Source: Zhengitettix transpicula
Taxonomy: Eukaryota; Arthropoda; Insecta; Orthoptera; Tetrigidae
Direction of reading: 5' to 3'
Assembly (NCBI GenBank): GCA_037074705.1
Contig: CM073590.1
Location: 90,016,947 to 90,080,946, forward strand
Length of the DNA stretch: 64,000 nucleotides
The notes below the pieces were generated by a model that saw nothing but the letters and a program-made list of their open reading frames with translations, was not told where the DNA came from and made no database searches. Below, piece by piece: positions 1 to 64,000 of the stretch; the first letter of the stretch is position 1, and every line of letters starts with the position of its first letter. Position numbers and translations under genes: made by a program.

Positions 1-1730
1 ATCCGAATGGTTCTGCGACAACGATCCGCTCTGTGTAGTCCGTAACGAACGAACCATACGTTTATGTATTAAACCTTACGTATTGTCCATTTAAACGTAA
101 TAGAGAGACAACTGACAGAAAATTTATATATTGTGACATAATTCGAAGCTCAGCGTTTGTCGTGGTTGTTTCAGAAGGGTACGAAGTAAGAAAAGGCTCG
201 AGCGGTTTTCTTATGTTAAGTATTTGGCGTTGGTCAGGGTCGGGCGTATCTGTATGGTGCCAGAAAACCGGGTCTAGGAACCATCGGCCAGGCGTACTTA
301 TGTCAACCAGCTGATCCACCAAGGAAAGTCTCGCTTTCCCATTTGCGATTTGACAATTTGCCGGCGTGTATGGAAGACTTATTGTTTAATAACCAATAGT
401 CACTTAATTAACATGCTAATTTTAATAAGATCTACTGAGCAAGAATTAAATTTCTTGAATTTCTATAGTTATATTTTTAAGGATAGTATAGATTTAATTG
501 TATAAATGAGTGTGAAAATAAGCGATTAAAGTGCCTTGTGTCTGTAATGGAGGGAGAAATTGATTTTTAAATATGTCTAAATTAAATTCTATTGTTAAAT
601 ATGGAACTTTATTTGTTAATCAATTAGTAACAAGTTCCCTGAAAATTTATAGCAAATCTTGGTTTGGATCGAATGAATCGTTATTTAAATTTTTAAAAAA
701 CGTGTGTCGAGTACTAATTAATTAGTGTTGAATACTCAGTGACGCCCAGGCACGCCAGAGGAAGCAAATTAGAGATTACAGGCTACCGTTAAGCTGATTC
801 TTCGAATGCACATAAAAACCGTAAACTCTGAAATTTACAGTTAGTTATCAGTCGACTGATGTTCAAATTTTTTTAGGGGGCTAAAAAGGTATACTTCGCA
901 TACGAATTTTTCATTCAGCACAGAAATCCTGTGCTATCATTTTGATAGCACTGAATGGCCAGCTGGCACCCTTAGCAGGAGCGAGTGAGCCGCAAGGAGG
1001 GAATTAAAAATCTTCTATATAAACACATATATTCGCAGTGTTAAAACACATTTGAAGGTTCTTAAACTAAGAAAAATGAATTAATACTAAATAAATTTAT
1101 GTGCTGCAGCACATGTGTACATATGAACCAACCGTCACTGCTCTAAACACTGCTTATACGTTTTCATATTACTCATAAACAGTCTCTACTTTTATCCCTT
1201 CCCTATATCTTCCCCTCACAGTCCATAGTAGTATAAACATGTTTTATACAATTATTTAAATTCACCGCGTTCACACACTTATTAATGTTACACCCTTTCA
1301 TTTTGTTTCTCTCGACCAATACACTCTTTCACTTGCTATAGTTGTCGGGATTTCTCAAAAATGTGATTATCTTCAAGTTTGCAATTCTTTCGATTTCCTG
1401 CGGTAGAAGGATAGACGTAGATTACTATTCTATACGCATCTATGAACACCCAAGTTAGGCTTTTACATGGCGGTTTTTCAGTATTGTTGATACCTAGTTG
1501 ACAATCCTTTAAAAGGGTCACGTCTCAGACTCGGGGCAAATTTTTGTTGGTATTTTAATCATTGTCCGGAATGATGCGTAAAATTTCAAATGTTTTTCGA
1601 CTACACATGATTACTGTTCACTCAGTTTCTGTAAAATAAAATTTTAATCCTCTTGACAAACAATTATTTAATAACTAAAATTCTATTCATAGGCTTTTGA
1701 AAGAAAGGAAAGGTTTTGTACTGACGTTGT
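1..1730. other. Unassigned AT-rich sequence
   Basis: No gene, RNA or known repeat was recognised. An 86-codon open frame on the minus strand at 62-322 opens only at a TTG codon and resembles no family I know. The first 350 bases are richer in G+C than the rest and may belong to a feature beginning outside the window. Confidence 0.5.
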
Positions 1731-1731
1731 G

Positions 1732-1966
1732 TTAAGCTTTCCTTTCCTCGGAAGTGATATTGGCCTCCACGGATTCGAAGAAACTGGTTGAGTTTGCTAT
1801 TGTCTGAGTAATCTCAGCAGCTACAGGTCCTATTGTCGGTGCAATCTGTTCTGGGAAGAAGCTCTGATAAAGCGTGACAACAGAGCTGGGCTTGATCCCG
1901 CTGGGAGGAAAGGCACAAAACCACTTCTCTGGTGCTCTGTCCAACAACAAGAACACTCGCAAAATG
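1732..1966 (-). CDS. Candidate terminal coding exon, unknown protein
   Basis: A 77-codon open stretch on the minus strand ends with TAA at 1732. Its upstream edge is an acceptor-like site: AG at 1968-1967, preceded by a CTAAC branch-point-like motif about 15 nt away. There is no in-frame ATG near its start, so it fits a last exon rather than a single-exon gene. The peptide has a mixed, protein-like composition, with a hydrophobic start (FLLLDRAPEKWFCAF) and then an S/T/E-rich tail (ANSTSFFESVEANITSEE). I do not recognise the family. No AATAAA is visible on the minus strand just downstream. It could equally be a chance open frame or part of a decayed mobile element. Confidence 0.28.
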
Positions 1967-2439
1967 CTACAGTTAAGTTAGGACTATGCGTTATAAGTAC
2001 GGAACGCGTCGAAAAGGAGAATACGAGCGAGACTCAGAGAAGTTGTTGTTTAACTCCTTAATCTGTTAATGTAGGAGAAATGTTAACTAGCTAACGTCAT
2101 TTTTCTCTCCACAGAGGTACGTATTTTTCTGAAGAGGTTTCGTTTCAAGAAATTTGAAGCACAATGCGTATGAGATTTACCCAAAATATCTATATGTCTT
2201 TTTTATTTCGAATAATAGAAACACCACTTATCGTTGTTTACATTAAGCAGTCAGTATCATACATTGATATGATTTACAGAATATTTGCGTCTATATTTTT
2301 CTTTCTATGACTATTGATATTAGTATATTTTGTATGTATAAGCTAAGAAAATTGATAATGATGTTAGGATCTGTGGATGTATTAAGAAATATATACAATG
2401 TATGATACACTAGGGAGAGAATTAATTATATTTAGGTTT

Positions 2440-3960
2440 TCTTTTTATCGCCAGGTTATTGTAGGAGTGCGCAAAATCATATAGAGATGAAGCCCGGATC
2501 GTGTATCAGACACATTTAATGATGTTTCCCCGATGTCATCAACGCCTAGGATGTCGCGAAGCTTTGGGCATTCCACGATGAAATGGGTGACATAATCTTT
2601 AGTGCCCATTCCGCAGTCAGTTTTGTCGTCGTTCATGCCAAGCTTGAAATGCGTCAGGTAGGCGTCATCAGCTTGTCATTCTGAATTTGGGACGAACATG
2701 CTTACGTCTCCTCCTTTTTTTATCTTGTATCCATTCCGTTTGCAATTTATCCATTGTTTCGCGTCCTAATTCCCGTTTCAACCCAATTGGTCAAAATTTA
2801 GAATATGCGGACTGGAGTTGATAACGTGCTGCTTCTTTAATAGCACGTCAGCAAGTTCGTTGACTGCATTCCCATTCAGTTCTTTAGTTTCTTATTTTAC
2901 GAATTAATGCTTGATCTCACTTCATAAATACATTTGTTGTCTTAGGGTTGTTCGCCATGATTACGCCTGTCTTGTTTTTCACTGCATGACGTCATGTCTT
3001 TCCTTTGTCCAATTGGTTATTCCCAAATGCTCTGATTCCAGAACAGTTCAGCGACATACCAAAGGGAATTATCCGAAAAATATTTAATTTTCCAGTAAAA
3101 ATCCGTCATCGCAAACCATGTTCCGTGTTCGTTCTCAGTTTCATCATGTATGTTAACACATTTTTCTGGTCAATTTCTTCCTTTGTATTGAATATTTCAA
3201 ACTAGATGTATTTTCCCATAATTCGTTCGTTTTTCATTTCCCCCTGGATGTATTTCTACATATTTCACTGAAAGTCCATGTACCAATTTGTATTCGGCAG
3301 CAATGTCGTTTATTCTCAATGAAATGGCCAGAACTATCGAAGCTTCCCAACATACATTACGAAATGCCATCAGTCGCAAAAATGTCTTCAGTTGGTGATG
3401 TTCTTTCACATTTCTCTTTCTGGTTCTCTCATACCAAATGCAGGCGACGTATGTCAAAATTCGCTGTTTTTATTTATTTATAGTCGCTTCCATCATTCAT
3501 CTTAGAGTTTTGCTCTAGTTGTGAAGGTATTTTTAGGTCTTTGGCAGTGGCTTTTGCTCGATGTGCGGAATTCATCAAATACGATGACAATGTATTTAAG
3601 ATTCCGCAATTCACAAATTTTCAAGCTCTCGTACTGAAATGGTGATGTCTGCACGTTTGCTTCGAGACTCCATATACACCCTGGATTGGTGTTGGTTTTC
3701 GAAACGGCACTCCATTTCTATACTATCCCGCAAGACAAGATACGCGTACTGTTCAGTTTCATCGGCGCTGCTTCCTTCCGATGGTGTCAGCAGGTCGTCA
3801 GCGAAGGCTTGGTGATATACGAATTCTTCTTGTTCTTACCAGCGAATCGTAGTTTACTGTCCATAAAATAGGAGAGACGGTACGAACCTTGTGGATAACC
3901 CACGACCTAGTTGAGTACTTGTCTGTACAAATGGGCGAATGCCTCATTGGCAATAGAAGC
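2440..3960 (-). pseudogene. Decayed non-LTR retrotransposon (RT, RNase H, 3' zinc-finger region)
   Basis: Read on the minus strand, several frames carry LINE ORF2 landmarks in the right order. They are G-Y-P-Q-G-S near 3884-3901 (RT palm, normally GCPQGS), F-A-D-D at 3794-3805 (RT catalytic pair), a post-RT stretch (AYRTVS-like region, here RLMAFRNVCWEASIVLA) around 3197-3457, an RNase H end (GNAVNELADVL) around 2830-2880, and a terminal C-x-x-x-x-x-x-HFIVECPKLRD segment around 2540-2640. This order fits the RNase H-bearing LINE clades (I, R1, Loa and relatives). Stops and frame changes break it throughout, so it cannot be active. The 5' part and ORF1 are absent. Confidence 0.72.
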
Positions 3961-5820
3961 TCTTACTCTAATTGATCCATTATTTCGTTCCCTGGACAAG
4001 CCCCCTACTCGTAAAAAATTAGGTGCCTATTCCTGTACATTTTCAAACGGTTATAGGTGATATTTCGATAAGGATCCCAACCTCATAATCCCCATTATAG
4101 TTATGTATGCCGTTACCATTAATAACTCCCTTCTCTGATAATTAAATGTAACGAGTTGCATGTTTTTCCCGTCTTCTCAACCACCACATAAATATTTCTA
4201 AAAAATTGCAAATCGATATCCTAGGAATTATTTCCCCGCCTAAAAGTAAGATTTGTAGTTCATTAATCAAAATCCATTTTTGCATTGATTAACTTTTCTT
4301 ACCATTAATTTGCATTGTATTTTATTTAACCTGAAAGGTGACCTCTTCCAGGTAGTACTTCCTTCGTTTTATATTTCTGTAGATGACGTAGTCGTACACG
4401 AAATGTTTGATTGTGCAGCAAATTTTTTATAAATATAAGAAAAATTAATTGTTCCAATTAATGAGACTTGTGGAACTCCCGTCATTACAGTTCCTATATA
4501 TTAAATTTGTTGTCCAATACAATACTTTTACCGATCTGTCTCTAACCACTCATTCACACGTAATTAATTTCATTTATCCAGTTAGGTATCATGAGGCACT
4601 ACATCTAAGGCTTTGGCAATGTCAAAGATTATTCCATCTATTTTACTCCCACGATCTACTTCAGTACCATTTTTTGACTTTCACGCGAGATCTCTTCAAC
4701 TATACTCAACTGCTACTCATTAAAAGCACTCATTTTAGTACATTTTAATCCGACTGACTTAGGTGACCATAATCTACTGAAGAAAGACATAGTGGCCTCT
4801 TTCTTTAATATGTGTTATTCTAGTTGATACGTAAATTTGTACTACTTTTTCCAATAATTCTGGTGTACCGAATTAATAATTTATACGCATAAATTTCTTA
4901 TTAAGTGCGGAATTATTGACTTCCCTATAACTTTTAATATTTCTGTACATGTACTTATTGTTTAACATGTACTTATTGTTTTAAAACAAAATGATACCAA
5001 ATTCTCGACAGGACCGGGATTCGATCGCAGTACCACCGCTTAGTGAGCTGTTGTTCCAGCCAATAAGCATCTTCCTCGACTCCTCCATTTTTTGTGTACC
5101 TACAATTTACTGAATCACGTTCTTCATAGCTTAATCTTAGCACTTCAACGAAGAGCGACCATGACTATCCTGGATTCGATTCCCGGTTTCGTCGAACTTT
5201 TTCTACCATAATCATTTATTTAATTTTCATAGCCTTAGAACTGATATCGATTGTAATTATTTCTTCCGTTCTTGAATTTTTATTGTTTTTAATTTGTTTT
5301 GGTCTATATCTAAAAATTTTCAGTCCTTCTATAAATAAAAATAATTTTTTTTAAATACGGAGATGAAGTAAAAATATAGTTACTCTTCCTTTTCGATGTA
5401 CGATGTTATTTTTTAGCAAGTTTTTCTAAAATTCGTTTTGCCATTGTTCTGTAATTGTAAAATTGTCCCCAGATCTTATTATTACTCTCGTTTAGTATAA
5501 ATCTCTTTTCCTCTCTTATCTTCATATTCTGATTATTTAACGTCGTCCGACGTACTTAAAAGTCTCTGTGTCAGCGTTTCTGAGATCATACTCTCGCTTA
5601 CTACGTCCCTTTAACTGGTTTTATTCATACTCTGGATTTCTGTTTTACTTTACTATTTTAATGGTTTAAATCTATTTCTAGTTTTTGTTATGATAAATTT
5701 AAAAATTCCCAAGCGTTATTTATATTTTACCACTGCGTTGATGAAATCCCTAATTGGTCTCATGGCAAGACTTGAATTTCTGTATTTTCGGTTTTATGAT
5801 ATTACCAATTATTATATTTC
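3961..5820. other. Unassigned AT-rich sequence with a short tandem duplication
   Basis: No gene was recognised. An 18-bp unit is repeated twice at 4947-4982. Two tRNA-B-box-like stretches lie close together (minus strand around 5020-5035 and plus strand around 5172-5185), each resembling GATTCGAATCCC. These could be relics of tRNA-derived SINEs, but no convincing A box at the proper spacing was found. Confidence 0.45.
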
Positions 5821-5950
5821 AGTTGTGTCACTCTAGGCTGTTCTTCGCACCTGACGAATCTCAGGATCTCAGAAACGTTGTGTGGTATTTATATTATCAC
5901 TTTTTTGTCTGTATTGGATATCTTTCTTATTCATTATTATATTTACCATA
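5821..5950 (+). repeat. Penelope-like element 3' tail (copy P1)
   Basis: This tail shares the block CTCTAGGCT..CACCTGACGA..CAGAAACGTTGTGTGG, followed by an AT-rich end, with copies at 38.9, 51.4, 54.7 and 21.1 kb. The 54.7 kb copy is joined to a recognisable Penelope-like GIY-YIG nuclease frame, which assigns the family. No coding sequence remains here. The segment contains the hammerhead-like motif listed separately. Confidence 0.7.
5845..5885 (+). ncRNA. Hammerhead-ribozyme-like motif in Penelope tail P1
   Basis: Core CTGACGA at 5851-5857 fits the hammerhead CUGANGA box, and GAAA at 5872-5875 fits the second conserved box. Helix I can form between 5845-5850 and 5880-5885 (six pairs, including G-U). 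Helix III would be the self-complementary ACGU (5875-5878), followed by U5879 as cleavage residue (triplet GUU). Very short palindromic helix III is known from hammerheads in Penelope-like elements, which may act as dimers. Helix II (5858-5871) is poor in this copy. Activity is not shown. Confidence 0.45.
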
Positions 5951-6884
5951 TCTACGAAGCCTTGTGAGGATTTTATTTCTAACTGAATTGACTCATACCT
6001 AGAAGAATCTCGTAATTGATGGTAAAATCCTCCAGAATTACCAAAAATACATCAATTATATTCTTGTTCTGAGCGTGACTGTGTTCATCCATTTTCGGAA
6101 ACTTATCTTTCCACAAGATTTTATTGACCTAACACACTATTTGACCAGATATATATTGGTATATTTAGATTTCCTGCTAAGTTACGTTTCCGGACTATAC
6201 AGGCATTTTATATAGTTTTCCTATTACAGGATATTTTTCCCGGTATACCTGTAATTTATTTTCAGTTGAAATTTGTTTTATTACCAACTATAATTTTGAC
6301 CAAAATTAACTCAACCACAACTTCTGATATTAGTTCTAAAGTACCACATTCAGTTTTCCAATAAATATACCCTCTTTCCTTGCCAGTTCTAAGTAGTATT
6401 ACGGAACAATCTGAAAACCTCAGTTCAAAAGTATACTGCTGAAACGTTTCAAAGTTCAAGAAATTGATATCAAATTCGAATGTACATAGATTATGAATTA
6501 AGTCATTTCCAGAGAACAATAAGCGGATTGCGCATTTGACCGGAAGACACATGTTCGATAAAGCCGATTCAAACTCTATTAATTAAACTCATGTTTTTGG
6601 AAACATTAATTTATTTACAAAAATTTTAAAAAATCACCATTCATACTTTTTCTAGCATAAGTAAAAAATTTAAATAACACGGAAAAAATTAATTTGGCTT
6701 TCCTCATGTAATAAATTCCTTGAACTACGTTTTCAATCTATTTTCCTTTCCTGTTTCATTTATAATTACTGGATATATCTGAAGCTGTTGCTTCATATGA
6801 CAGGGGAAGTATCACCCATAATTATTATTTAGTTATTTTAGTACTAATATTATCTTTATTTCAGTGGTCTGCTCTTACATTTAA
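5951..6884. other. Unassigned AT-rich sequence
   Basis: No gene, RNA or repeat was recognised in this interval. The open frames present are short and of simple AT-rich composition. Confidence 0.5.
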
Positions 6885-7320
6885 TTCTAGCTGCGTGCCC
6901 ACTATTTCCCGGGTTGTCATAATTAAACCGAGTGACATCCATAACCCCAGATTTTACTCAAATTTCGGTTGTTTTTACATTACTTTTATGTTAAGCATCT
7001 CCACTCCTATCCCTAAAGGTGCTCCTCTCACATGCCATAAAGAGTTGAAATGATACACAAACAACATCGGGAGAAATACTATCAATCTCATTGACCCAAA
7101 AAAACTTTATTGAACAAAAATATCAGCCGTTTTAGCATGTTTTAAAATTTCTACCCTCTTGCCTTTGGGGTGGTAGTCATGTCTTATTCCGACAGTGTTA
7201 GTTTCCGATTCGAAAGGAATACTTGAACCGAATTTTGGTAAATTTCCTCCTTGGATGTAGATTTGTATGCCGAACATACATACACTCTCACACAAACGTA
7301 CAGTCTATTTAAATTAGAAG
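6885..7320 (+). repeat. Dispersed repeat B, copy 1
   Basis: Part of a non-coding family with recurrent phrases: a segment like GACATCCATAACCCC, then TATCAATCTCATTGACCC, CGTTTTAGCATGTTT, TGGTAGTCATGTCTTA and a CAAAC..CAGTCTATTT end. Other copies are at 16.8-18.0, 26.3, 41.1, 50.7-51.9 and 61.2 kb. No transposase frame or clear terminal repeat was seen, so the class is unknown. Confidence 0.6.
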
Positions 7321-8862
7321 AAGATATATCTAACTGAAAACAATTTTATAACGTTGGATCAGTCGGTGAGGCTGTATGCCAAAACTTACTAGACTACGTG
7401 TAATGCATTTTTGGTAATGTATTGAAAGCAACTCCATTCCGGTCTGAGTAAGAAACACAATGGGCGTTTCCACAACATGCAGCGAATGATGTTTAACAGC
7501 GAACCATGATAAAGAACGTGTCACCTAGAAATTTGCTGCGTCTTGCTACCGAAAGTGTAATAGCATTGTTCGGAAAATTTCATTGAGTGTCAAAGACTGA
7601 CACACGGAGAACACAGACGCTATTAGTAACAAAAGAACTAAGAAATGAAGGCTGAAAATTAATGGATGTGAAGAATATTACCGACAAGGCCCGAATACCC
7701 ACAGAATTGAGGGAAAAAGAACATATTTAGGTTCATGTTCATAGAAGAGCGAACCGCTTTTCTAAGAGCCACTGAATTAATAAGTACGAGAATTGGGGAG
7801 GACAATTGGTTAATCTCTCTAGAGACTAAGCTATTTTTGACGATTCCCGGTCAAGTGCGATCTTTCTCTATGCGCATTATCGATGTGTTAATTCAGTTTT
7901 GTAGCATTTAAATCCGTGATTTCTGATTTTCAATTAACAAATTGTACCTACATTAATTTACCCCCAATATCTATTCTTCATTGAAGTCCTAAAACTAGGC
8001 CGTGAAGAATCTTATTCAGTAAATTGTAGTTAACCTTGTATTCATATCTATAAAACGTGTCACTTCTTAAACTACCGCTTTAATTTATAATTTCCCTTAT
8101 TAATTTTTAATTTGAGGGAGTGTAATGTTAGGCTGACAAACACACTACCGATGAATGGCTTTTGCACTTCCAATAATCAAGGATCAACACTATATACATA
8201 AGAAAATACACCTATGAAATATTACTCATACAATAAAATATATTTACAAATAAATTAAAGTAAAAACTTTATTAACCGAAAATTAAATATAAAAAGCACG
8301 TATCGCTCAATTGTACTACTCAGCATAATTATTATGTTATAAATACAGCGGTATAAAGTGTTCATATAAATATGAAAATATATTCAATCAGAATATTTGA
8401 TATAATTGGACCAATATTTTATTAATGAGTTTTAAATAAGTTATGAATGCTACATTAATTAATATGTCGCTCACTCAGTAAAATATAAATGATACCCATG
8501 ATAGCGCATGTTGTGTTCTGTTTCTTCGTTCGGATTGACAGACGTAAGCAGTGAGGCTGTCTGTTGCAAGTAGGCCGCAAGGCACAGGCTTTTGCTAGGT
8601 GTCGATCTCTACTACAAGAGGCGATGACGCGTAGTGATGAGACCCGCGGGCGCCAAGAGTTTCAAGTGGCGGTGTATTAACCCGCTTAAAACAACTGGAT
8701 TAATTGCTTCTCTCAAATTAATTCTCCTTATTTCACATTTGCCTGAAGCTTCTTCATCACGCTTTAAAAGCACGCGAGTCTTCACATTATGCTAATACAA
8801 CTAGACAGCTCAGCTTAATGTTTTACCATTCTGGCTGATCTTCTAAACCAAGTACGTGTTTG

Positions 8863-8865
<3 letters not shown>
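7321..8865. other. Unassigned sequence
   Basis: Nothing coding was recognised. A GC-richer patch at about 8510-8690 (with GACCCGCGGGCGCC) stands out against AT-rich flanks but shows no family signature. Confidence 0.5.
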
Positions 8866-8914
<49 letters not shown>

Positions 8915-8935
8915 TAGATAGATAGATAGATAGAT
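8866..8935. repeat. Compound microsatellite (TA)n then (GATA)n
   Basis: About 46 bp of TA dinucleotides pass directly into about six GATA units. Confidence 0.98.
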
Positions 8936-9574
8936 ATAGATATGTGTCGATTTGTAAATTGGCTTAATTCGATGTCATAAACTTATGTTTCCTTTATGAG
9001 GGTTGCTTTAATAATCTTGAAATATAAGTAACAATTCAGTGTATTGACTTCCTAAATTATATGTACTAATGTTTGTTAAAAAAATTACGGACCAATTTTT
9101 TAACATAGTCTCATTTTAAATCAGCATACAAATTCCATATCCTTCCAGATTCTTTATATCTTCCAATTATTCTCAACTATAAATTCTTCCAAAGGAAATC
9201 AGAAAGCCGTTTCTTTTGGTTCGCGCATAAAGTAAATTCTGATGCTTACCGCTATTTTGGCAGAGGAGTGTCACAACTCGAAACTTTACACTTTCTGGTA
9301 ATCGCTATTTGAAGGTTGTCTTATTTATAAACTGTAGTAATAATATTTAAGCTTGATTTATTATGATCATGATGGCTCATTATGTTTATTAAAAAAGTTA
9401 AAATATAGTCACTGCTATTTTGTAAATAACAAAATACTCATAAGTTTTCAGTGCTCGTAAAAATGCTCACAGTTATGACACTCTCCCAAAAAAAATTATA
9501 CATACCAATTTCAGTATTAATTAAATAATTTTTCCGATGTAGCTATATGGAAGCAACCAGAAGCTCAATTCGCG
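8936..9574. other. Unassigned AT-rich sequence
   Basis: No gene or repeat was recognised. Confidence 0.5.
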
Positions 9575-9928
9575 TAATTAACTGGTCGAGGCATGGGCAA
9601 GGGAGTGTTACGTCCCTATAGCAAACCCCAGTCCCCGAGGGCGTGGGCTTAATACCAAGTGCCCGACCTAACCACACCACTTTTAGGCGAATTGCCGCGT
9701 AGGATCCTCAACTTCAGTCCGGGTGCCTTAGTTAACCCTTTTCGCATCCTCCCTTTCAGCCCTTCCTATCGTATAAGAGAGGAGTGGCCAGACCATGGAT
9801 TAACCTCTACACACACATACATGCGCTTTCCTTCCGCACAACCCCTTTCACATTCCTTTCCTATGATAGTAGAGGGTAGTTGCCGCCATATGGATTATCA
9901 TAATGTAGCCTGCCTCCAACAAAAGTAG
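9575..9928 (+). repeat. Dispersed repeat A, copy 1 (partial, internally duplicated end)
   Basis: Shares with the other A copies the phrases ACTGGTCGAGGCA, GGGCGTGGG, TGCCCGACCTA, TTAGGCGAATTGCC, TAGTTAACCC and GTAGCCTG. The 3' part appears twice: once ending near 9795 and again at 9818-9920. That suggests a second partial copy inserted behind the first. Confidence 0.8.
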
Positions 9929-10229
9929 CTTTTCAATTTAATACGCAGTCAACTTTTCCAATAAACTAATCATTTTGTAGTTTCTTTGAAAATCTGAAAT
10001 AAAATATTGATTTTTCACTAAAATTGCAGAAAATTCGATTTTTTGGTTAACAATTTTGTTGACAAACATGAAATTCGTGTTCAACGCACAAACAAATATG
10101 TTAATAGTAAATATCGAAACTACAGCAAAACCTTCCCAATTTTGGCTTTTTTGAGAATAACTTGACTGACTGGACTGAGAAGGCAATTCCCTTCACCTCA
10201 GGGGACCAGAATAGAAAAATTAGAACTTT
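9929..10229. other. Unassigned AT-rich sequence between repeat A and a LINE remnant
   Basis: Nothing was recognised. Minus-strand frames here are simple AT-rich open stretches. Confidence 0.5.
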
Positions 10230-11030
10230 AAAGCTATTAGCCACGCAAGTGTGTCTTCCGAGCAAACTTTTACTACCGCAGACAAATTGGTTCAATTGAT
10301 ACAAGTCTGCGACGTTTGGAAAGATGTTATACAATTAAAGAATCACAAATCGGTTGGGCCAGATGATATTTCAGCAGCGGATTTCAGGCTAGGAAAGGAA
10401 GCGAGTATTTCAATAATTCGATACTTACAAATAATTGGAAATACTACTGTTATTCCTATTTACAATTCGGGCTCAAGATCAAATTTAAGAATTTTTAGAC
10501 TGGTAAGTTTATCGTCATCCGATAGAAATATCGATATACGTAAGAAAGTACTGACGAAAATGGTTTTCACCCTAGATACGATACGATTTCAAAAGTCAGT
10601 TGTGACCGAATACCACGAACGTGTCGACAGACTTGACGCAGGAGGTATCATAGATGAGAAAATAATAGATTTTCAAACGTTTTGGTCCAAGTGCCACATC
10701 ACCATCTAATACACATATTAAGCGTCATGAGGATTAATCCTTCACTGAACTCGAGAGTTTTTAAACAACATAATTCAAAGTTGGAGTGATTTCTTAAGTG
10801 TCCGATCCAAATTAAATAAACTTTACGTGCTCACAGGAAAGCGGTATAAGGATTTCAATTTTTTAGCATATATAATCAATGGCAGTTGCTATACAGTTCA
10901 GCACAAAACTTCTCGCGGACAACTGTATTATTTATAGGGAAATTAAACAGCCAAATGAAGTTTCAATCGGACTTAGAAAAATTCTGATCTTCGCAAAATA
11001 AAATAAACGCATCTAGAATTTAAAGTTTAC
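10230..11030 (+). pseudogene. Decayed LINE reverse transcriptase fragment
   Basis: A 152-codon frame (10251-10709) contains LKNHKSVGPDDIS and, after a gap, VIPIYNSGSRS followed by a degenerate RPVSLTS-type stretch. These are the first landmarks of Jockey/CR1-type LINE RT domains. Weaker pieces follow downstream in other frames: INPSLNSRVF (about 10735-10765) and DNCIIYREIK (about 10919-10948), the latter standing where FADDCIIY is expected. The catalytic Asp pair is therefore not intact. Multiple stops and frame changes make it non-functional. No 5' or 3' end of the element is defined. Confidence 0.72.
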
Positions 11031-11639
11031 AAAGCTGAAGAATATTGAGTGTGAAAATTAATCAATAGGGGAAAAATACTAAAAGTATTGCTATTGCTGC
11101 AGAAAAATTTGGGTATAACGTTTTAGAAGGTCTTTTCTTGGATTCCACTAAACTTCATAAGTAAGGTTTTAAAGAAAATCTAGAAAGTTGCTTGTAAGCA
11201 ATGGAACTTTAGAAAGCGTCCTGTAGCATTGGACAGCTGGTTGGGAAGAGCAAAATAATGAGCACATTCAGGTACTGGACAAAATTATCAAAACATATGA
11301 AACTGTCTTGCCCTTTCCTTGTCCGAATACGTATTGCAGTCAGTCTAAATGTGTCTAGTCATTTTTTTTATTCTGACGATCGTGTAGTTTTTGTTTTTTG
11401 GTATGTCATATGACTATTATTGCTTTAACAACGCTTAACATTGTTTATACCCGTGAGAATTGACTTATGAGTTTAATACAAATCCTTTCGAGTTTTCACC
11501 GAGTTGGTATCGAGAGTTGTAAATATTAGGTTACAGTAATACTAGCCACTACACCACTACAACCACAGTTGGTCGGATTTGTTTCCATATCTTTCACAAC
11601 GTACACCTTCTAAATATCGGTTTTGGTGTAGTGCTTATA
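11031..11639. other. Unassigned sequence
   Basis: Possibly the promoter side of the MULE remnant that follows. No terminal inverted repeat could be paired by eye. Confidence 0.4.
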
Positions 11640-13400
11640 ACCGTACCACTAACATTATATTTATCAATATCGAAAAAAACTATAAAAGAATGCGACTTTG
11701 TTAATTCTACAGCAGGAAACCATACGAAACTACTGAAAGGGTACTTGTGCAAAAACAAAACAAAAGTGATTTGTGGTATTGGCGGTGCGAGAAGTGGAAA
11801 TCTCTTGGGTGCGGTGGTTATGGGAGAACAGTGGACCGTGACGAAAAACGCTGGTTGCACTCCTCTACACAGCACAATCACACACGCCTGAAGCGACGAG
11901 AAGAATGTGAGCGAAGCAGTCAGCAACAGATAGGGGAAAAAACCCATACAAATAATATGGAATGAAGTAGTAGTCATTCCCTCCGAATCAAAACCATCCA
12001 TGACAAATAATAATTATGTGCCGACTGCCAGGATGACCTTCAACCTGTTTTCATCTTAACTGATTTTGAACAAGCAGCCATCGACAGCGCTGCACACACA
12101 ATAACCATTTGGGCCAGTCGACATGCGTTTGCAGTAGGTATAGTCTTCCCATGTATCATTTAATCCCTCTTGCGCTTCTGGAGCCGCAGGACATCACTCT
12201 CTTATCAACTTCAAATAATTTTATTATAGGAAGAACTGGTAGTCGTCTTGTTTCTTGAAGAAACATATGGCCAACGGAAACATTCCACCCGAAAACATCG
12301 CAATGGTCAGTATACCTGAAGGTTTTACCGTTTAATTTCCCCTTTCTCGTTGTTTGATGCTAATCTGGGTTCTACGAATCGCCGACAAGAACAGTAGGAG
12401 TTTTCAGGAGGGATGTTCTCTCGCAGGAAGAACCTTTTAGGAGAGATACGAAGGGGCTACCTTTGGGTATGCCTTTTCCTCTCCGTTTTTGAACTAAGGT
12501 TCCCACAAGTGTATGTTCCGGGGTCACAGACCTTGGGAATACGGTAAGAGTTGTCCGCTATTCCCATTGGAATACTCGGCCAGCTGCCTCCTAAACTGGT
12601 CGAGGCACGGAGAAGGGAATGCTGCGTCCCCACAGCAAACTCCTCTCCCGCTATCTGAAGGGCGTGGGACAAGTACCCAATGCCCGACCTACCCGATGCA
12701 GGTTTTTCTAGGGTTTTCCCTGCATTTCTTTAGGCGAATGTCGGGCAGGATTCTTAAAATATAGCCCGGGGGCTCTAGTTAACCCTTGGCTACCTTCCTC
12801 TACCCTTCCGCATCCGCCCTTTCAAATCCCTTCCTATGCTATTAAAGGGGAGTTGCCCAACGTGGATTACCTTCATGTAGCCTGTTGCCCTAAAAAAAAG
12901 TAGGAGTTTTCAGTGAGTGCTCGTCGAGGAGTCAGTCGGGTTGATTACGGACCTGTTCTTCCTTTCTCACTCTCTTATCATTTTACTATCCCTGTCCTGT
13001 CTTCTATTCATATAGGGTAATTTTGAGTTGAACTTATTAATGAGGGTAGGTGTTTTATGAAAAGAGACAATTGTTAAATTAAATTTGTTGTTCCTTTTGT
13101 ACCAAACTGATGCTCGACTCATGCACTGACGACAAATTAATTGTCAGTTGCGCTTAGTTTATAATTTTTGCCTTTACAGCGAGTACCTGTTTAGCTGTTT
13201 TGAAAGGTGCATTGTTCAAACGCACCCAAACGTCCGTTAATCATTTAGATGAACTCCCTCGTACCCAGAACATCGTTGAGGCGAGACACAGATGGCTCAA
13301 AAGTATAATTTAAAGACCTCAATTAGATGTGTCTTGTATTTTTACCAAAAAAAAGGGAACTCAAGAAAGAACAGATAAGGGAGTCGCAAATAACGGAAGA
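11640..13400 (+). pseudogene. FLYWCH zinc-finger / MULE transposase remnant, split by repeat A
   Basis: Reading frames shift but the order is that of insect Mutator-like (MULE) transposases. An N-terminal FLYWCH finger comes first: STAGNHTKLLKGYL in one frame, then LWYWRCEKW..GCGGYGRTV..HSSTQHNHT in the next (about 11700-11885). A MULE core segment follows, ILTDFEQAAIDSA (about 12050-12090), which holds the conserved D-x-E-x-A of the transposase domain. A piece LEETYMANGNIPPENI (about 12255-12295) may correspond to the late EETY region. A degenerate tail with TQHPN-like and LDELPRTQNIVEAR stretches lies at about 13210-13290. Repeat A (12400-12900) is inserted between the last two. Several frameshifts and stops make it inactive. 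Confidence 0.65.
12400..12905 (+). repeat. Dispersed repeat A, copy 2 (near full length)
   Basis: One of the most complete A copies. It runs from a GGGATGTTCTCTCGCAGG-like start through GAACTAAGGTTCCCACAAG, CGGGGTCACAGACCTTGGG, CTGGTCGAGGCACGG and CTAGTTAACCCTTGGC to GTAGCCTGTTGCCC plus an A-rich end. The A tail suggests copying through RNA. Its antisense strand keeps an open frame containing GGSWPSIPMGIADNSYRIP, also open in copy 3. The copy sits inside the MULE remnant and so is younger than it. Confidence 0.85.
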
Positions 13401-13990
13401 AATCATCAGAGAAGGCCTTAAAATGCCTCCAAAGAATTTATACCACGACGGAGAAAGTCGCATATTGGCTGATCGACCAAACAGAATTTAACACAACTTG
13501 AAACTTGAGTACTTCAGGTATAAAAAGAAAATTGGGTTGATACATTAATTCTTAATACTTAAATGAATATATCTATTAAACCTCTTTTAACTACTCGAAT
13601 ATCAATTTATCTATTTTTCACGCGATACCTTCCCTTGTTTATTGCTCTGAGTTACAAACATCATCCAATTGAGAAATCATGATTGGAACTTGATAGCATG
13701 CGATACTACGAATTTAAAAATGCAAAAATGCTTAGCTCACTGTTTAACCAAATTTAGTTTGTCAGTGTACATACACATGTAGACTCTCATTCACTAGCTT
13801 TGAAATAGATTTTCCCAGATGTAGACCACAGTTTTCTTACAGTTCGTGACGTACGATTACACAAGCCTACGATGGTTGTGTTTTTTAAGTTTTGATAATT
13901 GATTGAAATGTATTATTTGAGCTGAATCCGAATTTTTTCGATGACTTCAAGATTTTTAAAAAATTTGTTAAAAGTCAAAATATATAATAG
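13401..13990. other. Unassigned AT-rich sequence
   Basis: Nothing was recognised between the MULE tail and the next remnant. Confidence 0.5.
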
Positions 13991-13991
13991 C

Positions 13992-14440
13992 CTAACTTGA
14001 TATGCAGAGGTGGAAGGAGAACTTTATTCGGATCTGTGACATCACTGTTTGGGAAACATTTTTGGTTCCAGGTTTTAATGAAGCTCTTATTGTCGAATCA
14101 TTCTTTATCCAATGAATCGCTCTGTTTCTGCTGCCCCGTTGGCACAAAAAACAAGGAAAGTTTGCGTACCTTCCTTGCTGCCCTAGTATTACTGATATTA
14201 TTTTCAGATCCACATATGATCATGGTCAGCCTTTCTATTTTTACGGAGAACGAATTCCAAATTTTCGTAACTCTCTTTAAAATGGACAGAATGAGCAATG
14301 GGTATTGACGAATACCTATTCTCATTATGAAGAAAGACAGCTTTAAGAGTTCTTTTGGACAAATCCATGAACCCTCTCCAATTGGTATGTTCCATACGTA
14401 GTATTAATTTTGATGATTTTTCGCTTAATATTCTCCGAAA
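13992..14440 (-). pseudogene. Remnant of a multicopy uncharacterised protein family (F-L-C-x-x-x-S-R type)
   Basis: Two minus-strand frames join end to end near 14210. The first holds WRGFMDLSKRTLKAVFLHN and IPIAHSVHFKESYENLEFVL. The second holds DLKIISVILGQQGRYANFPCF followed by LCQRGSR, then ASLKPGTKNV. From memory, proteins with WR.F.DSS.RS.K.VLLHNGN and GQQ.GYTKYPCFLC.WDSR occur in many copies in arthropod and cnidarian genomes and are probably carried by a mobile element. I cannot name the element class. A frameshift near 14210 makes this copy a pseudogene. Confidence 0.5.
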
Positions 14441-15230
14441 ACCATTGAATTTCAGAAATATATAATGTAGAATGTAATTTATTCGTAGTTTATGATATTC
14501 CATTTATCAAATTAGCAACTTTACCTTTAAAGATGGATTTAGTTCTCTATTATGTGCATAAATAGTTTATGAATACATTCCACATCCAGGAGTGAAACAT
14601 AATTTACTCGACTTTCATAATTTTAAAACGAAAAGTTTTGCTTTTCAAAGATTATATCACATGTAAAAGTTGAATCACTCGTACAAAGCTCACTCCAAAA
14701 TTTTACTTCAACTAATCTACGAAATACTTGAACTAGAAAAAGAAATTCTCTTAATAGTAAACTAGATGTGCTGAATAGATAATACATTTAATCAAGGCAT
14801 ATTTTGAGGTAAAAAATGAATTTTGAGTTATGTTTCACACGTTATTTAAAAAACTCAAAATCACTCAGGAAGATGAAACGAAATACACCCTTCACAGAAA
14901 TTTATGACGGTCGAATATTTTGAATTCAAGTCCTAGTAATGTAACTGTGGAAAATTCAGGTACTAGTATATCAAAGTCGAAACCACAACGCAAAAGTCCA
15001 AGACCAGCTCAAATTTGGTGTCGTTGGCTACATTAATATGTCGATAAATAGGTAACCACTTAGGCGCAATGCGTAACAAAATGAAATTTGGTCAATAATC
15101 CAGTGGCATTTAAGTCAGAAATAATGTGAATTAAACCTTGGATAATGTGCCTTGTGGTTGAATAATTACAGGTTTTTCTGGGAATACACAAAAAAATAAC
15201 ACAAATGATTCTTGTTTTTTGCAACAACAA
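14441..15230. other. Unassigned AT-rich sequence
   Basis: No gene or repeat was recognised. Confidence 0.5.
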
Positions 15231-15417
15231 AAAGTTGGACTAACCGTGAAAACACTCGAGTCTATTCGGCTCGCGGAATGAAGAAAAAGGGGCGGAAAGG
15301 GGTTTGGGAGGGCGCGACGAAGAGCAAGCAATTTGTTTCCGGAGGCCAGGTGAGATAAAGCGTGCCGTGGAACTAGAGCTGCCAGAGTAAATTAGAAGAA
15401 CGCCGGCGCCCTGCGTC

Positions 15418-15603
15418 ATGTTGCAATTTATGTTGGCGAGCTTGTTGCTCGTGAAGGGAGCGAGCTGTTTTGGCTCCCCCACTCAAGCAATGCTGGAAGA
15501 CCTGGATGCTTGCCAGGAACATCTCGTCAGATGCTTGACAACGAGGTCTACTACCAACATATTTATGCATACGAACTCCCATATGTATGCGAAACATGTA
15601 TAA
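15418..15603 (+). CDS. Candidate first exon of a secreted peptide
   Basis: An ATG with purine at -3 opens 61 codons. Residues 1-17 (MLQFMLASLLLVKGASC) look like a signal peptide, with a plausible cleavage around A-S-C-F-G. The following residues (SPTQAMLEDLDACQEHLVRC) hold two cysteines. The frame may leave coding sequence at a donor-like GAG/GT around 15548, so the C-terminal part shown may be intron. The upstream 170 bases are GC-rich, unlike the surroundings, and contain a good donor-like CCAG/GTGAGA at about 15350. This could be a promoter and 5' exon. I do not recognise the protein. It could be a chance frame. Confidence 0.33.
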   Translation: MLQFMLASLLLVKGASCFGSPTQAMLEDLDACQEHLVRCLTTRSTTNIFMHTNSHMYAKHV

Positions 15604-16249
15604 TGTTTTATAAATTTGTGACGGGATGTTCACTTTCGTTGATGGCCGTACTATTTTTTAAATAATTAAAAACAAATTAAAGATTCATAAAAAATGTGAG
15701 AGTAAATTAGCAATATAATCGTTAACGGCTGTGTCCGAGATCGAACACAAGAAAGCAGCAATGAATTAGACCTACAAACATTTTATCAATTACTTCCTGA
15801 TCTTTTGTTAGTCTTTCCTAGGAATGTAGAGACGAACAGGTACCTTTTGACAGAGTGAAATAAGTACACCTAAACTTGTAGGAACAGTTCTCATTCCTAA
15901 GTTTCTTCCTAGGAGTTTATTCTGTCGGGACATCCCTTAATTATTTTTTTCCAAATAATCAATCTGGAAACCTCTGACATGTATACACGAAAATTGAGTT
16001 AATGAGAAAATGATAAATTATTTGTTTTCAAATACTTAATGTAAATTGCAGACTCCAACTTTGCGTGTCGGTGTTTCTCCTTAAGTGGCTGTAGTTGGAA
16101 TTGTTGATCCAGTTGCGTGCTTGTCTGCTATTCCAAGTCGTCTTTTCTGATTTCTTCAGAGATATAAGTAAGACTCAGTTAAGATGCAAATCACTATCAT
16201 TTAAGGTGCAATTGTTTAGCAAACACTGAAAGAATTTTTTTATTTTTTT
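15604..16249. other. Unassigned AT-rich sequence
   Basis: No partner exon for the candidate at 15.4 kb was identified here. No known repeat was seen. Confidence 0.45.
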
Positions 16250-16795
16250 ATTTTTTTTAGGGCAACAGGTTACATGAGGGTAATCCACATGGTGGCAACT
16301 CCCCTTTAATAGCATAGGAAGAGATTTGAAAGGGGGGATGCGGAAGGGTAGAGGAAGGTAGCCAAGGGTTAACTAGGGTCCCCGGGCTATATTTTAAGGA
16401 TCCTACCCGGCATTCGCCTAAAGAAATGCAGGAAAAACCCTAGAAAAACCTGCATCAGGTAGATCGGGCATTGGGTACTTGTCCCACGCCCTTCCGATAG
16501 CGAGAGAGGAGTTTGCTGTGGGGTCGCAGCTTTCCCCTCGCCATGCCTTGGCCAGTTTAGGAGGCAGCTGGCCGACTATTCCAATGGGAATAGCAGAAAA
16601 CTCTTACCGTATTCCCAAGGTCTGTGACCCCGGAACATACACTTGTGGGAACCTTAGTTCAAAAACGGAGAGGAAAAGACATCCCCAAAGTTAGCCCATT
16701 CGTATCTCTCCTAAAAGGTTGGGCCTGCGAGTGAACATCCCTCGCAGGTATTGACTGCGAGAGAGTAGCCCTCGAACAGGTTCTATCACACTGAA
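16250..16795 (-). repeat. Dispersed repeat A, copy 3 (inverted, near full length)
   Basis: Minus-strand counterpart of copy 2. It begins on the plus strand with a T-rich stretch and AGGGCAACAGGTTAC (the 3' tail) and ends with ACATCCCTCGCAGG (the 5' side). The plus strand keeps a 71-codon open frame with GGSWPTIPMGIAENSYRIP, close to the antisense frame of copy 2. Confidence 0.87.
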
Positions 16796-16799
16796 ATAA

Positions 16800-18010
16800 A
16801 TTATTATCACTCTCTATATAAGAATGAATGTCGGTCTGTATGTATGAATGTGTGGCCCTTATGCGCTCCTAAACATTTTATCTGATTGAGACGAAACGAA
16901 GGTTTCTGTCGGTTTTTCGAAGCGTTAGGAAACTCCCAAGGGGTGAACGGGGCTGAAATTTTAAAAAATGCTAAAACGGCACACAATAGCGACAATTAAT
17001 TACTTTTCGAAGTCTATGTGATTAATACTATCTATACAGATGTATTTAGTGCACAATTTCAAGCTCTTAAAGCACCAATAAGGGAGGAGGTGGAGGGGAG
17101 TTACATAACAAAACGCGAAACAACTGAGATTGGTGTCAAATCCAGGGTTATAGAAGTCAATGAGTTTAATTCTGTCACTCACGACATCAGTTAAGTTGTA
17201 GTTCACTCATACGTGTGGGGATGGGGGAGAATGTTGGTGAAATGCCGTTACACAAAAGTAAGGAGTAAAGAATGAAGAACTGAGTTTAATATGGACATTT
17301 ACGATATTGATTAATGTGTAGCTCAGCCGCTAAGTAGGTGAAAAAATTTTAGGTTTACAATCTTAAATGTATAGACTAATCTTTACCAAACTTTATACAG
17401 ATGTTACTTACGACACTGTGGACGTAAGACACACCTTCTGCCTCTAGGGGTGGGGTGGAGCTGGTTGAATGTACAAAAATTCCCAAAAAGGCTATTATTA
17501 ACGTCGAATAAAACGTTTTAAATTTCGCTTAATTTTATAGTGATGTCCTACAATTTTTAAGTGTCTAATTTCAACTCGAAAAGGCAAGGGACGGAAGCAC
17601 ACTTATCGTATGGGTGGTGGTGAAAAGGTTTTATATATAAAGTAATCCAAATAGGTCGATATTAGTATCGATTCCGGGGTTATAGGAGTCTCGCATTAAC
17701 CATTGCAGTTATTGAAATTTTATGTTAAAATTCGTGGAGGTGGAAAAAAATTACCCGAAGTAGCTTTGACGTTCTTTAGTTACAGGGAAAATTTTTAATT
17801 TTCTTAATGTACCGGCTATAATTTGGTCTCTATTTTTTTAAAGGTGTGTATTTCTTTATTCCTCTTAGGTAGTGGGAGTAGTTTTAGACATTTTTTAGTT
17901 AGAGATTATTTTTTACTGTTTAAATTCTTAGTTATTTTTAGACACTTTTATTTTATGTAGTAGGAGAGTTTCCGAATAACGTCAGTCATCGTTATGGTTT
18001 ATTTGGAGTT
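16800..18010 (-). repeat. Dispersed repeat B, copy 2 (inverted, decayed)
   Basis: On the minus strand the segment CGCTATTGTGTGCCGTTTTAG and TTCACCCCTTGGGAGTTTCC (16810-17000) parallels the 61.85-61.97 kb copy. Further up, several GGGGTGG-type blocks (17080, 17220, 17445, 17610, 17735) recur about every 100-200 bp, as in the other B copies. Confidence 0.55.
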
Positions 18011-18411
18011 AGATGCCGAGGTGTTAGGTCGGGTGGGGAATGTAAATAGGTAAATGTTCCAAAGACTGGCGTTATTGATGCTTGTTAAATGAAATGTTTA
18101 CCAAGAGGTTAGTTTGGAAGTAATTCCTTCTCCGGGATAATTTAGATAAATAGCAGGCAACACCCGACAATTAGTAATTTATATAAATGGTAATGTGTTT
18201 GTCGCTTCCTTATTGGTCGACATAAACGTGGCACCAATAAGACAAAATCGATATTATTTTCATTTCATTCAATTTATTTCAAATGTAAATTGTTTTTATA
18301 ATATATCACTATGAGAATGCTTTTTGTAAAGATAATTAATTTCCTCCCTGTAACAGTCACTCACATGTGTTCATTCTACTATTCAGATCATACACACCTG
18401 TTTGTTATTAT
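18011..18411. other. Unassigned AT-rich sequence
   Basis: Nothing was recognised. Confidence 0.5.
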
Positions 18412-18498
<87 letters not shown>

Positions 18499-18500
18499 TT
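18412..18500. repeat. Compound microsatellite (CT)n then (AT)n
   Basis: About 45 bp of CT pass into about 44 bp of AT with one interruption. Confidence 0.98.
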
Positions 18501-21090
18501 CACTTTCTTTGTAATATAAACTGTTTAACAGATTAATATGACTTAGTAATGCCCAAAGCATTGTGACTATTACAATGAAGCAAAATAAATACTTTTACAA
18601 AACAGACTTAAAAATAAAATCGATTCAACGAAAATATACTAATTTCTTCCGTCTAGTAAAATAACCGGAAAATATATTTTATTTTAATGTAATTAGATAT
18701 TAGCAAAGGTTGAGAGCTTGGCAAGTTGGAATTTGGCCAGGCGCCGCCGTGGCGGATAATCTATCCGGTCAGGACTTAGACACGTAGGATGTTGACCCTC
18801 GGAAGTTACCTGGAGTCTCATCAAAAACCCCAAAATTTAAATTAACATGTGACTGACTGAACTAATCACATTTCTTGGTTCAGGAAAGATCGATACAAAA
18901 ATGATTGATATTTTACATCCAGCGAAGGGGTTGTAAAGAAAGTGCAGAGAGACTCCTAGACGAACCGTCGCCAGGGACGGACGTACAGCCCCAAACTTGC
19001 ATTTTTCCAGAGGACTCGGAGAGAACGAGGGTGCCACATGATCACGGCCAGAGATCAACGCGAGTTAACTGCCAAGTGTCTCAATCCTTGACGCGCCTGG
19101 GGCAATTACCGTAAACCATGGTTTAACTTGGGATTAAGGGATCCGATTGTTTTGCCCGGCTAACTGAACACGAATAATTTGTATTTATTTTATTTTATTT
19201 TTCTCATGTTCAGTTAAATGATTAATAAATTCTGGAAAATATCCCTTTACTTTATCATTTAATAAGCCCACCACTACAGGTTTTTGTCAGTTGCGTTTTC
19301 TATAACTCACTTATTGGTGGTGGTGTAGGCTTTTATTCAAGATGTGGAAATGCGTTAACTTAATATACCCGGCTATAATTCATGTGACGGTTATTTGTCT
19401 TATGAGAGTTTAAAATGTGGTAGGATGTGGTAGGTGATAGTAATTATATGCGTATGGTTGAATAAGCTGTCAGAATCCAAATTGATGATTTTTAATATAT
19501 TTTTATGCGGAAATTTTTTCGTCTAGTTTTTAATATTTCTTCGTGGATTTCGCACATGTTGCACTTTAACAAAATTGGTATTTGAGAAGATAAAATCTGT
19601 TTTCCTGTACAGTATACTTGGAGAATGGAAAGATAGGTCACGTCGGCATAATTATCATGACTACCTTTAAAAATAAAAACTTTTGCAGAAAAAATTATTG
19701 TTGTTGATTATATACAGAGAAGAAAAAGATTCCCAATCATTTTTCTTCAGAAAAAAATAAAACACATGATCGTTCGTTTTACAAGCAACAACTTTTAATA
19801 ATAATAAGACGAATACGTCACATAGGAACACTGATACAGTGGTGTTATCTCTACACACCGAAAAACAAATAACTCACGATCCACTGTTGAAAACAAAAAA
19901 CAATCAATATTTATATAAATAATCTTTTTAGAAAAAAGGTTTATGTAGTGTTCTTATACTGAACAAATTTTTATATTGGTTTTAAAGCGAAATTTTATTT
20001 TTAAATTAACTCTCTTAATTGTATAATATTAGACCTATCTATAATTTAGTTATTGAACGATAATAATATTAAAGGAATGTTAAATGCGAAAATTTTAAAG
20101 TATAAAAGTACGAATTTTATATTTTTATCTGTCTAACATTTTAGACACCAAATATAACTTTTATCATTAACGAACAATAATGGTATCTTACTTTTAATCC
20201 AGAACCGCTTCTTGAACAACGAAATAAAATTGAGTGACGGATTCCTTTGCAGCCCTTAGTCGGAATAATTAACAGTAAAGTGAAAGTACGCGCAGCAATA
20301 AAGAAGTTAACTTTCCTCTCAATAATAATGGAAAGTGCTCCATCATGTCAAATCGATACAAAACTTCTTAATACAAAGGATATAAAAGATAACAGAAAAG
20401 AACGGAAGTCGTATTGTAATTTACAGAGAACCAGGGACAGGAGAGAAATGCAAATTAACCCTCTATAATCTCCTGACGGGTGACACTAAAACAAATTCTT
20501 GCAGCCAGTTTCTGAATTATATATATTCGAAATACTGTTCTTTGATGTAAGTTGTACTGTGTATAAAATGTACTATGGGACCCATTTATTTAAATAATGC
20601 AATACTTACCAGCATCATTAGCGGCTTTTTCACTTTAATTATAGATTGGCATCTCATTTTTCTACACATGTAAATTTGTATTTTATTTCAGATGAGATTG
20701 TACTGGTTTTATTAGTATTTTTATTCTTAAAAATTATCCATCATTTTATTTCAAATGTATGATGATTCGATGATCCTAAAGTAAATATTACACGTACAAT
20801 TCGTTTCAGATGGTAATTCGGATACTGGATACTGATGGAACTAATTACCTGATGTTGCTGGATCTTATATTTAGTGTCATGTTTTCTATTTAAATAAAGT
20901 CAATCCTGAGTTCATAAGCTTGCGATTCCACAATGAACTGCCTAAATTGAAAGGCGTAATTATATATAACACTTCGTTATATTGAATTTCATCGCAACTC
21001 AGAAATTGTGTTTTGATTGTTAACTAGATGAATAAATGAAAAAAATTACGTCTGATAGTAAATTAATTATAAGAAAGATAGCCAAATACA
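18501..21090. other. Unassigned AT-rich sequence with a GC-richer block
   Basis: The block 18715-19165 is GC-richer (with CAGGCGCCGCCGTGGCGG) and has open frames of about 70 codons on both strands, but no family was recognised. It may be the 3' end of an unrecognised retroelement. The rest is featureless AT-rich DNA. Confidence 0.45.
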
Positions 21091-21185
21091 GATAAAATAA
21101 GTGATAATATAAATATCACACAACTTTTATCTCTCTCAACAACTCGCCAGTTGACAAAATTGAAAAACTTTTGCGTTCTTCCAAA
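21091..21185 (-). repeat. Penelope-like 3' tail remnant (copy P6)
   Basis: On the minus strand, GTTGTGTGATATTTATATTAT followed by CACTTATTTTAT matches the end of the 54.7 kb tail. The hammerhead-like core is lost. Confidence 0.5.
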
Positions 21186-21859
21186 TTACACTCTTTATAT
21201 TTTCTTTATTTCATGGGACATAATTTTTGTACTTGTTCATTCATTATCTTTAATCACAGAAGTGAAAAACTTCGCTAAAATTATTTAAACAATTTGAATA
21301 CTAAATCGTTTACCACCACGACTCGAGACCAAACGAACATTATTGCGTAATATCAACTCCAGAGCCGTCACACGAGTATGCGGTCCTACAACAATATTGA
21401 GGAATTCTCAATATATTATAAAACTTTGAAATCACGCAATATTCTGAAATCCCGTGATATTGCGCAATATATCGCTCTATCACGGTCAATATTATTGTAC
21501 AACATGTAAGGGGCTTTTAAAGGATGAAGGTGAAAACTCCGTAACATCAGTAATCATTCATAACCTTTTCCACACTTGTGAATAAATAATTGGATTTATT
21601 ATATTTGGTACAATTTATTACATTTCGTTCTTTTACAAATCCTCCTACTGTCACAAGATATTGTATGATTGAAGCAGTAAAACAGGGACCGATGATTTAG
21701 AAAAGTAAGATCCTTTACTTAATCACAACCCCAGCAATTTCAATGGACATTATCCCTGAAATGGGAGAGCAGGTTACACTATAAAACTAAGCGAACTCCC
21801 AAACTTTGAATTAAACAACAATCTTGAGTCTTTTGCTTAAATTATTTCTCACACCAACT
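21186..21859. other. Unassigned AT-rich sequence
   Basis: The interval 21380-21490 repeats the word CAATAT many times on both strands in a loosely palindromic way. Nothing else was seen. Confidence 0.4.
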
Positions 21860-22430
21860 CCATTTTGAAAAGGCTATATTTTATCTTACCGGCAACACTG
21901 CCTGAGTAAAAACGACTCCCGGTATCTTAGTCAAAAATACTTTCGGTAACTTAAGCGAGTCTATAATTCTCGTGATAGTTTTTAATGTCAAAAATAGTTC
22001 CTTAAGAAATTTATTAAAAAAAATAGAAGCTAAGAGAGTTTAAACACACTCGGAATAGAAAAATTATGACCGTAACATAAGAGAGTAAAAATTTCGACCT
22101 GTACCTTAAACGCTGAAGACTCCCGGTACTTTAAGAGAGTGAAAATAATCCCGGTTAAGGAAATTAACAATACTGCTAGTCAAAAAAAAAATACTAGATG
22201 CATTAAGGAGGTCCAAAAAATTTCCTCTTGCTAAAAAGAATCATAAATATTCGCAGAACGTTAAGAGAGTCACAAAAAACTCCGAATTGTCATATAGGAT
22301 ATTTCATAGCTAACCTTCGCCCCCGTTCCAGGGGGCTGAAATTCAATACACCCATTTTTTTAAAATATCAGAAGCATTAAAAATGGTCTCTTTAGACTAT
22401 TAATGTACTCCAAAAAATTTTAAACTGTAT
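21860..22430. repeat. Degenerate short-unit array (CCCGGTACCTTAAGAGAGT type)
   Basis: A unit of about 33-40 bp containing CTCCCGGTA..TTAAGAGAGT..AAAAAT recurs about ten times with heavy divergence, then leads into a GGGGGCTGAAAT segment like repeat B. The same unit recurs at 50.39-50.70 kb, also next to repeat B. Confidence 0.65.
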
Positions 22431-22489
22431 CTTAATGAGTAGTGTTGTCTCCTATATTTTTCTCGTCTTTGTACACTTGACACACGCAC

Positions 22490-23440
22490 CGTGCTCTGCT
22501 TTACTACACTACACTTTACACAATATCAGCTCGTTTTCCTTTTTTCAATCTTCTGGTAGGGTTTTGTCGGACCACTGGATTGATGAGGAGGTGTTTACCA
22601 GCAGAACATTTTCTTTTTCTTTTATGGTTGGAATCCGGAGATCCCTATGGAGATCTTTGTTTAGGATAGACCCGGTAGCATTCACGATGTTTCTTAACTC
22701 TTTATACTGAAATGTTTGTATGCACTTAATGTTTGTGTCACAGGCAAAGCCTCAAAACTGAATACCGTATAGCCACATTGATTTCAATATTCGAATGTAA
22801 ATCAGTAGTTTGTTGGAAATTGAAAGTTTTAAGTTTCTTTCAAGTAGCCAATAGTATTGTCTATATTTTATGCTTAATTCAGAATTTTTTCTTAACATGC
22901 TCTTTCCACCTAAGTTTTATACTTGGCGTTGTTCTCATAGGGCACAATAGTTCCATTTATATTTAGTGACGATAAGTTTTTTGATTGTTTGTTTGTGAAT
23001 ACTATAAGTGTAGATTTCTGCTCGTTTAGTCTCATCCGCCATTGTTTAGTCCAGTCACATTTTGAGTACCTGGCTTGTAGTCTTCTAGTTGAAAGGTTTT
23101 CGTCTTTCCCTACTGCAAGTAACGCGGTGTCATCTCCATCTATAGCTACCTCAGTTCCTTCCAATTTTGGTATATTGCCAGTGTATAACAAGTAGAGGAT
23201 AGGACCCAACAGGCTACCTTGGGACACTCCGACTCTTACCTCGTTCAAATCAGAATATTCATCTTGTTTAATTCTGAATATTTTGTCGGTGATGTATGAT
23301 GTTACTATCTCTACATATTGCTTTGGCAGCATTTTGTTTACTTTATGTATCAATTTTTCATGCCATACTTTGTCGAAGGCTAGCGAAGCATCTAAAAAGA
23401 CTGCTGAGGAGACTTGTGTTTCTTCCAGTGCACGTTAAAT
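22490..23440 (-). pseudogene. Jockey-clade LINE ORF2 fragment (RT fingers/palm to C-terminus)
   Basis: The minus strand reads FLDASLAFDKVWHEKL (about 23350-23400) and then, in the 147-codon frame 22910-23353, VGVSQGSLLGPILYLLYT, a catalytic block IDGDDTALLAVG (normally F-A-D-D-T-A), DWTKQWRMRLNEQKS and NINGTIVPYENNAKY. In other frames it continues with LRWKEHVKKK, ILKSMWLYGIQF, FQYKELRNIVNA and HRDLRIPTI. This is the RT and post-RT region of Jockey-type elements. One catalytic Asp is retained but FADD is altered, and frameshifts interrupt the C-terminal half. ORF1, the endonuclease and both ends are missing. Confidence 0.87.
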
Positions 23441-23779
23441 AATATAGTTTATTCTACACACTAGATATATTGTTGATTGCTTCTGTATGAATTAGAAATG
23501 GAAATCTGGTAATAGTTTATAATGATCTATTATAGTTTCTCAAACAAATTTGAAATTATTGGTAGTAGGTATTTAACGCCATGGTTTATGCAGCATGTTA
23601 ACTTCCGCTACTTTCCCGCATGCAGGGACATGTTTTAATCTGAATGCTGCATTAAATAGGTACGTGAGCATCACTATACTCCTTCTAGACAGATTCTTTA
23701 AAATCTCTCCTCTAGTTAGATCAAATCCTGGCGCTTTATTATGGTTCTTAGGTTTTCATTTCATTAGTTCTTTATCGAG
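23441..23779. other. LINE/repeat A junction region
   Basis: Sequence between the LINE fragment and repeat A. A stretch around 23620-23760 (CTGCATTAAATAGGTACGTG and on) could be further decayed LINE on the minus strand, but this is not certain. Confidence 0.35.
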
Positions 23780-24260
23780 GAAGCCTGCGAGGGAGGTTCT
23801 CACGCAGCCAGAACCTTTTGGGAGATACGGAGAGGGCTACCTTTTGGGATACCTTCTCCTCTCTCTGTTTTTTTGAACTAAGGTTCCCATACGCCGAGGC
23901 ACCTCGGCCTGTTTTGAGAGGTGTGTGGTCCGGGGTCAGAGACCTTGGGCATACGGTAAGAGTTGTTCGCCATTCCCATTGGAACAGTTAGCCAGATGCC
24001 CCCCAAACTGGTCGAGGCACGGAGAAGGAAATGCTACGTACCCACAGAAAGCCCCTCTCAAGCCATCGGACAAGTACACAATGCCCGGCCTACACGATGC
24101 AGGTTTTCTAGGGTTGGTCCTGCATCACTTTTAGGCAAATGCCTAAATCCTTAATCTACAGCCCGGGTGCCGCAGTTAATTATTGGGTACTTTTGTACAT
24201 CCCCTTTTCTGTCCTCTTCCGAGGGGAGTTGCCACTATATATAGCCTGTCTGCAGCTTCA
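23780..24260 (+). repeat. Dispersed repeat A, copy 4
   Basis: Carries GAAGCCTGCGAGGGAGG, CTGTTTTTTTGAACTAAGG, GAGGCACCTCGG, GGGGTCAGAGACC, CTGGTCGAGGCACGG and a degraded 3' end at TATAGCCTGTC. Confidence 0.83.
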
Positions 24261-25369
24261 TCTTCTTTTCGTTTCATAGTTGGAGAGGCTAGTGCTCGCA
24301 GCTAATACGGCACTTTACGTAACCTACATTCTCACGTATTGGTTTTCTTACAGTCTTTGGGTCTCATCTGGTGTTTGCTTTGATAAGATTAAAAGCTAAC
24401 AATGAAAACATACTGTATCCCTCCCTGGCCAATGATTGAGATGATCTTATCTTATAGATAAATAATATTGCTTTACTGGAATAAGTATTATTAATATAGT
24501 ATGTCCGATAGAAGAAGGCAGACAATTCTTACGTTTAGTTTAAAATTCAGTTACTTTAAGATTTTAATTAAATACATTTAGCTTACTATGTTAATATGGT
24601 CTTAAAATTCTTATAATAGAATGTTTGTATGTTAATTATAAGATTCATAAAAGTTGCGGTAGTTCTGCCCTTTCACGATAATTTATGACATATTTTCATT
24701 TTTTATTTTATAATCTCCAATCTGACAATGCAGGAGTACTTTTTAAAATAGTAATTGTGCAAGTTTGCCTTGTTATAAGGGTGGTTTATTTCAAAGAAGA
24801 ACAGAGGAAATGTGTTCTCCGAAATGAAATATGATCAACATGCGGCAAGTTATTTTCGGAGTCAATAATGATGGTAGGAGAGAAGATCGATAATGGGCAA
24901 CAATGCCAGGGTCTGTCGTTTTAACCAGGGCCTTGGAGCGGAGCAGGAGCATGAAGCAGGCGGAGTAACGGATTTTTACTGGGAACATGAGCGGAGCCGG
25001 ATCACGGGTATTTGTACTGTTCCTATGCTCAATATATTTATTGTAATATACATTTTAAAATAGAAAAATCCTAACGTTGCGGCGTCAAATTATGTAATAT
25101 ACCATTTACAGATAGTAATAGTACATCTAACAGTAATAGAAACAAACAATGCCACCACTTTGCGGCACCAAATAATAGTGGTATTCAATTTAAAGAAATT
25201 AACAATGCCATCACGATGTGGCCAATTAATGAGATAAATTTATGATTTATAAATGAATTTAAATAATTAACTTTTAAATATAAATCGTTTATTACAAATT
25301 TATATTTAGTTGAATTTCGTACAAAATCGTTTACATAAATGCCACAGTTTTATTTAAATTCTTAATTCT
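24261..25369. other. Unassigned AT-rich sequence
   Basis: A block at 24925-25005 with repeated GGAGCGGAGC-type words resembles one end of some hAT elements, but no matching opposite end was found. The rest shows nothing. Confidence 0.4.
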
Positions 25370-25745
25370 TCAGGTCTCTAACAGCTGCCTCATAAGCTAA
25401 TCGAGGTACGGAGAAGGGAATGCTGCGTCCCCACAGCAAACTCTTCTCCCACTATTGGAAGGGCGTGGGACAAGTACCCAATGCCCGACCTACCTGATGC
25501 AGGTTTTTCTTGCATTACTTTTAGGCGAATACCGGGTAGGATCCTTAAACTATAGCCCGCGGGCCCTAGTTAACCCTTGGCTACCTTCCTCTACCCTTCC
25601 GCATCCCCCCTTTCAGATCCCTTCCTATGCTATTAAAGGGGAGTTGCCACCATGTGGATTACCCTCATGTAGCCTGTTACCCTAAAAGAGAGAGAGAGAG
25701 AGAGAGAGAAGAGAAGAGAAGAGAAGAGAAGAGAAGAGAAGAGTA
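25370..25745 (+). repeat. Dispersed repeat A, copy 5 (5' truncated) with GA/GAGAA tail
   Basis: The copy begins in mid-unit (ACAGCTGCCTCATAAGC) and runs to GTAGCCTGTTACCCTAAAA. The A-rich end has turned into a GA microsatellite and then AGAAG pentamers. 5' truncation with a simple-sequence tail is typical of retroposed copies. Confidence 0.83.
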
Positions 25746-26339
25746 GAGAAGATACCTCTTACAATATATTATTTATTTGCGTATTATAATGAAATTTGGT
25801 CCCACTAAGTATTATCGCAACCAATTAAAACTATTTTCTCAAACAGTGTCCAACTACAACGCTATTTAATTATTTTTAAGTTTATAAAACAAATCGATAA
25901 AATCCCGTTTTGCGTGCCAAAGATTATTTTTCGACCAGAGATACAGCACTACACATTTTAACCAACTTGTGACTGGCGTAAAATGCCATGTCAAACTTGG
26001 GATCTCATTATTTCAAAATACGAGTTAAGAAAATGCAGGAGTCACTGAATGTACAAGAACCAATCAGATGGCAGCAAAGAACATTAGATTTGGAACCTAT
26101 AAACACGCTGCTAACATCATACGTTGACAATGGCGGCAGAGAATGTCAACGCCTTCTTGTTCGCCAGTTCATTGCATTGCTCTTTCTTTGTCTCAAAAGG
26201 GACTCAGGGTACCTTCGAATCCAGTAGCCTCCATCCTAACCAAACAAACGTCTTCCGCCTTTCGAAATAACTTGCTTTACTTTAGCATTCATTAAAATAT
26301 GTATGTGTAAGTTCCGATAAGAATTTTGAACTATGTACG
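25746..26339. other. Unassigned sequence
   Basis: A 79-codon plus-strand frame at 25988-26227 (starting MSNLGSHYFKI) shows no family I know and no splice context. It is not called as a gene. Confidence 0.4.
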
Positions 26340-26530
26340 CATGTAGCTTACGATCCGGGAATAACTCTGGGGTAATACACCTCTAGGGGAGGGGTTGGAA
26401 GGGGGTGTAATTTTATAGATATGGGACACTACTGATGTTAATCTCGAATTTAATATGAATTTGGTATCGTTCAGACTAATAGTGTCACTCTCGATGTAGT
26501 TAATTTCTATTTTCAGTCAAAGGTATGGTA
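26340..26530. repeat. Dispersed repeat B remnant
   Basis: The CCTCTAGGGGAGGGGTTGG block and neighbouring ATTTGGTATCG and TGTCACTC words parallel 17.3-17.5 kb. Confidence 0.4.
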
Positions 26531-27355
26531 GATGGACATAAAAATAATAAAAAACTAACTAGATTTGTGTTCCAGTTATTTACATCCGTTCTGACCGTCG
26601 AACAAATATGTCTCGTTGGGTTGGTTAACCAAACATGAAGACTCCGTTCCCTTTACGAAATTTTATTATATGTCTTGGGCTTGTATTTTTGTATTAATTA
26701 ATAATAAAGTTTAAGCACATTCAAATTAGTGTGAAGCAGTCCAGCCTGACAAGTACGAAATATTTTCATAGTAAAAAAGCAAAAACTTTTGAATATATAT
26801 CTAGGTAAATACCAGAAACTTTCTTTTTCGGAACCGGGTACAATTTTCTTGGCTGGAATCCTAAAAAGACTTGTGGTTGGTTTTCGTTGTTAGATTTGAT
26901 AACTTTATGTTAATATATTATGGCGGAAAATATTCATATTCTCTCTCAAATTAAGTAAAAATCATATATGTAGGAATGTAACAATGGGTCTCAAAACAAT
27001 CAGATTTACAAAAACAATATTCTTGAAATTCGATTTTATGTATTTATAAAAATTGAATTGTGCATTTACTACAGAGATATAAATAAAGAGTTATGAACGT
27101 TTCCCTCGTAATTAACATGCAATTCAGAATATAAAGTTAAATTGTGATGATATTAGCATACAGCATAGATTTCAGTCGTTTAATAGCTCAAAATTTAATA
27201 ACATCGCCAAAATGCTAAATAAGTCCAGAAAACGGTGTGCGAAAGGATAATAGCATATCATCGTTGAAATAAGGTAGCAGGCGGAGGAATTACTAGCTTG
27301 AAAGCAATAGTGGTCTCTTGAAGCAATGTCCGCATTAACTGTGATTTGTTCCCTT
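26531..27355. other. Unassigned AT-rich sequence
   Basis: Nothing was recognised. Confidence 0.5.
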
Positions 27356-27600
27356 TATTATGCAAATATCCCCAGCCTGTTGGCAGGCCTTCATCGCGTT
27401 AGCATGCTGCAACATGGCCCGCGGTGAGATACGGTCAGGGCGCTATTAAATTTCCGTCGCACATTTCTACTTGCGGCCGAGTTTATTGCATTTCCGTTCG
27501 GGGTCGATGGACGAGAGTGCGATTTATGCTACAGGTACGTCGCCATGAATACGCAATTAACTAGGAGCACGCGCTCACGGCTGCTTGCGTTAGGACCGTA
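27356..27600 (+). promoter_or_regulatory. CpG-containing island with octamer motif; possible regulatory element or 5' exon
   Basis: This 245-bp block is much richer in C+G and CpG than its surroundings (GGCCCGCGGTGAG, CTTGCGGCCGAG, GGGGTCGATGGACG). It begins with a perfect POU/octamer word ATGCAAAT at 27360-27367. It also holds a short open stretch from an ATG at 27507 to a donor-like CTACAG/GTACGT at 27534. It carries no known repeat signature. It could be a conserved non-coding element, a promoter with a first exon, or neither. Confidence 0.3.
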
Positions 27601-27669
27601 TTCTTTGGTAAATGTGGATCATGGAATTTCGTCATTCGATAGCTATACAAGTTTATATATATATATATA

Positions 27670-28002
27670 TATAAGACAATTGTTATGAATATTGATTCAG
27701 TAAACAAAAATATGTTTCTCTGTAAAGAAAGAACAGAATAATTTTTTATTAAATATGTACAACAATTAATTACATTATTTACAATTACATTATTTACAAG
27801 CCTACCTGTAAAGAAACGACAATTAAAGTTTACTATTATCAGTTCTTTACGAATTTAAAATCTATCTCGTTTAAAATCTCCTTCGTTCTTTTAATAGCCG
27901 TCAGATAGAGTGACGATTCCGGAACAACTGAAGAACAAACAGCGCGCGGAGCAAAGAGGACCGCTGCATCTTTAAAACTGAAGAATGTATACTTTCTTTA
28001 TA
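27670..28002 (-). repeat. 3' LTR
   Basis: 333 bp, identical to the 5' LTR with a constant offset of 4494. On the element's strand it starts TATAAAGAAAG and ends GTCTTATA, a 5-bp inverted repeat (TATAA/TTATA) in place of TG...CA. The inner edge is fixed by the purine tract. The outer edge merges with flanking TA repeats. Confidence 0.95.
27745..27750 (-). terminator. Polyadenylation signal in the 3' LTR
   Basis: AATAAA on the element strand, about 75 nt downstream of the predicted R start. It fits as the end signal of the genomic RNA. The same hexamer is at 32239-32244 in the 5' LTR. Confidence 0.6.
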
Positions 28003-28014
28003 TCTCCCGCTCCC
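28003..28014 (-). promoter_or_regulatory. Polypurine tract (plus-strand primer)
   Basis: GGGAGCGGGAGA, a purine run with one C, directly abuts the 3' LTR on the element strand. This fixes the start of the LTR at TATAA. Confidence 0.85.
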
Positions 28015-28036
28015 GGGGTGAAAATTTTTACAATTT

Positions 28037-31000
28037 TCAGTATTCATGTCCGTCTTCTGATCTTGGGAGTAATTTCGTTACATGGAATAATCCCGTTTCT
28101 TTCTTTCCGTTTCCAGTTTTTATTTTATATATTGAATTTGATATTTTTTGTATAATTTCGTAAGGTCCAATTCTCAGTTCGTCTAACTTCTTTCTGTTCA
28201 GCTTGTTGCCATGTTCTATATATACTAGATCTCCTGTGTTGAACTGGTGGTTAATTCTATTTTTGTCAAATATATTTTTGTTATATACATGTGATCTTCT
28301 TGTTCTTTTCAGAGCTTGTTCTTTATCTCTTATCCAATTTTCTTTATTGTTTCTTGTTTTTAATTCTTCGGGTAAAATGCTGGTATCTGTGCCATCTAAT
28401 AAATACTTAGGTGTAAAACCCGTTACCGTATGCTCTGTTTTATTGTATTTATCAATACATTCTCTGGCGATCGTTGTCCAAGCTCTTTTCTGTCCTTTTT
28501 CATTTATCTTACATCTTGTCTTATTGACTAGAGTTTGATTTAATCTCTCGTTCAGACCATTGGAGAAGGGCGCATTGACCGACGTAAAAATTAGTCTAAC
28601 ATCATTTTCTACCAGGAATTCCTTGAATTCGCTTGAGTTTATTCCCGGATATTGATCTGCAAGTATAGTTCCAATTTTGTCCGTTTCCAGCACTTTATTT
28701 ATCAACTTAATGAAGTCAGTTGCACTTTGAGTTTTCGATGTTGAAATAAACGCATATCTCGTAAAATGGTCCACTAGTAGGTGGAGATATCTTTTTGTTG
28801 ATCTTTGTCCTCCGAAGCCTCCAATGGTGTCAATTGACATTATTTCGAATGGTTCTGTTGCTGGTCCCAATTGTGACATCAGCCCATATTTTTGTTGCCC
28901 TCTGGATTTGTTCTTAATACATATTTCACAGTTTTTACACATTTTTTTTATATTTGCAGTTATATGTTTAGCTGTATAATAGGGGCACACCCTATTCATC
29001 ATTTGTTTAATCCCTATATGGCACCATTCAGTGTGTATTTCTTTAATTAATTCTAAGCTTAACTTTTCAGATAAAAGTATCTTTTCTTTATTTCTAACTT
29101 TTTTATAGAAGATTCCATCTTTTTCTATTAATTTTGTTTTGGTTTTTTGCAATGTTTTATTTTTTTCTTGATCTGTTTTTATTTCTTGTATTTTTATTAG
29201 ATTGACTATTTCTAGTATTTCTTCTGTATTTTCAAGTGGTTCTAGTACTGGATTTCTACTGAGACTATCCGCTTCGGCATTATCTTTTCCCGGAATATAT
29301 TTAATTTCAAAATTGTATTGTGACAAGTAATAAGTCAACTCACCGAGTTCTTCATCCGTTCTAGCTTTTATATTCATGTTTTCTAATGGTTTATGGTCTG
29401 AAAATACTGTGAATTTCCTTCCAATTAGCCAGTGTTGCCAATACATTATTGCTTCCTTGATTGCTAAGCATTCTAAATAAATTGCTTTTTTCCTTTTTTG
29501 TGAGTCATTCAATTTTTTTGAAAAATATGCGACTGGCTTTTCTTTACCATTCTTTTGTATCTGTTTAAATACTGCACCAACGCCTGCCAGTGATGCATCT
29601 GTATAAATTCGTATTGGTAAATCCTTATCAAATATTTCCAACACAGGTTGAGAACATAGAAACTTTTTTACATCCGTAAAAGATCTTTCGCACTCTTCAG
29701 ACCATATAAATTTCTCATTTTTCCGTAATAGTTTGTGTAACGGGTCCAGCAATATTGAACTTTTCGGTATATACTCGTGATAGAAGTTGATTTTTCCAAG
29801 AAACTGTCGAATGTTCTTTTGGGTTTTCGGAGTGGGAAAATTTTGTATTGAAATTAGATTATCTTTTACTGGTCTTACTGTATTGTGTTCTATTATATGT
29901 CCAAGGTATTTTACTGATTCTGCTGCAAATGTACATTTTTTAAATTTTAGTCTAAAACCTTCATTTACTATTGCTTTTATTACTTTTTCTATATGTTCCA
30001 TATGTTCTTTAAATGATTCTGAGAAAATTAAAATGTCGTCTATGTAATTTTCTGAAAAGTCTTTTAAATTATGTTTTCTCAAGATATTGGATAAAATTCT
30101 CTGGAAAATAGCTGGTGATGTTTTTAATCCGAATGGTAGACATGTCCATTGGAAATGTCCTTCTTGTGTAACGAATCCTGTTTTCTGTCTGTCTTCAATG
30201 CGTAGTGGAATTGACCAAAAAGCGGAATTTATATCTAGTGTGGTGAAGTATTTACAGTTCCTTGTTTTTATTATTAGATCCTCTATTAATGGGAATGGTT
30301 GAGCTTGTGGTACAATTATTTTGTTTAATTCGCGAAAATCTATACACAATCTTGATCGTCTGTTTTCATCTCTTTTGAATGCTAGGGTTACTGGTGCTGC
30401 AAACGGGCTATAAGATTCTTCAATTAACTTATTTTCGAGTAACTTTGCCACTTGATTTTCTATTTCTTTTTTATCCTCTATAGTACATCTATACGGCCTC
30501 TTACTACAATATTTATCAACTATTAAGTCTATTCGAGCTTCGTAGTCTGTAACGGTGCCTACATCATATTTATTTTTTGCAAATACTGTGTTATACTTTT
30601 CTGTTAGTTTTTCAATCTTTATTTTTTTTATACTGTCCAAGTGATCTAAATTCATCCTGAACTCGTCTTCGTTCACATGTTCGTTAAAATTTATTTTAAC
30701 TTCTTCTATTTCTTCATTTTTATCCAATGTATTTATTTCTTCTTTTTGGGATATTTGTAAATTTTCATCCTGAATTAGTTTGAATTTCTTTATTATGTCT
30801 AAACCGATAAGAAAATCTTCAAAATCGTCTCTTTCTACAATAAACACATCAATGTATTCTTCTTTATCAAAAATTTTTACTTTTATGGTTACTAAACCTT
30901 TTGTTTGTGTCACACCATTGACTGTTTTTAAAAATATTTTATTTACATCTTCTGTCTTTTTCTTTATCTTAACTAATTTTGAATTTATTAGAGAGACTTG

Positions 31001-31081
31001 GGAGCCTGGATCATATGTTCCATTTACTTCTAGCTTCTCCTCTAATAATATTTTTATTTTAATCAATGGTGTGATTACTCG
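28037..31081 (-). CDS. pol: Pol polyprotein (protease, RT, RNase H, integrase), -1 frame
   Basis: There is no ATG at its head. Codons join Gag by -1 frameshifting at 31081, so it is made as Gag-Pol. Positions below count from the isoleucine-lysine start at 31066, 1009 residues. Protease: D19-P-G in place of D-S/T-G, with a later FLIGLD. RT: LDINSAFWSIPL (D278), LPFGL, catalytic YIDD 341-344. RNase H: D490 in YTDAS, E532, D557 in FSDHK, D600. Integrase: H678-x4-H683 and C710-x2-C713, then D746, D804 and E840 with 35 residues between the last two. GPY/F module around 966-983 (IGPYEII). Ends FHVTKLLP plus a short tail. Every catalytic residue except the protease serine/threonine neighbour is as expected. 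No stops or frameshifts. Confidence 0.96.
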   Translation of the reverse strand, partial: RVITPLIKIKILLEEKLEVNGTYDPGSQVSLINSKLVKIKKKTEDVNKIFLKTVNGVTQTKGLVTIKVKIFDKEEYIDVFIVERDDFEDFLIGLDIIKKFKLIQDENLQISQKEEINTLDKNEEIEEVKINFNEHVNEDEFRMNLDHLDSIKKIKIEKLTEKYNTVFAKNKYDVGTVTDYEARIDLIVDKYCSKRPYRCTIEDKKEIENQVAKLLENKLIEESYSPFAAPVTLAFKRDENRRSRLCIDFRELNKIIVPQAQPFPLIEDLIIKTRNCKYFTTLDINSAFWSIPLRIEDRQKTGFVTQEGHFQWTCLPFGLKTSPAIFQRILSNILRKHNLKDFSENYIDDILIFSESFKEHMEHIEKVIKAIVNEGFRLKFKKCTFAAESVKYLGHIIEHNTVRPVKDNLISIQNFPTPKTQKNIRQFLGKINFYHEYIPKSSILLDPLHKLLRKNEKFIWSEECERSFTDVKKFLCSQPVLEIFDKDLPIRIYTDASLAGVGAVFKQIQKNGKEKPVAYFSKKLNDSQKRKKAIYLECLAIKEAIMYWQHWLIGRKFTVFSDHKPLENMNIKARTDEELGELTYYLSQYNFEIKYIPGKDNAEADSLSRNPVLEPLENTEEILEIVNLIKIQEIKTDQEKNKTLQKTKTKLIEKDGIFYKKVRNKEKILLSEKLSLELIKEIHTEWCHIGIKQMMNRVCPYYTAKHITANIKKMCKNCEICIKNKSRGQQKYGLMSQLGPATEPFEIMSIDTIGGFGGQRSTKRYLHLLVDHFTRYAFISTSKTQSATDFIKLINKVLETDKIGTILADQYPGINSSEFKEFLVENDVRLIFTSVNAPFSNGLNERLNQTLVNKTRCKINEKGQKRAWTTIARECIDKYNKTEHTVTGFTPKYLLDGTDTSILPEELKTRNNKENWIRDKEQALKRTRRSHVYNKNIFDKNRINHQFNTGDLVYIEHGNKLNRKKLDELRIGPYEIIQKISNSIYKIKTGNGKKETGLFHVTKLLPRSEDGHEY

Positions 31082-31087
31082 TTTTTT
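31060..31087 (-). promoter_or_regulatory. -1 ribosomal frameshift signal between gag and pol
   Basis: The slippery heptamer A-AAA-AAC occupies 31087-31081 in the correct Gag phase. Three nt later comes a perfect 6-bp hairpin (TAATCA, 6-nt loop, TGATTA) at 31077-31060, and the Gag stop codon is inside its first arm. Pol is open in the -1 frame across this point. The heptamer is a well-known efficient slip site. The hairpin is AU-rich and closer than usual, so another downstream structure may take part. Confidence 0.88.
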
Positions 31088-32142
31088 TGTTCTGTATTTA
31101 TATCTACTTCTATCACTGAATTGCTTCCAATTACTCCAACTTCATTCCCATTTTTCTTTCTAAACCAGCATGTGTCCTCTGGATGATACCTAATACCTTT
31201 GTTCAATTTTTCACAGGTTTTACATGGCTTCTTCTCTTCAAATTTCTTCTTATTGTCTTGTCTTTCCTCTTTCTTTTTTATGAAGGTATTTTTACTCACT
31301 AGATTTTCACACTTTCTAATTTCATGTAGCAGTCCGGTTGAATTTACACAATTTTCTCTATCTATTTTATTTCTAACAAATTCAGGTAGTCCTGCTGCTA
31401 TAAGCATCACTAGAGTCTTTGTACCAATATCATTGTCCATATCAAGCAATAGCTTCTCTTTCTTCATTGTGTATTCCATTAGTGAACCTTCTTTATATTT
31501 ATAAGATATAGCATAGAAACCTGAACTCCATCCTTTGTCTGCAAATGACTCTAAAAATTTCTCTGTCCATGCAGACCATCCAGCTTCCATTGTCAATGTT
31601 GTCAGTGTTGCTGAGTGCCAATTTAAACACGATTTGTCCATAAATAGTCTTAATATCTCAATCTTTGTATTATCTTCACTAATTTCAAATCTTCTACATT
31701 CTCTCTCAAATATCTCCAACCATTGCTTTGCGTTTGAGTGTTTACATGCAAATTTTTCTATCATAAACCTCTCTGCTATGTTTTTCAGATTTAATTGAAT
31801 TTCTTTCTTCTGTCTGGCTTCTGGTATACTTCCTTCCACTATCTGTTCTAGATACAAATCCTTAAACATTAAATTTCCATCTTCATCGAAATAAATTTTT
31901 TCCATTTCCTCTGTGCATGTAATCCATATTATCATTTCTTGGCCTCTTTGATTGAAGCTTTTTTTCACTCTTTTATAGTTCTCTGTTTTTTTTAATGCAA
32001 AATGTTCACTTACCGATTTTTCGGCTTCCGGCAGCACATACTTCAAATTGCCCTCTGTTGTAATAGAGGTTATGGTGATGATATTTGTCTTTTTGTCTTT
32101 TGATGCTACATATTTAAATGCAAATTGCAGTTTTTTTTCCAT
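31075..32142 (-). CDS. gag: Gag polyprotein of the LTR retrotransposon
   Basis: 355 residues from the ATG at 32142, which lies 10 nt after the primer site. A frame one codon series longer begins only at TTG. Gag forms the particle and packages the element RNA. The middle (roughly residues 110-270) is charged, with W-containing helical segments such as KQWLEIFERECRRF, as in Ty3/gypsy capsids. Near the C-terminus is a zinc-knuckle-like motif, C307-x2-C310-x9-H320-x4-C325. The C2-H spacing is 9 instead of the common 4, and it includes RYHPEDTCWF. The gene ends in TAA within the frameshift hairpin, four codons after the slippery stretch begins. The reading frame is intact. Confidence 0.93.
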   Translation of the reverse strand: MEKKLQFAFKYVASKDKKTNIITITSITTEGNLKYVLPEAEKSVSEHFALKKTENYKRVKKSFNQRGQEMIIWITCTEEMEKIYFDEDGNLMFKDLYLEQIVEGSIPEARQKKEIQLNLKNIAERFMIEKFACKHSNAKQWLEIFERECRRFEISEDNTKIEILRLFMDKSCLNWHSATLTTLTMEAGWSAWTEKFLESFADKGWSSGFYAISYKYKEGSLMEYTMKKEKLLLDMDNDIGTKTLVMLIAAGLPEFVRNKIDRENCVNSTGLLHEIRKCENLVSKNTFIKKKEERQDNKKKFEEKKPCKTCEKLNKGIRYHPEDTCWFRKKNGNEVGVIGSNSVIEVDINTEQKNE

Positions 32143-32152
32143 TATAAACAAA

Positions 32153-32163
32153 AATTGTCGTTT
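32153..32163 (-). promoter_or_regulatory. Primer-binding site, self-priming type
   Basis: The 11 nt right after the 5' LTR read AAACGACAATT. They do not begin with TGG, as a tRNA 3'-end complement would, and no TGG-start site lies in the short leader. They pair perfectly over 11 nt with the R-region sequence at 32308-32318. The base on either side does not pair, so the match is exactly 11 nt and starts exactly at the LTR edge. Confidence 0.65.
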
Positions 32164-32307
32164 TATAAGACAATTGTTATGAATATTGATTCAGTAAACA
32201 AAAATATGTTTCTCTGTAAAGAAAGAACAGAATAATTTTTTATTAAATATGTACAACAATTAATTACATTATTTACAATTACATTATTTACAAGCCTACC
32301 TGTAAAG

Positions 32308-32318
32308 AAACGACAATT
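32308..32318 (-). promoter_or_regulatory. Predicted transcript 5' end / self-primer sequence
   Basis: AATTGTCGTTT on the minus strand is the exact reverse complement of the 11 nt next to the LTR (32153-32163). In Tf1/sushi-type elements the first 11 nt of the RNA pair with the primer site and are cut to give the reverse-transcription primer. The transcript would therefore be predicted to begin at 32318. The same sequence is at 27814-27824 in the 3' LTR. Confidence 0.6.
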
Positions 32319-32346
32319 AAAGTTTACTATTATCAGTTCTTTACGA

Positions 32347-32354
32347 ATTTAAAA
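32347..32354 (-). promoter_or_regulatory. TATA-like box in the 5' LTR
   Basis: TTTTAAAT on the minus strand lies about 29-36 nt upstream of 32318, the start predicted from the self-priming match. That is the spacing expected for a TATA box. Confidence 0.45.
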
Positions 32355-32489
32355 TCTATCTCGTTTAAAATCTCCTTCGTTCTTTTAATAGCCGTCAGAT
32401 AGAGTGACGATTCCGGAACAACTGAAGAACAAACAGCGCGCGGAGCAAAGAGGACCGCTGCATCTTTAAAACTGAAGAATGTATACTTT

Positions 32490-32496
<7 letters not shown>

Positions 32497-32530
<34 letters not shown>
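32497..32530. repeat. (TA)n tract flanking the LTR element
   Basis: About 30 bp of TA on the right side. The left side, 27653-27669, is also TA. The element evidently inserted into a TA microsatellite. Confidence 0.95.
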
Positions 32531-32579
32531 ATTACTAATTAAGGAGGCCATTAATTGTTTAAATAATTGGATTGTTTAG

Positions 32580-33400
32580 CGGTACAAATTCTTAGAGACG
32601 ACAATGACGGCAGGCTCTTTGTCGGCAGTCTTTGTTGCGAGCTGCTAGGACTGGATGAATTCAGTCTGGCGGATATTATGGTCGAGAGAGGGAGCAAAAT
32701 TTAAGAGTACGAACAGCGTGGCCGAAGCTTAAAAATTCAACTGAGAGACTTATATGTTTTAAAAATCCTAGTAAAAAGGGCTGGACGGAGAGACACGTTA
32801 TAAAAACCGCAAAGCTGAAACAAAAAGTTTAGCGCCACGTTCCGCATAAAGGCATTGAGAAATAATAGGTCCGACTGTTGACCGGAGGTGCTGCTGATCG
32901 AGTTCCCGGAGGAATAATACAAGAACTACAACCGTGTGTTTTGACCATGATGTGTAGAATCAGTGATTAATGGCCTTTTTAGTGAATTGTGTCCCCAAGC
33001 TCCGAAAACTAAGTCTGGCACCAGAAGGACACTTGTAAGTACAAACAAAACTAATTAAATTCTGTAAATGGTAATTAAGGATATCGTTCTTGTCATTTTT
33101 GGTTAGATTTCGTATTCCGTTCGTTTCAATTTGGTTGATTTGTTAATTATTTAATTTATAATTTTTGATTGTTCTTACTTATCAAACCCAGTTAAAGACC
33201 CAGAGAAGAAGAGTTATTAAATTTGATTTTTTCTGAAATATAAAAGAATGTATTTTACTTTGAACGCTACAAATGATAAATAAAAAATATTTGTTTGTTA
33301 ATTTTGAAATTATTGAATTCAGCGTGCCAACATAGGGCAAATCATTTATAAAAAACTAAATGAACACCTGTAAAAATTAATCTTTGGCAAATTAAAAGTT
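32580..33400 (+). repeat. Dispersed repeat C, copy 1 (with intron-like segment)
   Basis: Related to 62090-62940 (same orientation) and 36130-37060 (inverted). Shared landmarks are a GACAATG start region, TTTTTAGTG, a CTGGCACCAGA block, a splice-donor-like GTAAGT at 33035, TTATCAAACCCAG ending at 33191, then GACCCAGAG and an AT-rich end with AATAAA-type words. No protein frame is conserved. The class is unknown. Confidence 0.6.
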
Positions 33401-33809
33401 TATTATCATGATTATTTTGTTAAGTAATTCCTTTAATTAACCTTTATTTTGCTCATTACAATACATGCATATATATATATATGTATATACGGTATATATA
33501 TATTGTAACGTTCCAGTTGATTCACAACATGGTTACATGTTTTTTTTAAAATTTATTACGATGTTTTAACCGTTTACCAATTCTAATTGCCGTCAATACT
33601 TTACATTTTTCGTGATAAATCGTCTATTCCTATAACTTAATGTTAATTTTTTTGGCATGATAAAAATCCAGTAATTAACCCTCTTTCGTTCACCGTTTAT
33701 TACGTCTTTTTATGATAATTATTTCTAATCATTTTCAGTATTCTCTCTTCTCATTGTCGTATACGGCTGGATGAGGTAGATAATTAATGTAAAGAAACTC
33801 GCATTATTG
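33401..33809. other. Unassigned AT-rich sequence with imperfect (TA)n
   Basis: A short palindromic TA-rich stretch at 33470-33505. Nothing else was recognised. Confidence 0.5.
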
Positions 33810-34252
33810 GGGAAGGAAGCCTGGGATGAGTCTTTTCAGGTGAACCTTCCCAGAGAGCTCTGTATGAGGCTACCTTAGGGATGCCTTCTCCTCTCACTGG
33901 TTTTTTGAACTAAGGTTCCCACAAGCCGAGGCACTTCGGTCAGTTTTGAGAGATGCAAATTCCGGGGTCGCTGACCTTGGGCATAAGGAAAGAATTGTGT
34001 GCTATTCCTTTTGGAATAGTCGGCCAGCTGCCTCCTAACTGGTTGAGGCACGGAGAGGGGAATGCTGCGTCCTCACAGCAAATCCCTCTCCCCCCATCGG
34101 AAGGACGTTGGACAAGTACCAAATGTCCGACTTACCTGATGCAGGTTTGTCCTGCATCACATTTAGGGAGTTTTCGGGTAGGATCCTTAAACCATAGCCC
34201 GAGAACCCTACTTAAACCCTTCTTATGCCATTAAAGCTTGTTACTCTAAAAA
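33810..34252 (+). repeat. Dispersed repeat A, copy 6
   Basis: From GGAAGCCTGGGATGAG through GAACTAAGGTTCCCACAAG, CGAGGCACTTCGG and CTGGTTGAGGCACGG to a shortened 3' end CTTGTTACTCTAAAAAAA. Confidence 0.83.
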
Positions 34253-36129
34253 AATCGCATTATTGGGACAAGTTTTGCTCGCTATCTGGCTCTATCGCTG
34301 CGAAGCCATATCGCCTCTCGCTCGTGAAATTTTTGGACTTCGACAAATTCTTATTTATTAGTCCGATTTGGTACTCTGCCCAATTTTTCCTAAGAGTTCG
34401 AATCTGCTAGTGATCTTCATTACGACGCTTAGGTAAACTGGGAGGAGAAATTGCCGATCTAAATTATGTTTCGGATTACTAAATTTTCGTCTAGACGAGT
34501 CCGAGCTGAATTCTGAGGGATTCGGAGCAGCGATCTTCACGTGAATCCGCGTATTCAGGAAGTCACCGGCTCATCTTAACAGCGCCTGCCTGAAGAATTA
34601 ATAATTATCTTCTGGAAGTCGAGATCTGCTCGTGTCCCGTTGCTGTTTCCGTTGTCAGTCTTGTAATCTTGGGTGCATCCAGCCCTACGCCCCTGTCTAA
34701 CCCCGTGCACGTGTTTGACCACTCACCTGTGTCGACGTCGGACAGAGCATTACGTCATCGTATTCGATCAGCTGATCTGCAGCGATCTGACCATTACTGT
34801 CCGAGTACGAGTTGAACTTGCAGATGAGGAATTATCCAGATTGTAGCATTCTAACCAGGCAATGAAAATTCATATTTTTTGTTTGTTTGGTCATAGCGGA
34901 TATATATTTGAGACTCAGCCGCCAGTGAATTTTCACAAGTAAATATTAAACGCGTGTGAACTTTGATGAGTGCAATTAACGTGCACTTAAGACATATATA
35001 TTCAAACAGAAAAACTCTTACCTAATAAACGTGTCTATTATTTTGTGGAACTTATTAATTATTTAACTATGTTTGTGATTTTGTTTAACGTGAACTAGTT
35101 GTAACTTTGTTTCCGATTAGAAAATCGACATGTAAATCTCACGTAATCTTTATGTACTTATCAAGTACTCAAAAAGGATTTAAATATAAATTAAGTAAAG
35201 CTCAGAGGTATAGTAATAGTATTAGTAATCAATGTGCAGTAATCACTTTATCATTAAGCATTATGATAAGTAATTTTCTTGTCAGTGCCTGGAACGCGAG
35301 CTCAGCTTAAGATAACTGAGATATTGCTAGCTGGTATTTCGTGTTAATATAGTGCTCTCGAGGAACAAGTCATCTGTAACCAATATTATTGATATAAGCA
35401 TTGTGAAATTAGTATTTGAGTCTTAAGTAAAGATTCTACTTTAAAGTGAAATCAATGTGTATCAGATACGAGTCTTCAATTCCAATCTTCTGTGTGTGAT
35501 TGCTTAATGAATAAATGTATTTCTTATACAACAAGAATCAGCTTGTATGTAAGCATTGATCTCTCAATAAAATTTTGTGAGTGACATGTGCGATTTATAC
35601 GCGCCTTGATCGCAATATTTTCTTACGAAATTTCATTGACTTTGCCATCACAAATTGTAATTACTCATTACTTTTTTTTAAAAAAAATCTGTAATTCGTT
35701 TACAAAGCCTAACTTTGGAACTGATTATTGGTGCTCAAATCTGGTGTTTAGCCAAACGTTGTAAATGCGAATGGAGGCCGTGTATTTATGTCAGCATAAT
35801 TTCTGGTCGATGTAACCATACCCGAATCCACTCCCTTAAAAAAAACTTTCTAGCGCTAGTTGAGTTGGGGCAATACAGTAAACCAGACTTAATAGCGAGG
35901 TAAGTGCTCTGGATACTTGTAATATCTCAATCTGCAGACCGTTTCTAGGAGGCAACAAGCCATAATTTAAAGCTGGCGCGCCAAAGCGCGGCGACCAATC
36001 ACCGCCACATGTGGCAACGATTTCGATCTTAGATCTGTCTTGTAAAGATGGAAACTTTACAATATATTGTAATAAACACCTTGTTAACGATTAATTTTCC
36101 CCACTTTGGTGAAGCCATTTTTGTAATAA
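34253..36129. other. Unassigned sequence, partly GC-richer
   Basis: 34270-34830 is GC-richer and may belong to an unrecognised element. 35510-35580 holds AATAAA-type words (ATGAATAAATG, CTCAATAAAA). An open stretch up to a strong donor-like GCGAG/GTAAGT at 35899 follows an acceptor-like TTTATGTCAG at 35803, which would give a 96-nt candidate exon with no recognised product. Confidence 0.35.
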
Positions 36130-37060
36130 ATAACTTGATAGGGTTCATTAATGAATCAATTAACGAAAATTTATTTAGATTTAAAAATTTATTGTTGATA
36201 AATTTACATTGTATAAGACCTATTTTGCATGCCGAATTTCATCTAATTAACAACAAATACTTTATTTTTTCATTTATTAGTTCGTGGCATTTATGAAAAT
36301 ACAATTCTTATATCATTACAATCAAATACGTCGGATATCTATATCTCAGGGTCACTTCTGGGTTTGATAATTAGAACAAAAACAATGTATAAACTGACAA
36401 TTAACAATTCAAATATAAAAAGTTAACCTAGAACAATATGAAGATAAGTGTAACAGAAGAAAACTAAATGAAACGAAAACTGAACGAAATCTGACTATAC
36501 CTTTTTAATTATTGTTTACAAATTTGTATAAAAGTTTTGTTACTCACGGAATGTCTGTCTGGTAACAGATCTCTCTCTTGTAACTTGAAAACTACCACAC
36601 TAAAAAGCCATTTTTACACTGACTCTACACTTCATTGAAATTTTTTATACACACGATTGAAATACTCGTTCTCTGCTGTCTGGAACCTTGGATGAGCCGC
36701 CCCCTTTGATCAGCTAGTGGATGCCGGTCTCCTCTATGCGAAAATTGCTCAATCAGCGTGAAGAAACCATTTGCTTCACAGTGTGCAAATTATTATGTAA
36801 AATTTTCCGTAAAATATTTGCTTTCTTTCATGTAAAAATACAGGATCTCGCCATTCGTATTTTATATCTGCAGACTTTACTGTTTGTTGCTCTTGGTGAA
36901 CTGAACTGTATTATATCTCCCCGTCGACTGTTTCGTCTCTCGTACGCAGATTTTAGACCCCTTCACCTTTCATCGCCGATTCCAGACTGTCGTTCTCCAA
37001 GCGCATACTCAGTTCTCTAAGCGCGCGGTTTTTCAGTTTCCATTGTTAAACAAAGGAAAA
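36130..37060 (-). repeat. Dispersed repeat C, copy 2 (inverted)
   Basis: The minus strand matches 62090-62940 closely over more than 800 bp. Shared words include GATATAATACAGTTCAGTT, TGGCTTTTTAGTGTGG, GATCTGTTACCAGACAGAC, a donor-like CCGTGAGTAAC at 36548-36541, and TCTAATTATCAAACCCAG ending at 36358. There are small indels throughout, and the G-tract of copy 3 is here a GGGGGCGG stretch. Confidence 0.85.
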
Positions 37061-38869
37061 ACCCGCCTTGATTGTCGCATACGTACCGCTAACAATTTAA
37101 TTATTAAAAACAATTAATAGCTTGTTTAATTACTATTAAAATATGTTGTAGATTAATTAAATTTAATGGGATTAAATTGAATTGTAAATGATGATTAAAC
37201 ACTTTTATTTGCACATATAAAGGAAAACACCAACTTTATACATAGAACTTGTTATATCACAAATAATGTATTTAAAGTCTTCTTGCATATAAAGTTTATT
37301 GTAAGGTTATTCAAAATAATGAATTGAATTACAAACAGAAAATTAATAACGTTTAAGCTCGGATAAAAATCGGTAGGCAAAAGTACACTTTCTCGTCATG
37401 GATTTAAGTCGGGGTTGACGAATATTTCTAGAAACTGAAATTGAGTGCTCCTGCAGCAAAACCTCGTGATGCAGCTTCACATGGCATATGATAAAGTGAC
37501 CGACACTTACTTAGTTACTGCTGTTTCCCACATACCGGCGTGCTGGCGTCTCGCGGATTCTCAAGGCTTGACTGAACTGGCCCACGGAGCGATGACGACT
37601 CAGGACCGCTGCAAGGGGTCGGTCTCTGGAGTTGACCACCGGCTAATGCGTGGGGTCCGTAATTTATTGCTGGCAATCTGTCGTACTCTGAAAACTTGCG
37701 AAAGAAAAAGAATTATTTATAAGTCCCGAGAACTACGTGAAATATATCAAAATTCAGAAAAAGTTGATTTTTCTAAGTCCTAATTATTGAAGAACAGAGT
37801 GATGCGAAGGTGCTCTGATGAAACGCACACCCAGACTGAATATTTCTGCCCTAAGCATAACTCCAGTTACTTTAAAAAGTGAGTTAAAATATTCTACTGC
37901 CACATTCATACTCGTATTTCTTAATAAACTTATAAATTTACTTTAGTGTAAATAGTCTTTCGTTGTTGAAAATTTGGAATGGAAATATATTGGTTTTATA
38001 ATTCAATAATTTAATTTTAATGATGAGATGAAGATAAAAATATGTTATTTTATAGCTTATTATAAGGTTTTATGCAAAAAGGAATTCATCATAGTCTATT
38101 CTAACTAGTTATGGCGTTGTTTAACTTTTTACATATACTCCAATATAATTATATTATGATTCTGTAATGTTAATTGGAATGAAATTGTACCTTACACTAC
38201 AATAAAATAAAAATAATTTTTCTTATAAATCATGAGGTTTATCTTTGATATTTATTTTGCTTTTGACAATAAATGGAACAATCACCATTTGTAGAGTACC
38301 AATGAAAGGATCTATTCGTATGAATATTTCGAGTATAGTGATGAATTCGTTTCTAAAAAAAAAGCAATTGAAGATGTTACAGTGAAATCAAAATTCACGG
38401 CGAAATACACTGACATTCTCGATACCGAGAATCCTCACAAAATTAGTTCCCCGACAAGGGAAATGCAAAAAGTGGACAAAATCGCTAATGACCATAGCTG
38501 TTGATACGACTAAAAAAATTAAAAAAAACAATTCTGTTCTGTAGACGGATTTGACATTTTTTAAAAAACTGCAGCATTTCAACTGTTTGTATGCTTCTGA
38601 CAGACCGATGAGCGAACTGCTCGGCGCGCTGCTGTGGCCTTCCAGTGAACTACAGCTATGCATTGAACTGTAAAAGGCAGTGCAATTGCGGACAAACTTC
38701 ACTTTTAGAACTTGAACCGATAAAAACTCCAACATTTTTTCTTTATTGACTACATTTTATTGGAACCACATATTCTTTCCATTCTTTAAAAAGATAGCGA
38801 ATGAAAAATGAATCCTACAACAGTACAAGAAAAAAATTGAAATAATTCTGATTTATAACAAGACAACTG
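37061..38869. other. Unassigned AT-rich sequence
   Basis: 37440-37800 is GC-richer and open for 112 codons on the plus strand, but only from a TTG codon and with no recognised family. The rest shows nothing. Confidence 0.45.
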
Positions 38870-39022
38870 ACTACTGCAGTTGGGTCACTCTAGACTCTTC
38901 TTAGCAACTGAAGAAAGGGACAAGCAGTCCAGAAACGTTGCGTGGTATTCATATTATCTTTTTTTTGTTTTGGCTATCTTTCTTATTATTAATTTTCAAT
39001 CAGACGACAAATTTTCATTTCA
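38870..39022 (+). repeat. Penelope-like 3' tail (copy P3)
   Basis: Shares the TCACTCTAGACTCTTCTTAGC start and TCAATCAGACGACAAATTTTC end with the 51.4 kb copy. The hammerhead-like boxes are CTGAAGA (38908-38914) and GAAA (38932-38935), with a 4-bp GGAC/GTCC helix II between them. Helix I has mutated (GCAA in place of GCAC), so an active fold is doubtful. Confidence 0.7.
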
Positions 39023-41084
39023 ATTATGATTTATGTTCAGAGCAGGAGGACGCTACGTCAACGCTGAATGTTTTCATAATAATGTAGCGTGAACACACAA
39101 AATATATTTTAAACTCAGTTTTTAATTTATAATTACTTTTTCCATAAATTCAAGAGAAATCCATTCGTATGAAACTACAGGTTTATTATATCTTTGCGTT
39201 TCATGATGTTAATAAATTGTAAATCATTTCTATGTAGTAATAATCATTACGTAAAACATAAACATATTATAATTTTATTTTATCATTGTAAAAATGTTAA
39301 ATTTATTTATAGCAAATCAGAATGAAACTTTGTGCCAAACAATATATAGTTCGCTTTTAGAAAAAATCCTGTAACTTTATATTGCATTTTGATAATGACA
39401 ATTGTTGAAAGCTATCCTTAAAATAAATAAAATTGTTTGGATGTTGTTTAGTGGTTTAATTGAACTTAATGGAACAGTTCAAGAGCTGTAAAATGTATTT
39501 TCGATAAAAACATAATTAAATAACCGTTTCTGCAACATTCTGATCAACATTCTATAGGACTTCATTATCTGTGGTAATTTGATTATTGCGCTGATTTAGG
39601 TTGTGAGCAGTGAATACCGTGTATTGTTAAATAAACTACTTTTAAATAACCAGTAAAGTGTATAAGCAGTGTGTTATAAGAGCAGTTCTGATGATTTGGT
39701 ATGTACAAAATATGCATTGTAAACCTTATATAAAAATTTCGTACTGTCAGATTTGCCTAGATTTTAAATTTCTTTAATCTTTTTATGTTAATTTTTCTTT
39801 TGTACATTGATTTCATTATTTTTATAACATTTTGTTTTCATTTGATTCGGATATAATTGCGAATTTCTGTAACTATTAGAGGCCAAATAAACGGCCCTGA
39901 AGAATTAAGAAATTCATGAAAATTATGTAATAGTTTATGTACAGAATCCAAACTAAATAGAAATTTGTATTAAATTTTTGTATTCGAAAGTGAATTCATT
40001 TATAAATCAATCTTTGTCATTAATTATCCACATCCGCGGTGGCATTAGTCTACCATTACAGTTTTTGGCATCATATCATTTCTTCAAATTAATTATTATA
40101 TTAATTTTATGCCGCAACATGAAACTATTATATTTATTTTAATTGTTTATTATAATATATTCTTTCAATTTTCCTATTTATATGTTAACTATTTTGCATC
40201 ATATAAGTTATTTATGTGTTACAACGAATAATTGACGTCATATTTACGTAGAAGTTTAATGGAATCAATACATAACTCAATAAAATATTTAATTTAAAAG
40301 GACACGCACTGAAGCATTAAACGATAATAGAGCATGCTATTAATTAATATCGTATTATCGTATTATTGGTTTTATATAAAATTTAAAATAACTTCTCTTT
40401 GCTGCTATCGATTTAGACGTGTAATGTTAAATAACTATTAATCGAATTTGTCTCTCATTAATGTTTTATATTTTCTTATGTTTGTTACTAAACAAAATCA
40501 TTAAGCAGTAAGTTGAACCTTCTTCTAAAGTGTGGAATAATTTGAAGAAATCACCAAACACAAATTAAAAATTTATAGCAATTTTTTAAGTGTTTCCAAT
40601 TTGTTTATTATCGTTTATAAACAGCGAAGACAATACCAATATATAATCAAGTACACCAATAATATATTATCGTAAAAGGTCCCAATTTATTCGATTTTGT
40701 TAGTATTTTGGATCCCCTTTTTATCAAGACATTTATATTTACTAGTTCTGATTTACATTAATTTTTTAAAAATAATTCAAACCACATATGTTCTCTATTT
40801 AACAATTTATTAATAATAGGTAGTGGAAGTTAGATGATGGGTTTTAGACTGACTCAAGGTGTCTGACCTGTAAAAAACTATGACATTCCATAATATATGT
40901 GCAGCACTGATTTTAAGATTGTGAAATAATTAATTATACGCGTAATAGACTCTCATTTCGGGTTTTATTACACAGTAGTATAGACTTAATATATTTGATG
41001 CTTTAGTCATAATTGTTATTTTGCTTTTAACGAAATTTTCAGATAAAATGTAAGAAGATATTACAGTAGTATCTTCAATTTATG
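39023..41084. other. Very AT-rich sequence, no features
   Basis: About 2 kb with almost no GC-rich words and no open frames of interest. Confidence 0.55.
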
Positions 41085-41860
41085 GTCAACTAGCTGGGTG
41101 CCCGGCATTCCACAGATTATCATAATTTAAGTCAGCGACAGACGTAGCCCCAGATACAACTCCAGTCTCGGTTTTTTGGTCCGCTTCCATGTCAAAAGTG
41201 TTTAAAATTATAGACCAAATTATTTGGAAAAATGCTATCTCGCTAATCCAGAAAAATTTTATTTCCCGGAAATTTGGACCGTTTTAACATGTTTGTTGAA
41301 TATCAACATGTTGTTGTTTCTCATCCTCATCCTGTTTCTTTGCGGTTCCGAAAGGATCATGTGTTCAAAATTTCGTCAAATATTCTCCACGGGGGTAGAT
41401 TTGTATGCAAAATATACACACTTTGTTTTCCCCTTCCATCCCCATTTATAGGGGTAGAAGTACAAATTAACCGGCAAACTGAATGGTATAATGAAACTCA
41501 GCGATATCCATAACCCTGGATTAAACTGCAATCTCGATTGGTTTTGCTTCATTTTATCTAACGTCCTTCAACTTCCACCCCTAAGCCGAAAGGGGTTGTA
41601 ATTATACACAAACAACATCTGGACAAACACTATCTATTTTATTGACGCATTTTATTGCCGATTTTAACATGTTTGAAAATTTACATCTGGAAAGTTGAAT
41701 GTCATAATTAAACTCAGCGATATCCATAGCCTCTGATTTGACTCCAATCTCGGGTGTTTTCGTATTATTTTTATGTAATGCCCCTCCATGGGTGTAAATT
41801 TTTATGCAGAACATACACACATTCAAATACTCACAAACAGTCTATTTTATTTATTAGATA
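41085..41860 (+). repeat. Dispersed repeat B, copy 3
   Basis: Starts TAGCTGGGTGCCCGGCAT and contains two rounds of the internal unit (CTCAGCGATATCCATA..CCCTGGATT..CAATCTCG), TATCTATTTTATTGACGC and an end CACAAACAGTCTATTTTATTT. The duplicated inner unit shows that this family is built of tandem subunits of about 200 bp. Confidence 0.65.
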
Positions 41861-43414
<1,554 letters not shown>

Positions 43415-45819
43415 AAACTCAGCCCACTGCAGCCATAAATCTGAAGTGATGCACAACCAATGAAACGAAGTTCATTGCGCGACTTCGGGACTACGTGTCG
43501 CTGAGCAGGAAGGAATCCCGTGGGAACCTTGCACACGCCACCTGAAATTCCGAGAATCATCCCTGAGACTCCAGGTACCTGCGGTTCATGCTCCTGGCTG
43601 ACGAGAGAAATATAAGAAAGTGTGTCTGTATTTACGTATCGAGATACGTTTATCGAGATTTCTACTACACGCCGACCGTGAGTCTTGTCTCTGTGATTTG
43701 AACTAAATAATGTTTTAATTTGAGTCTTTTCTATATTCTACCCTGAGATAATCGCCCTAATCATACAAATTTTTATAACTCTGTTACTTGATTTGAAAAT
43801 TAAGTAAATTAATACATTAATAGTTTTTTTTATTAAATAATCTATTTAATATAACCGACCCAAATAAAATACGTTATACTATATTTTTTCATAATTGTCC
43901 ATAATTAAAGATAGTGAAATATGTTTACGTGCTACACACGTTTACAAATAAATTTATTTTATGTTTTAAGAGAAACAGACAAATTTCTTTTTATTAGTTA
44001 AAAATTTATTTTTAAATGGAATCTAATCTCGGAAAATGACGTGAAATCAATTAAATTTAAATATGGAAATAAATAATATTTGATTACAGAATTTACCATA
44101 ATGTAAAATTTGAATATTATTTGTGGCTTCAGGAGATAAAAGAAATCTCGACATGAGGCCTATAGAAATCCGGGTATACGTCGTAATCAAAGGTCTCAAA
44201 TGTTTGTGATTTACTCTGTATTTTTGGGTGTGCTATTTTCCGCCCCAGTGACAGTGTTGCGGCATATTAGATATTGGCAGAGCTGTGTATTATATACGGG
44301 TATGGTACCTGCAGCGCAGATACGGCGGAAACTCGCGGACATACGAGCCACTAAATTCCGGCTTGAGCGTGGATTTTTGCGGGTCACCGCACATTTCAAG
44401 CGAAGTTTATCCTCTGGCTATTCAGACCAGAATTTATTTAAGAATCTATCATATTTCTCTAAAATGCCCCCAAACCGCGTAACAGTTTCTGCTCCCGCTA
44501 AAACCAATTTTCAGGCTCTTTAATGTCCAGCCGATTTACTAGCAATATTTAGAAAACCATATAGTTTGAAACACTAATTTTGAATATTTGAACAATTATA
44601 CTATTACATTTTAAACTATTTCTACATTTTTCAAATTCTTATTGTTAGAAGGTTTTTGATTAAGGTTATTTCTAAATGTTAAACATGTTGTTTATTTAAT
44701 CTGGAAATTGGAAGGTTCCATATTTAGTTACATAGTTTTTCCATCTGTTCCAAATATGTTCATTTATGAATTAAAATAATTTTTTTTGTTATGTTCCAAA
44801 ATTCAACCCATTGAACAGATTGTTACAACCTGTAAGAGAAATAATGTAATAGTCTATTTCTTCCAACCATTTAGAAATGTCGTAACATATATTCGAGAGG
44901 AAGTAAACAAAGTAACTGAAATAACATTAATAAGTCAATTATTGACCTTATACAGACACTTTTTTATGTATAGCGTAGCGATGTTTCCATACATGTTACG
45001 CTATAAATAAAAAATAAAGTGTTTGTATAATGCCAATAATTGGTTTATTAATTCAAAAACAGAGGTAAAATAAAAACTTGAATCAACTTTAACTGTTTTC
45101 TCGAAAACATTGTGGCATCATATTTTATCGATATTTAAATCGATAAACTCATGAACGTAGATTCCAGGTGTATCGATTTTTGATGGTCAACCGGGTCAAA
45201 ATTTTGTCTAACCAAACTTCTCCGCGTTCATTATCATCGGCGTTAACAACAGTCTACCTGACGAATTTTTGACGGAAATTTGACCCGGTTGATAGAATAA
45301 AATCTATGAAATTAGGTACCAGTCCTTGAAATATTCTTTTATAATTTAAAACTTTATTGTGATAAATTCAGATAATTCTAATTATGAAGATCTTATACTG
45401 ACGAGTTTCAGATTTACTTAATCGACGTAAAATAATCTAAGCAATGTAATTACCGAACGCCTAACTTGTAGTGTAGTTGACCAGCATTTTACAATATTCT
45501 TGATTCGAATCCGGACACTGAATGTAAATTTGGATTTGTATTTTCAACTTGTGGGATCATCAAAACCATTACCATCCTGCCGCCACGTTTTTCGTGACTG
45601 AGTCTCAATTTTATTCCGTCTCTCAACAAAACCTGAGGAAGAGAACGACAAACCACAGCCAGATTAATTCCTCACGAAAAGGACAGTTTCTCTAATATTT
45701 ACGAAATTGTATTCAGAACTTCCTACAAGACACTGTCCGGAATCCTAATCAAACGAACATTAAGTAAAAATACTGAAAGACTAACTTTGTGCAGACAAAC
45801 ATAAAAAAGAGAAAAAAAC
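43415..45819. other. Unassigned AT-rich sequence; possible SINE at 45462-45680
   Basis: At 45462-45680 a B-box-like TGATTCGAATCC is followed by a GC-richer body (CCATCCTGCCGCCACG, CAAAACCTGAGGAAGAG) unlike the flanks. It may be a short retroposon, but no second copy was found in the window. Elsewhere nothing was recognised. Confidence 0.35.
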
Positions 45820-46035
45820 TATGAAACTTTAAATTTAAAAGTGCCGGAAAATTCGACGCTGTTGGCGTCTTTCTCCATCGGCAAAAACCTTAGGACTGGA
45901 AATTGAACAATGCTGTGAGAATATGATCTTTGTTTTTAGTTCTCTGTTCAAATTACAATCTAAAGTTTTTTTTACCGTTGGAAAAGACGCCATTAGCGTC
46001 GAAACGTCTGGTATTTTTAAATTTAAAGTTTCTTT
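45820..46035. repeat. Inverted pair of Penelope-type hammerhead-like tails (copy P8)
   Basis: The two ends are inverted copies: AAACTTTAAATTT..GCCGG at the left and CTGGTATTTTTAAATTTAAA at the right. Each arm holds the hairpin GACGC-loop-GCGTC (minus strand 45869-45855, plus strand 45986-46000) with different 5-nt loops. On the plus arm it is followed directly by GAAAC and GTC, and TACC/GGTA can close helix I. These are the positions of hammerhead helix II, the GAAA box and the cleavage triplet, but the CUGANGA box is decayed in both arms. The similar tail at 59.78 kb follows a Penelope-like nuclease remnant. Confidence 0.5.
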
Positions 46036-46524
46036 GATAAACAAGAAAAATTAACGTTTGTTGATAATAATAATAATTTTAAAACCACCTTTATAACAGA
46101 CAAACTTTAGAAATAAAGGAACTTGAAATTTTTTGTTCGCTATTTTATGTTTGCTGGTACAAAGGTCGATTTTAGTATTACTAGTTTTAACTATTAACTG
46201 ATTTCTATTTTATAATTGAAACATAATCTTTATAAATACCTTAAAGGGGTTTGAATACCTTCAAATCCCGTTCAACTCTTTTACACTACGACTTAATTTC
46301 ACAAACCAGTTTCCTTTGGTACATTATATCTTGTCCAGTCAATCGAACCGCTCCTTTGCACACTACGAGTGTCGCTAAAAAAGTAATGCACACTATTTTT
46401 ATTTAAAATAAGTTTTCATTCAACAGGTTTGTAATTTATCGAGTTCATAGATCCAGTCTTCCCTCTCGCGTTGAAATATATTTCAACCCATTCCCGTGAG
46501 TGTCGCTGGTTGCATGTCTTCAAG

Positions 46525-48230
46525 ATGGCTACTGCACTTGACATTCGTCAAAAGCAATATGCTGTAATAGAATTTCTGTGCTGTGAGAACGAGGGAGCGG
46601 GAAACATCCACAAGAAGTTGAAAAAGGTGTATGGAGATCGCTGTACAGTTAGTCGTTTCGCAAGAAGATTACGTGGTGAAAGAGGGCACGCCAATATTCT
46701 TGATATGGGGAAGATATTGCATATTGCACTGACAATGTGTAGAGAGCTAACGAAATGGTCTCGGCCGACAAACGCATCACAGGAAAGATTTGTCACTCCA
46801 AGTTGGAATAATATAGGAATACTGAAAGAGTTGAAGTTGAAAAAGGTTTGTGTCAGGTGGGTTCAAAAACTGTTAATAGAGGCTCATAAAAAAGCACATT
46901 GTGTAGTCAACTTTTGGGACAGTACTGGAATGTTGGATTTGACTTTCTTGCAAGAATTGTGACAAGCGATGAAACAGGGCTCCACCATCTTGAATCGGAA
47001 ACGAAGAGGCAATCAATTGAGTGCTTCATGCAAACTAACCTAAGAGAAAAATGTTAAAAACTTCACATTCGGCCGTAAAAGGTTTTTCGATGCGATGAAC
47101 TCTTGATTGTAGACATCATGCAACGAGGAACCATTATTAGATCTGACTCATATGTGGCAACTCTGAAAAAACTTCAAATTCTTAGTTTTTGTTTGAGCAC
47201 ATCGAGAGAAGCAGGCTATTTTGCTGTTGTGGGACAATGCGCGACCCCACATCTTCATGGCCACGGAACTGTGTCTGGAAACACCGGAGGCCAACAATAT
47301 CATATTAAGAGATCCCAAGGAAGCAATACACAGAATAACTAGTACAGTGCACAGAAATGGTTGCATAAATCGAATTAGAGAGAATATATTTAAAATACAA
47401 GAAAAAGGAAACCGGATCATTATAGCCTGGCTACCGGTGCAGAAGGACATAGTAGGGCACGACAGGGCAGATGTCCTAGCGAAGATGGAAGCTGTTCATC
47501 AAGGAAGATCCAGCAACCTGCCAGTTTGCACCAGCAGGGACTACAGAGTAGGGCTCTACAAGGAACTGGAGGAAAAGTGGAGTAGACCAGTGAAACCAGA
47601 GGAATGCGGAGTCATCCTCAGAAATGTCAACAGCATCAGAGAAATATCACACACGAAAGAACTATCTCGAAGGCAACAGGTTGTTGTAGCCAGAATAAGA
47701 ACATTGCACTCCAGTTTCACTCATTCATTCTTGATTTCCAGATCTCCGCAGCCGGTATGCAGCTCATGCAAGGAGACCACAACAATTCCTCGTGTCCTCT
47801 TTGACTGCCCCAAATATAGCGAGATAAGAAAATCAACCATAGGCGCACATTCAATGATGGAGATTTGCAACTCATCAGCAGCAATAAACAACCTCATAGA
47901 CTTTACGATGAAAACTGATTTGTATAAAGTAATTTAAATGTTATACAAATGTAGAACTTAACAGATGTAAGTCGCTAATGACCAAAAGGCTAATGCGACG
48001 TTAAATTGTAATTAAAAAACAAACAAACATTGAAACATCCGACTTACAGTCGTGACCTGGCTCCATGCGATTACCATCTCTTTGGTAAAGTAATGGAATC
48101 ATTTTGTGGACCGATGTTTGAAGGTGATGTCTCCCTGATGATGAACGTTGCCAAACATGGCTCAAATGTAATAGACAAGACTTTTACCGTGGTAGTATAG
48201 AGGACCTAGTTCCAAGGTGGCGTAAGGCAA
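46525..48230 (+). pseudogene. Mariner transposase pseudogene
   Basis: Begins at ATG 46525 with a typical mariner start (DIRQKQYAVIEFLCCENEG, then NIHKKLKKVYGDR..TVSRFARRLRGERGHANI), which is the helix-turn-helix DNA-binding region. The catalytic triad can be followed through frame changes. First D at 46968-46970 in IVTSDETGLHH (the usual W is G). Second D at 47233-47235 in LLWDNARPH. Third D at 48069-48071 in SRDLAPCDYHLF, after the inserted LINE piece. There is an internal deletion after GHANI, a frameshift near 46950 and stops near 47050. In an intact element the protein cuts and pastes the element at TA sites. Confidence 0.9.
47285..48027 (+). pseudogene. LINE 3' fragment (RNase H and C-terminal region) inserted in the mariner
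   Basis: An open frame of about 215 codons ends at 47937. It holds an RNase H end (IIIAWLPVQKDIVGHDRADV) and a terminal zinc-finger region (CSSCKETTTIPRVLFDCPKY), as in RNase H-bearing LINEs. It is 5' truncated, as is usual for LINE insertions, and ends in an A-rich tail (about 48009-48027). GAAACA-CCG at 47278 and GAAACATCCG at 48032 flank it and look like the target duplication. The frame fuses by chance with the upstream mariner D2 region, giving a misleading chimeric frame from 47221. The coding part is uninterrupted, so the insertion is fairly young. Confidence 0.85.
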
Positions 48231-48370
48231 TTGAGAAAGTGGTGATTATGCCAAAAATAAAAATATTGTTTCTAAGGGATGTATCTACACGCTGTAAAAA
48301 TAGGAAAGCTGTACGATGAAAATATAATTTTCAATAAATGTTGTACAATACTTTTGGAGTGACCTTCATA

Positions 48371-48873
48371 TTAAAAATTTTTCTTAACATATTGTAAACA
48401 ATTGAATTACTAACTAAATCATATTTTGTTGCCAGGAATATTTCTGTTTGTATTTCTCCCTAATTTTAGCAACACATTTTATACCTCAGATTGAATGAAA
48501 ATATTAATAATAGAAAACGATTTATAGGTAAATGAACGAACATGTCGTAAGTTACGAACTGCACGAAGAATAATATTCTTAAACCATGGAAATAGTAATT
48601 CCTACAAATTATTATATATTTTCTGATTGATCATCTGATCCTCCATCGTTTCCGTCATGCAACATATATGACAAATTATGAACAGCCTTTACATCTAATA
48701 AACAAATTTCTCAATGTACAAATATATTATATTTTTTTAGATATATAAACAATATATTATTCATCCGGCGCAAAATTATTTCATGTAATAACAGGAAGGA
48801 ATTTATCGTACATAAAACAAAATTTACAGAGTATAGTTTTCACAGAACTCAATAACACAGCCGTGACATCACA
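48371..48873. other. Unassigned AT-rich sequence
   Basis: Could be 3' untranslated sequence of the candidate exons that follow on the minus strand. No AATAAA was seen on that strand. Confidence 0.35.
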
Positions 48874-49107
48874 TCAACGAAACAATTTGCAGAGAGCGAT
48901 GTACGAAGCCAGAAATCCAATACTCAGACCTGTCCACCATCCAGTAATTTGTACCTAATGACAAAAACAGTTACAATGCGATAAGTTTCATTCAATCAGC
49001 CAAATCGGCTGCAGGAATCGAAGTCTCTTCTCTCCACGCAAATGGATCATCGGAAGGGATCTCTTCACAATGGCGACTCTGATTGGAAACTCTCTCTAGC
49101 AAGTCTC
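48874..49107 (-). CDS. Two candidate short exons, minus strand
   Basis: Exon-like stretch 1 (49107 to about 48985) follows TTTTTAATTACTAG and is open for about 41 codons to TGA. It contains ARDLLERVSNQSRHCEEIP and then DDPFAWREE. Stretch 2 (48954-48874) follows CTGTTTTTGTCATTAG, a good acceptor, and reads VQITGWWTGLSIGFLASYIA then LCKLFR and stop, which is a membrane-span-like segment. Both end in stops, so they would be alternative last exons of a gene lying to the right, or chance. The span of stretch 2 loosely recalls the last helix of some transporters. No family is claimed. Confidence 0.22.
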
Positions 49108-50347
49108 TAGCAATCTAGTAATTAAAAATTGTAATGTGAAATCATTATCATCAAGTCACTAACATTTAATCCGAAGCTTTGAATTTACAATAAAATAAAT
49201 TTGGATTACCGTCAAAAGCATCGAAGGAAGTATACTCAATAAATCAACCCATCATAAATATTTTTTTTATCGGAATACGGAATATCTTACATTCTTCGAG
49301 TACATTATGTCATATTTACTTTCAATTCAAATATTAATAATAATTTATTTTCAGCAGCCATGACTGAATTGTAATTGAAGATTCCATCCTCGAATCTGCG
49401 CATGTTTTACATACATTGAAGGACGTATTTGATATGTATAAAGAAAATGTCTGCCAGAAACACATGATGAATTTCAATATTAGAAAGAATTAAGGACTTA
49501 AGAATAAATAAATCGACATTTTGGTGAGTTGTGATTTTAAGTCTATTTGGAATAGTATCACTGGTGGATGTTTTGCGACCACAGCAAGAGGAAGTGGTGA
49601 GTCGCTGCAAATTTTTCAACAGACTGACAATCCAATGCCGCCAGTCGTATATAACCGCTGACATCTCTCTTGTTATGTAGACATTACATACGTAATTTGG
49701 TCACGTGGCAAGGAATGGTTGAAAAAAACCGTATGCCACACAAAGTACATCCAATCCACATAAAATAAATGTTATCAATGGCAGAGAATTGATGTAAGTT
49801 TTAAATGTTAACATAACGATTAATTAGCACATTCAGTCTACTGTATGGTTGTTTAATGTATGCGAGTGTCAATGCGACAAAAGTAGAGAGTGTTCCATGT
49901 TTACTTTTTCAATTATATCACTATGACGGTGTGAGATCACCGCTGTATGTTTCCAGGAAATACGCTATTTGTGCATAGTTTGTTTACAATAAGGAACAAA
50001 GTTCCACTTAGATTTTGTTTCTGTAAATTAAGCGAAGAAAACTAAGAGATTATTGGAATATCCGTTTTATTTTCTGTTGAAACATATTTTTTTATTAAGA
50101 TAAGTATAGTATTATACTTTCGAGCACTTTCCCGGTGTACATTCAGAATTAAACATTCTAGGATTTACAAACGGGTCCCTGCCATCGTACACAGGTATAG
50201 TGTCTAAATATACTTGTCTTAAAGTTGACAGCTGCGTTTCCCGGATATTTATTTATGTAAGCCCGAAAAAGTATTTAATTCTAGACTAATCTAGTAGTCA
50301 ATAAGTGATTTAACCTCCCTATGCACAGGGAATGCTAATTTCATCAG
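49108..50347. other. Unassigned AT-rich sequence
   Basis: Nothing was recognised. Confidence 0.5.
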
Positions 50348-50720
50348 AACCCCCCCCCCCCCACCATCAACCCCCGCTTCCCCATGTGCCTTTATACTCC
50401 CGATACCAGATATAAAAAAAGCTCTTAGTATCTTAATAGCGCAAAAATTTTCCCGGTGCGTTGAGAGTCAAAGACTATTCTTCGTATCATAAGACACTTC
50501 AAAATGTATTCAGTACTCTAATAAAGACAAAAATACTCGCTCTACCTTAAGAGAGTTAATTGTACTAAGTGAAAAAATTCTAACTGTGCATGTAAGTGTC
50601 AGAAATACTTCCGGTACCATTGAGAATAAAAAATACCCCCGGTGTAAACGGTACCTTAAGAGAATAAAAATTATTTCGCATACCTGAAAAGAAGCAAAAC
50701 TAATTTTTTCTCCTCCCATG
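50348..50720. repeat. Poly-C tract and degenerate CCCGGTACCTTAAGAGAGT array
   Basis: A run of 13 C at 50350-50362 precedes a degenerate array of the same unit of about 33-40 bp seen at 21.9-22.3 kb. It passes directly into repeat B. Confidence 0.7.
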
Positions 50721-51920
50721 GCAAAATGAGTTAAAACTATACACAAACGACGTCTGGAGAAATATTATCAATCTCATTGACCCCGAATCTTATTTATTCA
50801 ACGCAAATATCACGTTTCAAAATATCCACCCCGACCCTGAGGGTTACCGTCAAGTTGAATATTATAATTAAACTCAGCGACACCCATAATCTCTGATTCA
50901 ACTCCAAAGTCAGATGCTTTAACTTTATTTTTATGAATCGTTCCTCAACATCCCCCCCCCCCACCCGGGGGATTCTACTGCCGATGTCAAGAGGGATTGA
51001 AATTACACACAAAGTCGGGATAAACACTATCAATCTCATTGACGTCGAAAAGTATTTATCCGATGTAACTATCGGCCGTTGTAGCACGTTTGATAATTTC
51101 CACTGCTATCAATCCCCGTCCCTGGGGGTGGTAGACGTGTCTAGCTCCAACGGTGTTTGTTTCCGGTTATAAAGAAACACGTGTACAAAATTTGGCCAAA
51201 TTTGTTCCACTGTTGTATGAGGAACACGCACACATTCTTTTCCCAGTCCACAACCACTTATATGGTAGAAGAACAATATAACCGGCAAGTTTAATGTTAA
51301 AATGAATTTCAATAAGGCCCGGTTTCAACTCATATCTCCGTTTCTGTGATCCTTGTACCTTTCTTCAGGTGCTAAGAAAAGCCTAGAGAAACACAACTGC
51401 ACTTGTGTTTCTCTAGGCTCTTCTCAGCACCCGGCGAAAGGGACAAGGATCACAGAAACGTTGTGTTGTATTTATATTACCCTTTTTGTCTGAATAGGTT
51501 ATCTTTCTTATGCATTATTTTCAATCAGACGCAATTTTTTCATTTTATCAAATCTCCGTTGTTTTCGCATTATTTTTACGTAACGTCCCTCCACCTCAAC
51601 CCTAAGTGTGCTCTGCTCCAATACCGAAAGTTGTTGATATTATACACACACAAAAATCGAGAAAAATCTCATTCATCCCGAAAAATATTTATTCTAAGCA
51701 AATATCGGCCGTTTTATCACGTTTGAACATTTCCACCCCTTTCACCACCGCCCCTGGGGGCGGTAGTCGCATCTTACCCCACAGTGTTTATTTCCGGTTT
51801 AAAATGAACACGTGTACAAAATTTGGTCGTAATTTCCCCACGCGTCAAGATTACATACACACAAACAGTCGATTTTTATTTATAAGAAAGAATATCAGAT
51901 TTTCAGTTAAAGATTGCAAT
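50721..51920 (+). repeat. Dispersed repeat B, copy 4, split by a Penelope insertion
   Basis: Two subunits carry TATCAATCTCATTGAC, CGTTTCAAAAT or CGTTGTAGCACGTTTG, and CGGTTATAAAGAAACACG, with a run of 11 C at 50952. The copy is interrupted at 51343-51551 and resumes with TCCGTTGTTTTCGCATTATTT, ending CACAAACAGTCGATTTTTATT. Confidence 0.7.
51343..51551. mobile_element. Inverted double Penelope tail inserted in repeat B (copies P4/P5)
   Basis: A hairpin-forming inverted repeat with arms of about 58 bp spans 51339-51460. The plus-strand arm runs on into the usual Penelope tail end (51461-51551). ATCTCCGTT occurs at both edges (51334-51342 and 51552-51560), a 9-bp target duplication inside repeat B. 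The minus arm keeps a CTGAAGA box (51368-51362). In the plus arm the box has become CCGGCGA, but helix I can still form (AGCAC with GTGTT). Confidence 0.75.
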
Positions 51921-52245
51921 TGATACCTATCTTCAAATCGCCGAGGAGCTGCATATAAACGCGTTGATGTGTACTAATTTGGCTACTGTTCATTGAGCAG
52001 TTCAAATATTAAACAAGACTCGTTATTGTTTGTTTGAATTCATATTTGTTGTTATACGTCACGTGACGACGTTGGTAATGCACGCCATACTTACGTTGTG
52101 TACTAATAAATATTTGAGCCCGGTGGAAACCCGAGAATGTTTTATTAAAATATATTTTTCCTTACAGGGACGAAATAATCAAATAATCCTCGAACAGAAA
52201 CGACGACGAGGTTTGCTGATCCAACTGATGCAGCTTGACAACGAC
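51921..52245. other. Unassigned sequence
   Basis: Nothing was recognised. Confidence 0.5.
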
Positions 52246-53000
52246 TAGATTAGATTAGATTTATTATTCATTCTATTAGCCCTCGGTCTAGGAAATAGGA
52301 CACGTCACAATATAAGATTACATGAAAAGAATATTTATTACAAATACTCAGTTTAAAAACAAACATTGTACTTTACCAAAAAATATATGATTTAAAACTA
52401 CGTTAAAGATATTAATATGACAGAAGTTAGTAATTAAAGAAATAATAAGTGTTTTAATTCATCTTCAATTTTCATTCGACGGAGTTTCCAGTAGAAAATC
52501 TTACACCGATTCCCGTCAAACATGAAAAAGAAAATAAGTCAGCAGTTAAATTCTATATTATCATCGTAAAATAATAGCGTTAAATGATAGGATAGCAGCA
52601 AACTATTTTATTAAAGAGAATTTAATCTTTCCTTCCTTTCTACGAAATCTTTCACCGAGTAATATGCTACATTAATTAACAAAGATTTACAACTCTTTAT
52701 AAATAACTTTTGTATACTTAAATATTTTAATTTTACCGGAAGTTTATTGAATAGATTTATCCCGGAATAACGAATGCTTGATTCAAAAAGGCTTAGGCGA
52801 TGTTTTTCTATGCGAAGTTGAGAGCGATTTCCAGTGTTATATAAATTATTTGCTCCGTTTTTTAACAAACTTTAAAATTTCTAGAATATGCGTACAAGGC
52901 AATGTTAAAATCCCAAGATTCCTAAACAAAGCCTTGCAACTGGCTTTACGATCCGCACCCGATATGATTCGTTTAAAAATTTGCAACGCGTGATGTGAAC
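52246..53000 (-). pseudogene. LINE ORF2 C-terminus and 3' end (CR1/Jockey-like)
   Basis: Minus strand: ISGADRKASCKALFRNLGIL, LPCTYILEILKFVKK (about 52870-52990), then in the 85-codon frame YNTGNRSQLRIEKHRLSLFE, SGINLFNKLPVKLK and AYYSVKDFVE. This is the post-RT domain common to many insect LINEs (consensus pattern HRL..FE...Y.GI.LYN.LP..LK). The 3' untranslated region ends in a simple tail of ATCTAATCTAATC type at 52246-52262. The upstream part is missing, so this is a 5'-truncated copy. The order of domains is mostly readable, with at least one frame change. Confidence 0.8.
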
Positions 53001-54699
53001 GACCTCAGTTGTTATGTCGTAAGACATGACAGAATGAAAATATGCATGATATATGTACATATATCACTTTCCAGTGCTAACACTCTTAATGCGAAGCAAA
53101 TTTTGCTAAGTTTTCTCGAGAGTTTATTTATATGGTGATTTCATTTCAATTTATTGTCAATCAACAGACCGAAAAAGGTGCGTACTCCGAATTAAAAATT
53201 AAACGTCGGATGCACGACGCCACGTATCTCAATCCTCAATCCTAAGGGGGTATATACGTACACAGTTAAATCCTAACATTAAGACATCAGATAGTTCTTT
53301 CGGCTCGCGGAACCAAATCCCATTTGTATGAATCAATTTAAATATTGTCCGTAATTCAAGTCAATAATCGCCAATAAATACCAATAAATGTTGGTTTTAA
53401 ACTTCATAATTCATTAAAAGCCCACCCAGCTACACAAACAAATGGTTCAATAAACTTACCAGTAAACATCAAAATCAGTTTTTTAATTTTATAACCAAAT
53501 ATCGACAAGGGATACAATGAATGCTATATAGTGACCAAACCTGAACGCCTCCAATTCAAAACTAATATGACATTTTCTTCTGAAGAAATTAGGTTTATAG
53601 CTTAAGATTATATATTGTGTTTCATTCGAAATTTTAGGTTCCAATTCAGTGCATCAGTATAGCGCGCTCCCGAGAAATTTAATATATTTGTCATTATATA
53701 TTACAGCGAAACTGAAAGCATAACCGGAAAAAATAAAAGGCGACTGAAATGGAGATGAAAGATGCTGACAGATTTTTCGCTGCGTCATTACAAGCGATAA
53801 ATTCGCAGTTTGTAACTCGCATGTCAATGCTTATTTTGGATTTTCATCTTCCTCGCGAGTTTTATTTTAAGGCATGTTGAGTGAATTTTTCTTTTAGACT
53901 GAAAGGGAATAGGGAGGGGATTACACAGATATGAGTGCGTTAGTAGCATGAAGAGGCTTGTATTTTAATAATGCACGCCTCGCTAGTGCTGTCATTTCAG
54001 CAGTATGCCAGCTTCGTAACAAGACAGCGCCTTAGCGGGGAAACAGGGAGAAATATTCTTTATTCAGCAGACAGCTGACGAGCCACCCTCTCTACCTGCC
54101 TTCTAAAGAATGGAATTTGCGACAAGAAAAGAGGAATGTGCTGTGCTTTTAAGCCTTCTGACATAATTAATCATTAAAAGTGGCAATGAGTCTTTTTTAC
54201 ATTTGACAGCTTGTCTTGATATCTGAAGAACAACACTTGAATTATTTAATTAGATTTCTTCTACTTTTTCTTTGATGTTCTGGTTCCAGTTTGTGTATCT
54301 GCTCTAAAAATATAGGATGAGAAATTAAATGAATGAAACCTTTTGACGGTCTACTCCATTCGATATTACAGTTTGAAGTTATATCGGTGATCACGATATC
54401 ATCTAATAATTATATACAGACAGCGTTGAAACCCAATCAGCTCACACTTGTGATGAAACTAAATGATCCATCACTGTTGCGTGTATGAGATTACTTGTCA
54501 GCACGTGGTGTCGACACAGTTCCTGATGTTCGAGTACTCCCTTTCTCCTCAGTTGTGGCTTTTCAGGAAGTTAAAAGGCTTTCTGTTTACGAGATTCACC
54601 AACCAGTCTAGAAGTCACTGCTGGATTCAGGAATATAAAAGCATTTTGGAAATTATAATGACTTAATATAATAAACTTCATATGTACGAATAAGAAAGT
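53001..54699. other. Unassigned sequence; possible conserved non-coding block
   Basis: 53700-54130 is of mixed composition without repeat signature (for example GCTGCGTCATTACAAGCG and CTCGCTAGTGCTGTCATTTC) and might be single-copy regulatory DNA. No coding frame was seen. Confidence 0.35.
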
Positions 54700-55531
54700 T
54701 AGCCAATTCAGACAAAAAAAAGTGATAATATAAATACCACACAACGTTTCTGGGATACTTTTACCTATCGTCAGGTGCAGAGAAGAGCCGAGAGCGACAC
54801 AACTTCCCCACTTGTCAGTTGACAAAACTCGAGAGCGACGAAATCGCGACGACAATGGGAGAGCCGAAGGGTTAGCGTAACAATAAGGGAACAACGACAA
54901 TGGGAAAGCAGAAGGTTTAGAGTAACAATAAGGGATCATAGCAATTGTTGAGTTTAATAGTGTCTGTTTGTACATTAATAGCTGTGATGTTTGATTTAAT
55001 GTGATGCATCTCTGAAATGAGTCTGGAATTGTACCCGGTATCAATATCTAAAATCTTAGCATTCTGCCAATCAAATGTATATTTAGAATTGTTTATATGT
55101 TTGGATGCTTGAGATTGTGTATCAATAGGAAGTTTGATATTACATATAACGTTCCTTGATACGTGTCTTAAGGGAACGTTTTGTTTGCCCCATGTTGCAG
55201 GAATGACAATTAAAGCAAGAGATTTTGTAATTAACACAATGTTTGCTGTAGGTGTCAAGTGGGTCCTTGTGGTTTTTAATCAAGTAGGAAAGGGTTTTAG
55301 TAGATCTGTAAATGATGGATATTTTATATTCTTTAAATATTTGGATAAATTTGTGATGTAGGAATTAGTAATAAGAGAAAAAAAATTGGCTTGAGGTGTT
55401 TGGGGACGAGTGACAGTAGGATATTGGATTTTGTTCAACCTGCTGTTTATCTGTTTAATAACAAAATTTGAAGGGTACTCATTCGAGATTGAAATGTTTC
55501 CGATAATAATTACTTTGTGTTGATGGAACAT
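54700..55531 (-). pseudogene. Penelope-like element remnant: RT-to-nuclease linker, GIY-YIG nuclease, 3' tail (P2)
   Basis: Minus strand, in order. The pre-nuclease linker is YPSNFVIKQINSRLNK..SYITNLSKYLKNIKY (55280-55531). The GIY-YIG nuclease start is YSKHCVNYKISCFNC..MGQTKRSLKTRI in a second frame (about 55135-55245). Its C-terminal part is FDWQNAKILD..YNSRLISEMHHIK..NVQTDTIKL in a third (about 54935-55090). After the stop comes a tail with a 43-bp tandem duplication (54835-54925) and the hammerhead-like end. Penelope-like elements pair a telomerase-like RT with this nuclease. At least two frameshifts inactivate the copy and the RT core is missing. Confidence 0.82.
54737..54780 (-). ncRNA. 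Hammerhead-ribozyme-like motif in Penelope tail P2
   Basis: Minus strand: CTGACGA at 54774-54768, GAAA at 54750-54747, palindromic ACGU at 54747-54744 and U at 54743 before the putative cut. Helix I pairs 54780-54775 with 54742-54737 (six pairs, two of them G-U). Helix II can form as GG-UA with UA-U-CC around an AAAG loop, but it is set off from the core by mismatched bases. It lies directly downstream of a Penelope nuclease remnant, where hammerheads are known to occur. Cleavage is untested. Confidence 0.5.
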
Positions 55532-55589
55532 GGAGTTAGAAAGTAATGTAGCTCTGGCAACAAGATTGTATACTATAGCCCTCTTTTGG

Positions 55590-55800
55590 TTTGGAGGTTA
55601 TCAGAATGATAATTGAGAACACGTCCAGTTTAATCTGATTAAAAACCACAATGACCCACTGGTCACCTACAGCAAACATTGTATTGTTTACAAAATCTCT
55701 TGCTCTAATTGAACTTCCTGCTACACACGACAAAGAAAACGTTCCCTTAATACACGTGTCAAGGAACATATATCTAATACCAAACTGTGAGAATGGACAA
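55590..55800 (+). pseudogene. Second Penelope GIY-YIG nuclease fragment, opposite strand
   Basis: Plus strand reads YSKHCIVYKISC, then after a stop RKRSLNTRVKEHISNTKL. This is the same nuclease segment as the neighbour at 55135-55245 but inverted. The two copies lie back to back, with their truncated 5' sides meeting near 55.53-55.59 kb. The middle of the motif is damaged by a stop and substitutions. Confidence 0.7.
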
Positions 55801-56096
55801 GGTGTGCATTCCTATAGTAACGGAAACAAAGTATCTGCTCCTTCATATCGACCGAAGACTGACCTGGAAGGAATATATTGTAAGTAAAAGAAGACAACTA
55901 GATCTAAACTTCCAACAAATATACTAGTTCCTTAGACATAGGTCAAAACCATCCTTCGGAAATAAAATACTAATGTACAAAATTATCCTGAAACTGGAAG
56001 CTGTTGCAATACAATCATCCCTGAGAACTTAACAGCGTTTCGAGTATAAATTACTAACGCCAATTACGGGCGCTCCGTGGTACGTCAATAATGAAA
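55801..56096. other. Unassigned sequence
   Basis: Nothing was recognised. Confidence 0.45.
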
Positions 56097-56104
56097 CTCT
56101 ACAC

Positions 56105-56354
56105 CAGTGGTCGGCAACTTTTTACACAAGTGGGTCATATAAAAAAAATTCACAAACGTTTTTGCTAATTGAACTGATCACCTCTATTTTAAATTACATA
56201 TTATATAAAATAAATTTATTATCATCAAATATATATTTACAACTTGAAAAAAAATTAAAATGTTAACAGAAACGTAATTAAAATATTTTACTGGGTTACT
56301 AAAATTTTCCCAATAGGTCACAAGAAGACGCGCGGATTAGGTTTCTGACCACTG
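56105..56354. mobile_element. Non-autonomous hAT element (250 bp)
   Basis: Ends CAGTGGTCGGCAACTTTT and, in reverse complement, CAGTGGTCAGAAACC form hAT-type terminal inverted repeats. Flanks CTCTACAC (56097-56104) and CTCCACAC (56355-56362) are an 8-bp target duplication with one change. There is no coding sequence. The AT-rich body includes GTGGGTCAT..TAGGTCACAAG, common in hAT-derived short elements. Confidence 0.87.
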
Positions 56355-56580
56355 CTCCACACAGTAACATCAGAATCACTTCTGTGAAAGAATATCTGAC
56401 ATCTACAACATGCGAAGTACTGACCATAAAAAAATTCGTAGAGGAGTTATATTTTTCTGATCCTACTATCCGACAAACCTATCAAAGCATGGCCAAAATA
56501 CTCCCGAAAAAATAATGAGAGAGAGAGAGAGAAATAATGTATACATAATGGTGAAAAAATATCTCACTTTCACAATAATA

Positions 56581-56848
56581 TAAATAAATAAATACACGGC
56601 TTTGAGCCAGAAAATTATGTTTATTAAGAATAATTTTCATAAACGATGTTTCTTACTGTTTTATGATCTCTTCAGGTTTAATAATTTTGCATATGAATTA
56701 TGAAAAAAAATTGGGGGCATGGTTTTGCATTTACATACATAATTATTAAACCTGAAGAGGTCATAAAAGAGTACGAAACGTCATTTATTTCATGTTTTAT
56801 TAATGACCATAATTTTCTGACTCAAAGTCGTGTATTTATTTATTTATA
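56581..56848. repeat. Palindrome of two Penelope-type tails (copy P7)
   Basis: Imperfect inverted repeat with arms of about 110 bp (TACACGGCTTTGAGCCAGAAA against TTTCTGACTCAAAGTCGTGTA at the outer ends) around a centre of about 50 bp. The right arm has CTGAAGA (56752-56758), GAAA (56775-56778), ACGU and C56782 (cleavage triplet GUC), with a 4-bp helix I (AAAT-type with ATTT-type). The left arm on the minus strand has CTGAAGA (56675-56669) and GAAAC. This is a different family from P1-P6. Confidence 0.55.
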
Positions 56849-58152
56849 AAGTGAGTGTATGTTTCCCCCTAAATATGTAGATTGTAAGATTATATTAATA
56901 ACAACAAAAATGAGAACACAATGAGTCACTTTAATGGACTCTTAACGACAACTATATAATTCAAAGATTGAAGCCTTTCCCGGTTCCCGAGAACAATATA
57001 TTGAACTATATAATTAATTTTATATTTAAAAATAAATTGTTGCGATAATTTTCAAATTATCTAAGTACAGAAATTACGTGTTTTATGAAATTTTACCAAA
57101 TGCTAAAATAGTTAATGTAATTATAACATAAAAGATAATTATTGTTTACTTCAGAAAAAAATCCATTCAATTTAAAAACGCAACAGCAAGGATTAATAAC
57201 TAGAATAGTGAAATTTGAGGAGGAATACAGAACAAAGTTCAGTTTTAGTTTAATGTGAGAGCTTCCGATGTTCAATAGAAATTGGTCTGCTATTAAATTG
57301 GTATTTTGGAACATTGTCGGGAGGTATGTAGAAAGCTCTGTTGAGGATTCGGAAAACCTGTCTAGGAAAAATTCTACAGTGATAATAGTGATTGAAGAAT
57401 TCTTTTTCACCACATTACTATGTTTTCCCTGTCTGCGCCTTATCGGCTTCACAGGGTGATATATATTACAATTTACTATTCAATTTATATCTTGGTTTCA
57501 TTTGATCAAAATATTGTAGGTTCCAGTATGTCGTTTCCTACTTTTTTCTTGGCAGACTGGCCAGGCAGGGGAAAAAACCCTTTTGAGCTGCTGGTTACCC
57601 CAGGGATGTTATAACGGTTCCTCTCCTTAAACTCGTTATCTTCCTCAGCTCTAGAAATCACCATATTTAGGCACCCAGTACCATGATTACTCAAAGCCTT
57701 TAGGTAGTGTGGGAATCTCACATCACTATAAATCCTGCCACCTAAATTATTTTACTTCATCTGTGGGAATTTTGTTGTTGATATTATTCGTTTCTTGTTG
57801 TTTCTGCCTTTCCTCAAAACTTTTAGTCGCTGCTTCTAAACTGCCGAATTTGTCCAGCGATCGAAGTAGTGTGCTATATAGTCCTTTCAGAATATTTTAT
57901 ATACCCTTGGAGAATATTTTAATTTTGGACGCTCACTTTGATAAGAACGACGCTATCTTTTTTTTATCGAGGCCGCTTTTGAGTTCATACGTGCAAGAAT
58001 ATTTTGTGTAAGATGAATTTTCAAGGTTTTTAAGTGCTTAATTAAGGAAAAAACCTTAATAATTGTGCGTGTTCAATGTGCCAATGTTTGGCGATCGTTC
58101 AGAAAACACAATTATTGAAATAGACTAGGCATTTAAATTTTTTCATGTAGCT
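56849..58152. other. Unassigned sequence
   Basis: 57500-57720 has a minus-strand open frame of 71 codons (with GVTSSSKGFFPLPGQSAKKK) that looks protein-like but matches nothing I know. It may be part of a decayed retroelement. The rest is AT-rich. Confidence 0.4.
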
Positions 58153-58160
58153 GTTTAAGT

Positions 58161-58759
58161 CGGTGTTTCCCAACGTGGGTCACGTGAAGGCAATTTGATT
58201 GATCAGGTTGGAGGGGGAAGGGTAACTAAAATAAGCTAATCTAGAGTTTAAATATCGCCAGCTGCGATTTAACTTGTACAAAGGCCAAAATTGTTGGTAT
58301 CTCAATTTGACATAAACATTTGGTAAGTTTTGTGTTTTCTCCATAGACACATTTGAAAGTTTGGAGTAATATAAGTTACAATTTACTGGAAGAGTATTGT
58401 TTACTATGCCTACAGATGTATGTACTGTATTGATATGACGTACGTTAAGTGGCTGTCTACTGTAGTCTAGCGCCAACTCTGTGTGTTAAATGAAGTGGGA
58501 CCTTAATTTAATACAAAAGCTTGAATGCGGATTGTGACTGTACATTTGAATAGGAATAGCGATCTCAGATTAAAATGAATAATAGTATTGTTTATTCACA
58601 GACTTATTATTATTGAAGAGCCGTGACACCAAAGTTGTAATTAGGCTTCTTTAAGGAATGATTCACCTTTTTAATACATGAAAGATATGTATATGTTACA
58701 TAGAGAGGGCATTAGAAGACTTATGTGGAGAATGGTAAGAAAAAGGTTGGGGACCTCTG
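58161..58759. mobile_element. Non-autonomous hAT element (about 600 bp)
   Basis: The left end CGGTGTTTCCCAACG and the right end in reverse complement CAGAGGTCCCCAACC are hAT-type inverted repeats. GTTTAAGT (58153-58160) and GTCTAAGT (58760-58767) are an 8-bp target duplication with one change. No transposase frame is present. Confidence 0.88.
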
Positions 58760-59279
58760 GTCTAAGTCCTTGAGATTCTGTTTCTCAAACTTCCGTGAGT
58801 TTCGTGTTGATTACCTGCTGAATGCGTTAGAGAGTATAATCAGTGTCAAAAGTTTGAGATATTAATGTTACAATTTCGTAAGAAAACGGAAAGAGCTCAC
58901 GTTTTTTTCACTTTAGTCTCCCTGGCGTGGTGACGACCAATGGGCTATCTTGCGTCGGACCGTGTTGTCCACATCGCCATTCAGGGGATCTCTCTAAAAA
59001 AAAAATATATATATAACTCGTCCAAAATTTCTATACTTGGAGAAACATAATATTAGTTCAAATTCCAACTATGTCATTAAATTAATATTGTGTCGAAGCT
59101 ACTGATGTCCCAGACACATCTGCTCGTCTTTCCAGGCTGTTCATTTTCCGCACAATACCAACAATATGATGTTCACCTTATTCCTGTTTTTATAAAGAAT
59201 TACATGTTATTACTGCTTACAGGGTTGTCAGGCGTTCAGATTAAACTGGATAGTCGCTGGTTTTAGGACTCGTTTCCCA
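58760..59279. other. Unassigned sequence
   Basis: 58910-58990 is GC-richer and unassigned. Nothing else was seen. Confidence 0.45.
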
Positions 59280-59840
59280 GAGTCTCGAACAAACCTTTCG
59301 TTTTGTTTAAAAATCTACAATTTTCTCTAACTTTTAAGTCTAAATCATCGTTTTCAGGTTTCATCAAAGGACACAAAAATCGTATTAATAAGTTTTCTAA
59401 TACAAATGTTGTTTATAAAATTAAGTGTTAAAAAATTAAAACAAAAAGAATTTTAAATATTAGGATTATAGAACATAAATGTAATTTCAAACTGTCATAT
59501 AGTAAACAAAGTCCAATCACCAAACATTTTATGAAATTTAATGACGTTTTCGATTTTGACAATACCCCCATTTTTGACAGAGAACCACATTATTGCAAGA
59601 GAGTAATTTCTGAAATTATTAGTATCAAACAAATCTTGTTAATATTTAACATGACACAGAAAGCCTCTACAAGTTATGAGATGTTTTATTTTAACTTCTT
59701 TGGCGCTTATTTTTTATCTTTGAATTTAGTTCCTTATTCAATTTCTAATCTTAAGTTATTCACCGTTAAAAAAAGACACTAAACCACATCGAAACGTCCG
59801 GCATTTTTAAATTCAAATTCACTTTATTTAAGTTTATCAT
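59280..59840 (+). pseudogene. Penelope-like GIY-YIG nuclease remnant with hammerhead-like tail
   Basis: One plus-strand frame reads GFIKGHKNRINKF, NTNVVYKIKC and then, after a stop, RIIEHKCNFKL, SPITKHFMKFNDVFDFDN and REPHYCKRVISEIISIK. That is the nuclease from its GIY-side start to the C-terminal region. The piece that should hold the Y-I/V-G-Q-T catalytic turn and arginine is deleted between NVVYKIKC and RIIEHK. The following tail (59762-59830) has CATCGAAACGTCCGGCATTTTT-like sequence matching the P8 tails at 45.8-46.0 kb, but its helix II is lost. This links the P8 palindrome to a Penelope family distinct from that at 55 kb. Confidence 0.78.
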
Positions 59841-60590
59841 TTTTAAGTTTGTCTGTAGAAAGGTCGTTTATCGCATTGTTAAAAATTTAGTAGCCGCTAC
59901 ATGACAGCCCAAGCGAGCAAAAATTTCATGGAAAGGAGAAACTATGTGGATATGATGGGCTGAATGTGAGAGATTAAAATGACTACAGCGCTTCCAGTAA
60001 AGAAAAATACCAAAGTAATTATTATTGAATAATTTTTGGGCTACTGATGCAGGAATATTGCTACAAAAACTATGTAAAATAGAATAATAATTATTTGTTT
60101 TTACCATAATATTATTTACTTTCATCGTTACAAATAGCACAATTCTTAAAATTTTCTTTATTGATTTCATTAGCCCTTTTCTAATTTATTCACTTCTTCC
60201 TTCGAGGGTTTCACTACAGAATCATTACCCAGAGCAGGTCCATAGTATTATATTCACATAAGTTCTTGTTATAATTTACTGTTACATCATTGTACTGATT
60301 CATTCAAATTTTATGTTCAAATATTATGTTTTATCGTGAGATTAGGTGTTCAGATTAATGTTTAAAATATAGTGCTTGACGATTAGATAATAGTGAAAGT
60401 TGACAAAGAAATTATTCGTATATAAAAAAAATGTTTTTACGTTACGAGTCGGAGTCTTCAAGGCTCAAATCGTAGAAGGTTACACATGTAAAAAGTAGAG
60501 CAATTTAGGCATCGTTCAAGTTAATCTTTAATTCAACGAGTGTGTATCGATCATTTACTATCCCAAAAGTATTTCGGTCAATAATGTTAT
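59841..60590. other. Unassigned AT-rich sequence
   Basis: Nothing was recognised. Confidence 0.5.
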
Positions 60591-60711
60591 TAAAATGGAC
60601 TTCTACGTGCTGCCATTCCGACCAAAATACAGTTCGAGTGTGATACATGTGTGACGTTGTATTGACGTTGGCATTTTTGCTGCCCCTGCTTCACGGAAAA
60701 GTTGTTTCGAA

Positions 60712-60797
60712 ATGGCAAAACTGTGTTTCCGGGCGCCACTTCGGCGTCAATTGTTAGCGAACGAAATAAAGACTGTGAACAAAAGCCCAACGGCCAG
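60712..60797 (+). CDS. Candidate first coding exon with mitochondrial-type presequence
   Basis: ATG at 60712 sits in a strong start context (GAAATGG). Twenty-eight codons read MAKLCFRAPLRRQLLANEIK then TVNKSPTA, ending at a consensus donor CCAG/GTGAGT at 60797/60798. The N-terminus is rich in Arg/Lys, poor in acids and amphipathic, as in mitochondrial import signals. The surrounding 60590-60850 is GC-richer than its flanks and shows no repeat signature. If real, exon 2 would lie further right, within the window or beyond. I do not recognise the protein. Confidence 0.4.
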
Positions 60798-60850
60798 GTG
60801 AGTGGAAGCCACCCGGAGAGCGAAAACCCATCTGCAGCCTCCATCATCAT

Positions 60851-61205
60851 TGCAAAGAAATTCTTTACATTTGCTACTTAAAACATTGGATCAGATAACG
60901 CACCATAAATTTATAAATAATTCAGAATAAATATAGGGAAAGTTGTATTACATAAAAAATAAGTAAAATTATAAATAAACTAATATATATAAAAATTATC
61001 TGTCCCCTTTTCCAGTTGATTACTAATATATATAAAAAATATTATATTCCGGAAAATAGGTTTTAAAGATGATTAAGATATATGTCATGCGCATTTAATA
61101 TTAAACATTAAAATTCCCTTTTTCAGTGTAAAAGAATACTTGGATGATCAATCGCCAATACCAGAAGACATTGTTTCCCCAAGAATTTTAACCAAGAGAG
61201 GCTTA
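60851..61205. other. Unassigned AT-rich sequence (possible intron)
   Basis: Would be intron of the candidate gene at 60.7 kb. It shows two copies of CTAATATATATAAAAA-type words and nothing else. Confidence 0.35.
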
Positions 61206-62045
61206 TTGGTATTTGGTGGCCCACCAAATTAACATTGCCCGGAGTTACCCGGGTATTTATGTACCACTATTGTTAATGTAAGAATTATACTCAGCGACTC
61301 CTATAAATCCGGAATCGACAATAACCTAGGTCTTTTATGCATTACTTTTCATGTAACCCCCTTCCAATACGACCCGTACGGTTAGGGTGCTTCCACCCGT
61401 TGTCTTTTGGAGTTGAAATTAGACACGTAAAAATTCTAGTATGATAATATCAAATTAACCGACCCCGAAAACGTTTTATTCGACGCTAATAATGGCCTTT
61501 TAGGAATGTTTTTAAATTACTTCCCCTCCACACCCATTCCTGAAGGCGGTAGATCTTTTTCCCTCAGTGTAACATGTGTGTAAAGTTTGGTAGAAATTGC
61601 TCCACGCATTTAAGATGGTAAACGGAAATTTATCTCCCCCCTTCCAACCTCACACCTAGGGGCTGAACTATATCCTAACTGGCATAGTGAATGTCAGAAT
61701 TAAACTTACTGACGTATTTAACCCTGGATTCGACACCAATCTCGGTTGGTTAGCGTTATTTATATGTAACTCTTCTCCTTATTGGTGCGTTAAGGGTTGA
61801 AATTATAAGCTAGAAACATCTGGAAGGAAAGTATTAATCACATACCCCGACAAGTAATTAATCGACGCTAATATCGGCCGTTTTAGCATGTTTTTAAATT
61901 TCACCCACGTTCACCCTTTGGGAGTTTCTAACGCTTCTAAAACCCGACAGGAACCTTCCCGGGGGTGCGCACAATAAAGTTTCATTGGGTACATGGTTTA
62001 ATATCGGGCACATACGCACACAGACATTAATTTTTATATATTGTG
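61206..62045 (+). repeat. Dispersed repeat B, copy 5 (long)
   Basis: Begins with TTGCCCGGAGTTACCCGGGTA and contains several internal subunits (AATTATACTCAGCGACTCC, TCGACGCTAATA, CGGCCGTTTTAGCATG, CCTTTGGGAGTTTC) and an end CACACAGACATTAATTTTTATA. The most complete B copy in the window. Confidence 0.68.
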
Positions 62046-62089
62046 GTAATAATTAATTAGGCCATTATATTTTTAATATAATTAAATTT

Positions 62090-62940
62090 TTAGAGGCAGG
62101 AGCTTCCAAAGCGACAATGGCGCCGAGCTCTGTTTTTTTGTTGAAAGCCGAAATGGGAAATGCGCGCGCGTAAGGAATTCAGATATGAGAAGGAGGCTAA
62201 AATCTGAGTACGAGAGATATAATACAGTTCAGTTCTCTTAGATCATCAAACAGTAAAGTCTGCAAATATAAATATAAATTGCAAATCGCGAGTTCCTCTA
62301 TGGAAGCTAGCAAATAGTTGTACGGAGAGATTTTCATAACAATTTGCAAACGGGGAAGCAAAAGGTTGCTTCACGCTGATGGAACAATTTTCGCATTGAG
62401 GAATCCGGGGGGGGGGGGGGGGGGGGCTCATCCGAGGTTCCAGATAGCCGAGGACGAGAAATTCAAGCGTGTGCATTAAAATGGCAATGAAGTAGAGTCA
62501 GTGTAAAAAAATGGCTTTTTAGTGTGGTAGTGTTCAAGATACAAGAGAGAGATCTGGTACCAGACAGACGGTCCGTGAGTAACCAAAACTTTAATATAAA
62601 TTTGTAGACGATAATTAAAAGGGTAGAGTTAGATTTCGTTCAGTTTTCATTTCGTTCAGTTTTCTTTTCACTTATTTTCATATTGTTTTAGGTTAACTTA
62701 TATATATTGTTAATTGTCAGTTTATACATTGATTTTGTTCTAATTATCAAACCCAGTAGTGACCCTGAGATATAGAGATCCGACGTATTTGATTGTAATG
62801 ATATAAGAACAGTATGTTCATAGATGCTACGAATTAATAAATGAAAATTAAAGTATTTTTTTAAATGGATGAAATTCGGCATGAAAATAGATTTTGGAAA
62901 TTGTAAAATTTATCAACAATAATAAATTCCTTTTTAAGCT
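62090..62940 (+). repeat. Dispersed repeat C, copy 3 (with intron-like segment)
   Basis: Runs from a GACAATGGCGCCGAG region through GATATAATACAGTTCAGTT, a run of 20 G (62407-62426), TGGCTTTTTAGTGTGG and CTGGTACCAGACAGACGG. A donor-like CC/GTGAGT lies at 62575, and TCTAATTATCAAACCCAG ends at 62756. Then comes TAGTGACCCTGAG and an AT-rich end with AATAAATG. It matches the inverted copy at 36.1-37.1 kb at most positions. Confidence 0.85.
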
Positions 62941-64000
62941 CAATCACTGTTGTTAATTATTCCTATAATTAAATTAAATCTAATTGATCATTACAATATA
63001 GATAGATTTTTTGTTTATAGAACAGAGAATATTTCAATTTAAAGAATCCGTAACTGGCAAAGCGCATCAGTATTAAGGTTATTGAAGGAAATAAATGTTG
63101 GAGGAACTGAATTCCACTTAGAAATATATTCCGAAAGAAATCAGTCTTAATTTTCAACAATTTATCATAACATCGTCAAAGCACTAATATTTGTCACTTT
63201 ATACTAACGGTCATTTCTCACTACAATTATCCACAAATCACAAGCAATGCCTGCATTGAAAGAATAAATTTAGCTTCCATTTATTTGCAGCTACGAACTA
63301 CACTTAATAAGAGAGAATATTTTTGGGTTTCACGAAAAACTGCGACTACTCAAACCAAGTAATTCAGCTGTTATTTACCAAGTTATTTTTAAAAAAATAG
63401 TGTACACTTTCTATTTTGTTCAAATCAAACAATGACAGTCATGATATTATGCAACAGAAAATACTCCCGCACTTTTATTTGTGAGTGTGATGATATTGTC
63501 ATATAAAATCCTGAGTCCTTTGCCTTTATAGGGCCAGAAGCCCTCTTCAGCAATTATGTGTGAGTATGAGACATAGTTTTCTTGTGGGAATGAAAGTTGT
63601 GACTGCGGAGCTACCGAACCTCGTAGATGTGTTGCAAACAAGGAGGAACAGAGCGGTTGTGTTCACGGTAACTCCATTATCCCACGCCCCCCTTCCCTAA
63701 TCAAATACAGCGGTACTGCGGTACGTGAGCTTTCCGTCAACTGTAATTGGAAGAATCAGTTTTCTAGGGCCAATTGATTCACACCAACACACGCAAGTGT
63801 ATGAACCCGGAGAATATACAACTAACACATTTCACAACTTCTCTAGCCCCTTGTATCCAAAACCTGTAAAGTAACACATTATAAAAATAAAGAAAAAGAG
63901 ACAGATGTGAAAGAAGATGAGTCACTGAACACTCAGAAAGATGATGAACAGGAAGTTGCATAGTTGATGCCGAAAGCTCCTGTGAATAAATATCTAAGGT
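62941..64000. other. Unassigned sequence to window end
   Basis: A block at 63500-63560 reads, on the minus strand, GCTGAAGAGGGCTTCTGGCC, a small hairpin of the kind found in retroelement tails. No gene was recognised. Confidence 0.4.

What the first reader, a model, noticed from the sequence alone, without database searches (positions are those of the whole stretch)
32153..32318. LTR retrotransposon that appears to prime reverse transcription with its own RNA end
Seen: the 11 nt immediately after the 5' LTR (AAACGACAATT) are an exact reverse complement of 11 nt inside the LTR (32308-32318), and the flanking bases do not extend the match. No tRNA-type site beginning TGG is present. A TATA-like box lies about 30 nt upstream of the inner copy. 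Known: Tf1 and the Tf1/sushi group use the first 11 nt of their mRNA as primer in just this way. Inference: this element uses the same mechanism. With about 320 possible positions and 4^11 words, a chance match at the LTR edge is of order 1 in 10,000 under even base composition, somewhat more likely in AT-rich DNA. The element otherwise lacks a chromodomain, so it may be a self-primer outside the classic chromovirus group.
Basis: partly seen in the sequence, partly recalled or inferred. Interest (0 to 1): 0.88.

Follow-up and report, generated by a model that had tools for sequence, protein, structure and literature searches.

The report
Self-priming LTR retrotransposon in insects
A young jumping gene of the Ty3/gypsy type appears to start copying itself by folding its own RNA end onto itself instead of borrowing a cell's tRNA, as the yeast element Tf1 does, and its RNA leader looks as if it carries a small intron.

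Summary
The 11 nt after the 5' LTR (minus strand 32163-32153) are the exact reverse complement of LTR nt 180-190 (32318-32308). By chance this is 1-3 in 1,000, not 1 in 10,000. Relatives speak against chance. In 33 young copies in the same 994-Mb genome (the window's included) the inner 11-mer is intact in 33 and the outer in 32. A distant subfamily, whose LTRs hardly align otherwise, keeps the pairing through two compensatory changes. Four loci carry U3 sequence plus the inner 11-mer joined exactly to antisense U5: the product of that strand pairing with the site and being extended. Tf1-like self-priming is the best reading. No chromodomain was found; homologues occur in many insects. Further: the 11-mer is followed by CTTT(NTTT)ACAG|GTA and, 58-104 nt on, the same word and AG, with AATAAA between. 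Nine copies lack this stretch, and the two words change together. This suggests a spliced leader and first strand transfer over an 8-12 nt repeat. Transcript start, splicing and RT-tree placement were not tested.

The parts
32164..32497 (-). 5' LTR (334 nt), inserted in (TA)n
   Evidence: identical to the 3' LTR
27670..28003 (-). 3' LTR
32153..32163 (-). primer-binding site AAACGACAATT directly after the 5' LTR
   Evidence: intact in 32 of 33 copies
32308..32318 (-). self-primer sequence AATTGTCGTTT (LTR 180-190), presumed first 11 nt of the RNA
   Evidence: pairs with the PBS in two subfamilies
32347..32354 (-). TATA-like TTTTAAAT, 36-29 nt upstream of the primer
   Evidence: by position only
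32300..32307 (-). first repeat CTTTACAG = nt 12-19 of the presumed RNA, end of presumed exon 1
32214..32299 (-). presumed 86-nt leader intron GTAGG...TTTACAG holding AATAAA
   Evidence: absent from 9 copies
32239..32244 (-). poly(A) signal AATAAA inside the presumed intron
32214..32221 (-). second repeat CTTTACAG, presumed 3' splice site and RNA 3' end region
31078..32142 (-). gag, 355 aa from ATG at 32142
   Evidence: homologues in many insects
31081..31087 (-). AAAAAAC, likely -1 frameshift site between gag and pol
28040..31141 (-). pol frame, 1034 aa: protease motif, RT, RNase H, integrase (H2C2, rve, GPY/F by eye); no chromodomain found
28004..28018 (-). polypurine-type tract CCCCGGGAGCGGGAG before the 3' LTR

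Best explanation
This is a young Ty3/gypsy-type LTR retrotransposon that primes minus-strand DNA synthesis with its own RNA. Pol II transcription is inferred to start at or near 32318, so that the RNA begins AATTGTCGTTT. This 5' end folds back onto AAACGACAATT just after the 5' LTR, is cut between nt 11 and 12 by the element's RNase H (inferred from Tf1), and is extended into U5. An added, less certain step: an intron of about 86 nt in the leader, holding the poly(A) signal, is removed from the 5' copy. That brings primer and PBS from 155 to 69 nt apart (start to start). The strong-stop DNA, which ends at nt 12, would then anneal to the copy of CTTT..ACAG at the 3' end of the RNA and so restore the intron. 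Shown: exact complementarity, conservation, compensatory change, junction products, intron-like losses at one place, paired change of the two repeats. Inferred: RNA start, cleavage, splicing, strand transfer.
For: Exact 11-nt complement at the LTR edge and no TGG in the first 22 nt. Primer intact in 33 of 33 and PBS in 32 of 33 copies, the window's own included; no variant at LTR 154-205 or 313-345 apart from the L032 and L033 deletions; with 39 variant sites placed at random the first stretch is empty with P 0.003. Second subfamily TAATGTCGTTT/AAACGACATTA, 11 of 11 paired in L087 and L090; L065 and L095 paired with G-U. Between the subfamilies little beyond the LTR start, ATAAACTTT-primer-CTTT, TTTACAGAG and CTTATAAAACGRCA aligns. 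Junction U3-primer|antisense U5 at four loci: L026, L141, L143, L148. RNA folds form the 11-bp duplex in the window leader, whole (208 nt) and spliced (94 nt), and in the spliced L090 leader. Intron-like loss in 9 copies, apparently at least 4 separate events in one subfamily. Repeat pairs change together.
Against: No transcript data. A 199-nt fold prefers a local U5-PBS hairpin over the full duplex, and folds of the L065 and L087 leaders do not form the duplex. The P of 0.003 is for a stretch chosen after seeing it; a gap that long anywhere has P 0.08. The junction loci could arise from DNA template switching between inverted 11-mers. The intron losses could be deletions between direct repeats. 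Old copies often have mismatches: 7 of the 30 loci have 1-2, and 5 more have no match or no motif by that script. The presumed 5' GT is lost in 2 of 33 rows and 3 of 55. TTTTAAAT sits slightly far (-36) for a start at 32318.
Confidence: 0.87

Rival explanations
1. The 11-nt match is chance in AT-rich DNA, and the true primer is a tRNA or tRNA half that was not recognised.
For: Chance is about 1-3 in 1,000, not negligible for a scan of many elements. Host tRNAs were not compared with the site.
Against: Compensatory change in a second subfamily, conservation of both 11-mers, no TGG in the first 22 nt after the LTR, four junction loci.
Confidence: 0.04
2. The 11-mers pair, but as a leader structure (dimerisation, packaging, translation), while something else primes.
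For: An alternative U5-PBS hairpin exists and wins in one fold. Pairing alone does not show priming.
Against: The outer 11-mer abuts the LTR end exactly, where the first cDNA base must be laid. The length of 11 equals that reported for Tf1 (PMC7175516, passage). U3-primer is found extended exactly from nt 11.
Confidence: 0.07
3. The intron-like stretch is not spliced; copies lacking it are deletions between direct repeats made during reverse transcription.
For: The CTTT..ACAG repeats flank it exactly, so both routes give the same product. Some copies have an intron of 71 instead of 86 (L058, L099, L105), which fits loss of a tandem unit inside it by slippage.
Against: Splice-like ends (CAG|GTAGG, GTAAAT, GTAATT, GTAAGT; TTTACAG|AG) are kept across subfamilies, the GT in 31 of 33 rows and 52 of 55; the size is 58-104 nt; the repeats change as pairs from nt 12 on. 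Simple deletion does not explain the paired change.
Confidence: 0.35
4. It is a Tf1/sushi chromovirus that lost its chromodomain, so self-priming is inherited rather than separate.
For: Same 11-nt length and same position of the PBS. A weak SH3_Tf2-1 match at the integrase end, 24.5 bits against a cut-off of 30.
Against: No chromodomain in the window pol or in the precomputed Pfam lists of the 120 homologues shown of 1174. LTR ends are not TG..CA. None of this replaces a tree.
Confidence: 0.2

Closest known systems
Tf1 / Tf1-sushi group (Ty3/gypsy chromoviruses of fungi, vertebrates and some plants)
   Same: PBS of 11 nt directly after the LTR, complementary to an LTR-internal 11-mer placed as the RNA start; cleavage between nt 11 and 12 is described for Tf1 (PMC7175516, passage; PMC10085805, passages)
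   Different: No chromodomain found; LTR ends ..TTATA rather than CA; presumed leader intron; (TA)n targets; insect hosts of the named homologues
Plant self-priming lineages Tcn1 (chromovirus) and TAR (Ty1/copia)
   Same: Self-priming predicted from LTR-PBS complementarity (PMC6317226, passages)
   Different: Tcn1 is a chromovirus; TAR is Ty1/copia. For one Tcn1 element of a non-seed plant neither tRNA nor self-priming was found (PMC2864245, passages)
Ty3 and other Ty3/gypsy elements primed by tRNA
   Same: Same pol domain order; Ty3 is the best solved-structure match
   Different: tRNA-type PBS (recalled)
GalEa copia elements with a Conserved Hairpin Site
   Same: No tRNA PBS after the LTR
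   Different: A hairpin replaces the PBS and no LTR complement was found (PMC5445492, passages)
Retroviruses with a splice donor in R (such as HTLV-1, foamy viruses; recalled)
   Same: Splicing signals inside R-U5 near a poly(A) signal
   Different: There the splice serves subgenomic RNAs; here it would keep the PBS and shorten the genomic leader (inference)

Membership tests
Tf1/sushi group | PBS adjoining the 5' LTR and exactly complementary to an LTR-internal sequence | tested here: met
Tf1/sushi group | The complement is the very 5' end of the mRNA | not testable with these tools
   no RNA data; TATA-like box at -36
Tf1/sushi group | RNase H cut between nt 11 and 12 | not testable with these tools
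   indirect: junctions at nt 11 and repeat tract from nt 12
Tf1/sushi group | Three-duplex 'pretzel' leader structure | tested here: inconclusive
   window leader forms the 11-bp duplex, not fully; L065 and L087 folds do not
Tf1/sushi group | Chromodomain at the integrase C-terminus | tested here: not met
   no Chromo hit at E 0.001; none in the Pfam lists of the 120 homologues shown of 1174
Tf1/sushi group | RT/integrase groups with Tf1 and sushi on a tree | not tested
   no reference sequences of the group were on hand
Tf1/sushi group | LTR ends in CA (stated for the fission yeast elements) | tested here: not met
   LTR ends ..GTCTTATA; exact edge blurred by the TA target
Ty3/gypsy (Metaviridae) | LTRs, gag, and pol in the order protease-RT-RNase H-integrase | tested here: met
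   protease by motif only
Errantivirus-type gypsy | env gene after pol | tested here: not met
   pol ends at 28040, 3' LTR begins at 28003

The most novel reading that the evidence does not exclude
A self-primed retrotransposon outside the chromoviruses with a built-in leader intron. Splicing removes the poly(A) signal from the 5' end of the RNA only and brings primer and PBS together. The first strand transfer then uses not a long R but an 8-12 nt repeat that begins at nt 12, the first base copied after an 11-nt primer. Each replication cycle restores the intron and overwrites the second repeat with the first.
Probability: 0.5. Interest if true: 0.86.

Novelty: new variant of a known kind. 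Interest (0 to 1): 0.75.

Why it matters
In the papers I could search, self-priming is described for the Tf1/sushi chromoviruses and proposed for plant Tcn1 and TAR. My searches (open-licence papers only) listed no insect element as self-primed. If this holds, tRNA-free priming exists in a lineage without a chromodomain whose homologues occur in Hymenoptera, Lepidoptera, Coleoptera and Orthoptera (priming there untested). The leader intron would be an unusual answer to how an LTR element hides its poly(A) signal at the 5' end and keeps it at the 3' end; one search for such leaders listed three papers, of which passages of one were read. It also gives a genome-only test of priming: junction products and repeats that change in pairs.

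Tried and rejected
Scans of viral contigs and genome contigs with the pol protein or its alignment found no relative. tblastn against phages found none; against plasmids three records at under 30% identity. No tRNA (bacterial settings) and no Rfam family at its gathering score was found in the window. Chance as the whole explanation was rejected. LTRs ending in LTR plus 4, 6 or 8 nt of the PBS and then other DNA (L033, L114, L142) were set aside: untrimmed ends are expected with any primer. L031 (PBS plus 2 nt, then unrelated DNA) is too short to weigh. L138 and L152-L154 were taken as chance pattern matches: the reversed control pattern gave 8 matches at the same stringency; L152-L154 were not read. 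Loci L055, L056, L059, L061, L066, L091, L093, L101 and L103 show no complete primer-PBS leader; L050 has the primer but was left out of the table. An RT tree with Tf1 was not attempted for want of references. Host tRNAs were not compared. A pattern search for further subfamilies did not complete.

Full report
Anatomy. The element is on the minus strand of the window. Its LTRs are 334/334 identical, so it is young. Gag (355 aa from the ATG at 32142) and a 1034-aa pol frame overlap in a -1 arrangement, with AAAAAAC at 31087 as a likely slip site. Pol has RT, RNase H, H2C2 and integrase core domains and Ty3 as best solved-structure match. No chromodomain was found in the window pol or in the Pfam lists of the 120 homologues shown out of 1174. 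There is no env gene between pol and the 3' LTR. Among the 120 gag homologues shown out of 190, those named by their sources lie in ants, wasps, a sawfly, a bee, moths, butterflies, a beetle and a cricket (common names recalled).

The observation. AAACGACAATT follows the 5' LTR directly and its exact complement is at LTR 180-190. Shuffled LTRs hold the 11-mer in 23 of 20,000 cases, and 58 of 20,000 hold a complement of 11 nt or more starting within 5 nt of the edge. The chance is therefore 1-3 in 1,000.

Copies in the same genome. The host genome (G000, 993.6 Mb) holds a young family: 41 matches among the 40 scored of 237 candidates. I examined 33 copies of the 5' LTR that reach past its end, L001-L033, the window's own (L005) included. 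The inner 11-mer is intact in 33 of 33. The PBS is intact in 32 of 33; L033 is cut after AAAC. Variants occur at 39 sites or indel places of LTR plus PBS when the L032 and L033 deletions are left out. None falls in LTR 154-205 and none in 313-345. Placed at random, the first stretch would be empty with P 0.003, both in 0 of 20,000 trials, and any gap of that length somewhere with P 0.08. The left flanks of all 33 are TA-rich repeats.

A second subfamily. Searching the genome with a distant pol and gag gave further loci. In L087 and L090 the PBS is AAACGACATTA and the inner copy TAATGTCGTTT: two positions differ from the window on both sides, and 11 of 11 pairs are kept. L065 and L095 pair fully if G-U is allowed. 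Of the 30 loci in the table, 18 match exactly and 7 within two mismatches; L065 was mis-parsed by that script (counted by hand), L060 and L104 have no match, and L089 and L096 lack the motif. Between the window and five loci of the second subfamily little aligns beyond the LTR start, ATAAACTTT-primer-CTTT, TTTACAGAG and CTTATAAAACGRCA.

Junction products. A search for U3 plus primer joined to antisense U5 gave three exact matches, one with one mismatch and three with two; the reversed control gave eight at two mismatches or fewer, so I keep the first four. L141 and L148 read U3-primer|antisense U5 and then leave the element. L143 reads U3-primer|antisense U5 and turns back into U5. L026 reads, on its own strand, LTR-PBS and then 20 nt antisense to the sequence just upstream of the primer (19 of 20), followed by gag. 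All four are what results when a strand ending in the inner 11-mer pairs with the PBS and is extended from nt 11. They indicate that the two 11-mers meet in vivo. They do not show that RNA is the usual primer, since DNA template switching over the inverted 11-mers would look alike.

A leader intron. After the primer comes CTTTACAG|GTAGG (window) or CTTTGTTTACAG|GTAAAT, CTTTGGTTACAG|GTAATT, CTTTGTTTTCAG|GTAAAT (second subfamily). The same word followed by AG ends 58-78 nt on and mostly 86 nt on (66-104). The GT is present in 31 of 33 rows and 52 of 55; AATAAA lies inside in 30 of 31 and 52 of 55. Nine copies lack this stretch: L051, L052, L067, L088, L092, L100 in the window subfamily and L065, L139, L140 in the other, the last two with a substitution near the join. 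Where the 3' LTR was read it lacks it too (L071, L072, partners of L051, L052). L092 is identical over 283 nt to full copies, L051 and L067 are nearest L017 (3 and 2 differences), L100 nearest L011, L012 and L022 (3), L088 nearest L098 (13); L052 was not compared. This suggests at least four separate losses there. In 23 of 31 rows the two words are identical, and in 49 of 55 rows. (Rows overlap: L106, L109 and L131 are L087, L090 and L062 again; the window is both REF and L005; L086, L087, L090 and L096 are in both tables.) GTTT and GGTT forms are never mixed in one LTR, and L124 has CTCT in both words. The remaining differences are each in one copy, except a final C in word 1 of L120, L129 and L102. 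The shared tract starts at nt 12, as expected if strong-stop DNA ends there and lands on the second word at the RNA 3' end. Splicing and this strand transfer are inference. Deletion between direct repeats explains the losses as well, but not the paired change.

Folds. The whole window leader of 208 nt and the 94-nt spliced one fold with the 11-bp duplex. A 199-nt version prefers a local hairpin of the PBS with U5. L090 spliced forms the duplex; L065 and L087 do not.

Literature, as seen. Passages of PMC7175516, PMC10085805 and PMC4600332 describe self-priming in Tf1 and relatives. Passages of PMC6317226 describe plant Tcn1 and TAR; of PMC2864245 a Tcn1 element with neither site found; of PMC5006619 and PMC5445492 elements with neither tRNA nor self-primer sites. 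Passages of PMC6934838, PMC3601003, PMC4558846 and PMC2656454 added little. The searches listed no self-primed insect element; for 95 and 115 I saw listings only, and none of the 15 shown of 65 papers in 115 holds the word. The library holds open-licence papers only, and the two original Tf1-group papers I asked for were not held.

Verdict. It works like Tf1. It is not shown to be a member of the Tf1/sushi group: the chromodomain test was not met and the RT tree was not done. The presumed spliced leader and short transfer repeat are the most novel part and are directly testable with RNA reads.

Noticed in passing
L001-L033 flanks; window 27640-27672 and 32490-32530: The family inserts into (TA)n: the left flanks of all 33 copies are TA-rich repeats, which hides the target-site duplication.
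   Followed up: partly
window 28040-31141 minus: The protease motif reads Y-D-P-G-S; the majority of 25 aligned relatives has Y-D-S-G-S, but P0001 and P0007 also have D-P-G.
   Followed up: no
L033, L114, L142: LTRs followed by 4, 6 or 8 nt of the PBS and then other DNA, TA repeats in L114 and L142: right ends of cDNA apparently left untrimmed.
   Followed up: partly
L149 (C4:102641373): A junction-product LTR lies beside an array of nine tRNA-like genes, eight called tRNA-Gln with bacterial settings.
   Followed up: no
window 22910-23434 minus; 47197-47937 plus: Remnants of non-LTR retrotransposons: an RVT_1 match in the first; the second gave no Pfam match and looks RNase H-like by eye only.
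   Followed up: no
window 12408-12899, 16251-16743, 23789-24193, 25382-25687, 33868-34221: A dispersed repeat family of about 300-490 bp in both orientations, 70-93% alike.
   Followed up: no
NZ_CP087956.1 (Wolbachia plasmid record): A plasmid record of 5.3 kb holds RT and RNase H-like frames 29% identical to this pol over 68% of it, possibly an insect element taken for a plasmid.
   Followed up: no
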